Of a DNA stretch of 64,000 nucleotides, positions 1-64,000 are shown one piece after another. Source of the stretch: Polychytrium aggregatum. Its lineage: Eukaryota > Chytridiomycota > Chytridiomycetes > Polychytriales. The DNA lies in assembly GCF_025602895.1 (NCBI RefSeq), contig NW_026516236.1, forward strand, positions 186,001 through 250,000, written 5' to 3'. Below the pieces are notes generated by a model. It worked only from the letters and a program-made list of their open reading frames with translations, was not told the DNA's origin and did no database searches. The first letter of the stretch is position 1; every line of letters starts with the position of its first letter. The position numbers were made by a program, and so were the translations under genes.

Positions 1-1212
1 CGGTCAGCTGTGGGTGAACACCGACAGGCGCGGTGAAGTGTCGCCGAACCGCAGACTCGAGCACACGGATTGCTTGTGTGGCTTTGGTGCGTTGAAATGA
101 TGTCGATCGACGCTGGTACTGTTGCGATGGAGTTGAAGTTGACTGATGAGGTACAACGGAACGGACACCTACGGATATGAATCCATTGACGTTGTCCGGT
201 GCTGTCCAGTGCTGTCCAGTGCTGTCTGGTGCTGTCCAGTGCTGTCTGGTGCTGTCTGGTGCTGTCTGGTGCTGTCTGGTGCTGTCCCCCATTATTCGAC
301 CTGCCCGCTGTAACGGATCCTCTGCCGATCTTGTCCTCGCAGCCACAGCGACAGTGCCAGAGAAGCATGCCCGCACAGCCCGCGCTGTTGATACAAGATG
401 CAGAGCCTGTACATCCCCGTGTGCAGGTCGAATGGACAGACCGCGAGCAAGACGGGCTTGTCTTTTGCAGACTTGTCAGCATTTGCGCCTTGCTGCCTCG
501 GCCTTGCGCGAACCCGCCCGGCTCGGCAAAGGGCCAACTCGAGGCTGTGTCACCAGAGTGGCGTGCCGTGGCTGGTTTCATTTGTCTCCCACGGCTGGCT
601 TCGACAGCCCACCCGAAATCGAAACAGCCCGAGACTCGCTTCGTTCTGAGGGCGCTGCGTGTATTGGCAAGTCCAGTGTTAGCAAAAAACAAAAGCAATA
701 AAAACAATAAAAAGAAAAGGTCGCAATCGTCCTCGGGAAAACAGAGCGGCCCGTTTCGTCGGGTGGGCGCTTGTTGTTCGCTTGGCTTCATAGTCGTGGG
801 ATGTATTGTGCTTGGAGCAACCTCGCATTCTGGTGCCTTGCGGTTGTGCTGCTTCTTTCTTTCGTCCGGTCCGTTGTGCAAAATCGCTTGCGTCCACCTT
901 GCCGCACGAATCTACTTGCGTCTGCTGGATGCTCAAGATCTCGCGGTCCGCTGGTGAGGAGAAACATGGGCTGTCCCAGATCGAGGCTGCTCATCTTTCT
1001 GTTATGGCGGCATATTCGTGGTTCAGTGCACAAATCCCGCCGCTTGAGCTACAAGGTTGAGTGGCGAGATTGGCACAACAGACTTGCATGGTTGGTGCGC
1101 GCCAAGACGAAACAGCTTGCAGGTGGCTTGGTATCGGCAACATCGCGGCCGCAACGCAGGGGCATCATTCGTGAACGAGGAATCGAGAGCTCGCGGCAGC
1201 CGGGAGACGGCT
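1..1212. other. Window edge to CFIm68-like gene: no gene recognised
   Basis: No reading frame here resembles a known family; open frames on both strands are overlapping shadows without consistent splice sites. The stretch holds a decamer tandem repeat (listed separately) and an A-rich patch near 682-720. It probably contains the 3' flank of the CFIm68-like gene that ends at 1213. Confidence 0.4.
190..291. repeat. Decamer minisatellite
   Basis: About nine to ten tandem copies of a 10-bp unit alternating between gctgtccagt and gctgtctggt. A 10-bp unit shifts reading frame every copy, so all three frames stay open across it; this explains the long but meaningless open frames nearby. Confidence 0.85.
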
Positions 1213-4200
1213 TCAGTAGCGCATGTACGGGCCCCCGTACCGGTTGCCGCCAGAATGCTGTCCGTCGGTGTGCTGTCCGAACCGAACAGGTCCGCCGCCG
1301 TTGGATCGCCTGTCGGCCGACCCGTAGCTGCTGTTCATCCCGTATCCGGCACCGCTGCCGCCGGCGCCGTATAGCATCGGCATCATTTCCGGGTTGATGG
1401 CCGGGCCAGCAGCGCCCATGCCGCCACTCATCATCATCATGCCTGGTCCGGCTGGGCTCATCCCGATTCCGCCCATGCCGACCCCCATGGTCGTCGCACC
1501 CATCATCAGGGCGGGGTTCATCATGGCCATCATGGCCCCGCCTGCGTTGTTGCCACCGGTGCGATTGTAGCCCATAGGCCCATATCCGCCGCTGTTGCCG
1601 CCGCTGTTGCTGCCGCGGGAGAATCCTCCGTAGGCCCCGGTGTGGCCCATGCCCATCATGTTGCCGGCGCCGGCTTGATTCTGGTAGGGCTGGTTGTGGT
1701 GGCCGTAGTTGTGGCCGCCGCTGCCGGAGCTTTCCTTGTTGGCTTGGTGCTGTTCATTTTTGGCCAGCAAGCGGAAGGGGTATCCCTTGAAGGTGTCTAC
1801 AAACTTGACGCTGGCCTTCTTTCCGTGGATCTGGCTGCTCACCGCAAGCACAGTGTCCAAGCAATTTCAGCAACAGAGGTGCGATCGTACACGGTTCAAT
1901 CGAGCAGAGTGCAATTCAGTGGGACGTCATTAGCTCGTTCGCTTCAGCACCTTCCGTCGCTGGTGCAGCGTCGTGGCGACTGCCTGAAGCTTCGTAGGCT
2001 GTGTGCTATCGCCTCTGGACGTTCACATTGAGCAAAGGGCAATAAAAAAGAATGGCCTACCGCTGCTCCACAAAGGACTTGAACCCGGCCGCGGCCTGAT
2101 GGGTCTTGAACTCCAGATAGGCGATTCCGCGGGACTTGCCGTTGGCTTTGTGCTCGTAGAACAGGATCTCCTTCGACACAAGATCGTCGGACAGACCGGC
2201 TTCGCTCACGACGCCCTTCATATCCTGATCCGTCGTCCACTGACAGCGGAACGGCGGGTTGCGCACGGAGAACAAAAGCCTGAGTGGTAGTCCGCAATCG
2301 CATACATGCCGCGACTGCCACGGAACCCACAGCATCGCACGGCCCTGTGCGACATTGCACTGCGTCGTCGATTGCTGTTGGGGGTGGGGAGGAGCTCACG
2401 ATAACGTCCAAGCGTCCGTTGCAAGCACTTGAGCCCCGTCAAAGTCGTCAAGGGCCCGGGCCAGACAAATATCAAACCGAGGCAAAATGAGACAGCACTT
2501 GCTTCGACCGGCCACCGCGAACGTCCTTACCCACGCAAGCTCCGAGACGTATAAGGCGCGCTGGTAGCTTGAGCGAGAGTTGCTTGAACCACTGGTTCCC
2601 TGGGACACGCCAGGCTTGTTGGAAGATGAGCCCGAGACATCGGGCTTGCCGCGCTTCCGCTCAGCCGAGGACTGGGTCGATTCGATCGGGTGGCCTATGA
2701 CCGGACATTCGCATGGTCGGATCGTGATCTCGGCGGTATCAGCGACGGAGGCGTGTACAATCCTTGGCAGACCCTGCTGAAGAAAGAATAATCTTCAAGG
2801 GCCAAAGCAGAGCCAGCTGCTTACCTTGATCTTTTGGGGTTTCAGATTCGTTCCGAGTTTGGGCTTTCGGTACATCCTTATCGGATGCTGGCTCGGAGGC
2901 TTCGGGCTGCAAGTTGGTCTGGTTGAGATTCGACGACTTTGGTGTTGGAAGGAGGGAGGAGTAGAGGTTGGGAGGGAGGATAGAAAGCAATGGGAATGGG
3001 TGACGGTCCAGGAGCCAGAGCGTGAATCGGGTTATTGGCGCGATATATTATTGATTTGTTACGCGGATTCGTACATGCACCCGTTGGTCGGAGGGACGAG
3101 AGTGGAGCGAAGAAGGAAGGAAGGAGAGTCGCGTTAGAAGTACATGAGTAACAAACGACAAGAGAGGGGGGGGAGCGAGTGGATTCACAACGAACAGGCC
3201 GGTGTCATTGGCAGACATCAATAGGTCAACAGGCGGACAGACGGACAGACGGACGGACACACACCAGAAAGCAAACACCCAGCAACAAACGAAGGAATAA
3301 AGACCACCCAGCGTTACAAGACATCCAGAGAGCATATAATGGCACAGTCGATGCAGCACATGAGATACCGCACAACAAGCACAAAGGAAGCAAGCCAGCC
3401 AGAAAGTGACGGCGCCGTGCGTACAAACAACCAAGCACCAAAGACATAGTCGAGCCACCAGGGAAGCGATGGATGAGAGAGGTCAACAAACCGTCGGGGG
3501 AGGCCACAGTACAAAGGTCAAGGCCAACATGAAGCCCCCGAGTCCGGCCAGGTTCGGCAAGGATGGGAGTACGAAGTGACATGTGAGAAATGCGGGTTGT
3601 ACGGACGAGCGAAATCATTGATCCTGTTTGCAATCTCGAGGAGGTAGGCGGAGCTGGGACGGGTGCATTCAGCAGAGGAATGTGCGGCCAATGGCGTCGA
3701 GGGCAGGTTTGGCACTTGGGTGACAGCCGCCTGGACTCAAGATCCTGTCATCTCCGCGGACTATCCAGTCGAGCCACAAGCCACATCCAAAGCATATCTG
3801 AAACACGTTTGACAGGTCAAAGATATCGAGCCCATCTTGGGGAGCCAAGCCACAAGCCTGCCACTGTGGACCATAGCCGCTGCTCGAGCCAGTCGAGCAA
3901 GTCTTGGGCTAGTCCTGAATAAGTCCCAACGGCTTGGAAGATGTATGATCTCACAGGTTCCTCTTTCCGGGCCTGCTGTGCGGCGATGGCAGTCGAGATA
4001 TGCGACGATCTTGGAAACGCCGCTGCCTCAGTCGCTGCGACCATGCTGAGGATCGAGTCGATTGGGTATGCAGTCGGTGGCTGAGTATTACCTCTCCATG
4101 CGTGGAGGCATGGAGCTACAACAGCAGAGTGGATTGCCTCGTCTTTATCTCATCAGCCAGACCGGAGGCACGATGCTTGGCGAATCGGAGCCACTCGGTA

Positions 4201-4611
4201 TCTAACAACACAGTCATGTCGATATGGCCTGGCTGGAATTCAGTGGCGATGGCCACTATGGATCGAGCACGTCCAAGCCAGGAGCGATCCAACGGACTCA
4301 AGGCCGGGCAACAAGACGACGTGATGGCAGCGGTCGTTGGGTATTGACTGCATATTCAGCGAAAGGCAAGGGGGAAAGCGCACAAGGAGAACAGGGCTGC
4401 CCAAGCGGCACCGTCGGGCGACACAGCAGAGACAGCCGGCGAGAAGAGTACCGGGAGGCCCAGCTGATTCCCGACAGAACGACGCAGGAGACATGGCAAA
4501 TCAGGAGGTGGCCAAGGGACGACTTACAAAATCGTGGCCAGGGGATTCGCTCTTGATTTTGTGGTACTCCTCCTCTTCTTCGCCGTAGAGATCAAACACC
4601 TCTTCGTCCAT
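1213..4611 (-). CDS. CFIm68/CPSF6-like RRM protein, pre-mRNA 3' processing
   Basis: Resembles the large subunit of cleavage factor Im, which helps choose poly(A) sites in the nucleus. The best model joins complement 4528..4611, 2825..2936, 2531..2694, 2061..2239 and 1213..1834; all phases agree and give 386 residues. The 28-residue first exon is acidic (VFDLYGEEEEEY), like the DLYDDV segment of CPSF6/7. The RRM starts ALYVSELAWWTTDQDM, close to the family LYVGNLTWWTTDxxL, and keeps the ANGKSRG match to RANGQSKG. The C-terminal exon is rich in Gly, Met and Asn rather than the Pro and Arg of animals. Donors are gtaagt, gtaagc, gtaagg and gtaggc. The RRM exons are firm. The acidic exon is inferred, because it needs an intron of about 1.6 kb, and the acceptor at 2694/2695 has a weak pyrimidine tract; a shorter start at 2875 is possible. 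It diverges from the gene at 5099 across 487 bp. Confidence 0.75.
3518..4350 (-). other. Possible small nested gene in first intron, unresolved
   Basis: On the minus strand inside the long first intron of the CFIm68-like gene, three stretches read like protein: 4116..4301, 3817..3990 (after a possible acceptor at cgccgcacagcag) and 3518..3715. I recognise no family and found no phase-consistent chain with a start codon. They may be remnants, an unannotated small gene or chance. Confidence 0.2.
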
Positions 4612-5098
4612 TGTCGATACGGGGGGGTGCACAGTGTTGCAAGGGTAGGCGAGAGCGGGACTAGCCAAGGGCAAGGAGCTCTGTGGGATGGGAGATGAGA
4701 TGAGACAGGACGAGGGGGGGCCGGGAAGAGATGGGATGGTGGGTTGGTTGGATTGAAAAGCTGGTGGTCGAGGGGCGTGTGGCGTTGGAGGGAGCGAGGA
4801 CACGGGCGAGGGCAGCGACAGCAGCGAGAGCACAGTGGCTGTGTGGCGAGACACAGCCGAGATACAGCCGAGACACAGCCGAGGCGATGCGGTCACATGG
4901 GCGGTCACGCGGGCAGCCAGGCGGTTCCGTGGCGCGGGGTTCTGGAAGTCCCGCACAGAACGGCTGCGCACAAGCGCGTGCCGCTGCGCACGGCCGCCTT
5001 GCCTGCCGGACTCGCGCGACCCCTCGTCCTTGTCGGCTTCCCCTGGATCTTCCCTGCAGCCGCACATCTCGCCACATCGGACTCCTCCCCCCGCAGAT

Positions 5099-6757
5099 AT
5101 GGGCAAGAAGGATTTCAAGAAGGGTCGCTACGCGAACGCCGGCAGGTACGCAGATGCATCCATGAACCATCGATGCATGCCCCCCCCCACCATGGACTGC
5201 TCTGGAGGCACCTCCCTTGACACTCGCTCTTTCTCTCACCCCTCTCTTCCCCTGCCTCCCTCGTCCTATCCGCGTGATTTACATTCGCGTGCTGAGTGAC
5301 CAAATCTCAACCAGTTTCGCACCCGACTCGCTCTCGTTCATCACCCCGCTCGACGTGCGCAAAGCCTTCAGAGCGACCAAGAAGAATACTGGGAAACATC
5401 CAACCCCAAGGCTCCCTCCCGCGAGCCCTCCGACAACGACAGTGACGATAGCGATGGCGACGATGGCGACGATGACGGTGATGACGACAATGGTAACCAC
5501 GATCGCAAGCGCAGCGATGGCACTTTGAGCCACGACGGACCCATCGAGTCTTTCTCGGGTCTCGGCCACAGCATGTTGTCGGCCAGCCCCGTGTCCAGCT
5601 CACATCCATCGTATCTCAAGTACGATCCTGAGCTCGGCGACCCAACATCGCTCCGCAACCGCCAGGCGTATCTGCCCGCAGCCCTGAACATCGACCGGGA
5701 CAGAGGCTCCAATTTGAACCGTCGCTCGGCTCAACCCCGCTCCAACGCTGCGAGCCAACATGATGATCTGGACGGCTCGCGCGATCAGCCCAAGCCCACC
5801 CGGCTGCCTTCAGACCGCAAGCACTCCGCCGCCAAGGCCAGCAGCGCTCGTTCTGCTGCTCCAAGAGACCTCGCCAAACAGTCGGTCGCGGCCGGCTATG
5901 ATGCCGAGGACGAAGCCCACGCCGAGGTGATCCAGCGACAGAGGCGCCCCATGTCCGCGTCTCAAGCCGAGCCCACAGAGGTTTCCGAGCCCGAGTCTGC
6001 AGGCTTAGTTCGTCAGCAAAAGCGAAACCCGGCCTCGCAGCATCGACAGAGCGCACAGCATGAGCACCGTGAGCAAGCTGAAGAGCAAGTTCAATTCAAT
6101 GCATCGCCAAAGCGTGGCAAGAGTCCCTCGCCCCAGCGCTCACTGCTGGCCAAAGCCCATGTTCAAAAGCCCAAGAGCCCTGTCCATGGCTCACAAACCG
6201 GCAGCGACGACCCAGTCTACGTCGCTCGCTCCCGTGCCGATCAGCCCAAGCCCTTCGCAGCGAACGAGGATCCTGACGACGACGGGTACTACGGCGACCG
6301 AGATTCCCGGGATGTCTCGACAACCGTCGCAGGCGGGACCAACATCCCCCGCTACCCAAGCCACGACGCCGACCTCGATGATTCGCCCGGCCTGAACCCG
6401 AGCGCCTCGGAGACTCTCAAGCCTCGCAAGCCAGCGCTCACTGCTCGCCAGAAGCGAACGGGTGACTCTACCTCGTCTCCGGCCCGCCCGGCCAGCGCCA
6501 ATCAGGTTCGAAAGAAGAAGCGGATCGTCGGAAAGAATCACGGCCACCAAGATATCGACTCTTCCATGCGCAAGCTGGCCCAAAAGATCGAAAAAACGTC
6601 CATTGTGGCCTCTCCAGGTCGCGGAAACACACGAACACTCGCTCATTCTTCAAATCTGGCTCCATCCCCGCTCGATGGTCTCGCAGTTGGGCACAATGAC
6701 ATCTCAAATGACGAGGAAAATCGTTTCAAGGATATCCCGGCAGATATCCTGTGCTGA
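5099..6757 (+). CDS. Unknown basic/acidic low-complexity protein
   Basis: I do not recognise this protein. A 47-nt first exon (5099..5145, MGKKDFKKGRYANAG, ending CAG|gtacgc) precedes a long open frame ending at 6757. That frame carries an Asp/Gly run (about 5445-5500), then a long Ser-, Pro-, Gln- and Lys-rich stretch, and ends in a short segment with a possible helix (SMRKLAQKIEKTS). The first exon joins in phase to DSLSFITPLDVRKAF (acceptor near 5313), yet the acidic main frame is offset from it by one base near 5365-5410. Either a short intron (gtgcgc..aag, about 55 nt), a frameshift or an assembly error lies there. It looks largely disordered; its location in the cell is unknown. Confidence 0.55.
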
Positions 6758-7552
6758 TTGCCATGCTCTGCACCGATTGATGTGTTGGGCACCAGCGCCA
6801 TATCCCGTGCCGATCGAGATTGTGCTCGTTTGCATTCGATGTCCATGTTTATGTCCCACTACAGACTGCCGCTGTCATTTCTTGGTGGGAGGAGGGCTCA
6901 ATCATAATGCGCCAATGCTTTCATAAACCACAGGTGATATCATTCTCAACCGCACTCTGTAGCAGCAAATCAGCATAAAGTGACATGGTATGGCAGGGTC
7001 GATTGTGGAGATCGGAGGAAAACCCGAGGTCTCTACTCGAAGTTGACCGATTTCATGGAATAATAGCTCTGTTGGATGCAAGCCACTCATATTACGCCGA
7101 TATATGGAGTAGGGAGGGTCACCCGTTTGCTTATGTGTTGAGTGTATAGGGACTTTGTCCAAACGATGAGATCAGCGAGTCTGTACTTAGGGTCGTGACG
7201 GCAGCCGCAGCGGATGTATGAGGCATACTGCGTGCATTGGAGCCATACCAGCATTGGCTTGGATAGCATATCCGCCAATGAAACAGAGTCAATCCCTCCA
7301 CCCGACGAGTTCTGCCTGCAGATATCGGCTAAGCACCAATGTATTTGCGACCAAAGAAAGCTGTCATGGGCTGCAAACCCCGGGCTGCCTACTTCGCGGT
7401 GTGAGTGCGACTGTACTGGAATGCCTTCAATCCGCCAAGTCGACTGTCTTGAACGATCGGATGCTGGCTCGGTCGTCCTGTTGGGTCGACGGGAGAGTTA
7501 CGCACAGTCGGGCAAACGAAGGAGTGCACGACATGCCTCTCACAACCAGCTT
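6758..7552. other. Intergenic, convergent 3' ends
   Basis: This lies between the stop of the 5099 gene (+) and the stop of the membrane-protein gene (-). It is less GC-rich than the neighbouring genes, has no convincing frame, and is presumably the two 3' untranslated regions. Confidence 0.5.
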
Positions 7553-10465
7553 TCACTGCCGACGACCTCTCAAGATGTGCCTCACCTGCTGGGCCCTCTT
7601 CTCTATGGCGAGGGTTGGATGCTGTGGAACCCCTTTGCCAGCAGGGATGAGATCGGTGTCATCCCAGTCCTCGCCAAGGTCGACCGAGTTGGTCCGGCGG
7701 TAGGCCGAGAACATGGACATGGCTCTGTCACGCAGCCCCCGTCGTTGGCCCATGCCATTGGTATTTTCGAGTGCCCATTCCAGGCCAAGCTCCGGGTCCA
7801 GGGCCAAGTCCAAGTTTGAATTGTGAGCATCATCATTGACGACGCTGCTTCCCACGACTTGCATTTCTGACCCTTCGGTGCTGTTCTGGCTGGATGCATG
7901 ACCATCGCTCGAGCCTCTGGAAAAGAGGGTCGAGATCGAGAACCGTGGATCCCCAGTTTTTGCCGGGGGTCTTTGAGAGGTCCGCTGGGAGCTTTGCCTC
8001 GAGACCTGTGCGGGTGGCGAGCCTGGTTTGAAGGAATCTTGATGTGGCTGTCGAGTCGAAGAGGATCGGACCTGTCTATAGCGATGAACCGAGTAGATGG
8101 CCGCAATGCAGCAAAGCCCTGGTGGATGTGGATGGCAGTAAGCACAAATGGCTTGATGCTGAATCGAACGGGTCTGTGGAATGACCCATTGGCATCGAAC
8201 ATAGTTTTCGACGAAACCGCATCGGCGCATAGTGTACCCCCGATGGCTCACGAGTCTGTCGTACCTCCTACCACGACGATGCTAGAGCCAAGTCCGACGA
8301 TGGGAAGAGCACTCGGCCCAGGCGCGGGGACACTGGAAGGGTCAGATTCATGGGCATCCAGATCGACAAACAACGAGCTGTTCGTCCGGGCTGTCTCGGC
8401 CAAGAGCGGAGTGCTGGGCGACTCTTGGGGAGCCGAGGATGGCCCGGTAGATACCAAGCCCTCCGATGGACTGGGAGATGCTTGAAGGTTGTCGGTCGGA
8501 ATGGAGATACCCACAGCGGCATCGGTTGGATGAGACAGACTCAGTTGGTCGAGTGTTTGACGTGAACTCGAGACGAACATTTCGGCCTCTGATGAGGCAG
8601 GGATGTAATGGCTGGATTCGGTACCAGTAACAGACAGCGCCGTTGGGGTAATCGACAGCGCAACAGTCGACGAAGCCAATGCGAGCGAGGGCTCGGGCAA
8701 CATCGACGACCACGATGCGGATATTACCGTTGGCGTTGGGTTGATATTGCTCGAGGTTGTCTCGCAAGCTGAATCAACGACACATGTGCCGTTGGGAAAC
8801 CTGTCCGAGAGCACCTTTTGCAGATCCCAGGACCGGCCTGTGACATCGACTGGCCGATAAAAAGCATCGGGACCGCACTCATCTTGGGCCTGGCCGCTTC
8901 CGAAGCCATCTGGCTGCAGCAGAAACTGGGCAGCCAGATGGCATTCGCTGCATTCGGCATCGAAACAACCGAAGCTGTATATCCAGGAGAATGAGCCGTT
9001 GTCGCTGGAGAGTGTCGCCCTGGTGCTGAGAGCATATATAGACTGGGATCCGACGCCAACACCGACACCATCACCGATACCGATACCACGGATGCGAGGC
9101 GAGAGCAGGGTGCAGGCAGGATAGATCGGAACATCCTCGGCCGTGTAAGCATGCGATAGCGGCCCCAGCAGCGACGACAGTGACGATGGCGATTGAGTCG
9201 AGTTTCCAGCGCATGTGGCTTGGATAAAGGTTGATGTGCCAAGTACATCTGCGATCCCACTGACACATCGTCAAGGACAAAGCAGAAAGTCAGCCAAACC
9301 GAGTATATCGACACAGATTCGGCAATCAGAAAGCAATACCCTTGCAAATACCAGGGTCCTAACTCTCGGCTGCTGCCTCCTGGCAGCATCCACGATCGTA
9401 TCGCAAGTACTTTGGAGCGCCAGCAGGGCTGCCCACAGATCCAGCTGCTCACCTTATCCAGCCGTCGTCGCCCGTTGCTCGGTAGTCACAAAAGGTGTGG
9501 TCGTTGTTGATCCACACAACATCCTGCACCGTGCAGTTGGTCGAGCACGTCGGGTCCGGGCATGTTGAGAAGACGATGGTCGTCTGGTTGGCGGAGTAGA
9601 GACCAAACCAGTTCCCTCCAGGCTCGTCGAACAGTGGCAGGCAGTGGTTTGTCGGAGCCGAATAGGCATTGAGGTGAGAGACGAACGAGTGTGGAGACGA
9701 GGCGACAGCGGCATTGGGCCATGGCGAGACCGAGTCTGAGAAGTTGAGGCAGCTGCTGTTGCTCAAGCCAACGAGCTCAAGCCCAAACTTGACGATCAGG
9801 GAGGGTGCGCTGGCCTCGGCGCTGATGATGGATGCGGAGGCCATATGGTGCTAGTGGGCGAGAAACGTTCGATGATCTGTTGGAAGCAAGTGGCGAGATC
9901 AGCAGATCGAAGCAACGACAGCGGCCCGAGAAATCCCAGGACGGCAGAGGCTCGGCGGGCGGCTCTGGCAGGCGGGCTGCTGTCGCCCTCGTCTGCATGG
10001 GACGGACGGCGGGAGACGGCATGTCCGGTTTGGTCTGGGCCGCATCAGAGCCGGCGGCTGAGCGAATCCAAAAAGCGCTGTTGTGGCCGAAGGGACCTGC
10101 GGCCAGTTCGCCCCGGGCAGATGAGAGAGCCTCCGGCATTCGGCAAAGACGACGGGGCTGACGGAAGTTCGGGACTGAGTGCATGGTGTTCGCAAGGACA
10201 TGTTGCACGGCGCTGCGCTGGGTTGCTCGCCGTCGTCGATGCTGGCCGTTGCCGTGAATGCCGCCCGGGCATCAATGGAGGTCGACCAGTCGCTCCTGGC
10301 CCGCTATTTCTGGCCTTGAGTGCCGCCGCAGCCCCAGACCGTCCTTGGGCAAGTGGGCGGCGACCATGGCGGAAGGACATCTTCGGCGTTCGTGGATGTG
10401 GTTGACAAAGTTGCAGCCACAGAGATCACCAGGACAGTGCAGACCACTTGCGGCCAACTGCACAT
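7553..10465 (-). CDS. Single-pass surface membrane protein, family unknown
   Basis: I recognise no family. Solid exons are complement 9453..9844, 8265..9259 and 7553..8118, all in phase. The ectodomain has several Cys and N-glycosylation sites (SNSSC, NGTC), then a long Ser/Thr-rich stalk. One membrane span is assembled across an intron (SSIVVVGG joined to LCCIAAIY), followed by a basic stop-transfer HRYRQ. The cytosolic tail is rich in Ser, Gln and Arg. From the ATG at 9844 it gives 650 residues but no signal peptide. A signal-peptide-like exon starts at ATG 10465 (MCSWPQVVCTVLVISVAATL) and probably belongs to this gene, but I could not fix the joins between 9845 and 10304. It diverges from the gene at 10790. 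Confidence 0.6.
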
Positions 10466-10789
10466 CGCTGCTCTCCGCAGCTGGGTCAATCGCTCTCCAC
10501 AACAGTTGCTCCTGTCTGCTGCTGATCGCATGGCTGGTTTGCCTTGCCGGCGAGCACGAAAGGCGAGAGAGGCCTGGTCGCTGGCGATTGGACAGTATTG
10601 GAGCCTGGGATCGCGTGAAGGAGTACAGCAAGAGCACACTATTGCAGAGTGGCAGCCCAAGAGCGTCGCTTCTGCGCTGGAATCCGTCACTACCGAGGGG
10701 GGCATTCGCTCGTCAGGACTATAAACTGAAGGACGGCTCTCCGTCTGGCCAGAGGGTCGTTTCTCGGTTGTCGATGCAGCGCCGGCTCC
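10466..10789. promoter_or_regulatory. Shared 5' region of two membrane-protein genes
   Basis: These 324 bp separate the presumed start at 10465 (-) from the start at 10790 (+), so both promoters must lie here or overlap the genes. No specific motif is claimed. Confidence 0.3.
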
Positions 10790-11526
10790 ATGTTGGCTCC
10801 CAAAGATTCGTCGTTCCCAGCCGCGCTCCAGGCTCTGCGAAATAGCCCTGCCCGTCTCACCATCACCACATCAGGGACAGCACTGCTGGTGCTCCTGGCG
10901 ACCCTCGGTTCAACTCCTGGCAGTCTGGCCCTCTCGCTGGAGAAACGAGATAAGTTTGGTAAGCACTCTCCTGTCGGGATGCGGAATGCGGGCTCGGGAA
11001 TGTCCACTTGGAGTTGCTCCTCGCTCCTCGCCTCGTCACAACATCCACCAAGTGCTTGCCATCCAAGCCGAGTTGTGCTGAGATCGCCGTCGAGAGCCGC
11101 CTGTGGTGGCTGGGTCGAGTGACACCCCTGGACGAGAGGGTATCGGTTGTTGTCCTATCGCCAGCCTCGGCGTGATTGCCGGTGACTTCTGTACGATTCC
11201 AAGCACTTTGACGAAACGCTGATCCGCCACTCCGCCTCGTTGCAGAGAACATGGGTCTCAACGTGTGGGCGATCGTCGCTTGCATCGTGACCATGATCAT
11301 AGGATGCCTACGATGTGCCTACATCAGCCAGAAGAACAGGATGATGCTTGCCGATGGCACCCGTGCCGCAGAAATATGCATCGAACTAGGCCCCGATGGC
11401 GAGATGTCGTCGAGCCCAGAGCGGACTGAGCCTTTGCCACCATACTCGCCGAGACTTCAGCCGACACCCAGTCAGGCGAACCTAAGCATAGCCGTCCCTG
11501 CGCCTGCATACGAGCCCCCGAAGTGA
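10790..11526 (+). CDS. Small membrane protein with Pro-rich PPxY-type tail
   Basis: Model: 10790..10958, 11083..11181, 11246..11526, phases consistent. Exon 1 has a hydrophobic stretch (TSGTALLVLLATLG) that could be a signal peptide or anchor. Exon 2 holds a short segment with paired Cys (GIGCCPIASLGVIA). Exon 3 opens with a clear membrane span (LNVWAIVACIVTMIIGCL) and then a cytosolic tail with EPLPPYSP and APAYEPPK, of the kind WW domains bind. Total about 182 residues. Donors are gtaagc and gtgact. The acceptor of exon 2 was chosen because the nearer one runs into a stop. Family unknown; a small adaptor-type surface protein is a guess. Confidence 0.6.
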
Positions 11527-12138
11527 CCAGCCCGTCCCTGGCTCGCCCACGATTTGCCGAGTTCCTGAAACATGCGATCAACCCATCCTCTTCTCGCCCG
11601 ACGATGACGGCTTGGATCCGAGTCTTCTCCCTCTTTACATCAAGCATGCCTCAGCTGAGTGTTTCGGTACCGAGCCGATGCACAGAGTCTTGGAGGCGAA
11701 GGCCCACTTGGTTGCCGGAATGTCGCTCTGAAGCACAAAGTGGGGCATACCGTCCCAGAATGACCAGCGACTGGGCTTGTTTGACCACTCCGATTATGTC
11801 TGTAATTTTGAGTTGCTCTCCATCTTGAGTTATGATTTGTGATTTGTGGTCCCACCTTGATCTTTTATGTTATTTTCGAGGCCCCGATGTGGCGGGGCGG
11901 CCTATCTATGTTTTTGCGTCCGTTCTGCCTTTTGTACTTTTACTGAACTGCAATCAATCAAGAATCCTTGTGAGAAGGATCGCCCGATGATCTGAATACT
12001 GAGTGACATTTATAACATAGCATGCCCAAGGTGCTCGCTGCGGGCTCACTGACGCCTCCAGTGGAGGCAGAATTGCCGTCGCTATCGGGAGTATGACCGG
12101 GTAACAATCAATACGAGCTGGCGATAGGCTGATTACAA
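11527..12138. other. Intergenic
   Basis: No gene seen. It holds the 3' flank of the small membrane protein, runs up to the left inverted-repeat arm, and contains a short GC hairpin-like patch (ccccgatgtggcgggg) near 11882. Confidence 0.45.
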
Positions 12139-12193
12139 CGATTCACTCGGTGGCAGGCTGGGAGATGGGGTAATTGGACACGTGGAACGGAGG

Positions 12194-12245
12194 ATGCATG
12201 AGATGCACATGAGATGCAAATGAGATGCACATGAGATGCACAGGA
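12194..12245. repeat. 11-bp tandem repeat in left arm
   Basis: About four to five copies of gagatgcacat or gagatgcaaat. The right arm (29571..29636) carries two more copies, which accounts for the 22-nt length difference between the arms. Confidence 0.85.
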
Positions 12246-12380
12246 CAGCACCACATCGCACGACAGTCAGTGCGGCGGGGTATCCTGTGGTGGGGAAACA
12301 AATGCAAGTGCCGACTCGCTCGTTGCCATCATCGACAGTCCGTGCGGCGTCATGTACTGTGATGGAGTAAACTGCCGCAA

Positions 12381-12461
12381 GTCAGGATGTCCGAGTGGTT
12401 AAGGAGTTGCACTCGAAATGCAATGGGCTCGCCCGCGCAGGTTCGAATCCTGCTTCTGACG
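12381..12461 (+). tRNA. tRNA-Ser(CGA)
   Basis: An 81-nt class II tRNA. The acceptor GTCAGGA pairs with TTCTGAC (one G-T pair), discriminator G. The anticodon stem TTGCA/TGCAA encloses CTCGAAA, anticodon CGA, reading serine TCG. There is a long variable arm and a normal T loop TTCGAAT. A T run (ctttt) follows, as expected for Pol III. No intron. It is identical to the copy at 29347..29427. Confidence 0.95.
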
Positions 12462-12953
12462 CTTGTCTTTTGCTCCTCGTTTTTGGCCCATATCCTGTCT
12501 CCTGTCTCCTGTCTCCTGTCTGCCCATCGCCACTGCGGTGTGCTCTGTTGTTTTCCTTCTGGATGCCATGCTCGCCGTCTCCGGTTTCTGCCGTTGAATG
12601 TCGTTGAATATCGTCTTCCAGTGTCGTCTTCCAGTGTCGTCTTGATCCATTGATGTGCATCCGCTGTCCCGATCCCCACGTCGATCGCGATCTCCATGTC
12701 GGTCTGGATCGTGCCTCGCTGTGCGCTCTGTCGTTCGGCTCTTGTCTCGCCCCCGCCGCAAGTCTCTCTCGTCCATCACAACTTCACATAGTCCCGTCGC
12801 TGCATCTTCTTGCATCCGGCCATGTCCGCGGCAAAATGCAGCAGCCATCTCCACACTGGTTGGCCGCTTTCGTTGCGAGAACCGACCCCCATCAATCGAT
12901 CCTGTGGCTCGGTGTCGGAGCAAAAAGACAATTCGAACTCCGCAAGTTCAAAG

Positions 12954-13026
12954 CGAGCGAGGCAGGGGTCGAACCTGCGACCTTTGGCTTCGGAGACCAA
13001 CGATCTTTCCACTGATCTACACGCCC
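12954..13026 (-). tRNA. tRNA-Arg(CCG)
   Basis: A 73-nt class I tRNA on the minus strand. D stem GATC/GATC; anticodon stem TTGGT/GCCAA around CTCCGAA gives anticodon CCG, reading CGG (Arg). The T arm GCAGG-TTCGACC-CCTGC is perfect. The acceptor stem GGGCGTG/CTCGCTC has one T-T mismatch and one G-T pair. It lies just outside the left inverted-repeat arm, so it is present once. Confidence 0.88.
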
Positions 13027-13554
13027 GCTTGTCGTTCTGGTCAAAAATGAGATACATAATACAAACAACACCGCCATTTCCATCGGATTCTCTGCTCCAC
13101 CCTCCAGCCATCGTCCCCATCACCAAACCTCAGTGTGTATGTCTTCATGCCTGCTCCATTGACCTCTGGCCTGCATCGCGCCACTGTTCGACCTCGGGCT
13201 GCCTCTCCGCTCTCGGATCACTCCGTCTGCGAACCAGAGGACCCCCCCCCACAACCCGCAGCATTCGACTGGCCCTTCCGCCAGCAGCTTCACTTCCCCA
13301 TGTGAACATCAGCCATGCAATGTGAATATAAACGAGTCCTATGTCGTGGCTCTGTATTCGAATTACTGATCAAGGCCTTTGACCTGGGCTGGGGTGGCCT
13401 CGAATGCGCCAACATTCATCGAGCGCTCTGGTTGCAGTCGGACTGATGCATTTGCCCAATGGAAACGCACAGGTACTATGATCACGGAGCTGTCTCCACA
13501 AAATATCGAGGGCTTTCCTATTGGCCCGTGTCGTGTCCACTGTTCCGCCCGACT
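13027..13554. other. Intergenic
   Basis: This lies between tRNA-Arg and the stop of the F-box/LRR gene. No convincing frame, a short C run near 13250, nothing else seen. Confidence 0.45.
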
Positions 13555-15780
13555 CTATCGTCGGTTGTGGATAATGTGTCGCAGCTTGGGACACACCGCC
13601 TTGATGCGCTCCTGGTCCTCCCGACTGATGGGGTGATAGAATCGCATGGAATTCACCGGCGAACCTGGCGCCCCGCTGACGCCGGTGCAGGTACCGACCG
13701 TAATCAGCTGCTTGAGCTTGGGCAGGTATGTGACGAAATGGTCCACCGAAATGGTGACGGGGATGTTGTAAAGGTATTTGAGCGCCAAGCTGTATCGCGA
13801 AATGTGGTCCAGCGATCGCTCCGTGAGATTGGTGTTGCCGTATGGCAGACCGAGATCAACGAGCCCGGGCAATGAGCGAGCAATCAGCTCAATGGTCTCG
13901 TCTCGAACAAGTGCCGCCGATCCTAGGTGCAGCTCTTTGAGCTTTTGGCATTGCTTGGCCACCAGCGTCAGCGTATACGGCGATACATGGCGCCCGTCGA
14001 CCAAATCCAAGGTCTCGATATCGAGGCAGGACTGCGCGATCTGGATCAGGGGGCCGTCGCCGAGGATGGGAACTCGCAGGATCTGCAGGCCCTGGCAGCT
14101 CCGGGCAATGGCTTCGAGATGCTGGTCCGTCGTCAAGTGATGCAGCGAGGCCGAGCGGCGAGAGGCATTCACGATCAAGACTCTGAGGTTGGTGAACTTG
14201 GAGACCAGCGGGAGTACATTCCGGACAAAACCAACGCCATCGAGTTCCAGATGCGCCAGCGAAGTGTTCTCTGTGCCAGTAAAGCAATCCAGATCCATGG
14301 ATATGGCCGAGAGTTGCGGTGAAGTGGAGCCATCGACGAACTGGTCGGGTGTCGCCATCATCTGAACCGGCGACGGGCCGGGCGGGAGACCGAGCAGGGG
14401 ACGGAATATCACCGTGGGGTCGGCCGCCTGGTGGACCTCAAACAACGACAGCTGTCGGATGCGTGGGTTTGCGTAGAGTACCGATACAATGTGGTCCAGG
14501 TTCTTTGGGTTCCCAATGTGAAGCGCCTCGAGACTGGTCAGATGCTGGCTCATGGTCAGCAGCGTAAAGTCCATTGCCACGGGCCAGTCCAGGACAAAGG
14601 TTTTGATGCCTGGGTGCGTTCGAATGAGATGTCCCAGAGCATCGGCCATCCGCCTCTCGGCCTCGGCCAGATCGAGAGGCTTGCCCAGGTTGTCGACAAA
14701 CGAAACCTCGCCCACCCACTCAAGCCCAAATGTCTGAAGCTGGTTTGGAGGCAGGCTCTCGGCCAGCTTGACAATCGAGCGGTCGATGGATGTGCCCTGC
14801 ATCGTGGTCTTGACTCGAAAGTGGCGGAGCTGCTTGCACTGCGACGTTATGGCGCTGAGTCCTTCGTCCGTAATACAGGCCAATCCCGAGCCCAGCGGAG
14901 ACACTGCCGAGAACGACGTGAGCGTCCGCTGGCAAACCGAGCTGATGATCCACAGATCGTCGTCATTGAGCACCGGATAGTCCACGTGGAGCGTTGTCAG
15001 CTTGGTGCAGCCTTGCAGGATCTTGCGAATGTTGCTGAGCTTCAAATCGCCCTGGTTCGCCTCGCCGGCCCACAGGTGGAAACGGTGGATGTACTTGCGA
15101 TAATCGACATAGAGCGAGCGGTAGCTCGACAGGCGCGAACGCAACAGATCCCCTGGGGCGATGGAGCGACCAAAGCGCGAGGAATATGCGCGACGAACGA
15201 TTGCGTTAGACGACAGCTATCGAGAAGGCACAGGCTCGGGAGGCAGGATCTTGGCGACGGCATCAGGCAAACGATCGCAGAGGCGAGCGGCCGCCTGAAT
15301 ACCCTGCAACGCAGCCGACTGACGCAGGCTGGATACGTGGTAGACTGAGCTAGATCGACATTGTCATCACACCAACGGCAGTCGACCCAAGCGCCGGCCA
15401 GTAGACTCAAGCGTCGTACCATACAATATTGCAAACGATACGCAAAACATCCGTTTCACAGCAGCGTCTGATACGAGCCGAAACACTGCTCCTCCGCTAC
15501 CTCGGCGCAACATCGCCATATGCACGGAGGGCGATAGAGCACACCCTGCTCTCCACAACCGCCTCATACAAACGCCTAGTGTCTCGAAAAGATGCTTACA
15601 GTCATCGACAGACCAGTCCAGGGCATACCAGAACTGCTGGATTGCAGGGCCGAACCACGTTTTGGAAACCAAGGCGTAGTTGAGCAGCTCCTGCTTGGAG
15701 TCGAGGCTGTACGAGAATATTCGCCCCAAGAGCTCGGGCGGGCACTGGGATATCGCCGAACCAGGCTGTTGCTCAGACAT
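13555..15780 (-). CDS. F-box and leucine-rich repeat protein
   Basis: Probably a substrate receptor of an SCF ubiquitin ligase. Model: complement 15574..15780 and 13555..15216, phase 0, 622 residues. The first exon encodes an F-box (CPPELLGRIFSYSL, then LVSKTW). The second encodes a long run of irregular leucine-rich repeats of the FBXL type, for example CTKLTTLHVDYPVLNDDDL, LQILRVPIL and LKELHLGSAALVRDETIEL. The donor is gtttgt and the acceptor ttctcgatag; the 357-nt intron is open in one frame, so retention is possible. The substrate is unknown. The start ATG is the first codon before the F-box. Confidence 0.82.
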
Positions 15781-16247
15781 TTTGGTTGAGAGCTCTATGG
15801 GCTTGCTCGTGGAGGGATATCGACGGTGCGGTCAGGGAAAGTGGGTGCGGCTCATGAAGAGGCCCAAGCGAACGAACGGGTTTCGGCTGCTGGGAGAGGA
15901 CGACAGCGAGGGCTCGGCGCTCTCGCCCGCCTCTCGCCCGCCTCTCGCCGGCCTCTCGTCTCGCCAAGTCGACACCAGCCACACGCTCAATGCCCCATGC
16001 TCGCACAGGCCCATAGAGTCGCCGCATTGGCCGGAAGAAGGATATGAATTTGGGCAACAAGAATGTGGATTGAAAACAACGGCAGCGAATGTACAGCGCC
16101 GGAGGCTCGGGCACCTCAGGCAATCTCATGGACCGAGCCGCAAGTGAGCGTCCGCTGGCGCAGGTCGGCTCGGCAGTTCGCGGAGTGCTCAGAAGAGTTG
16201 GTCCTGAAGCCGTATTAGATCCGCGATAACCTGAAGAGACCATATTG
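15781..16247. other. Intergenic
   Basis: This lies between the F-box gene start and the stop of the first F-BAR-RhoGAP gene, both on the minus strand, so it must hold the F-box promoter. A Ser/Ala/Arg-rich frame crosses it, but nothing recognisable is present. Confidence 0.4.
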
Positions 16248-19200
16248 TCAGTCTCGCTGCAGAATCTCCATCCCAGTCGGTTTGGTCCCTGGTCCAGTGT
16301 GCTCTCCGACACGACTTGCATCTCTGACCTGGTCCTGCAGCTGGCCATACGCAACAATGTTGCGAATGATGGACAGTTGATCGTCCTGGGTGACTGGGAC
16401 ACCTCGGTCTGGACCTGCTTGACTCGGATGCACTTCCTTGTCCGCGAACGGATCCCGAATGATGTCATCGGCAAAGATCGTCGCCACGTTGTCGACCGTC
16501 ATTTTGTTCTCGCTCGACCTATTCGATACCCTGTTTGAGAGTCGAAGCAGTCGTTTGGCCCGCCGGCGGGATCAGTGATCCGTGGCAGGACAGCACAGTG
16601 CAGTACAGCGCAAAACAGCAGTGCGGAACAGCGGAGGGCAGTATATAGCATCGCAGGTCACCATTTCAGTAGGGAACGAAGCAGTGATACACAAAAACGT
16701 GATGGAGAGCGAGCCTCTGGATCAGGTCGCTGGATCTATAGAGCATAGCTATGCGAAGGGACACGCCTACCTCTTTAGATGCTGCAACGTGTATCGCAAC
16801 GTCGCACGGTACACCGCTGGCAGATATGATATGGAAGTACGCAAATTGATCAGCTTGGTTTCCAAGTCGGAGTCTATGATGAGAAATAGTCGAGTCAGAT
16901 GGGTTCGGAGCATCGGCGCAGCTCGCTGGAGATGCGCTCACAACATGGCGCCTAGGGTGATGTGTGTGGGCAATCCCTGGCACAAGCACAGCAAGACGGC
17001 AGCTGTACCGTTGTATCGTCCAACTCGCTCCATTTGCCCGGCGCTGATGGTCGGCCAGTCTTCCGACGGCTTGTCAATAAAGGCGAATAGCGGGTTGGGC
17101 AGCTCTCGCAGATACTGCTTGACGGTCCCTGCGATCGCATGAATATCGTGGTCTGGACTCTTCAGTTCGGCACAATCCAGACCGTGCTCGAGCTGCCATA
17201 TCATGCTCTCGATCTGCTTCTTGCTGCCAGGGATACGGTAAATGCCCTCAGTCTCGAGCCCTGATGAAGAGCTCATTTGATTAGTCAAGGGCGTGGGAAG
17301 TAGTGGTCGAAATGGGCTGCAAGGGCCAGGGTCATCGACATCGGCTTTCGTGGATCAGAATGAGTAGTTATGTGACAGCAAGCTCGCGAGATCATCGAGC
17401 CTTGGTGGACACACTTTGTCAGATACTGTGTCAGCTTAGCGGCGCTGTGTTGAGCTACTCACCTTTGGCCTCGATGGCTTCAATGCATCCGCGCAGAATG
17501 TCGGGGACCATATCGGTTTTGCTGCAGAGCGAGCTGCTGATCTCGATCTTGAAGCACGGCGCTAGAACCCAAGGATAAGCCCGGGTTTGTATCAGTCGGG
17601 TCAGATCAGGCGATGGTGGGCTCGGACCCACAGGAGATGGCGACTTGGATACTCGCTAACGGATCAGCTGGTCTTACCAGGAAGCGGCTGGAGCTTGAAG
17701 TCATGCAGAACGAATGCTCGTGGTGGCGGACAATACTGATCGAATACTTTGCAAAAGGCCTCCCGCTGTTGTTCAACATTGGCTCGGAGATCAGCAACCT
17801 CCGACTGGAAAGTGCTCCAGTTTGGCTGGGGGAAACGACGAGAGCGTCGGTGAGTCAAGGACTCGGTCGGGCCGCCGGAGAGTTAGAGAACCAGGACGTC
17901 AGTCCCTGTTCCCGAACCACTCCCACGGACATGTGTTATCCACACTTGTGTGCCGTTGATTGCAGCGATTCGTATAGGACCAGGCGCCCTCCATGGACAG
18001 TAACTACCTCCTCAGTTGGAGCGACAAACTTTTCCAGTTTCTGGATCGCCGGCTCGATCCGTTGAAGCTGGCAACTTTCGAAATTCCAAGATGCCTGGTG
18101 GTGGTGAACGGGGACGCATAATGCAACGCAGCCCAACTCAGAGGGTGCTCTTGATCAAATCTGGAAATTCTTCAAGCATGCATACAGGAGGCGTCGGTCT
18201 GCATCCAAGTCCACTAAGCGCTATCAATATCAGTGCGATCAAGCAGGGTCTGTTGTTACCAAGCGAATTTTCTCCCAGCTGTCCTTGATTTCCAGTCGCT
18301 TCAGCTCTGCGGCGACGATGGCATGGCGGTACGAGGTATCTGGCGAGCGATTCAAACCATGTGAGCCCGTTGTCCCAGGACAAGAGCACAGCCGGCCGAC
18401 ATTTTGGAGCCTCTTGGTCAAAACACCAAAGCATAAACTCAGCTGCACCTACCGGCCTGGTCAACCTTCATCTTGAATGACACAATCTAGAAACAGCGTG
18501 CCGGGTTAGAGCGTGCCCTTGGAGATTCACAGAGTTCGAAGGTTCAGCCACTAGAAGCCAAAGCTGCAGCGAGCACGCTACGACTGTTTCCGTTTGGCGT
18601 GTGGGAGATGCTACCTTAAGCGAGACTGTGTTCTTGGACAGCTCTTTCTCCAAATGGTCGATTGATCTTACGTATTCGCCATGGAGCTACCAAGAATGCC
18701 ATCGAATGAGCGCCACCGCACTAGCTAGCATGCCATTCGCCGGTTTACATGAATGGCTGGGTCGCATGGCATTGGAGGCATTTGTTCGCCCCCTTCAGCC
18801 TGCCTGGCCGTGACTGCTGGCTACGAACTCGCACCCAACATATTTTCCGAACCCCTTCAAAGTCGGCAATATGACGCCGATATTTACCTTGGAGACATGC
18901 CTTCGTGTTGTTGTGAGCTCGTAGGAGAGTTTGCTGATGTGTTTTTGCAGGGTGTCAATATCTGCGCTGACTTGGTTCTGTGAGCCAAATGGTTGGTTAA
19001 TACGAGAGGCGGGCTATCAGCGAGTTTGTCTCATCCCCGGCCGTGAAATTTCGACGATATCTCGATAGCAGACCGCCTCCAGAGTCGCTGCTGCATCCAG
19101 GCCATGCGCTGCAACCGTCTAAGACCTGCCCTGGATCCATCAGCCCAGGCTAGAAATCCACCGATTCGGCGGTCGGCCCACCTTGGCGGAGACCAGCTCC

Positions 19201-19721
19201 TGGATGACCTCGTGGTCGAAGGAATCAGGTCCAGTTTCTGGGTCTGTGGAGAGGCTCAGCGGCAGAGTGACTATCGATTCGGCCAGTGCCTGCAGTTGCG
19301 ATACCGGGCCGTGCGGAGTTGGACTGGGGTCAGGCCGAGAGAAGAGGGTGAGGCGGAGGCGATGGCAATGATGCATCGTCGGGCACGGGAAGACCCGAGA
19401 CTGAACAACAGGCATCTCGATATCATAGATGGTGCCGGGCCCGGTTCTTCGTTTCGTCATCTGCCGAGGAGCACTAGCGCCAGGATTCACACATATCCAC
19501 AGGCGACGGGTGGCATGAGGGACATACGCAGAGGATCGGCGGATGAACCGAGACGACAGCGAGTTGAACGCTCTCGCATAAGTGGAGTCCAGACCGGCCT
19601 TTTGTCTCAGGGAGGCGATGATGTTGGCAAGCGCATGTTCGTTGGCTCGGAGCAGCTCCAGCAACTTGTTCAGCTGAAGCGTGTCGCCTGAATCTGGCGA
19701 GGAGTCGAGGAAACGAAACAT
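16248..19721 (-). CDS. F-BAR and RhoGAP domain protein, copy 1
   Basis: A Rho GTPase-activating protein that should bind curved membrane by its F-BAR domain and act at the cell cortex, like yeast Rgd1/Rgd2. The start at 19721 opens MFRFLDSSPDSGDTLQL. F-BAR exons fixed by phase include 18888..18977 (SADIDTLQKHISKLSYELTT) and 18615..18686 (LEKELSKNTVSLK). RhoGAP exons are complement 17463..17561 (DILRGCIEAIEAKG), 17009..17260 (ETEGIYRIPGSKKQ with the arginine finger, then VKQYLRELPNPLF), 16771..16873 (RATLRYTLQHLKR) and 16248..16518 (ENKMTVDNVATIF), all in phase. The joins between 17664 and 18560 are not fully solved; one very small exon may lie near 18484. No SH3 or DEP domain seen. A second, diverged copy follows at 20545..24572. 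Confidence 0.82.
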
Positions 19722-20276
19722 GGACCCAGGCGGTTCGGAAGGCAGCGGCAGCGGCGGCAGCTGTGGGAGGCAGCAACAGGATACAGGAGAGCAGGAAGAC
19801 GAGAGCAAAGCGGCGGCGGCTGGTTGGATGCGATCTTGCGGTCGCCGAGGCCCACATCGGTGCTGTTCATTCATTCATCCATCCATCCGTCCATCGGCGG
19901 CCGAGTGCGCTGCCTCGTCTGCGCCCCACACTGCTTGCTGGCCTGCTCGCCGATTCGCTCGCCGATTCGCTCGCCGATTCGCTTGCTGTTTCGCTTGCTG
20001 TTTCGCTTGTGGGCTCGTCCCCTGGGCAACATGGTGCGCTGCTTCTGTGCAGGAACAGCAAGCCGAGGCCGCTGCGGGGCATGTCCTGGGCTTGTTGGGA
20101 CGCGCGCTTGGCACAGCCCGCGGCCGAGCGCCTTGGTGGCGGTGCAGCGACACGTTTTGGCCGCCGAGGGACCCCGCTCTCGGTGGCGCTCTCGGCGTGC
20201 TCTCGGCGTGCTCTCGGCGTGCTCTCGCCTGTCGCCTCCAACACTGCTCACGTGAACCGATTTGATCACGGGATCG

Positions 20277-20333
<57 letters not shown>

Positions 20334-20544
20334 TCACGATATCGATGTTTCGGGTCGGGTGGTCTGTGTATTCTCAACAGCCAAGGCACAAGTCGCATGT
20401 ACAATCACGCAGTTGACAGAGAAGGAAGGATGGATTGCAAGCTCGACGGCAGACAAGAGACAATCAGAGTGTGGTGCTCAGTTGCTTGGGTTCTCGCTCG
20501 CAAATGTGCGATCGATGGTGCCTTGCGGGTTTCCAGTCGCCTGT
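19722..20544. other. Intergenic with several simple repeats
   Basis: This lies between the two F-BAR-RhoGAP genes and should contain the promoter of copy 1. It holds attc/atcc repeats near 19868-19893, a 13-bp-type run (tcgctcgccgat) at about 19945-20010, a ctcggcgtg repeat near 20190-20228 and a CA repeat. Frames here only read repeat shadows. Confidence 0.5.
20278..20332. repeat. CA dinucleotide microsatellite
   Basis: About 27 uninterrupted ca units. Confidence 0.97.
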
Positions 20545-23500
20545 TCAACTGGGCTTTGCGCCAATGTCCCCGCGGGTATCACCCACTGGCCCAGCAACTG
20601 AGCTAGCAGCCGGAACAACAGTCGACCCAGCAACCGGAGCCGTAGCACCTGGGGCATTTGATTCGGCACCCGATTCACCAACGACCGCGGTGGCCGCAGC
20701 AGGGACCTGGTTGAAGGTACTCCCGGTTGTGGCTTCAACGACCGTCACTTCGATGGCTGCGACTGTGTTGGTCGTGATTTTCAGACTTGGAACGTGGCTA
20801 GCGGCAGCCAATGGTCGAGGGTCCGCTGTGGCTTCGATGGTAGCTGGCTCAAGGTTGCTGCCATCATGCTGAGAGTCGTTTTTCGGCGCGGCTGGGAGCG
20901 GGACTTGAGCAGGCAAGGGACTGAGGGGAGGAGGGGCGCTCGAGAAACTGGCTGGGACTCGGGGACTGAGCGAGGCCTTGATCGCCTGTGGCAGATGCAC
21001 TGTGGCACCCAGGGATTGAAAGCGCGGCGGGGGCAGTTCGGATGAAGTTGCAAGCACATCGTCGGCATAATCTGCTAGGTCCGAGATGATCTAGCCAGTT
21101 CGGCGACAAAGTCGGGTTTGTCAGCCATCGTTTGATGCGCTCCTGCTCCCTCCGTTGCACCCGTCCGGGGGGGGGTACTGGTTTGCAATTCAGAGGGCCC
21201 AGGGTTCTCACCAGGCAAGTTGCTTCATCCCTCATTTTGCGTTCCAGCAGGTTCTTCAGCGCCGTTTCGGAGTCCACCATCGTCGGCGTCGACTTGGTTC
21301 CAAACCAGGAGCTCTTTTCGGTGATTGCTATATCATCATCCGGCTCGGAGCGGAACAGTACGGCCGAAAACAGGATCTCAAGGTTCTGCATGTTCATTTT
21401 GTTTTGCTCGGAGTGACTAGCCACCCTGAATATCGATAGGGACAGACACCATCCAGCATTAGTATCACGGTCGGAATGGTAGCCGTTGGGCCCAAGCCGA
21501 GGATACCCATCATCGCCGTTTGATCGCCTCTGGCCATATACAGCTCCGGCGCTGAGTGCGCTTGGTAGATTTAGGGACCCTGGGCCGCCGCGATGCAAAA
21601 CACAGGCCAGGCTTACTTGATCAGATGCTTGATAATATAGGCCAACGTGGCACGTCTCTCTCGGCCAAAGCCAGGAGCGCCGAGGATCCTGTGCAGCTCC
21701 TCTTTACGGGCCTCGGGCGTAAGAGCTGAAGATGCATCGCGTTCGTCCAGGTGAGTTACCAACAGCCGCCCGTCGTAGCTGTCAGACGCAGATCGGACCG
21801 ATTCGCGGACCCGAATGAAGGAGGGAGACAGTCCCCGAGGATGGCGATCGGCCCAACTCACACAGCATCCTGAGAACCCAAACAGATCGATACGCCACTT
21901 ACATCGATATTGTGAAAAATAGTTCGCCTCGCGCTTGTAGATGTGCATCTCGCTTTCTCCCAAAACGGGCTCCGCAAAGGAAATCAGAGGGACGGGGAGC
22001 TCACGCAGATACTGCTTGACTAAGGCAGCAACTACGTGCACGTCGTGCGTCTCGTTCGTCAGATCGACTTGGCTCAGATCCTGTTCAACCAATAACTTCA
22101 AGTTGTCGACAGCGACGCGGTTGCCGCTGACTCTGTACAGTCCTTCGCGGTCAAGACCTGCGAGCGGACGGCACTGAAAGTTAGCCACCATGTCAGCTGA
22201 CCCACACGCATCCTGGTCACTCCACAATTGATCAGGCGCAACAGAATCGCTCCATGGGTGGCGGTATGGCACATGCAGTCTCTAATATGGTGCATTGACA
22301 CTGAGACCACGCACGCAACGGCACTTGCATCAAGAGAGAATCCGGCTGAGGCGGGGCACAGAAGAGGGGCTTACCACGCGCTTCAATGGCCTCAACACAG
22401 CGCCTGAGCAGGACTGGCACATCATCCTCTTTTTTGCAAATCAGGCTGCCGACATCAATCTTGAAGACCGCATCTGTTACAGCATGGACGGTGGCCCGTC
22501 AGTCTGAAGCCGCTATCATCCGAATACACCGGGACACCAGCTGCCAGCGCTTGCGGCTATGCAACGCAGGTTGGGTCGAGAATGACCTTCGAATGGCTTG
22601 TTCTGGTAGTTGACAAACTTGAGGGCCCTGGACTGGGGCCAAGCACAGTCAAGGCTCTCCAAGGAAGCGGAGGCCACCTCATCAGCCGAGAATGTATCCA
22701 GCGACCTGGAAAGATTGAATCGGTGCTGATTGATGGACATGAATATGCAAGCGATTAGGCACCTCGCATATCCTTGACCAACTCTCTAGCTATGCGCTGC
22801 CTCGAGGGGAACAGAGATACGGTGGATGGCACCATAACGGAAGCCCTGCTTGCAAAGAATCGGCCCACCTTAGCAAGCTGATCCTGATGCTTGCTCAAAT
22901 CGGCAACATGGGAGGTCATCGCAGCGATGATGGCGCTTTGATGATCCTTATCCATGGCGATGATTTTCTATGGCGGCCAAGTAATTCGGTGGAGCATACA
23001 GTAAGTTCTCCGCAGAAAATCGCTCGCTCAAGCACAGACATACACCAAGTCGCTGTCAGTATGAGTTCAGATGGCACTGCAACGAACTGCAGCCGTTACC
23101 GATTGATGGCTCTGACGGGCAAAGTTGTAGTCCCTCCGTGCTAACTCCACGTTTTCGAGTTGCCGGCGGTAGACCCGATCTAATGGAATGAGCAATGTGT
23201 TGAGCGCGGGTCTTCGTTCAAGTTGACTGGATAGCCACGACGCGGCAAGCAAACTCACCACTATTGGCTGCGACGGCTCGCTGCCTCATAGCCTTTCAAT
23301 GATGAAAGGGGAGTCGTCAATGAGATGCCAAAACCGGCGGTGGCGACGATGGCAACGCCGACGACAATAAGGCCGATGACAATAAGGCCGACGACAAAAG
23401 CTGTGCATTACATTCTGGGGGTTTCCTTCATCCTTCTCCACTTGTTCCGAGTCCTTCTTGTAGGCGTTGTAAACCTACGGGTGCGCATTCGTCGGCGGCA

Positions 23501-24572
23501 TGTTAGCGCATGGCGTAGGCTGAGGGGTGGACCCAATTGTATCCCCATCTCACGTCTCATGAGACGCAAGAGTCGCTTGTCTTGGCGATAGCAACCACAA
23601 AACCCCAACGCATGGACACCGTTCACGCCATGCATCGAGCGACATCGCAGCCAAGGGCTTGACAGCCTCAACTCAGACGACTACACTTGTTCGCTCTTTG
23701 GATGAGCTGGGATTCTGGGCTGGGATTCTGGGCAGGGATTCTGGACTATCCGCCACTGCAGGAGCAATATGCTGATACCTTCGCCGTGTCAATCTCACGC
23801 TGACTTTTGTACTTTTCCAGGGTTTTCGAGATGGCTTCTCCACACTCCTTTGCTGTTCTGCCGTAATGGCTCTATCAAAGTGAAATGACACTCGCAATCA
23901 GACATGGCCGTGGCTCTGTCAGTCCAAGCGACAGGCTGGCTCGGGACAAAGCCAGAGTACTTACAGATTGATCGGAGAGAATAGCGTGCGTCGATTTGAA
24001 CAAGTTGACTTGCTCCAGAATAAGGCCGACGCTATCCAGCTCCGCTTGGACAAAGCTCTGGAGATGGCGGCACAGGACAGGGTTTTCGTGCCAGTTGTTG
24101 CTAGTGTAGAACAACCATCGGCCAAGTCAGAGCGCCGAAGCCTCGAGGGCTCAGTGCAAGTACTGGGTATCGCTTAACTATCCTGTCGCCCGGCGCAGAG
24201 TGCGTCACTCGGATCAAGCAAGCGGCTGCTGTGTGTGCATCGCGCTCACGGGCCCTGGAGGCGGTGGCGTTGCTTGTCCCAAGCCTCGGCTTCGGCGGGT
24301 GCGGCTGCGGCTGCGGGGAACCGTCCGAATGACATTCGAACTTACATCTGGGACGAAAAATTCTTGATCTGCTCCCGGAACCGGTTGGCATACTCGTGTT
24401 CCATCTCATATCGTGCTTTCATATAGCTCGCAATCTGGGCGACGATGGCGGACTTTGTTTCGAGCATTCCTATCACATTTTTCTTTTGCTTGTCGATCTT
24501 TGGGTGCCAGGGCGACCCACGAAATCGACGCAAGTCGTCGGGAGGCAATTTAGTCAGCGACGAGGGGCACAT
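20545..24572 (-). CDS. F-BAR and RhoGAP domain protein, copy 2
   Basis: Same architecture as its neighbour. F-BAR exons in phase: complement 24346..24572 (MKARYEMEHEYANRFREQIK), 23965..24100 (HLQSFVQAELDSVGLILEQV) and 23779..23871 (GEAISKTLEKYKSQREIDTA); then VYNAYKKDSEQVEKDEGNPQ near 23410-23470, RQLENVELARRDYNFA near 23120-23175 and AAMTSHVADLSKHQDQLAK near 22875. The RhoGAP domain runs through RRCVEAIEARG, DREGLYRVSGNR (arginine finger present), VKQYLRELPVPLISF, RATLAYIIKHL and SEQNKMNMQNLEILFSAV. A Pro/Ala-rich disordered tail ends at 20545. The start ATG at 24572 is the first in frame, but the FCH beginning looks short, so another 5' exon is possible. Not every internal join was solved. 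Confidence 0.8.
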
Positions 24573-25516
24573 GACGATCAGCTACGCGCGGTCGGCTCCA
24601 GACAACAGCGTCGTCGGGGTTGCTGGTGCCGCTGTGGTGGCGTGTCCGGCTGAAAGGTCATACGGCTCGCTTGGCATACCTCGAGATCCTGATCGAAGCT
24701 CACACGCTCTGACAGCCGGCAATTTGCGGCAACGTGCATGCGAAGGGAGGGGAAGTCAGCATCAAGTTGCCTCCGTCGGCGGGTTGGTGGCCTGGTCGGA
24801 ATGGCCTCGATGGACGGATTCGCAGAGCTCTGGCCCTGTTTGGCAACGAAGGTCGACAGGAACCGACCACACCGCCAGTCCCGCCTTTGGTACCCGGCAG
24901 TGCGTGCCGCCACGATGCGCTATCTGAGCCGAGAGCCGAGAGCCGAGAGCTGAGCGATGGACAGAGGCCGGTCGAGGGAAGGGTCGGAGCGAAGGAAACG
25001 GATGGCACTGCACCAGTCTCGCCGCTCGCGGGCGGCAGGCGGCGGCTGGCAACAGACGGACCCGACAGCAAGTGAGCTTACTCGGCGAGAAAAAATCGTT
25101 CATGGCTGGCAGTGGGCTCGGCGATCGGCGTGGGATGCTGCGAAGGAAGGAAGGGCCGCGGCGCAGATGGAGGCAGAGGCGGAGAAGATATAGAGCGACG
25201 CCGGCTCGCCGCGGAAGGGTGGCCGGGGGAGTGGCCGTGCGACAGGCGGTGGCGGTGGCTGCGCCAGACCAGGTGCAGTGCACAAGCTACGACCCGGCCC
25301 AGCGGCTGGGAACCAGGCCTGACGACATTCGCACCGACAGGACAACGTATATGTGCATGTGTGCCAGGTTGGCCGGCAGCAATACCCTCCCCCCCCCAGC
25401 GTGCGGGTGGATTGACGAACGGAGACGATGCAGTGGATTCGAAGAGCTCTGCAGCGAAGGTACATTGGGTCTGGGGACGATGCGGGAGTGGGGATTGGAC
25501 GACGACGCAGGCACGT
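24573..25516. other. Intergenic, GC-rich
   Basis: This lies between copy 2 of the F-BAR-RhoGAP genes and the stop of the helicase gene. It holds a gccgaga repeat near 24928-24955 and overlapping frames on both strands without family resemblance. A 5' exon of the F-BAR gene could hide here. Confidence 0.4.
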
Positions 25517-28500
25517 TCAGGAGGATGGGCCGATCTTCTTTGGCCTGGTCGCAGCGCCGCGCGGTTTGGCTGGTGTCGTCGTCTGTGTCTTGGATGTCGC
25601 TGCTGCCGGGGTTGTGCTGCCTCCAACGCCTGTGGAGTCAGGCCTCAGCGACGCAGGACACTTGTTGGAGTATGAAATCATCAGCCGAGTCTGGATCTGA
25701 TGGGCCTCACCCTTGGTCAGCGCAGAGAGGCGCTGGACATATTCCTCGCCCATTATGCGCTTGATGGCCTCGACCTGTGCTGGGCTGGCTGGCTGCCGTC
25801 GCCAGGACGCGTTGCGGAAGAGGTTTCGGGCTTGGGCATAGGGCATGGTGGAAAGAACCCAGGTATCAGCACCCCGGATGGCCGACTCGAGGGTATCGCT
25901 GCTCAGCAGCTCCTTGGAGGAGACGATGTACTTGGTGCGGCTGCGTGCCGAAGGCGGCAGCTTGACTCGTTTTCTAATCGAGGCAGTGTACGGGCCGCCC
26001 TCTAGGGAAGCATGCCGATCCAGCATCGAGAAGAATTAATACTCCGCCGCTGCCGATGATGCTGTAGTCGCTGTCGAGGATACTGTAGTCGCTGTCAAGG
26101 ATACTGTAGTCGCTGCGCAAACTCCCATCAGCTCAGCAGCCGCAAATACGGCCCATTCTGCACAGCGAAGCCTACCTGTCGACTGTTTGATCAAAAGCCA
26201 AGACTTGTCCATTAAGGGCAGGGCGCAATCCGATAGACCCACCCGCATCCAAGCAAAGCGAGAGATGGTTTGAAGGACGGCCGCATGGCTCTGCGCCTCG
26301 TCCCGACTGAACAGCATCGGTATTCCTCGCAGGCGAATCTCGATTGGCCGAATTTGTGGCACTTGCTCTGGTTCGGCGAGGAGTGGTGGACTGCTTGCTC
26401 TGTCGCCGCCACTGGGAAGCATGTCCAACTGGGCTGTCCGTGGGCCGGCACAGTCACCACCCAAGTCATTATCTGCGTCTGTAGCTCAGGCAATATCCGG
26501 TTTGACAAAGCACATGCGTCGCATCCCAAGTGAGATAGTGTCCCGAGTGAGTGACAAGTCAGAGCCACGATCAACGCACACTCTCCTCGACAGTGGCAGT
26601 CATGAGCGAGACTCGTATCCCAGACATCAATCCAGACAATGGAGGCCCTGTGGAGGGTGTCAATCGCACCTTTGCTCTCAGAGATTTGCTCGGGAGGCAG
26701 TCCGAACAAAGTCGGAGCAATCCGGAGCCTTGGACCGCCGTCGAGGGTGTCCAAAAAGTCAAATACGAGGCAGTCGTGCTTGTCTGTGTCCGGAGCGAGT
26801 CGTTAGCCGCCTCAGATCCACGTTGGTTGACATATCGAGGCCGGAGCGGCGCTGGACTCACCCGGGTGGAGACGCATGCCTCGCCCCAGCATTTGTATCA
26901 GTAGCGGCGTCGATCGCGTTGGGCGTGCCATCATGATGCAGTCGATGTTGGGGATATCGGTGCCCTCGCTTACGATACCTTGACGGTGAAGCATCGTCGT
27001 TAGTACCTCCCAACATCCGTTAGGCCTCACGAAGCGACAAGTGCCTACCGCAATTAATGAGCACGGGAGTCTGGCCATCTCGGAAGCGCTTGAGTGCTCC
27101 AGACCGCTCGGCCGACTTCATCTTCCCATGGACAGTGGCAACATCGACATTGTGCCTCCTGAACTCGCTGGCCAGGTCTTCGATGTGTTGGATGTCCGCC
27201 GCGAATACCAGCGTCGATTTGCGTCCCGTTGCCTCTGAAGATCCGATTTCCCCAAAGTAAATTAGTCGAGTTGACAAAGCCATCCGACCTCCGATATGCG
27301 CGTTGCATCGTGGGCTTACTGCGCCAGACTTACGCGACAGATATATTTGGACAATGACGTTGTTACGCTCGGGTTTGTTGATGGCCTTGGAAAGCGCATC
27401 GACCGCATAGTCACCAGCCACCACGGGAACCTCGTCGATCCGGACGCGGGTTTCGACCGCTATGGGATTGACTCTGCAAAGCCTGGGGAATCATTTTCGG
27501 GTCGAGATCGAGTAGGGGTCGTGGTGGTGCAGGAGGCGGCCGGGTCGTTCAAAAGGCGTCAGTAACGAAGTGCTCTCTGCACTAAGTGCTTGCTGCAATG
27601 TCACCGAAAGTGGGCAGGTCGGATGGTTCTCTGCACGGCCAACAAACACCATTGACAGATCCATTGGCATCAGTCCGAGGCCATGTAGCGGCGATCGGCG
27701 GCGCTGCAGGTATCCTCACCATCCCTCATCGATCATGCTGTCGAGGTCCTTGTGGTAGACAACCTTGTCGAATATGCCCCCCAGCGAAACCCCATCGTGG
27801 CGCCTCAGGGTTGCCGAACAGCCCCAGACATAGATGTGCGAGCCTGGGCAGTCGGCGCCAAAGTGCGCCAGGATGCGGCGATATACCGGGGCAGCAGCAT
27901 GATGAGCCTGTAACCAGGAGCACGGCGAGATGAAGTTGTGAGACTGTTGTTCACAGCTGTAGCGATACAACCCCACGAACAAGCAAGTCCAGCTGGTTGC
28001 TCTGCAAACATCACAGACCTCATCTGGACAGAGAGGGGGGCGGCATCAGTGCCAACCGGGCCGTCGTCGTCGTTAGAAGGATTGGCATGAAAGTCGGGGC
28101 CAGCATCGACCCCATGCGACGAAGCAACAGCCTCTCACCGATGATGATGCACTTGAAATCCTCGGGGTTATACTGCAGGAGTCTCGGGCTCCCATCGCGG
28201 CCGATCGTCTGCACACTTTTGACGAAGGCTGTCAGTCTCGCACACCAGGCCAAAGCTGGGGTGCCCTATCGTCATGCTGCAGACAGTGCTTCGCACCTGC
28301 TCAAGACAATGTCGCTATTGGGGTCGTATTTCTGTACTCGTTGATCCAGACAGATGCGCTGCCGATGGTCAGCAGTCGGGACAAAGAGAGTTCGCCGGAT
28401 CAGCTGGGATAAGAGTCGGGATGGAAGTTTCGATATCCAGATAGCGCTGTGTCGCGGCGGATGTGCATGCGATACATACAGCATCGGGGAACTGCCGCTT

Positions 28501-28986
28501 TATGCTGTGGTATGCTTGATCGAGCAGCTCTTCACGGTGCGCCAGGATCAATGTCTTGTTGGCACCGGGCTTGGGAGGGTCGATGTGCTCGATCAGTGCG
28601 GTGAAGATACGGGTCTTGCCGCTGCCGACAGGAAGCGACACGGCCTGCCGCCTGATGCCCTTCTGGAACTCGCTGATGCAGGTGAGGATGCACTCTTTCT
28701 GGTATGGACGGAGGGAGGAATGCAAAGCGGTCTTGAGGAGGACGGATTCTGGAGATAGCTCGGATGGGCGGCTATCGTCGGAGAAAGATGCTCTGGGAAG
28801 AGACTGCTGGTTGTTTGGTCGATTCTGCACCTCGGTGGCTTGGGCAGCTGAAGAACGGAATTGTCGCAGGTGGTCGAGGAGGTGGGCTCCGCTGCCAATG
28901 CCGACAATGCTGTTGGCCAAATGAGTTGAGAGGGGCCGATGGATAGAATGCGGGAGGGCCACGCATATACTCGTGGCCATGGACAT
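25517..28986 (-). CDS. irc3: Irc3-type mitochondrial DExH-box helicase
   Basis: Resembles yeast Irc3, a superfamily 2 helicase that maintains mitochondrial DNA. Motifs in order on the minus strand: RPYQKECI (Q-motif region), [11 protein letters not shown] (Walker A), [13 protein letters not shown] (Ia), [15 protein letters not shown] (II), [12 protein letters not shown] (III), [15 protein letters not shown] (IV), [17 protein letters not shown] (V) and [14 protein letters not shown] (VI). The C-terminal region ([11 protein letters not shown]) has the SW-R-pATP-type element of the family. The Asp-Glu of motif II comes from a 5-nt exon at 28019..28023. ATG codons at 28986 and 28980 are both possible; the sequence after them ([17 protein letters not shown]) could be a mitochondrial targeting peptide. 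The first ATG lies inside the right inverted-repeat arm. The joins between 26036 and 27700 were only partly solved. Confidence 0.85.
28019..28023 (-). other. 5-nt microexon coding Asp-Glu of helicase motif II
   Basis: The preceding exon ends KCIII plus G before gtgaga. The following exon starts GCT CAT CAT (AHH) after tggttacag. The only way to make DEAHH is the pentamer ATGAG, flanked by ctctgtccag and gtctgtga. G+AT gives Asp and GAG gives Glu, with phase kept. Confidence 0.75.
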
Positions 28987-29691
28987 GGCCGGATGCAAGA
29001 AGATGCAGCGACGGGACTATGTGAAGTTGTGATGGACGAGAGAGACTTGCGGTGGGGGCGAGACAAGAGCCGAACGACAGAGCGCACAGCGAGGCACGAT
29101 CCAGACCGACATGGAGATCGCGATCGACGTGGGGATCGGGACAGCGGATGCACATCAATGGATCAAGACGACACTGGAAGACGACACTGGAAGACGATAT
29201 TCAACGACATTCAACGGCAGAAACCGGAGACGGCGAGCATGGCATCCAGAAGGAAAACAACAGAGCACACCGCAGTGGCGATGGGCAGACAGGAGACAGG
29301 AGACAGGAGACAGGATATGGGCCAAAAACGAGGAGCAAAAGACAAGCGTCAGAAGCAGGATTCGAACCTGCGCGGGCGAGCCCATTGCATTTCGAGTGCA
29401 ACTCCTTAACCACTCGGACATCCTGACTTGCGGCAGTTTACTCCATCACAGTACATGACGCCGCACGGACTGTCGATGATGGCACCGAGCGAGTCGGCAC
29501 TTGCATTTGTTTCCCCACCACAGGATACCCCGCCGCACTGACTGTCGTGCGATGTGGTGCTGTTCTGTGCATCTCATTTGCATCTCATTTGCATCTCATG
29601 TGCATCTCATTTGCATCTCATTTGCATCTCATGCATCCTCCGTTCCACGTGTCCAATTACCCCATCTCCCAGCCTGCCACCGAGTGAATCG
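28981..29691. repeat. Right arm of long inverted repeat
   Basis: 711 bp, the reverse complement of 12139..12827 apart from a few substitutions and two extra 11-bp units (29571..29636). Its inner edge falls six bases inside the first possible start codon region of the helicase gene. Confidence 0.9.
29347..29427 (-). tRNA. tRNA-Ser(CGA), second copy
   Basis: Identical in sequence to the tRNA at 12381..12461, in opposite orientation inside the right inverted-repeat arm. Acceptor, anticodon and T arms are intact and a Pol III T run follows, so both copies look functional. Confidence 0.95.
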
Positions 29692-30028
29692 CAGGCTTTG
29701 TGTTCCAACTTGCTCAGCATTGCGCTCCCATGTGCTTCCCGATACCCACGGACTCGACTGGCACCAAGTTTACCGAGCCCCTCTTGATCTCTCAAAAATG
29801 AAAATCTCTCTAATAAATCGTTGTTCATAGTATGGTCTCTGAGAGATGTCGACAATCAAATGCCCTCGTCCTCAGTATCATCCGACGGCTTGCTGCAGTG
29901 CTCAAGCCCTGCATTTCTCAACGCTCCTTAGTGCGCCAGTGAATCGTTCCTTCTCAGCTGCCCCACGGTCCGATGATACGTTTCCGTGATGGCTCTCGTC
30001 ACCAGAGCAGTTTCCATCGCAACCGGTG
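29692..30028. other. Intergenic
   Basis: This lies between the inverted repeat and the stop of the M8 protease gene. No gene seen. Confidence 0.45.
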
Positions 30029-33000
30029 TTAAATGAACAGCAGACCAGTGCCTGCAAGGATCATGCTTGTCACGAGGCTCTGCAACCAAGCGTACTTTGG
30101 ATCGCTGCGCAACGGCGACGTGCTTGGAGTAGTGCTTCCGTTTTGACTGACCAGGTAGAACAGCGTCACGTTGTTGCCGTTCACAGCGCCGTTCCAGTCA
30201 GGCGAGTATCCCACTGGATAACTGATGTTCGAGAGCGTGACCGATGGTGTGGAGCAGTCTGCTCCGGTAAATCCGTTCTTGCAGACACATACACCCCATG
30301 GCAGGCATTTTCCATTGGATCCTGTGCACCCGTTCGGGCACTGCGAAACTGCCGGCGGATCGCACACTTCCGATGCTGCCGCACAGGTTATCGATCCGGC
30401 TGCTGTAGTCGGATACTTTACGACGAGCCCGGCGCCACAGTCAATGGTCTCAGATCCAACGAGGACCGAGTACTGGGTTCCGTTGGCTCGACAGGTGACC
30501 GGATAGCAGAAGGCCCCGGCTTGTGAGCGGGTGTATCCAGGTGGGGCTACAGTGGATGAAAAGCATCGCGATGTGGCTCCGTAGCTGAGCCAGTTTCGGC
30601 GCAAACAAGCGATACGTCAGCGGCCACTCTCCACTTTGGCCGTCCCCCTGCTCCGGACTGTTGTTTGCCCATGTGTCTGGCCCGTCTGTGCGCGGTATGC
30701 TTACGTCTCGAGTGCTTGGGACTGCTGAGCGTTGAGTGAGTTCATAGTGAACCGACAGTCACCTGTGGTCGAGCTCGAGTAGGCGGCAGTGCTATGGGGG
30801 GGGTTTGCTGCTCCGTTAGTGTCAACTCAGATCAAGTCACTCTTCCGATTCAGTCTAGCATATACCCATATAGTACCGATCGCATTCGATAATACCAGGG
30901 CAACCAACCTGAGGAATGGGCAATAGTCCTAGAGCATGCGATTTCAAGCATGATCGTATACAGGATGAGAATACTCGGCTGGACTTGCCGCACGCACCCT
31001 ATCCAGACCACCACAATCAGCTCGCATATGTGATGGAGAGCGTGCATACCATCAATGGATCGCTGCCTCCCATGCCGTCGCCAGTGGGTGATCCATAAAC
31101 CGGCGTGAAATATCTGCGGCAGCAAACGACACACAGTTCCGTCCCTCGTTAGTGTTCCTTAATCATAGAACCTTGGTGCCGAAGGTCACTGTTTCTGATT
31201 CAACTGCTGGCGCTGGGTACCTGTAGAGGCTCGGGATGGTCTGGCCTGTGAAAACCCCACAGACACCGGATGCAGTCCTCTGGTTGACGCAGACGATGGA
31301 TCCTGTTGTCGAGTTGCAGAACGAGTTTGGGTCTGTCGGGATGGCGAGAGCCGTGCCTGCAGGTGTGTTGAGACAGGGTTTCATAGCAAAGTCACAGCCA
31401 GCACTGTATCCGAATCTTGAGTTGATTGCAAGGTCATAGTTGACTTGGTCTTGATGCAAAGAGATGATGTGTTGGTTAAAGCGAAAGGGCGGATGCCGTA
31501 TCCACGTAGGGCAGCCAGCGAGTTGAAAGCGATGCGCTAGTTTAATCAAGAGAACGACCAGCACCCGTCCCAATAGCACGTTTTTTTGTCCTCGCACGGA
31601 TCCGCACGGGAACTGTGCCTCTAGACATGTATGCGATGAGCACCAACATCCGGCGATACTCACACCATCCAGAGTCCTGAAAGTGGGCCAAAGTCACGGC
31701 ATTCATGTCTGGAGTGCCGGATGTGTTATACTAGGTGCTGGACCAAGCGATGCAATGCCTTTCGACAAACCCGATGTGCTTTGGATATTCGGTTGTCAAT
31801 CTCCGCTCCCATTGCGATCCTGGTGATGCTTACCGATTGACGCCCCAGTGTGCAGTGCACCGGCCATATAGTCAAAGGGCCAAAGTCGACTCGTAGGATG
31901 GGACCCTGCAGTGCCCGAAGATCCGGCATGCTCTGCAGGCGAGCAGGAGTGGAGGCGAGGAGAGTCAGTGTCGACAATTTCCAAAGTCAGATATGGACGG
32001 GCGACTGGTCCATACCAACACGGCCGTCGACACAAAGTCCACGCTCTGACAGATCCCCAACCCGCTTTTCGTCTCGTCATATGTGCCAACCAGCACCATT
32101 CTCGCTTCCTCGTCGTCGGTGCGCTGTTCACATCCAGCTCTTATCAAACTGCTTTCCTTACCGATTTCAACGCCATTGAGGGTAGGGCATCCAAACTGGG
32201 CCCTGGCCCGGGCCAGCACATTTGGAAGGATAATCTTTTGAACGGTGTACCCTCGCTCGGTTGTCGTAATCAGGGTGGTATTTGGGCTCGCGATGTATGC
32301 CCCAGTGGAGTCCTGGGGCGGCTGGCCGTTGGAGCTGCGCGGGGTTCTGGGATTTCCGTTCTCATCGCGATAGAATGCAAAGAGCGATGACGAGTACGCC
32401 AAGATGTGGGTCATTTCGTGGACAACCACGCTGATCTGTGGATCAGTTGCAGAGATCGTACGGTGAAACATTGTTCAGTAGCTCGCTCGAGAAGATCCCA
32501 TGCCGCGGACCCGATGCGGATATCAGGCCCTATCGACAGCCGTTGTCGGAGCCAGCTGGGAGGAGGGTCTGTACCAGATTATTGTAGCTGTTGGGTGCCT
32601 GAGGAGTTGTGCCATTGAGCCGCCCATATAGGTTTGTCAGGACTCCCGGGCAAAAGTTGAGCAGGCCTGTAGGTGTGTGTCCCATGGTCCAATAACAGCG
32701 ATATCTGCATCAGTACCGCAGATGCATATACAACTGATCGACGAATGCTGGCAGAGTCATGGCGACGTACTCACCTGCCACGGGACGATCGTTGCTGCTC
32801 AAAATGCAAGGCGATGCGTATGCTATGGTCGAGCTACCCGGGCCACACGGCGCACCAGAGGCACCCGCCTGTGCCGACGTAAAGATAACGATGTCTCCGC
32901 TGACACCGGGACCGCCTGCAAGAGTGTTACACTGGTCACCCAATGTTGGTTTGGTAGCAGTGTGGGGGTGGAACAAACGGCGAGCGGGTCGAGTAAGTAG

Positions 33001-33915
33001 AGGCAAGGTTGTGATTATGGTTTGGGTTGACAGCAAGCACTTCAGGATGCTCTGCTGTGATTGGACTCGCGAGTTTGTATGGTTGTGTGTGAGCCGAGGG
33101 AGCGAGAGGAGCCCGACTTGGCCACCAGACAGCTTACCCCGCTGGTTGATGATGATGCGCAGACCTGCGTTGCTGCCAAATATTTCGGGTTGATTGTGAT
33201 GGCACCACATGTCTCGGTCGGAAGCACGGCGGCGCAGACCCCATTGCCCCAAATTGACGTGCATGTTCTGGCAAAGGTCAGGTTGCCGATGGCCTGGGGA
33301 TGTTTGTGGCCACACCGGGCCGAGAAAGCCAGTTGGGTTAGAACGGAGATGCAACACCGGCGGCCGATAGCTGGGCTGTGGTGACGGTGCTATTGTGCTA
33401 CTTGTCGTGATTTCATTTTTTATCGTTCGTAGTCTGGGAATCACAGGCGGCCCGCACGTTACCTGGTTGACCTGGAGCAGCTGTGACCAGTAGGCTTGAA
33501 TTTTGGGGAGTACGATGTTGACAAGGTCCGAGTACATGCCTGGGTTGCTGCTGGCAAGGTCCGACTGCAGCTGCGTGTTGTCAAGAATAATTCGAATGGG
33601 CTGCCAGTTTTGGACGGAGACGAGGTTATCTGTATCTGGAAGCGACTGGAAGCTGGAAGTGTTGAGATGGATGGTCTCGCCGGAGAGCTTGTTGACATAG
33701 GCTTGCACAGTGTCGGTCTTGGTGCGGTTGGCCGGGTGGAGGAAGTTGCTGAGCTTGAGAACGTCGTCATGGACGCACTCATGGAAAACTGAATCGTCGT
33801 TGATGACGTCCGGGAGCGGGTTTGTGTCTTGGCCACGGCGCCTGTGCGAAGGAGGAAGTCCCGACACCCAGCCGACCAACAACAGGAGCAGCAAGGGTGG
33901 CAAAGCGCAATGCAT
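30029..33915 (-). CDS. Leishmanolysin-like (M8) secreted zinc metalloprotease
   Basis: A peptidase M8 member, expected at the cell surface. Exon 1 (complement 33463..33915, ATG at 33915) opens with a signal peptide (MHCALPPLLLLLLVGWVSG). Family features in order: TETCGAITINPKYL; GDIVIFTSAQ and NDRPVAG; LNFCPGVLTNLYGRLN; the zinc site VVHEMTHIL (HExxH, near 32405); FGCPTLNGVEI; GSSGTAGSHPTS supplying the third His, with a possible Met-turn in FDYMAGA; NAVTLAHFQDSGW; then a Cys-rich part (RFGYSAGCDFAMKPCL). The last exon has an EGF-like Cys module (CVCKNGFTGADC) and ends in a short hydrophobic tail (SMILAGTGLLFI), which suggests a GPI anchor. All catalytic residues seen are present. At least eight exons; not all joins solved. 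Confidence 0.88.
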
Positions 33916-34883
33916 GTTGCTCGTTGTCGATAAACGGGGTGGAAATCTGAGCGGAGCGAGGTGTGATAAAGTGACAGGCGCTTCTACGGTCACGCTTTGG
34001 TTTTGGCCAAGATAGTAATCGACCAAGGGCGAAAGCGATATGGAGCTTGATGGAGATGCGAGGCCGGTTGAAGACCGAGTTGGGGACAGGTCCGTCCTTT
34101 TGATGGTTACCCCGGTCGCAATGACATCAGCCGCGAACACAACTGTCGATGGGACGCACCTGATACAGCCAGACAGCCAACCAACCGCCACTGCGACGTC
34201 AGCGGTCGGGCAGATGGTCTGCTGAATCAGAGGGCCGCCAGCTCCGGAAGAAGTGAGCTGCTGCCGTTGTCTGCGAACCTCTCACATCACGATATCAATG
34301 GGCACTGTGCGTCACTCGACCGCCGGCAACAGAGATCAACCACATATATGCTCCTCTGACGGGCGATAGCATCCCAACAACATCCCGACAGTACCACGAC
34401 AGCATCCCGACAGCATCTCGACAACATCCCGATAGTACCACAACAGTCAGAACGGCTGCCATCGTTTGGCAGGATAGCCTCGCGCGCACTCCATTTTTTA
34501 TAAATTGTGTGTATTTGTCGTTGAGCGGAGGTACACCGTGACGGATGAGAGAGGATGCAGATGTGTCGTTCTTATCCTGCGTCCAGTCGCACCCGTGCTG
34601 CCCAACCACAATAACACCAACAACAGCTTGTGGCAGAATGAACGTTGAAACAAAGGTCAAAGAAAGACAAGCAGGATGGGAGGAGAGAGCAGGCGAAAGG
34701 AAGAAGTAATCACAGATAAAGTGAGTAATCGCGAGGGACGAGTTAGGCCAGCAAAAAAGTGAGAGGAGAGGATCTATTTCGCTGAGAACATCGCAACGAT
34801 TGCTTCCATGCCAGAGGCCCCCAGACAAAGCAAGGTCGCTCGGCACGCTCGACCGGCGGCTTCATGCGCGACGAGGGAGGAGT
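33916..34883. other. Intergenic
   Basis: Holds the M8 gene promoter and the 3' flank of the PLAC8 gene. It contains an imperfect repeat of about 11 bp built on catcccgacag/taccacgacag at 34368..34446. No gene seen. Confidence 0.5.
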
Positions 34884-35541
34884 CTAAGACTTGACCGTCA
34901 TGGGCTCCCGACCCTTGGGCTGGCCGCCTAGTGACAGTTCGCCGCGCTTTGACAACTCCGAGACATCCTGGCAGACGGCGCAGGAGCCGCAGCAGCCGAT
35001 GGCGATCATGGAGGCGTCTTCCGACTCTTGGATGCCAAACTTGTTCTGGACATAGCGACGCAGACGGTAGGCAGCAATGCCTCCACAGCAGCAACTCAGA
35101 AAGTCAAAGCCGTTGCCCTTGATGGCGCCCTGGGTCAGACCGATCACAAGGCTGGGGCTCAAGCAGCAGACGCAGAGGCAAGTGGGGATATCCTTGAAGC
35201 ACTCAAAGATCCCAGCCGAATAGCCTGGCAGCCATGAGCAAGCATGGAAGCGAGCCAATGAGCAAACGAGCGCGCGAGCGAGCGAAAGGATCAGTAAGGA
35301 ACAGAGATCAATCGATGACCCGTCGCGAATGCAAGGCCGTCAGCGCGAACGATTCCACAGCGCCCATCGGAGGCAGATGAAGCGCTGGGACTGTCCGCAT
35401 GCCCATCCGGAACCGAGCCAGCGCCATCTCAGCGTGGGAAACGCGTCTCCAACGATCACCACGGCGAACAACGAGACAGAAGCAGAGGCACGTACCTTGG
35501 GTCTCCATGGGGTTGATGGATCCTTCCGGAACGACGCTCAT
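34884..35541 (-). CDS. PLAC8 (Cys-rich) family protein
   Basis: Model: complement 35496..35541 and 34884..35224, phase 1, 128 residues. The PLAC8 domain spans about residues 17-105: FECFKDIPTCLCVCC, a central hydrophobic part with GFDFLSCCCGG, AAYRLRRYVQNKFGI, then IGCCGSCAVCQDVSEL. PLAC8 proteins in fungi and plants include FCR1-like and cell-number-regulator proteins, linked to metal tolerance or cell size; the role here is not known. They usually sit in the plasma membrane through the Cys-rich hydrophobic segments. Donor gtacgt, acceptor gctgccag. Confidence 0.92.
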
Positions 35542-36458
35542 TTCGGCGGTGGTTGTTGTCGGTGGTGGTGGTGGATGTGAATGGAGTTTGTGAAAGTCGC
35601 GAGAAGCAGAACGGACGGCGCGCTTGACAGACGGGAGCGGGAAAGTGGATGCGAGTTGCGATGGAGACGAGAGAAATGTCGCCGCGCTGAGGGGCGGCCT
35701 GGGGGCGGATCATATAGTGGCAGGTGCTCGGGGAATCCAGTGTTGTAATGGGCTGTGGATGGCGGCGGGCCTGGCATGTCGGTTGCGGACAGCGGGGCCG
35801 ATCCCAGGCCGGGCACAAAGTCGAGTGTATCAGCCAAACATGTTGGTGTTGACCGAGCGGACACTTTCCAGCTGGCCCACACCGAGCCAGCCGGCTGAGG
35901 GAGGGGAAGGCGCTGCATATGCCGCAATTTGATTCAGTCGGTAGATTGGCGGGAGGCAGAGCACTCTCATGCTTTTGACCTCCCGCCTTTGGCTGCCGCC
36001 TCCCGCACGGCAGGGAGACGCTGAGGGGCGAACCAGCAGGCGAGGCGGGCGCTGCTGATAACGGCAGCGAGGGGATGTGAGTGAAGGGTGTGAGACCTGA
36101 GTAAGGGAATCTGAGTGCCAGACAAACAGCGACAACTTCGAGTCGGCCTGGCAGGAGCTGTACGATCGGCGCGGCCAAGAATGCAGCCAGAGAGACTCTG
36201 GGAAATGGGGGGGGGCAGTCCGCAGCTTCACCGATCCATTCCGCAGATGCAGCGGATTGGACCTTGGTCTACTGGCATGACTCCCCCCCCCCGATCATGA
36301 CCACCCACATGCTCGAACAAAAATGGCTTCGCCTTGTCTGAATGGGCTATTTCTTTTGGGGGGAGGGTGTGGAATACCCACCCTCAATCAAAGACAGTCA
36401 TCAGCAACTGGTTGTCTCAAGACAATTCACAGGCGCCAAATCTGTCCCCGTCGACGTT
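35542..36458. other. Intergenic
   Basis: No recognisable gene. Contains the PLAC8 promoter, G and C homopolymer runs near 36208 and 36282-36292, and Pro/Ser-rich shadow frames. Confidence 0.45.
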
Positions 36459-39395
36459 TCAGCGAAGACGCCGCCCAGACTTGCAATTGAGGAGGGAGGG
36501 CTTCTCGGAGGTTGGTGTCTCGAGGTGCAGCAAACGGATCGACGGCTCCTCTGGGATGGCAGGCCGTGGGAGTGGCGGACGGTCCATGATATGCGGCTGT
36601 TCCTGGCTTGAGGAGCTTGCGTTCTCTGGCTCACGCAAACTTTCAGCAATCAGGCTCAGAAAGGTCGAGTCGCTCAAGGAGAGCAGGTCTGGAACGGCCC
36701 GACGTCCGCCTTCTCCTTCACTCCCAGCGGCCGAGTGGACGGTGGGAGCCAACTATCCTTTCACCAACTTTGGAGCGGGCGGTTATGAGGAGTTGATTGG
36801 ACGGTTAGGGAGATACGGGCAAGGAAAGTCCATACGACAGTCCACGGCCTCCCCTCCTCCTTCGTGCAGCTACCGGGGACGATGCAATGGAGCGCAAGGG
36901 GAGAGCCGGTGTGAGTGGGGCGGTGTGGGATGGGTCTGTTGAATGCATATGGGTCCAGCAACGAGATTCCACATTGGAGACTGAGGTCGGCATCGGGGCG
37001 CAGACGAGATAATACAAGGTCCGTACACACATGAGGCCGACGCCGAACAGCCATAATAACGACAGCAACAACAACAGCTGCGATTGCAACGACAGCCGCG
37101 ACGGCAGCGATGGCAATGGCGGCGATAGGAATAATAACGATACGACACCGACGACCGTTTACGAGCAGACACCAAGGCGGAAAGGACATCAGAAAGGAGG
37201 GTGGTGAACAAGAAGCGAAATGGGAGGGGGAAGGGGAATGGACAGCCAGAAGTGGGAAGGCTGGCAGACCAGGAATCACGGAGCCGGCACCGCAAGTGCC
37301 GACCAGACACCACGGAGAGAGGTGGGGAGACAGACGCGCTTGGAGACTCGGGGATGGGCATCTTTGGGCTTATCGGGGAGTGAGTTTTGTGGGGCTGCCG
37401 CTCCACAAGGGCGAGTATGAGGGCATCAGTCCGGGAGAAGGAAGAGCCAATCCCGAGTTTTCGCCGGCAACGCCACTCACCCCCAATACCGTCTTTGTCA
37501 GGGCCTGCACGGGAGCGGGGAGCTGTGCTGCCACGGTGACGACAAGGTTCTCGACCTGCTGGCGCAACCGGAGCACGGCATGCTGGCGGTTCTCGCGCAG
37601 ATTGTCGATCTGTTCGGGGGTGGAGGGAGGTGGATGGGTGAGTACAGATGGATGTGAGTATAGATGGATGTGAGTACAGATGGTGCTGCGGCAACAGCAA
37701 GTCCCACACGACACATACTCGTGCCGGACGATATGCGGCACAGGCTTATGGGTGACATGCGCCATCCGCACGTATCGGCAGGAGAGTGTGTGCCTATTCG
37801 CGGCACTCGACCGCTCGGCAAGCCAAGTCACCTGCACTCACCTCTTCTCTCAGTCCACGAATGTCACGCTCCCAGGCCTTGACTCGGGTTCGCTCGATCC
37901 ACTTGACCCACTGCCAGTCGCCGTTAAAGTCGTCGGTGAGAACGAGGGCGTTGTGGTCGATGCCGCCGCGGAGGGCGATCGCGCTGTTGGGGAGCTGGCC
38001 GACAAGGGCCAGGTCGTCGATCATGCCCTGGTAAGACTGCCGCTGCTCCTCGACGCTGGCCTTGAGCTCCTCGATGAGGACCTTTTGCTGATCGTATTCG
38101 TCCTTCAGGTACTTGTACTGCGAGACAATCTCCTCGGCCTCGTCGTACTTGACCTGCACGCTGTTCAGCTCCTCCCTGAGGACATTGAGTTTGTTGGTGG
38201 CGTCGGCCTTGGTGCGGGTCAGCTGGGCATTCTCGCTCTCGAGGTTGACAATGACGCTGGAAAGCTGCTTGATCTGCTCGGCATCGGACTTGTCCGAGTT
38301 GCTCTTTTCCTTTATGGAGCTGTTCATCAAATTGAGCAGACGCTTGCGCTCAGCCTCAAGCTGCTGGGCGGTTTCGGCGGTGGCATGCAGCTCGGTCCGC
38401 AGCTGGTCCAGATCGCGCTCCAGGCCGGCAACGGCCTTGGTGTGAGTGTGCTCGGCCTCGCGCAGGTCACGAAGGGCGCTCTTGAGCTGGTCCTGAAGCT
38501 CCGAGTTGGTCTTTTGGAGGGAGGAGATGCTTCGGTTGTGCACCTGCTCGATCTTGCGGTTGTTCTGGTAGGCAATCTCGAGCGACTGCGTGAGCGCCGT
38601 GACCTGGGCATCGAGCGCACTGAGCTTTTCCTGGGTGTCAGCGTCCTCGAGGGCCTTGAGCTCGGCGTTGGCGAACGACTTTTGGACAATCTCGGCGTCC
38701 TCCTTGGCGTTCTGGGTCTCCCGCAGCACGAACTCGTATTTTTGCAGGAGGTCCTCGTACTGGATGGCGAGGGTGTTGTTGGCTTCGACAAGCTGCTGAC
38801 CCAGCTCGCCGGCGATCGAGAGATCTACCAGTCGAGGTGTGGTTGTGGACAGGGGTGGTGGGAGGGCAGAGATGGCAAGCGAGAAGGGGTCGGAATGTGG
38901 GGATTAGCGAGACGGCTGCTGCAGGAGCACCAAACACAGATTGAGATGCTGTCGGCGTTGATGTCGATGCAGCTGATGCAGCTGATGCATAAATCCGACA
39001 GCAATGGCTGGTTGGTGATTGCTGGCTCCATAGACCAGACCAAACATAGAACAAGGGGCAAAGACTGTGCGATCGCAGGAGAGAAAGGCATGAAAAGATT
39101 GGCACTTGCCTCTGTCCTTCTCGCGCTGCTCGGACAGGAGCTGCTTCATCTTGGTCCGGAGCTCGTCGATGGGCATCCGGTCGACTGCCTCAGTATCCTC
39201 GAAAAAGGTCCGCCAGGCCGTGGCCGGGGCCGAGAGCGGGGTGGCGGAAGCATCGGCGGTGTGCAGGTTCAGGGCCATGGACGAGACGCTCTTGGGAGGT
39301 TTCAGAGATGGGGTGGCGGGCGAGAGCGAGGGCGAGCTGGAGGAGCTGGGGACTTCGATCGAAAGAGGCGATGGGCGCTTCATCTGGGGAGGCAT
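36459..39395 (-). CDS. Long coiled-coil protein with adaptor-like N-terminal box
   Basis: Model: complement 39110..39395, 37842..38824, 37481..37609 and, less surely, 36459..36752; phases agree, about 563 residues. Residues 1-60 are Pro/Ser-rich. From about 60 (AWRTFFEDTEAVDRMPIDEL) it is almost entirely heptad coiled coil (KEDAEIVQKSFANAELKALE; DKSDAEQIKQLSSVIVNLES). Near residue 100, AGELGQQLVEANNTLAIQYE resembles the CC1-box region of dynein adaptors (BICD, TRAK and Spindly types carry AAxxGxxLL). That is inference from one motif; other coiled-coil families also fit. The first intron has a gc donor (AGAG|gcaagt). The last exon follows a 728-nt intron and could belong elsewhere. Confidence 0.7.
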
Positions 39396-40180
39396 GTCGT
39401 TGAGGTGGCTGAGCAAAACCGGGAGAGACCAAAAGCCATGTACAAAGAGATTAGCGATCCTGGGTCGATGAGCCGGGTTGCTGTCTGGACCAAGGACGGC
39501 ACTCTTAAAGCGAAGCGGCTGCGAGCTGGAGCCAACGGCAACAGAGCCGGGGGCTGCATGGTTCGAGACTGGGACGGATAGCCAGAGGAATTGTTGCCGA
39601 CAGATGGCCAAGGGCAATACGCACAGGACAGGACTTGCCGAGACCCGGGGCGAGCAGCAGAAGCCTTGGCGATGGGCGATGGGCGATGGTGAGAGAAGAG
39701 GAAGACGATGGCGGGAGAAGAGGGCGAAGGATCAGGCAAAAGGACAGGGGCAACGGCGCCGTTGTGTCTGTGGCGCGCAGTGTGCTGCAGCGTGTGTGGC
39801 ACTGTGTCTGTGCTGCGTTGTGCTGCCGGTGTTATTTGTGTTGTACCGCGCTGTGTTGTGTATCCGCCGCTCTGTGACACTCTGTGCAACTGTGTACCAC
39901 CCGCTGCACTCGGTCCACCCACTGTATCCACTGTCGCGCCACTGACATGTGCGCGCTATATTTGGCATCCGGCGCGCCTCTCGCAAAAACGTGCTCTGTT
40001 CAGCCCCGTGCCGCCACCGCAAATCGACCCTGGCCTGCGCGTGGGAAAACCCCGACCTTGGTTGCTCTACCCTTTCGTCGGCGGCACCTGCACTCCAAAC
40101 CTGGCCCGTGTGCATGTCCGAGTCTGTTGGTTTGGGCGCCCGGACAGCACACGCTTGCCCCGATGATGGCCCGTTGCTCG
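39396..40180. other. Intergenic, tg-rich
   Basis: This lies between the coiled-coil gene start and the TIM stop. It has a tgtg/ctgtg-rich strand bias around 39765-39905 and repeated gatgggc near 39670. No gene seen. Confidence 0.5.
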
Positions 40181-41760
40181 TCACTTTGCGCAGCTCGCAG
40201 ACAGCGCAATGACTTTGGCAAACTCCTTCGGATCCAGTGATGCCCGGCCCAGAACAAACCCGTCAATGTCGGGCATGTCCACAAATGCCGCGCAGTTGCT
40301 GGCGTTGACCGACCCCGTGTACAGGATTCGGATGGCATCTCCAGCGGCATCCGAGACCCGCTTGCGGATCCAGTTTCGGATGTCGACGTGCGTTGCTTGT
40401 GCCTGGGTATGGGGAGAGTTGGTTGGTTGGTTGGTTAGTTCCACGACAAAGCGCAATCAGCAGCGGGAGATGTGATCGTCACTCTGATGCCAACCAGTGG
40501 GTCGAAGCCTCGTGCATTTGCGTGGTCTATAGCTCGCTCGGCCATTACTCTCGCGATGCCATCGTACCGACAGCGCACCTGCTCTGGCGTGGCAACCTTG
40601 CCGGTGCCGATTGCCCACACCGGCTCGTAGGCAATCACCAGGTTGGCCCAGTCCTTGGGATCCTCGATTTGATCTGCCACGGCCTGCAGCTGGCCAAATA
40701 TGGCTTCGTTCGTGCGGTTGCTTTCGCGGTGCTCGAGTTTCTCACCGCAGCACACAATGACATTGACGCCATTGGCGAGGGCACGGGCGGTCTTTCTGCC
40801 AACAATCTGAATGCGCCATCACCATCACAATCACCATCACCATCGCCATCGCCGCAGAGGTTGATGGCATCGGCGAAATGTGGCAAACACAGCGCGAGTC
40901 AGTCGGAGCCAAAAAGCAAAGCCCCTCTCGATCTTGTCGGACGATTGCAGAACCGGCACATCGGCGATCAAAGCCAGCAGCCTTCCGATTTCCACCCGCT
41001 TGCCCACCTCGTTCGAGTCCTGGAATATCTCGCGGCGCTCCGAATGGCCTGTCATGGCCCAGGCCACCCCAAGATCCTTCAAGAATTCCGTGCTGGTAGC
41101 ATTGTTGGTGAGGAGTGTGGCTCTGTGGCTTCTGAGGAACCCTGAACCTGGCAGCGCAACTATCGTCCTCTCCCATTTCCTCAATCCCTGGCCAGACACC
41201 TCGACAACACCAGACCCCTCGTGTCCGGCCGCACCATTGCTCCCCAGTACCTGACCTCGCCTGTGAAGGCTCCGGACTTTTCAAAATGTACGTTTTGGGC
41301 CATGAGGGCCGCGTCCTTCTTGAGGGCCTGTCGCATTGTGCGAAAATAGATCGAAGGCGGCGCCACCACAATCTCTGACGAAGAAGGCGTAACAGACAAT
41401 CAGCGACGCTCGGGCCATGACCCAAAGGAAGCAGCTCGCAACCCACGACTCGCCGGTACTTACCTAGTCGATCTGCATTCCACTCGTTGCTGTTGAGCTC
41501 GGCGGCGAGGGCCATGCATTGCTCGACCGAGCCATTCATCTTCCAGTTGCCCCCGATCTTGAGCATGCGACGCAAGTATCTGGGCCTCAGCGACTCGGTG
41601 CCAGCAGGATCTGGAGCTCCTCCATTTCCTGTCCGAATGCTCCCTTGCGATGGCTTCGATTGTGTTTCTGGCTCCTATTCGCCTACTCACCCGCTCACTC
41701 ACCCACTCACTCACTCACTCACTCACTCACTCACTCACTCACCAGAAACTTGCGTGCCAT
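40181..41760 (-). CDS. tpi1: Triosephosphate isomerase
   Basis: Interconverts dihydroxyacetone phosphate and glyceraldehyde 3-phosphate in glycolysis; cytosolic TIM barrel. Six exons, all in phase: complement 41743..41760, 41464..41557, 41251..41374, 41008..41092, 40579..40806 and 40181..40402, giving 256 residues. The start is an 18-nt exon coding MARKFL, joined to IGGNWKMNGS (catalytic Lys). The catalytic His is in MTGHSERRE, the catalytic Glu in IAYEPVWAIGTGK, and the phosphate loop includes LYTGSVNASN and DGFVLGRASL. Everything essential is present. The first donor lies inside a tcac microsatellite. Confidence 0.97.
41689..41741. repeat. tcac tetranucleotide repeat at a splice donor
   Basis: About 13 tandem tcac units. 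On the minus strand they read gtgagtgagtgag and begin exactly at the first donor of the triosephosphate isomerase gene. Confidence 0.9.
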
Positions 41761-42108
41761 TTCGAATATCAAGATGATGAGCACAATGGTCGCTACAGCA
41801 CGTCAGTGCAATCTATCGCTGGCTATTGGGCCGCCGCTCTGTTCCCGCGCTCGCCCAGCAGCGATCAGCAGCGATCAGCAGCCGGGCAGTCTGGAATGGG
41901 CGCGCAAATACTGCACAACTGCACCAGCTCATATTCTGCTTAGGCATCGCCAGCGAGCAAGGTCAAAATTCCGTGTTCATCCGCCACAATAGCAGTCGTC
42001 GGCATTCACCCTCGATAACGGCAACGAGGCAACTACGATGGACATTCATTCGGATGGTGATGAAAGACAGCGACGAATCTATTTGCTTCGGTCTCGATCA
42101 CACCGATG
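41761..42108. promoter_or_regulatory. TIM 5' flank and DNAAF6 3' flank
   Basis: 348 bp between the TIM start and the DNAAF6 stop, both on the minus strand. Contains gcagcgatca repeated near 41861-41880. No gene seen. Confidence 0.4.
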
Positions 42109-43367
42109 CTAGATCTTGAACTCGCGGACGATGGGCATGGTGAGGATCAGTCGCTTGTCGACGGCATCCCACCGCGCCGTGGAGTCGGCCTCGTCGACTT
42201 TGACGGGAAGATCGGCCCGCAGTTTGCTGAAGTATAGTCCACGGCAGGGGAATGGGCAGGGATTCGGGCGAAAATGCCATGGTGGTAACGAGAGCACGGG
42301 GCGGCGTCGGTCAACATCCGGATAGACAGCCGGTCAGTGTGCGGCCAACCAGGACCAGCATACGAGTCGCAGAAGCAGCCGCCTGGAAAACGGTTGGCCA
42401 TGCAAGGCACAATGACACCCTCGGGCTCATGTGCTTCCCCGACTGCCGTTCATGAAGTGGCGAATGCAAAAGGCAACAGCGGTCGACATCAAGGCAAGGC
42501 GCAGAACTTACTACTGCGGACACTGGACCCAAACGCAGTTATCTTTGATGTCGACTTGGATGTCGCTCAGCGCAACGGCCAGAGGCATCTCGACGTGCAT
42601 CACCATTTCGTTGCAGTCCTCGATGGAGTTTTGCTTGCCCATCATGCCCAGGAAGATGTCCTCGCTACACACCCGCTGACGATACGTGATCGTGTATCTG
42701 GACGGGCGGCAGTGCGAGCACGGAAAGGAGAGAAGAGTGAGGCTTCAAAGGCTGGGGCTGGGGCTGTGGCGGCTTGCTATGCCGACCAGAGAGAGCGGAC
42801 ACCGATCGAGATCCTGACAGTGAGCCTCTGCCGGGTCGTGAGCGGCGAGGGAAGGCAGCGGCGACTTACTCGGGGCACTGCCTCGGATCAGCGGCGTCGT
42901 CGTAGCAAATATCCTCGACATCGTCGTCGGTCCAGATGTCCTTTTCGAGGACAGGCTTTCGATCAAAATCATACAGGTTGTACTTTTTCTTGGGCCTGGG
43001 GTGGGCCGCCCCGATCATGCCGGGGTTGACGGGAACGCCTCCGGCATGGGTCTGTGCCTGGGGTATATAGTGGTGACGGTGAGAATGGAGCGGCGTGGGA
43101 TCAAGCCCAGCGGCAGATGGCTCAACGGCAGATGGCTCAGCGGCAGATGGATTCACACGAGCGGTCCATGCGGGTGCAGGCCCATCGCGATGAGGAGCCA
43201 GGGAGGGGTGCGAATCGCGCAAGCAGAGGATGCATGCGGCCTGCTCCGCACCCACAACAGCGATTGTGACAGCTGGGCGTGATCAACACCTTGGTGGATG
43301 GTCCAGGCTCGGGGCCGGCCGCGAGGAGATTTGCAAGGTCATCAACATCGTGTATGAGCGAGTCCAT
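42109..43367 (-). CDS. dnaaf6: DNAAF6/PIH1D3-like axonemal dynein assembly factor
   Basis: In other eukaryotes this HSP90 co-chaperone helps preassemble axonemal dynein arms in the cytoplasm. Model: complement 43290..43367, 42870..43057, 42512..42697 and 42109..42226, all in phase, 189 residues (human about 214). Exon 1 is MDSLIHDVDDLANLLAAG. Family landmarks: DPRQCPEYTITYRQRVCSED, then IFLGMMGKQNSIEDCNEMVM, DIQVDIKDNCVWVQCPQYKL, and a CS-fold end with ARWDAVDKRLILTMPIVREF. It indicates that the organism builds motile flagella. Two donors are gtaagt within GAgtaagt and TAgtaagt, where a read-through would hit a stop at once. Confidence 0.92.
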
Positions 43368-44639
43368 GTTGAGAAGGGAAACTGACGCTTTTGGAAGTAT
43401 GTGCAGCGTACAAGCGGTTCAGACACGGGCTGAGGCGCAGGCGAGTCGGTGCTTGGGTGTGTCCGGGGTTTGGATGTGTCTGGGATTCGGGATGGAGGCG
43501 TATGTGTTTGCAGCAAAGTCACGACGGATCGGCAGTTGGACAAAGGGTGATGTTGATCGCCCAGGAGCACGAGACATAGGAGCAGATCGTCGGTCTGAGG
43601 GAGAAAGTGGATTAAGAGGGCGGGCAAGCGCGCGGATGTGTCATGGCGACGCAGCGGATATGGTCGAGGACGCAGCCAGCAGATGCTATGCTCGTCGTTC
43701 GCGGCTGTGCTGTTGGCTGTGCACTCTGTCGAGCCCTACGCTGGCGATGAAGACGGGAAGACGGGATGGATGAATGAATGAGCAAATGTGCAGATGCGAT
43801 GGATGAATGAGCAGATGCGATGGATGAATGTGCAAATGCGATGGATGAATGTGCAAATGTTCAATTGCCAGTGACCAATGGCCAAATGTTCCTCCACACA
43901 GCCATCGGCGAACGCAATTCGGCCTATCCCCCGAGGGTCCCGATCGACACAACACCGCAGATCCAATGAGCATTCGCACCATAATGGTGCGGTCGGTGCA
44001 GATCCAGAGCATCACCATGTGCCCAAGTGCGGCTCAGTGCTGCATGTCACCGCGCTGCTCAGCCTGTCCTTGCTCGCCCTTGCCGGCCCTTGCTTGTCCA
44101 TGTCCGTGAGGCCCCATGGCCAACACCATGACCACCCGCCCAACCATTCCACCTCTTGGCTGCGACATCTGCACAGCTGACCCTCCCGGGCAAAGGCCTG
44201 CTGTGGAGGCCGTTGGTGGCACCACGCGCACATCCACCACCCAACGACCAACAAACCCAACGACCAACAAACCCAAAGACACCAATAACGCCGACAACAA
44301 AGCCAATGCCATTAGCCAGCCGGCAATAACAATAGCCATAACAATAGCCATAACAATAGCCATAACACTGCCGCTGGAATCCGAGTTTGTGCTGCTTGCC
44401 GTTTCGGCCTCGGCAGGGGCTGAGTCCGCTGTTCCAGCCGTGGCCCGGCCGTCGCTTTGGCCATCGCCCCTTCGGCTTGCTGGTCAACCATCCAACCATC
44501 CATCCGCCCGCTTATCCATCGTCCCTCTCCGCCATCGCACCGTGCCTTGCGCCTTTCTCCTCGCCCTTTATTCATTTTCTGGTCCTTCCTCCAGCACACT
44601 CCGCCTTCTCCCAGCACCTTCCCTCGTCCATCGCCCAGG
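43368..44639. other. Intergenic with short tandem repeats
   Basis: The DNAAF6 and METTL24-like genes diverge here. Holds a 16-bp-type repeat of gatggatgaatgtgcaaatgc units (43763..43862) and caatagccata units (44330..44366). Frames on both strands look like shadows of repeats and Ser/Pro-rich noise; no gene recognised. Confidence 0.45.
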
Positions 44640-47600
44640 ATGATCCTTAGAATTCTCTCCAGGCCAGCCCCTTTGATTATTGCGGCCGTTGTATTGCTCG
44701 TCGTTGTGTTGCTCAACTTTGAGCTGATCAGCCTCGCTTCCCGCCCACCCAGTAAGTCCTGCTTGCTCGTGCTGGGCTTTGCTGGCCAGCGCTGTGCACT
44801 TTGCCTCCGACGACACAGCCCGGTCATTGTCGATGGCATCCATCGTGCTTCCAAGGGCCTCTCCTGGCTGGTTCTTCCACGCAGATACACCTGGTCGTTG
44901 TGGCCGGATAGCCCGCCACACCGACTTGCTGCTGTCGTACTCCACTCACCCCCAAGCCGCTCACCACACCGCTCTTTCAGATGCAGGCATCTCTCATGAC
45001 ATCCCCCCAGTCGTCTTTTCAAGCACCGACACCGCCGCCAAGAGGTAGGTGGTGGCATCTCGCTATCGACAGCACTGATCTCTCCTGGGTTGCCGTCTCC
45101 CCCCCCATCGACCCATCGGGCTGTTGGTGGGAAGGGGGAGGACGGCTGCTTCCGCCCAGTCTAATCGCGTGCGTCGTCCTCCAATCCTCCGCCGCCCGAT
45201 CCTCGCATCTCCCCCCCCATCTCCCAACCGCCACCAACATCGACGCCATCGCCGGTCAGTCTCTTGGACTACGTTCGCCAGCCCGTCCATGGGGTCTGCA
45301 ACCACACCAAGACCTTTGGCGGCTCGTCCGTGGTCGGGAGCGAGGGGTCCTGGACCATTTGCATGGACCTCCTGCCGCCGACCACGTTCCCGTGCGTGGT
45401 CTACTCCTTTGGTATCAACAACGACTTTAGCTTTGACGATCAAATCCATCTCAAGGCCACCGATCATGGGTGTGAGGTAAGGGGCCCTCGCCGATGCACC
45501 CGGTATCTGCTCCCCCCCCCTTCATTTGCTTCGCCTCGCTCATTCCTCGTCTATCCATCCTCCACCCTAGGTCCATTCATTCGATCCATCGATGGGCGTT
45601 CAGTCTCATGAGCGCACGCCCGGTCACTGGTTCCACGATGCAGGCATCTCAGCCGTCGATAGCGACAACTGGGACGGCGGTCTGACCAGTGCAAACCACG
45701 ACAATACCAAGGGGTGGGTTGTCAAGACCGTCCCCTCTTGGATGAACACCCTCAGCCACAACAAGATCAATCTCCTCAAGATCGACACCGAGTACGCCGA
45801 ATGGGGTGCCCTCCAGAACCTCCTCGACACTGGCTACATCCGCCAGGTGGACCAGCTCGTCGTTGAGGTTCATTTCTGGACAAGCCGCAAGGACAAGCAG
45901 CGCACTGATGCTCAGGAGATGGCATGGTGGATGACCACTCTGCTGCGTCTGGAGTCGGCCGGGTTCAAGCTCTTCTACAAACATGAAAACCCGCTGAGTA
46001 GCGTAGAAGGTTCAGAAGGAGGTATGTCAGCGTCATGTCCTGTCGGCTCAGTTTGGCCCGGCAGTGGTGCAATTGGTGCCTTCGCGACTGTCGTCGCCAC
46101 AGCGCCCGAGACCGGCGGCCATCGCAATTGGCCCATAGTATCAACGCCGTGCTCGACGAGCCATTCTTGCCAAGCGCATCTTTTGAGAAACCACACTAAA
46201 CTCGATTGTATCCTCTCTGCACCTTTAGCAAAGTACCTGTGCTGCCACGAGCTTGGCTTTGTTCGACGTAAGTGATGAGACGCATAGGGACTCGGTTTGA
46301 CCCACGAGCTCGGTTTGACCCACAAACGCCGTCGCGATCGGTCTCCACTGCTCGACAGCAACCTGTGCTTGCAGCGTGCATGTTTTGTCATCGACCCCGA
46401 CGCTGATTTGTGTCATGTGTTTTTCCTTTCCAGAACTGCCGAGCTTCAAGGTTGCCAACCGCGTAGAGCATGTGGCTGCCGACCCCGAGCCTGCTGCCAA
46501 GAAGATCCAAAGGTGAGCGTGGCCCACCGCTTCTCCACATGTTGCGCCACCAATCTCGGCCGAGAACTGTGTCGTGTGGTTCAAGGCGATGGTCTTGTTG
46601 CCTGCACATCCGTCCTCGGTATTCTCGCACCGATACGCCCATGTGCAATCGATGAATATCGCGCAGGCGTCAAGTTCATGCCCGCAGCCTTTTGAACCGT
46701 GCCCGGCTAATTACTTTCTCTGTGTGCTGCCAAATATCTCCAGATTGGTCAATCTGATCGAGAAGCCTATCGCCAAAGATGCCTGTGCCTCTACCGATGT
46801 ATTTGGCGGCACCCCGCGAGGCCAGGGAGACGGCGTGTGGACCATCTGCCGCGACCTGCTGCCCAAGACCAGCACCAAGTGCATCGTGTACTCCTTTGGC
46901 ATCAACAACGACTTTAGCTTTGACGACCAGATCGGCGCCGGTGGAGTCGACGGTGGCTGTGAGGTGGGCTGCCCTTTGTCGTCCGCATCGCATCGCATCG
47001 CATCACATTGCTACAATTTCCATTGCCATCGCAACGGGGCTCGGTCGCTACTCACATACCCAATGCCCCCCTCGCCGCTCCACAGGTTCATTCTTTTGAT
47101 CCCTCGATGGGCGTCGACTCGTATCAGCGCTCCAGCCGCCACTTGTTCCACAACGGAGGCATTGGTCCGGTCGACAGTGACGACTGGAACGGCGGCGAGC
47201 TGACTAGTGCCAATCGACAGAACACCCACGGCTGGACTGTCAAGACCGTCCCCACCTGGATGCATTTGCTCGGCCACAGCCACATCAGCGTCCTCAAGAT
47301 CGACACCGAGTACGCCGAATGGGACGTGATCCAGAACCTGTTCGAGAGCGAATACATCCACAAAATCGACCAAATCGTCCTCGAGATCCACATGTGGACC
47401 CACTTCCGCTCCAACCCGTCCTTCACAACCGAGGCTGAGGTTGCCCAGTACTGGATCAACACCCTCACTCGTCTCGAAAATGCTGGATTCAAAAAGTTCT
47501 CTGTGCACAAGAATCCTCAGAGCTCACAGCATACGCTGGACGGCTGTAAGTTGTGGGTGCGGGTGTGAATGTGGGCCCGGGCTGTTGCCATCATGTTGGA

Positions 47601-47754
47601 TCGAATTACGCGCATACCAGCATCCCACCTGTATTCGGTTTGATCAGAGATGACGTCGATTTGGATACTGACATTTCATGTTTGCGCGTCAGACACCTGG
47701 GCCTGCTGTTATGAAATCGGGTTCCAAAGGGAAGTCCCCAAACTCTCAGCCTAA
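44640..47754 (+). CDS. Type II membrane protein with two tandem METTL24-like domains
   Basis: Resembles METTL24-like methyltransferase-fold proteins, twice over. Eight exons in phase: 44640..44751, 45011..45044, 45260..45476, 45571..46021, 46434..46512, 46744..46963, 47086..47545, 47693..47754; 544 residues. Residues 8-32 form a signal anchor (PLIIAAVVLLVVVLLNF), so the bulk should face the Golgi or ER lumen. Each copy has VYSFGINNDFSFDDQI, VHSFDPSMGV, WFHDAGI or LFHNGGI, WVVKTVP or WTVKTVP, and LKIDTEYAEW. Only the second copy ends with the family close WACCYEIGF. The two are joined by about 28 residues (exon 5). Substrate unknown; known METTL24 activity is itself poorly defined. Confidence 0.88.
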
Positions 47755-48673
47755 ACAGAGCAGTGGTCCCCCCTCCCCCTCTGTGCCCGCCACTCTTTGC
47801 ATACACGCACTATGGCCAGTCATCAATGCTCTCGCCATGGATATATACAGTATATGTGCATTGTACCAAACCGAAACACGGCACTCTGTCCTGAGCTCAG
47901 ATGGTCGCTTTCTCTGGCTGCGATTATGCATGCATCCATCACTGCCATGTCCAAAATAGCGCGACCGAGTGTGCAGTGTGTTGAAGGAAAAATGAGACAC
48001 ATCGTCTCATTCGGACAAACACGGCGCAGTCGGATCATATCACCCCAAGCCAAGTGGGTCAAGCCATTTCCCTGGGTGTCCCTGTGTGAAAGAGGAAGAC
48101 GCAAGGCAAAGAGCAATATCGCTGCAGGACCTCGGCGAGCGGATTTCATGGAGTTCGGTGCCAATCAGAGTCGTCTGATTCACACAAGCTATGCAACCCA
48201 CACAAGTCGTGTGTGAAGGTGTCCCGGTTCAAATCAAGTTCGCTGTGAAGTGTACGGCGGCCTCTGATTGACGCTCGCCCATTGTCATGCCGCGGTCTGG
48301 CCTGGCTGGACCACTCTGGAGAGCTGTCGCTGGGGGCCGATCGGGCCAAGCGAGCATGTCATGCACGGCCCGGATCGCAGCAGCAGTAGCAGCAGCAGCA
48401 AGACTGAAGTGTATCGAGAGCCGCCTCAAGCCCAAGCCCACCATTCTGAGCGCAACCGACGAGGAAGAAGGGGAGGGGGAGGAGCCATCCATTCGATTTC
48501 TAACGATCGAGCAGCACGATCGACTTGACTGCACGTCCCGCCACGATACCAAGCGAGTCATTCGTCCGGCAAGCACCGACAAGTACCAGCAAGTGATCTC
48601 TTGCTCGCACCCGTTCTCCCAGAAACGCCTCTACGAGGAGTCCAAGCAACAAAGCAGCCATTTTTCGGCCATC

Positions 48674-48726
<53 letters not shown>

Positions 48727-48772
48727 ATCATTCAACTTCCGTCCACCTCCATCCGCACACACGCCCTCACCC
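47755..48772. other. Intergenic
   Basis: 3' flank of the METTL24-like gene and promoter of the Bud6-like gene. Contains a gccgatt heptamer repeat (48669..48727) about 50 bp before the Bud6 start. An open frame continues upstream of 48773 but only the ATG there is supported. Confidence 0.5.
48669..48727. repeat. gccgatt heptamer repeat
   Basis: About eight tandem copies of gccgatt, ending some 45 bp before the start of the Bud6-like gene; probably in its 5' untranslated region. Confidence 0.9.
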
Positions 48773-50832
48773 ATGTCAGTGAGCGTCGCTCAGCAGCAGC
48801 AGCAGCAATTTCCACCCCCGGAGGCCGTCCAGAAGGCGTCAAAGGCATGTCGACACATTCTTCTCACGCTCTCGGCCTTTGCCGCTCAAGACGACGCCTC
48901 GCGTCTCGCTCTGGAGACGAAGGTCCTGGTCCAGACCCTTGGGCCCTATCTGAATGCCGCACTCCTCGTTGAGCTCCAAGCCGTGTTGGGCCGGCTCGCC
49001 GGTCCAGGAGACGACGGCCACGAAGCCGAGCCGCATCACTGTCGCGAAGCCCTCGAGCTGGTCGAGAGCCTCCTCGATGAGATGGTGGCCAGCACCGGCG
49101 CTCTACCGGAAGCAGTACCAACAGCAACGCCAGTAGCAACATGGCCTGCGGCTCGCAGTTCCAAACAAGCCATTGAACCAACCCACGTTCTGACAGCAGG
49201 ATGCCAGGACGAACACGCAGACAGACCCATGTCCATCGAGATCCATCGCCCAGAGGAGCACCCTCACTTCTCTCGCTGTTCGGGGCAAAGTAGCTGTTTT
49301 AGGTGCACCTCGGCACGAAATGACGACGACACGACGCGCAGCGAGGCAGGTGAGCTCCAAAAACCGATGCAATCTGAGGGCTTTGCTTCGGGAGCAATAG
49401 CCTGGACAGGATACTGTCCGTTGCTGCTTTCGTTGCAGCGCGACACATCGAGCCATCTTCCGTGCTTGACGGCGTGTTGCAGTCCGTCGCGCTAACTACT
49501 CTTGTATCAGTCCCACCTGCGATGCAGCAGGTCAATGCTGGAGTGACCGTCTTTCTTTCACATCTCGGGCTCACCTACAGACTCGTGAATGTCGATCTAC
49601 CTGGCACTGAGGAGGCGATCAAGTCGGAGCTTTGGCGGCTGTTCCGACAGAGGTTTGCCCATGCCCCGCACTTTGACCCATGCGCATGCATCCTCCAAGT
49701 CTTTGATCCGCAGCATGCCGAGTTTTACATCCCGGACGACTGGACCAGAGCACTCGAGTATCCAGCGACTCTCAAGTTCCAGGTTCTAGCACCTCCACAC
49801 GATAGAGGCCCGAATGGAGCAATCAGCAGCGATTCATTGGATTGCAAGAACTCGCCCTCGACCCTTCACCAACGCATCCCACGGCACATCGCAAATGCGT
49901 CTTCGCATGAGCCTGGTTCCTCAGAGACCGAGGCACTAATTGCAAAACTCGCTGATCTAGTCCGCATCGAGCTTGCCAAGCGATCGCCAGAAGGACCTGC
50001 CGCCAGCCAAACAGCCGACGGAGCGATTGCGCCAGCAGCACCAGCATCAGCACCAGCACCAGCACCAGCAGCAACATCAGTAACAGCGGCGACCGAGTTG
50101 TCTCAGAGCAATCCACATCCCAACAGGATCCGTGTCGAACGCAGCCAGACCGAGCTCAAAGCCCTCCAGAGTGAAATTGCCGATCGGCTCGGAATGCTGA
50201 AGCAGCAGATTCTGCGACTCACAGCGGGCGGTGCGATCGATTTCGGCCCCATCCGAGATCTCCAGCAAATCCTCGAAGATCTCGGAAGCGATACGAGCGA
50301 GTACCGCCAGCTGCTGGATCGCTGCCGCAGCGAATGGAAGCGCATCTGGGAGTATGAGCTGAGCGAGATTGTGCGCGAGCAGAACCTGATCAAGTCTCAA
50401 GATCAGATGCTCCAGCAGTGGATCGGCGAGCAAGTAACCCTCGAAGGAGAGATCCACAGTGCCGTCTCGAGGATGCGGGCCGATCCACCAAAGTGCGCAA
50501 CGTCAGTGGCCCTGCCCATTGTCACCTGCGATCAGGTCAAGAGCGCACAGGCCGAGATGCTACAGGAGCTATCGCTGCGGGTCAGTCCCATGGACTCGGC
50601 CCGCAGAGTCGAGGCAGCTCAAAGATTCAGCGACCACCGAAGCATCCAGAGACTGTGCCGCATCGAGTACGAGAACGAGTTCAAGATGGAACTACGATCG
50701 GTGGTTCGGGAAAAGTGTACAAGATGGATGCGGGGTCTTCAGAGTGTGGATGAAGACCGGCAGCGCAAAGACCTGAGCTTGCTCAAGGAAACGCAGCTAT
50801 CCGTCACCGGATCCGACGCATCGAGATGCTGA
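48773..50832 (+). CDS. bud6: Bud6/Aip3-like actin and polarity protein
   Basis: Bud6/Aip3 helps formins nucleate actin cables and marks sites of polarised growth. Model: 48773..49349 and 49511..50832, phase 1, 632 residues. The N-terminal part (KACRHILLTLSAFAAQDD) is helical. The second exon opens with a beta-grasp-like module typical of the Aip3 family: VFLSHLGLTYRLVNVDLPGT, KSELWRLFRQRF, FDPQHAEFYIPDDW. After an Ala/Pro-rich linker comes a long helical region (ELKALQSEIADRLGMLKQQI; RCRSEWKRIWEYELSEIVRE), matching the Aip3 core. The start chosen is the ATG just after the heptamer repeat. I am fairly sure of the family, less of orthology. Confidence 0.75.
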
Positions 50833-51316
50833 AGGCAAAGTCGGCGGCATCTTGTCTGCGCATGATGTCTCGTATTTTGAGGCTGCCTTCAACCAATGAA
50901 AAGAAGCGTCGCTAAGCATCCTGCTCCCCCAATGATGATACCGACTGTGCACTCCACTGTCATTCCGCCACTCTACTGCACTGCGGCTACAGTGTTTCTA
51001 AGCAGAGTAACGAGATGTCCTGCCTGAGGGCTGTCATTACTGAGTCGTATTCATCAATCGGGGTCTCACTGAGATGTAATCTCGCCGAGCCATCACATCA
51101 CCGCTGTTGTCACGGTCGTTGTTGCCACGGTCGCCGGGGAACAGGACTGCTCGGGGCGCTCGAGGGACCCCATATGGCAGGGCTGGCGAGGTACTCCCCG
51201 CTCCTGCTCCTTCGGTTGGACGGCCAAGGTGGATGATACGTATGTGGTGTGCATTCCATTCAAAATGAGACCAGGGCGCACCGTTTCGCTTTATGAGCGC
51301 TGCGTAATCATCCAAA
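50833..51316. other. Intergenic, convergent 3' ends
   Basis: This lies between the Bud6-like stop (+) and the pseudokinase-LRR stop (-). Nothing but ccacggtcg-type small repeats near 51110. Confidence 0.5.
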
Positions 51317-54300
51317 TCATCCAAACATGTACACGTCCAGCAGCCCTTGCTCGACTCGAGGAAGCTCTTCCATCATCTGAATCGCGTGCTCGCTGATGCT
51401 GTTGTTGGACAGGTCCAGCAGCCGCAGCGTCTCGTTGTGCACGAGGCCGTCGATCAGACGCTGCAGGCCGCGCTCGCCCAGATGGTTGTCCACCAGATTC
51501 AGGTCCAGCAGCGATCGGTTGGTCTTCAGGCAGCTGGATAGCGCATCTGCGCCAGAGAGGCCGACGCCGTTCGACTCGAGATTGAGCTCCTGCAGCGACG
51601 GATTCTGGCGCAGGCCATCGCTCAGGGCATCGATGGTGAATCCGTTGAGCTGGTTGTGGCTCAGGTCGAGCTTGAGCAGTCTTTGGTTCTTGCTCAGCAT
51701 CTCGCCCAGCGACGGACCGTTGCAGATCCTGTTGTTGCCCAGCAGCAGCGTTTGGAGTCCACTGTTTACGCTCAAGGATGTGGCCAAGGCATTCAATCCC
51801 TCGTCCGATACGCTACACATGGCCAGATCCAGATGGGCCAGGGCGGCGTTGACTCGGAACATCTTGGCCAAGTGCTTGACGCCTTCGTTGCCGATCTCGT
51901 TGCCCGTGAGGACCAGGGATTGGACGGAGCGGTTGAGAAGCAGGCCGTCAGCCAGGTGCCCGGCACCGACCATGGTGATCAGGTTGTCTCCGATGGTAAC
52001 CTGGCGCAGCACTTGGTTGACCTTGAAGACTTCGCCAAGACTGAGAGCACCTTCGTCTCCGATGGTGTTGTTGCCAAGGTGCAGCACCTCCAGGCTCGTG
52101 TTGAACTTGAGGGCTTGCAGGCTGCGGCCACCCTCTTCTCCGGCACGAACGTTCTGGAGATGCAGCTCCTTCAGTACTGCATTATGCTTGAGCATGTTCA
52201 GCAGGGGCCGGAGCCCCTCGTCGCCGATCTGCGATCCACTAAGCTTGAGCACCTGGAGGCTTCCGTTGATCTTGAGCATCTCGCCGATGGCTCGAGCGCT
52301 GTCGATGTCGATCATGTTGCTCTCGAGACCCAAGTGAGCCACATCGTTGTGGGTGCTGATGGCCTCGCACAGCGCTTGTATGCCTTCGTTGGTGAGTGAG
52401 CCGCCGTAGATGTTGAGCTTTTGCAGTCGGCAGCCGTTAACGAGGGCTTTGGCCAACGCAACTGCACCTCTGTCGCCGATAGGGCTGGACCAAAAGTCGA
52501 GCTCCCGCAGCGAATGATTCTTGAGGAGTGCGTCGCCAAGACGCACAGAATCGGCTCCGAGGGCCAAGCCGTGGATCCGGAGCTCGCGCAGGGTGGTGTT
52601 GATCTTCAGAGCCTCGAACACGAGCTCAGAATCCTTGGCCCCCAGGCTGAAGAACGTGCACGAGGTCGAGTTCCATTCACGCAGCTTGCTTTTGAAGTTG
52701 GACTGGAACTGGAGGATCTTGGGCTTGTCGACAGAGGAGTCTGAGCGGCAGAAGCAAAGCGGGTGGTTCAAAGTCAGTCCGGCCCAAAGTGGAGGCCATT
52801 TGGCATTATCGAGTTGCTTGCCCGTACAAATCGGTGTTTGCCGAGCAATAGCGCAGTTTGGCAAACAGGAAGAGCATTTTGGACAATGCCTGCACACATA
52901 CCTCTGATATGGAGCGAGGCAGCGCTTTTGACTGGGTCGCCAAAGCCGCGATCGAAAAGAAGTATGTTGAACGCATTTGTGAGCAACTACGACGAACGCA
53001 GTCACATTCTCGACTGATAAGCAGCACCGTTCCGTGACTCATTCAGTGCGGCATGTCCATCGGAGCACTGATGTAAGCATACCATTCCGGAGTGATCTGA
53101 ACTCTGCCACATCAACCTTTTCGACCTTGCTCTGGAGCTCCTCGAGCATCTCGCGCTCGAAATCCCGTTGTAGCTGGGCTTCGGTCGAGGCTATAATCTG
53201 CAGCAGCTGGTCGTATACTTGGCCCATATCCGGGCGGCTCTCGGGTCGGGTCGAGAGACACTTCTTGATCAGGGCGACAAATGACTTGGGGGTGCCGACA
53301 TCCTGCAAGATGCCCTCGTTCAGGTCGGTCCATATCTGGGGCTCAAGGCCAGTAAACGCCTGCAGATCGATGGCCAGGGGATCATCGAGCACCGTCCGGC
53401 TCTGGCCAAATGGCCCCTTGAGTAGCGCGAGCTCGGTCATGATGACACCGACGGCAAATACATCGGACAGGAATGTGACCTAACACAGGGCAGGTTGCCG
53501 CCGCGGACAGAGAGGTTGGTTGACATGGCATAGCAGGGCACAGCGTCGCAAGACCGGCATATCGTATCGGTGCTGCACAGAAAAAGAAGTGGGCCGTTGC
53601 AGTGGTGCCCCCCAAAGCTTCGCTGGCAGGGCTAGTTCTGCTCGTCTCGTCCACACGCCTTACCGGTGCATCGGGATCGGCACTCAGCTCAGGGGCTTCG
53701 TAAATCTTGGCCAGGTTATCGATCCCAGGCTGCCGTGAGGTAAGCAGGAACCCCGCACGGCCAAAACGGAAGCCAAACCCAGCGACCTTGGCCCTGAGGT
53801 CATCGTCGAGCAGAACCCAATCGGAGGTGAGGCTGCCGTGCGGGCCATAGGTCTCCTGCAGTTCCAGCAGGCCCTCGACGACATCGGCGGCGATCTGGAT
53901 GCGGTCCTTCCAGGCGACGTTCAGGGGGGCCTTGTTGTGGTTGCGGCGCAGGAGCGATGCCAATGTGCCCATAACGGTGGTCTCCGAGACAATCGCATAG
54001 TCGCCAAGAGGGGCTTGCTGGGCGATTCCAAAGATGCGGGCGAGGCGAGGATGGCGGATCTTTGTCAGAGTCGTGATGTCATACTGCATCTCATGGAGGG
54101 CTTCGTCCGTTGGACAGGAAATGGGTGTAATGGCAACCGACTGCGAGCCCAGCGGACTGGGGTCGTCGAGCGACGGCTGCGGCCGATACTTGGCCACGAT
54201 GACCTCGCCAAAGAACGAGCTGAGTCGAAGGACCGGAGCCTCGCTGGGGGTGCCTGGCGGGACCTCGGTGTCGGGCAGGTTTCCGGCGAGCATGGCGAGG

Positions 54301-54565
54301 AGGGCTGGAGCTTGATGAACGGGGGCAGCTGCGTTGGCCGGGAAGGAGAGCCGATGGCCAGGATGGCGACGTTGGCGACGTTGGCGATGTGCAGCTGCGG
54401 CGATGAGAACGAACCCCCGTCCGAAGGCAAGACTGGAGAGATTTTGCTCGTGGCGACAACCGCATGCCCCTTCGTCTGCCAAGGTCGCTCATGCCCAACG
54501 CACTCGCGCACAATCAGCAAGCCGGCCTTGTCCACCAACGCAGTCGGCAGCGCCGCATCCGCTGA
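51317..54565 (-). CDS. Pseudokinase with C-terminal leucine-rich repeats
   Basis: Exons in phase: complement 54415..54565, 53664..54328, 53083..53479 and 51317..52740; at least 878 residues. The first exon with the ATG was not found. The kinase fold is clear: GEVIVAKYRP (lysine kept), LHEMQYDITTLTKIRHPRL (helix C), APELSA, SDVFAVGVIMTELALL and CLSTRPESRPDM. The catalytic loop reads HGSLTSDWVLL where HRDLxxxN is expected, and DFG is GFG, so catalytic Asp, Asn and metal-binding Asp are all lost. The last exon encodes about 15 ribonuclease-inhibitor-type repeats of 28 residues (for example LSGSQIGDEGLRPLLNML; LDLSNNSISEHA). Probably a signalling scaffold; partners unknown. Confidence 0.82.
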
Positions 54566-55010
54566 CTGAAACGAGGCAAGCAGATGTGTTCATGGTGCCC
54601 GACGCTGGCCTGACGGGAGGATACCGGTGCATCCAGCATCGTCGTCGCCGTCGCTGCAGTCGCCATCTGCAGTCGCCATCTGCAGCATCGGCCAGAGCAC
54701 AATCAGAGCACAATCAGACCACAATCAGAGCACAATCAGAGCGCCGCTCACGTGTCTCGAGTCGTTCGCGACATGGCACACACACACGCCGACGCCACGT
54801 GATCCACCGCATTCCAGCCAACCAATCGCAGGCGCCGCCATGAGTCGGCCGGGTCCCGTGGGCGCATGTGACTGTGTGAGACGCATTTTTTTCGGCCCTC
54901 AGTGTTGGCGATCGGCAAAAGCGCAAAACGATTCCCAGCCCCGAGCGCGAAGAGCCTGCGAGCGATCCCCGTCGTCTGGCCACGAGCTGACTCTGCACTT
55001 CCACAGCACC
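54566..55010. promoter_or_regulatory. Shared 5' region of pseudokinase-LRR and uL4m genes
   Basis: Contains cgccatctgcagt repeats near 54656-54690 and an 11-bp repeat (agagcacaatc) at 54695..54742. The missing first exon of the pseudokinase gene may lie here. No further gene seen. Confidence 0.4.
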
Positions 55011-56758
55011 ATGTCTCTCCTGGCGTCTGTCCGAGCCATTGCATCGAACCTGGGAAGCTTCAAAACGGTATGCGGAGTGCCTCCCCGAGACCCCCTGTGG
55101 CCCAGAGTGCGAGCCGTCAACCGACGAGAAACGTGGCATATATGAGCGCATGGGACGGTGCGGCATAATCGGGCAGGCCTCATTGGACAAGATCGTGGAT
55201 GAGAGTGTCGCCGGCGGATCAGCAGTGGCGAAGCGATTGACGGCTGGGCGACGCTAACCGGCTATCCATCATGGGCGTGTCTCACCGCCGACGACTGGCC
55301 ACTTGATTCCTCGATCAATCAACAACCGAACATCAGGCTTTCCAGTCACGGATCTACTCGTCTGTCTCGGCTGCCGGACACAGCACCCTCTATGCTGGCG
55401 AATATGAGTTCAAGTCGGCCTCGGGATCGGATGTGCCGATTCATCTGTATCCGCTGACACCTGTTGTGAAGCTGCAAGACGACTCCAAGATTCCCTTTGA
55501 TCAAGTGCCGCAGTTCACCGATCGTGAAAGTAATTACATCCCCGCACCACTCGTGGCAGCATCTCGTGTGTTGGAGTGTCCGCATCCAATGGCTTCACGA
55601 AACATCGAATATGCCGGGTGGCGACAGAGGCGCCTGTACCGACGAGAAATGTGCTCGTCGAAGGAGATACTGACGACTCGACCCTCACCCTGCATCCTCG
55701 ATCGGTGACCGTTCTCGTGGTGTGCCCAACTTGATCGCCCCGGAACCCATGCGTCCTCGGCGTCAACTCAACGGGACCACCCGGTCATATCAACGCGGCG
55801 ACAAACCACCCGGCAACAACCTGTCTAGACGAGTGGTGGAAAGCGAAATATGTGCACGCCTGGCTGCGATCGTTCTCGACAGGCGAGTACGCGGGATTGG
55901 TGGAGCTCGACCGATCCGTCTTTGGCTCCACTGTCCGTCAGGACCTGCTTCGTCGGGGACTTCGATACGAAGAGGCATGGATGAAGCAGGGAACGGAGAG
56001 CACCAAGGCCCTCGGCCAGGTCCGTGGCACAACGAAGAAGGCATATGCACAAAAGGGCCGCGGCAAGGCGAGAGTTGGCACTCTGCGAGCCCCGCAGTTC
56101 CGAGGAGGTGAGTGTGGACACGTCTGCAGGATTGACCGGCTGCCCCGAGGAGCGTGGCTCTGCAAGAGACTCAGATCGAAGGGCCGATGTAGCCAGTTGG
56201 CAGAGCGGCCCGGCTGAACGGCTTGGCAGAGCGGCCTGCCGAATGGCTTGGCAGGTCGAGCATCGATTGCCGCTCGCATGGGGCTGTCTTCTGACCCTAT
56301 CCTGGCAACTTTGCACACAATCGCCATAAGGCTACAATGTCCACGGTCCCCGCCCGCACCTGAAAACTCACGACATCAACCGCAAGGTTTACGATGCATG
56401 CATCCGAACGGGCCTGTCCACCAAGTTTGCACAGGACCAGATCACCATCGTCGACAGCCTGGCGCTTGCCGAGGAGGGCAAGGAGGAGCTGCGACAGCGC
56501 CTGGAGAACCTGAATATGATGGGCAAGCGCTGCTACGTTCTGTACGGCAGCGAAGATCCCACCGAGATCCAGAACTTGATCTCGGTCGCAGACTCGTTCG
56601 AGCGGCTGCGTCGAAGCGAAGAGCTGCCCCATGGCGAGCGGCCCGTCGTCGTGGCATGGGCCCGCAATGTCAGTCTGACCCCCATGATGGACTTTGAGCA
56701 TCTGATAATCGACAAGGCTGCCGTCGAAGTTCTCGAGGAAATGTACCGAGTCGACTAG
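55011..56758 (+). CDS. Mitochondrial ribosomal protein uL4m
   Basis: Large-subunit protein of the mitochondrial ribosome (bacterial L4; yeast Yml6). Exons: 55011..55067, 55337 to about 55533, about 55643..55728, 55834..56107 and 56331..56758. Exon 1 (MSLLASVRAIASNLGSFKT) looks like a targeting peptide. Family signature: ELDRSVFGSTVRQDLLRRGL, TTKKAYAQKGRGKARVG, APQFRGG then YNVHGPRPHLKTHDINRKVY. The C-terminal exon finishes with HLIIDKAAVEVLEEMYRVD. The joins around 55534-55833 are the weakest: two donors there are non-standard. It diverges from the pseudokinase gene. Confidence 0.9.
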
Positions 56759-57117
56759 GTTGTCGAGCCGGCTGAGGGATCCTGGAAACAACGGCCGAGT
56801 CTCGCAGCGATGAGCGACGCATGTAAAACAGGAGCCGCCCTGGTGGTGCGGTGCAAATACATTCACATCAAACACCGAATCGCTCGATGTGAGACGTCCA
56901 TGACTGCGTCCCTCTGCCAAGGGATTGACACGGCACGGATTCGTGGGTGCTTGCCAGAGAGCAGCGATATCCACGATCAACTGGGATGGGGCAGCCGGGC
57001 CGCTGGCAAACAAACGCTTCTTTTCTCGATCGGACGAAAGGGTGCAATCCGCTCGGGCTCTCGCTGACATCGCCCAGGGCCAATAACGCACCGTTCAAAA
57101 TACCGAGCTCCGATGCC

Positions 57118-57896
57118 ATGGCTTGCAAGTTGCAAGGACCAAGACTCACTTGCCAGACGCCGCCGTCGTCGTCGACAGCGACCATCGCCGATATCCAAAA
57201 GCGAGACGATGCGATGATTCAGATCATGAGCGATCCGCTCACAATGCAGCATCTGCCGTTCCTGAGCAAGTGGACCCAGGAAACGATGGCGGCACGACGA
57301 GAGGGACAGCTGGAAGGTAAGGACGTTGATTTGAGGAGTTCAGCGCGAGTGTCGTCGATCAGGGAGCAGCAGATCGAGGATGCTGTGGATACGGCCCGTT
57401 ACGATATTGTCATGCAATGCTGACGACACTTGGCGGATACGCATGCCCAGGGAGTCTCCGCGGTGAGCAGCTGCCATTCGACGTCTACGAGGGCACCCGG
57501 CTGATCGGAACGGCTGGATTCAGGTCGCTGGAGAATGTCGAGCAAGACGATCCCAACACCAAGCTGCTGGTTGGCGAGTTTGGCATGATCCTGAACCACT
57601 CGCATTGGGGACAGGGATACGGCACCGAGGCCCACTTCCTGGTGCTGGAGTATGGCTTTGCAGAGCTCAAGGTCGACTCTGTGTTTTTCCAAACGGCCGA
57701 TGCCAATTCGGCGATGAAGGGGTTCTTTGAGAAAGTCTTTGGAACCAACAAGACAGAGACCCATCGCGAATGGGCTGCGTTCTACGACGGAGATGTTTGT
57801 CGGTACGATCTGACCCGGGAGCAATGGTATGGGTCCGTTCGGGAGAGGACACTGCGTCGCCTCGAGCAGGCAGCTGCAGCCAATATGCAGCAATAG
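57118..57896 (+). CDS. GNAT-family N-acetyltransferase
   Basis: An acetyl-CoA dependent acetyltransferase of the GNAT fold, RimJ/RimL-like. Model: 57118..57316 and 57451..57896, phase 1, 214 residues. The acetyl-CoA loop is NHSHWGQGYGTEA, followed by LEYGFAELKVDSVFFQTADA and NSAMKGFFEKVFG, the usual beta5-alpha order. Exon 1 has the N-terminal MSDPLTMQHLPF element. The start is the ATG that puts KLQGPRLTC first, as in relatives; an upstream frame is open but unlike the family. Substrate unknown. Donor gtaagg. Confidence 0.87.
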
Positions 57897-59011
57897 TCAG
57901 CAATAGCCAGCAATAGCCAGCAATAGCCAGCAATAGCCAGCAATGGTCAGCAACGAAGCAGAATACAGTTGCAGATGCATCCAAGCCAAACAGCAGCGAC
58001 GGACGATGGGCGATGGACGATCCAGGACGGAGCGGGCACAGCGAGCGATCATCGGGCTGCTGCCGGCTCGGTTGGTGTGAAGGCAGTCGCAAGGGCGAGA
58101 GGTGTGATGTGATGATCAACCGATGGACCACACAGCGAGTTATTGACGAAGCAGGGTCGTCAACGAAGCAACCGAGACTGCAGCGATGCCATTGTACCAT
58201 CATCCAGGATCCAGGATCCAGGACCCAGCATTCTCTGTTCCACACCTAGCATTCTCCACTCCACACCTAGCATTCTCCACTCCACACCCAGCATCCAGAT
58301 CCAGCATTCCCCATGCCACTGATGCGACGCCATCGCCGTCGCTCGCTGGTCAAGCACCACCCCACTCCAGATCGGCATCATTATTTCCAATCGACCAGAG
58401 ATGGACGGATTGATTGCCTGGTGCCAAGAGACAAACGGCCGAGATCCGACATTGACGGATATCGATGGACATTGGAATGCCGCGACATGGATGGACATTA
58501 ATGCAGCCACTCGATCCAATCACACCGCACCGATTGAACACCACCCACGTCTGAACAGAGAACACCGGTCCAGCAGACACCTGCAGTTCGCAGACAGCAC
58601 CAGTCCAGTCCATCCATCCGATACCGAACGGCCACCAGCCAAACAGACATCAATTGATATCAATTAGACAGCAAGGGAGTTGAACCCTCGGCTGTCCGGA
58701 ATGGGTTGTGTGTCCTCACTGACCGTCCTCCCTTGCGGAAGTCCTGTCCTGTGCAGGGTCATCACGGGTTTCCAAAAAGTGGGCCACTGCTCTTGGTGAC
58801 TCTCCGACACGGGATTTTTTAGTAAAAGGCGAAAAAATCGTGCGAATGCGAGAAAGTCGAGCAGGATGCCGGTGCAAAGACTTGCCGCCCGCCCGCCCTT
58901 TTATACCGCTGTGCCGCCACCCGTTCCGTGTCCCCCGTTCCGTGTCCGATCACCGCGTGGCTTGTGCGCAGCATCGGTGGCTGGCGCCGTCGATTGGCTG
59001 GCCACGTGTCG

Positions 59012-59051
<40 letters not shown>

Positions 59052-59649
59052 TCACACATTCACACATTCACACATTCACACATTCACACATTCACACATT
59101 CACACATTCACACCTGACAATCACTCCGATACTACCCCGGTATCAGCTCAGTATCATCCCAGTATCATCCCGCAATATCAAACCTAGCATCCAAGATATA
59201 CTGCAGCCACTCCTCACATGCTCGCCATCGTCAGCATGTCCAACTTGCTCGACATCGTCCTCCACGACTTGCACTGCCTGTTGGTGGACGATCGACAGGA
59301 TCCATTCCATGTCTTGGCCAGATCAGCCATCACTGCCACCACCATCACCACCACCATCACCACCACCACCACCACCATCTCGCCGTCGCTCGCGCTCGAC
59401 CGGCATGCACTCGTGGCCAATTGATCGCCGTCTCTATTTTTGCACGACCCCGGCGACTGGCATCGGCCACTGAGCGCTGGCCTGGCCGCGATTGGCTTGT
59501 CTCTCATCCTGTCCTTCCATCGGATCTTGCTTGAGTTTGCCGCCTCTCATCTGGATCAGATCAAGCCTCGCTCCACCTCAACCAATTGCCTCGTTGCCGA
59601 GCTTGCAAAGGCTGTTCTCTCGCAGCATCCTGCTCCGCCCGCCCCGGCC
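57897..59649. other. Long intergenic region with repeats
   Basis: No gene supported over 1.7 kb. Holds agcaatagcc repeats (57886..57950), about 20-bp repeats of ccacacctagcattctcca (58240..58305), a hairpin gacagcaaggg...cggctgtc (58670..58700) that resembles a tRNA T-arm plus acceptor, a CA repeat with octamers, and a caccaccat run (59338..59382). Confidence 0.5.
59012..59113. repeat. CA microsatellite running into attcacac octamers
   Basis: About 20 ca units (59012..59051) followed by about eight attcacac units, consistent with one repeat having grown from the other. Confidence 0.93.
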
Positions 59650-60003
59650 ATGATCCAAACCCTTCGAAGCCTCCGTCCCTTCTCGCCTCTCTCCCGAGCG
59701 GCCTCGCCCCGCTTCTTCACCACAGCCTCCTCGGCCTCTCCACGGCCCTCGATCCCGGTGGTGACGCTCTATACCCGGCAGTACTGCGGTCTCTGCGAGG
59801 AAGCCCTCGAGGCCATACAGCGCGTTCAGAAAAAGATCGACTTTGATTACGTCCTCGTCGACATCGACAAGCGAGAGAACAAAGAATGGCTCCGGGTGTA
59901 CATGTACGATGTCCCGGTGCTGCACGTCAATGGCGAGCCCTTTATGATGCATGCCGTCGATGAGGCGCTCTTGGAACAAGAAATCATTAGTGTGTCAAAG
60001 TGA
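59650..60003 (+). CDS. Glutaredoxin-like (DUF836) protein, probably mitochondrial
   Basis: A single exon of 117 residues. Residues 1-30 (MIQTLRSLRPFSPLSRAASP) are Arg/Ser-rich, a likely mitochondrial presequence. The thioredoxin-fold core follows: VTLYTRQYCGLCEEALEAI with a CxxC pair, FDYVLVDIDKRENKEWL, then YDVPVLHVNGEP with the cis-Pro loop. Same layout as yeast YDR286C and human C5orf63. Possible dithiol oxidoreductase; substrate unknown. The ATG is the first in frame. Confidence 0.88.
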   Translation: MIQTLRSLRPFSPLSRAASPRFFTTASSASPRPSIPVVTLYTRQYCGLCEEALEAIQRVQKKIDFDYVLVDIDKRENKEWLRVYMYDVPVLHVNGEPFMMHAVDEALLEQEIISVSK

Positions 60004-60670
60004 ACCCTGGCGGTCTCGGGAGGGCGATCGATTGGGCAATCACCAATTCCTCGATGAGCGAGAACGTCTCAATCCGGCCTTCGGATATTCACTCGCCCCC
60101 CCCCGATCCAGCGTTTGAATGTCCTCGAACTCGACCGAATAAAGTCTCTGCCTCCGGCCCATACACCAAATTTGCCACAACAGCGCAGTCTCGCAGTCTC
60201 GCTTCGGCACCAACGGCCCTGGGCAGCACCAAACGCGGCACAGCCAATTTGCCATTCAGCGCCCCTAACACGCCCTGGGGTTTCTGCAATGCCGACTGTG
60301 TTGGTGAGTCTCTGTATTCAATACAAACGCGGAGTGCGTCGAATGCAAGTCTGCGGACATCCGAAAGAAGGAAAGAAGGTAGGGTGGTGCAAGACATTGA
60401 GATGGCGAATCACGGAAACGAAAGGAGGGAAATCAAAGCAAAGGGACAAGCATTTATTCGTGGTGTATTTGGAGTGCGTGGCATCAGGCGGCTCTTTTCC
60501 AGCACGAGGCTGACGAGCCAGCCCAGGAGGTTGTGTTGGTTTTGGTTTTGGTTCTGGTTCTGGTTCTGGTGTTGGCTTTGGTGTGGGTCGGATCGGTATT
60601 GGTTGATATGACTGGGTGGTCGTCAGAGGGCCTGTGGTGGCGCACCGACGCCTTCAATGACGCCCATCTT
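60004..60670. other. Intergenic, convergent 3' ends
   Basis: Between the glutaredoxin-like stop (+) and the Rab7 stop (-). Contains a ggttttggttctggttct hexamer-type run at 60535..60576. No gene seen. Confidence 0.5.
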
Positions 60671-62363
60671 CTAGCAGCTGCAGCCCGATTCTTTGACGGC
60701 AGAAGAGTCTCTGTCGATTCGGATGGGATCCGGGAAGTCGCTGTACCTGCAGTATGAGCCTAAGCGTTAGGGTCAAACTCTGAAAGCGGATAGCGGGATG
60801 GCGACTCCAGTTGGGTGCAATGATGGGGAAGGAGCACATCAGATACTGGGCCACTTCAAGCCCAAGGGCCGACTTACAACTCGACGTCGGTCTCCTGCTG
60901 CAAGGCGTTTCGGGCAGCAGTGAGGAAGGCCTGCTCGACATTGAGAGCCTCCTTGGCACTGGTCTCAAAGTACTAGAGTGTCGGACGGCATGAGCGATGA
61001 AGCACTATGGGTCAGCATGGTAGCGTAAAGCCTGAGAGCACGTTCGTGAGTGTTGAAGGGAATGGAGACAGACCCTGATCGAAAACAACGACGCTTACCG
61101 GGATGTTGCGCTTGAACTGACACCATGCAGCGGCCTTCTTGTAGGTGACCTGCAGTCCGAGAACATGCGCGGGCGATCAGTTGCCGAGAGAGAGGGGAGG
61201 GGCAGTAACAAGGACGATTGCGCATGAAAATGCCGTCACTAGCGACGGCTAAGGACTAGCGATATCGTTGGCTGCAAGGATAGGGACAGGGCAGATGTGG
61301 CAACGTGGCTTACCTGGCGTTTGGCTTCTTCAAGATCGATCTTGTTTCCGAGCACGACGAAGGGGAAGTTCTCAGGGTCTCGAGGGCTGGCTTGGAGCAA
61401 GAACTCGGATCGCCAAGACTCCAGGTTTTCGAAACTCTTGTGGTTGTTGACGTCGTGGACGAGAATGCAGCAGTCGGCGCCGCGATAGAAGGCTACACCC
61501 AAGCTCTGGAATCGCTCCTGGCCAGCGGTATCCCAAATCTACACAGCATTGCCAGCGACGAATCGAAGGGGTGAGTGAGCTGCATCGGGGCCGAGACAAC
61601 AACCGCCTGCGAAAGGGTGTGCTTGCGTGGTCCCTCGTGCAGTCCGTGAGGAGAAAGGCGGTGGGGGAGGCGAGGCGGCGACGGCTCTGGGTTGTCTGGG
61701 TTGATGCCTGCCCAGCGTCGCAGCTGTTTCAAGCCACCACTGGCAGGACAGCTCTCGATGATCACAAAGTCTCGCTGCGGTGATGGCAACGGCTCTTGTC
61801 GCTCGGACCGTGGCAAATACATCGAGCGCCACTCGTGAGCGGCTACGATACCGATTCGCTGAGGGAGCCAGGAAGAGCCGAGAGCGACCCTGCACAGGAG
61901 CGGGTGTTCCTACCTGCATAGTGACGATTCGGTCGTCCACAAGGACATCCTTGACCAGGAAATCGGCGCCAATGGTGGCCTTGTACTGGTTGCTAAATCG
62001 CTGGTTGACATACTGGTTCATCAGAGATGTCTTCCCGACACTGGTTCGAAGCAAGAGAATGGCATTAGCAATCAGCAAGATGGGCAGCGCTCGCATCCAG
62101 CCCGGCGGCCCGGCAGAGCAGAGCAGAGCGCTGTGGTTGGTGTGCGAGGTTTGGAGCCTTGGAGCCTTAGGGCCTTGGAGCCAGCCCGGCCGAGCCGACG
62201 GGCCGAGGCAGAACAGCCGCAGCCACGAAGCGACGATGATGGTGACGACCCTCAGCGAGCAGCGCTCCTGGGCAGCCACGGGATGGAGGGGGGCGAATGC
62301 TCACCCGCTATCGCCCAGGATGATGACCTTCAAGAGAACCTTCTTGCGTTGAGGGGCAGACAT
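60671..62363 (-). CDS. ypt7: Rab7-family small GTPase
   Basis: Controls late endosome and vacuole traffic and fusion. Six exons in phase: complement 62305..62363, 61914..62040, 61314..61538, 61099..61149, 60878..60972 and 60671..60746; 210 residues. P-loop GDSGVGKTS is split by intron 1; switch [11 protein letters not shown]; switch [26 protein letters not shown] ([12 protein letters not shown]); [14 protein letters not shown]. The C-terminus is ESGCSC, a CxC double-geranylgeranylation signal. All nucleotide-binding residues are intact. Exons 3 and 4 carry the Rab7-specific run [16 protein letters not shown]. Confidence 0.96.
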
Positions 62364-62741
62364 GGTGGACCGAGGGAGCCGAGGGAACGCTGCTGGGATG
62401 GGATGCGACGGGAGGGGAAGGCAGATGCAGGACAGAGTCGAGGGCGCGGCCGCGGGAGAATTTCTGTCTGGTTGGCGAGCGGGCTGCACGCCCGGACCAC
62501 CGACTGGGTCGCTGCCCTGGCCCCTCGGACGACGGATCCGTCGTCCCGGGCTGTCGGTCGATGCGAACGGTGCTTGAGCGGATCTCAACTGCATCCTGTC
62601 GGCGGCCCGCTTCCGAATCGCATCCGATACTGTATCTGATACATCCTCTGATATTACATCGGATAGATCTTCTGATACTGCTTCTGATATTGCAACCCAA
62701 CCCGCAACCCAACTGCCCTGTGAGCCCGCACGCCATCCGCC
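62364..62741. promoter_or_regulatory. Shared 5' region of Rab7 and Rab-like genes
   Basis: 378 bp between two divergent starts. An imperfect repeat of gatac/tctgata units lies at 62625..62690. No motif is assigned. Confidence 0.4.
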
Positions 62742-64000
62742 ATGGCCGAATCCAATCTCGAGACCCGTCGGGTCGTCATTCTGGGCTCGTCGGCCTCCGG
62801 AAAGACATCGCTTGTGAATCGGTGGGTCTCTCTCCGATTGCGCTGGCAATCGCTCGTCGTCGCCATCGCCCTTTCTTGGGCATTCCACACCCCCACGTTC
62901 GCGTCTGCCACGCACCATCGGCCATCAAGCATGCGGCGACGGCATCGGTGCATCGCCAGCACCGGCACCAACACCGGCACCACGGGCCGCATCGACTTCG
63001 ACTTCGACATTGGCCCCGCCTCATCGGCGCTGCTGCAGATGCGTCGCGGGAATCAGCGCACGCGAGCCAACCCGATTGATATCCGCTGCGGTTGACTCGA
63101 GACCGATGCGTCGAGACCCACTCCTCGCTTCTCACAGCCCGGTCGTTTCTTTGGCATCAGGGCTGTCCACAATTCGTTTGCACACGATTACTGCCAGACC
63201 TTTGGAGCCGATCTTACTGTCAAAACCGTGATCGATGGGCAGAAGCGGGTGCTCCACATGTGGACATGCGGCGGACATGAGCGCTACCGCCCATTGCTGG
63301 AGCAGTTCTGCATCGATGTGCATGTGAGTGCCTGAGAAATCGCCACGAGGGCAGTTGAGTAGTATTATCGGAATGCTCGTGGCGATCATATCATGGCGAC
63401 CTCATCAAACTAACACCGAGATCCAACCCTCGTGTGCTTCTTGACAGGCTGCCTTGATATGCTGCGATTTGCTGAGCATGCTGTCGTTCCAGGAGCTGTC
63501 ATACTGGTTCAACGAGATCAAGAGGTAGGGTTCCAAGCGCAGAGGATATGGCGAGACCCTCTGCTTTGTGGCTGCTCTCGACTCTACTCCAGGTGTCGCT
63601 GTGCAGATCCTGTCGCCTGGCCGGCAAATCCGCTCCCGACAACTGGCGTCCCGTTCGTGGGTGCGTTTCCTCACGTTCGATCGTCCGTGATCGTCCTTGA
63701 TCGTCCTTGATTGCCATTTGCCCAGACTCTCTCCGGACGCAATTATTCTCCTCGTCGGCACTAAGGTAGGCATACTGGCGCCCAGCCTCAATGGGATGCA
63801 GCGGTATCTCCAACCCCGGCCATCCGCGTTTCTCGGGCTCACATCCAGACATGGCCTCTCCAGTCCGACGAGACTGACAGCATGGCAGTCAAGGTCCAGG
63901 ATCTCATGAAGGTTGCGCAAGAATGGGGCGTCGATTTCAAGGCTGTCTCTGCAAAAACTGGGGCCGGTGTCAACGAGCTCTTTGATTTAGTGGTGCAGAC
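62742..64000 (+). CDS. Degenerate Rab-like small GTPase, 3' end cut by window
   Basis: Exons in phase: 62742..62821, 63161..63323, 63448..63524, 63726..63765 and 63864 onward; about 165 residues before the window ends. G1 is intact (GSSASGKTS). Switch I keeps Thr in YCQTFGADLTVK. G3 reads MWTCGGHERY where WDTAGQERY is expected, so the metal-binding Asp is gone and the catalytic Gln is His. G4 is GTKSD (TKxD for NKxD) and G5 VSAKTG. GTP may bind but hydrolysis should be poor. The membrane-anchor end is outside the window. Which Rab subfamily it came from is unclear. Confidence 0.78.

Follow-up and report, generated by a model that had tools for sequence, protein, structure and literature searches.

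The pentamer ATGAG at 28023-28019 on the minus strand (CTCAT at 28019-28023 on the plus strand) of the window, as we call the whole 64,000-nucleotide stretch analysed here from the chytrid fungus Polychytrium aggregatum (order Polychytriales, phylum Chytridiomycota), is very probably a 5-nt microexon that is spliced constitutively in the gene of an Irc3-like SF2 DNA helicase, and it is predicted to lie between two ordinary short introns. It is preceded by AG and followed by GT, finishes an Asp codon (G|AT) and adds a Glu codon (GAG), and the restored product segment CIIIDEAHH is Walker B, or motif II. A sequence-only reading of this DNA had proposed a 5-nt in-phase microexon supplying the Asp-Glu of the DEAH motif (Walker B) of an Irc3-type helicase, and our model agrees with it; the splice-site letters given there without a strand are those of the minus strand, on which ATGAG was confirmed. 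In the public model of this conserved enzyme one catalytic residue is exchanged for another, apparently as a consequence of the missed five-base exon. Its relatives may share the fault, and exons as small as this may persist for long and often go unnoticed.

Gene structure and predicted product

The gene, on the minus strand, spans 28986 to 25517 and has 11 exons, counting the microexon as exon 4, and 10 introns. Exons 1-9 were modelled here, while the end of exon 9 and the whole of exons 10 and 11 were deduced by mapping P0001, the deposited P. aggregatum protein. Exon 1 (28480..28986, minus strand, as are all the following) runs from the start ATG to RQFPDA, carries Walker A (VGSGKT) and motif Ia, and is identical to residues 1-169 of P0001. 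It is followed by exon 2 (28297..28358, 62 nt) and exon 3 (28139..28215, 77 nt). Intron 3 (28024..28138, 115 nt) runs from GTGAGA to TGTCCAG with a pyrimidine-rich tract, and after the microexon (28019..28023) intron 4 (27908..28018, 111 nt) runs from GTCTGT to GTTACAG. Exon 5 (27720..27907) starts with the AHH codons and carries motif III, GCSAT. Downstream are exon 6 (27334..27482), exon 7 (27049..27234), exon 8 (26862..26978), which contains motifs V and VI, exon 9 (26670..26783), exon 10 (26176..26478) and exon 11 with the stop codon (25517..26001). Introns 3 and 4 are both GT-AG, and their lengths fall inside the span of the other six modelled introns, which measure 70-237 nt. All 10 donors of the gene are GTNNG, that of intron 4 included; this donor, GTCTGT, is the sole one with a pyrimidine at +3 and may be weak on that account.

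The product contains the Pfam domains PF04851 (ResIII, 2.1e-28), PF00271 (Helicase_C, 6.8e-19) and PF00270 (DEAD, 5.9e-11). With ResIII/DEAD and Helicase_C domains both present, the predicted protein is an Irc3-like SF2 helicase. Fungal proteins named IRC3 are about 50% identical to it, and, of the relatives with a solved structure, the DNA repair helicase RadD (6jde) is the best match by sequence; its DE aligns with the DE of the microexon. The N-terminal 37 residues contain no D or E, one R and four H, and the label mitochondrial, putative here, draws on this D/E-free N-terminus together with the names of relatives. Irc3 is described as a mitochondrial branch-migration helicase, and in yeast Irc3 unwinding is blocked by a Walker A mutation (PMC4872236). 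Both Irc3 of that report and the chytrid protein are SF2 helicases and several matches of the latter are named IRC3, a likeness by name and family only.

A tRNA-Ser(CGA) gene is found just upstream of the helicase gene (29346-29427, minus strand), and another tRNA-Ser(CGA) of equal Rfam score is at 12381-12462 (plus strand). Elsewhere in the window there is a U5 spliceosomal RNA gene at 58747-58864 (minus strand; 70 bits versus a gathering score of 40), and a short piece at 50022-50094 is matched, more weakly, at 83 other places in the genome, many of them in arrays with steps of about 30 bases.

Uniqueness of the microexon model

The boundaries of exons 3 and 5 are well fixed by homology. Exon 3, whose 3' end reads ...ATCATCATCG, terminates at 28139 with ATC ATC ATC G|GTGAGA and leaves in phase 1, and exon 5, whose 5' start reads GCTCATCAT, begins with GCT CAT CAT from 27907, after ...GGTTACAG|, and enters in phase 0; therefore 3n+2 bases are needed between them. 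On the minus strand ATGAG has ...CCTCTCTGTCCAG upstream and GTCTGTGATG downstream, with TGTCCAG as its immediate 5' border and GTCTGT as its 3' border, and the predicted spliced mRNA across both junctions is ...ATCATCATCGATGAGGCTCATCAT..., which is translated as IIIDEAHH. In the sequence model ATGAG is an internal coding exon with canonical AG/GT splice sites, and its 5 nt are well below the 15 nt taken as the upper limit for a microexon. Within the 231-nt interval there are two pentamers of the form AG-5nt-GT, AGGCT and ATGAG, and DE comes from ATGAG alone. The arrangement AG-ATGAR-GT appeared in 0.12% of 20,000 dinucleotide shuffles of this interval, and in 0.11% when 40 nt at either end were excluded.

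Splice models were enumerated from the start of exon 3 to the end of exon 5, with GT or GC donors, AG acceptors and the other exons held fixed. The first enumeration admitted introns of at least 40 nt; where a model had two introns, its first donor had to lie 40-130 nt from the exon 3 start, and the piece between the introns could not exceed 120 nt. It gave 5372 models (one without intron, 500 with one intron and 4871 with two), corresponding to 4044 distinct proteins. Of these, 1337 reached at least 430 residues ahead of any stop, and their scores came from a profile built on the 165 motif-keeping homologues then collected, P0001 excluded; a repeat with exon 9 ending 4 nt earlier left 1334 such products. 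The second enumeration, with introns of at least 20 nt and wider limits, comprised 29968 unscored models, motifs being counted on products of at least 430 residues.

The microexon model came top of the 1337 products, with 625.3 bits. The runner-up, at 615.8 bits (9.5 below), was a 14-nt variant (28010-28023, minus strand) using another donor 9 nt downstream, which gives DEVCD-AHH. Single-intron GT-AG or GC-AG models reached at best 601.2 bits, 24 below the microexon model, and two-intron models with other small pieces were outscored as well. IIIDEAHH was produced by one model only, among the 5372 and likewise among the 29968. The looser set contained a second DEAHH product, which has the same ATGAG but has lost most of exon 3. 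The earlier statements that the flanking exons cannot encode the Asp-Glu and that only ATGAG restores DEAHH are thus true for the enumerated GT-AG and GC-AG models, every DEAHH product of at least 430 residues using ATGAG. The pentamer is required for the reading frame too, since its skipping causes a frameshift and, in the modelled product, a stop after 60 residues, as had been anticipated in part by the same reading.

The window belongs to contig C268 of a genome of 64.7 Mb in 418 contigs, and the same stretch is found on a second contig, C413, with 100% identity over the 401 bases surrounding the microexon. Over 3192 bases of the gene stretch C413 has three differences, none within the microexon or its introns. 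Colinear matches occur at two more places, about 18 kb before and about 22 kb after, with 99-100% identity at the three places tested, and C413 is probably the other, uncollapsed haplotype. The presence of the same stretch on C413 makes a one-off assembly error at the microexon unlikely. Protein and DNA searches for a cDNA-like copy elsewhere in the genome matched only the window and C413. An accidental fit in a pseudogene could be argued from the fact that neither large exon beside the motif carries DE; however, the remaining helicase motifs are present, the other eight joins are in frame and the two near-identical copies show no difference in the microexon region, so that we regard a pseudogene as extremely improbable.

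The deposited protein model

P0001 is 99% identical to the spliced model over 99% of its length and its exons are those modelled here, with two exceptions: exon 3 continues through GTGAG as far as 28134, and the microexon is lacking. As a result it reads IIIGEAHH. To obtain GE from the ends of exons 3 and 5 an intron with AG-AG, GA-CA or AG-AC termini is demanded, and no model with GT-AG or GC-AG splicing produced GEAHH in either enumeration (5372 and 29968 models), so this junction was rejected as a canonical splice.

The deposited model would be correct if such an unusual junction were really used and motif II had Gly in place of Asp. It is a public protein and may rest on transcripts. However, GEAHH is unique to P0001 among the 265 collected homologues, and under this reading the perfect AG/GT flanks of ATGAG would have to be coincidental (~0.001). 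The motif II Asp of SF2 helicases coordinates metal, and this was also counted against the Gly variant. Taken together, it is very unlikely that the deposited junction is the true one, and the public annotation has apparently missed the microexon. Non-canonical intron ends such as AG-AG are normally not proposed by ab initio predictors. GEAHH would be explained most simply by a transcript bearing ATGAG, whose five bases an aligner placed, at the cost of one mismatch, on the neighbouring GTGAG. If the model did originate in this way, it would constitute indirect RNA support for the microexon.

Splicing of the microexon and relation to known cases

Recognition across the intron is found in fungi with short introns, and each of the introns flanking ATGAG is probably recognised across itself (intron definition). 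Five bases would be too few for exon definition, and such a tiny exon would need none. Whichever intron leaves first, its removal would attach the five bases to a normal exon, at whose border they would stand when the other intron is spliced, and thus sequential removal of two short introns could account for the splicing without special factors. The product would regain the motif II, or Walker B, required for ATP hydrolysis. Skipping of the microexon, or retention of intron 3 or intron 4, would each spoil this motif, and for this reason inclusion was taken as constitutive.

Ultra-short exons are already known as a kind in plants, Fusarium and Trichoderma. Plant microexons of 1-15 nt are often misannotated, and the described set includes a 5-nt phase-1 cluster in Peptidase M1 genes and clusters of 4 nt and 8 nt in the RECQ3 helicase gene (PMC8831610). 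The chytrid exon resembles them in having a length that is not a multiple of three and in being missed by annotation, and both the 5-nt phase-1 class and the location in a helicase gene have counterparts there. It differs from the plant cases described in that source in being fungal, in belonging to an Irc3-type helicase and in carrying the catalytic D-E itself, and it is known here from sequence. Among fungi, a 1-nt exon of Fusarium CYP621A, supported by SRA reads and an alignment of 24 genes, is likewise an ultra-short exon on which both phase and a conserved motif depend (PMC12940212), whereas the present one has 5 nt and lies in motif II of a chytrid helicase. The same source mentions that in Phanerochaete a P450 motif contains an exon of 8 nt. 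Our search of the literature on microexons in chytrids or Chytridiomycota, which covered titles and the starts of abstracts and left most subscription papers outside, found no paper on the subject, and a listing of papers on microexons in DEAH helicases likewise led no further. What is new is the chytrid case, in a helicase, bearing catalytic acids and with signs of long conservation.

Motif II in homologues and other chytrids

Three homologue searches, each of which scored about 8000 candidates, contributed the best 120 of 4294, 1024 and 915 matches, respectively, and 265 proteins were collected over the three. DE[AVS]HH was present at motif II in 114 of the 120 best homologues of the first search, and DE directly before [AVCST]H was kept in 246 of the 265 collected proteins and absent in 19. 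The absences were concentrated in chytrids, with 14/35 (P0001 included) versus 5/230 in the others (Fisher p 2.6e-10, which is not a true probability because the rows are related). Chytrid status was taken from the listed names, so that the 35 of 265 include P0001 and second proteins per species or genus and nameless entries count as others; moreover, broken chytrid models were part of the alignments behind the second and third searches, so that the 14/35 may be enriched by choice. The first search alone gave 4/12 chytrid-named proteins without the motif (one of them P0001) versus 2/108 others.

As regards the other motifs, motif I was absent in 10/35 chytrid proteins versus 38/230 others (p=0.099) and motif V in 2/35 versus 11/230, and motifs Ia, Ib, III, IV and VI were not absent more often in chytrids than in the others. 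The control is a weak one, since the patterns were made by hand and fit chytrids better, motif III being absent in 77/230 and Ib in 103/230 of the others. In view of the excess at motif I, general gene-model quality may contribute to the motif losses in chytrids.

The broken models part at the same spot. Polychytrium reads IIIG-E-AHH, Homolaphlyctis IIVGTYAAALQAHH, Zopfochytrium IIIGRFNLAHH, Phlyctochytrium arcticum IIVGELIPVFFHHKLEVNAHH, Geranomyces michiganensis IIIGSEPQAHH, Entophlyctis IIIECRLMFVEQAHH, Globomyces IIIDVAHH and Quaeritorhiza IIIENLTSAFTIAHE, and in Batrachochytrium salamandrivorans IIIG is followed by TLRR. After the hydrophobic run the next residue has a codon starting with G (G, E or D) in 9/9 of these models, a count that leaves out five of the 14: P0122 (same species and join as P0121), P0125 and P0142 (which keep DE and then run on into a likely intron), P0174 (whose model begins exactly at AHH) and P0178 (which begins later). 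The sequences G-T-Y, G-R-F and G-E-L would correspond to read-through of donors G|GTACGTA, G|GTAGGTT and G|GTGAGTT, the codons being invisible in proteins.

According to the NCBI taxonomy the broken models belong to Polychytriales, Rhizophydiales, Chytridiales and Spizellomycetales. If there were only one intron, DE would be inside a large exon and hardly lost; hence the presence of the microexon with its two introns in several chytrid orders, with intron positions deduced from protein models, is likely but unproven. We lean slightly towards the stronger statement that a 5-nt phase-1 microexon at motif II predates the split of the chytrid orders and was kept in these four, and that gene models would have lost it independently many times. 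Intact DE is annotated in 21/35 chytrid proteins, for instance in Geranomyces variabilis beside the broken G. michiganensis; in such models the introns may be absent or the annotation may be correct.

The models of Spizellomyces 'palustris' and Nowakowskiella continue past DE, as IIIDEVCPRF and IIIDEVKTSG. A similar extension would arise in P. aggregatum if intron 4 were not an intron and ATGAG...TTACAG were kept, since its 111 nt are open in frame and would separate DE from AHH by 37 additional codons. However, this model is 24 bits below the microexon model, motif II would be split by the insert, and in the homologues DE so regularly stands directly before [AVCST]H that we hold retention as the normal form to be highly improbable.

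The splicing of the five bases had also been proposed to act as an on/off point, that is, physiological control would decide between inclusion, giving an active helicase, and skipping or intron retention, giving a product that is dead or degraded. The modelled forms do behave in part as such a switch would need, as the skip product is truncated, retention of intron 3 halts at a TGA lying within ATGAG itself, and retention of intron 4 sets DE and AHH apart in frame. Moreover, a fungal precedent for such a switch has been described, Trichoderma Xlr2, in which a 20-nt microexon is glucose-dependent and two isoforms are made (PMC11121469). That microexon resembles the chytrid one in being fungal, of a length not divisible by three and missing from a JGI gene model, but the chytrid microexon shows no sign of either glucose dependence or two isoforms. 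None of the modelled skip and retention forms yielded an alternative product of plausible function, and the shared break in several chytrid orders fits constitutive inclusion better than a switch. Thus, the on/off proposal is unsupported, and we consider regulation of this kind improbable.

If the microexon is confirmed in other chytrids, an exon below the size for exon definition can persist very long at an invariant active-site motif, and the locus would offer a clean test both of intron-definition splicing and of the failure of annotation pipelines. If it holds across the orders, this would be an ultra-short exon that lies inside the active-site motif of an enzyme and is itself conserved throughout the phylum. 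Further cases could be sought by a simple rule, which is to look for phase-1/phase-0 boundaries at which a conserved motif has been lost.

The models P0010, P0102 and P0147 (Lobosporangium, Dimargaris and Mortierella) also lose residues beside or before AHH. An intron near motif II may be older than the chytrids. In P0045, the homologue of Batrachochytrium dendrobatidis, motif III is GCSGT, not GCSAT.
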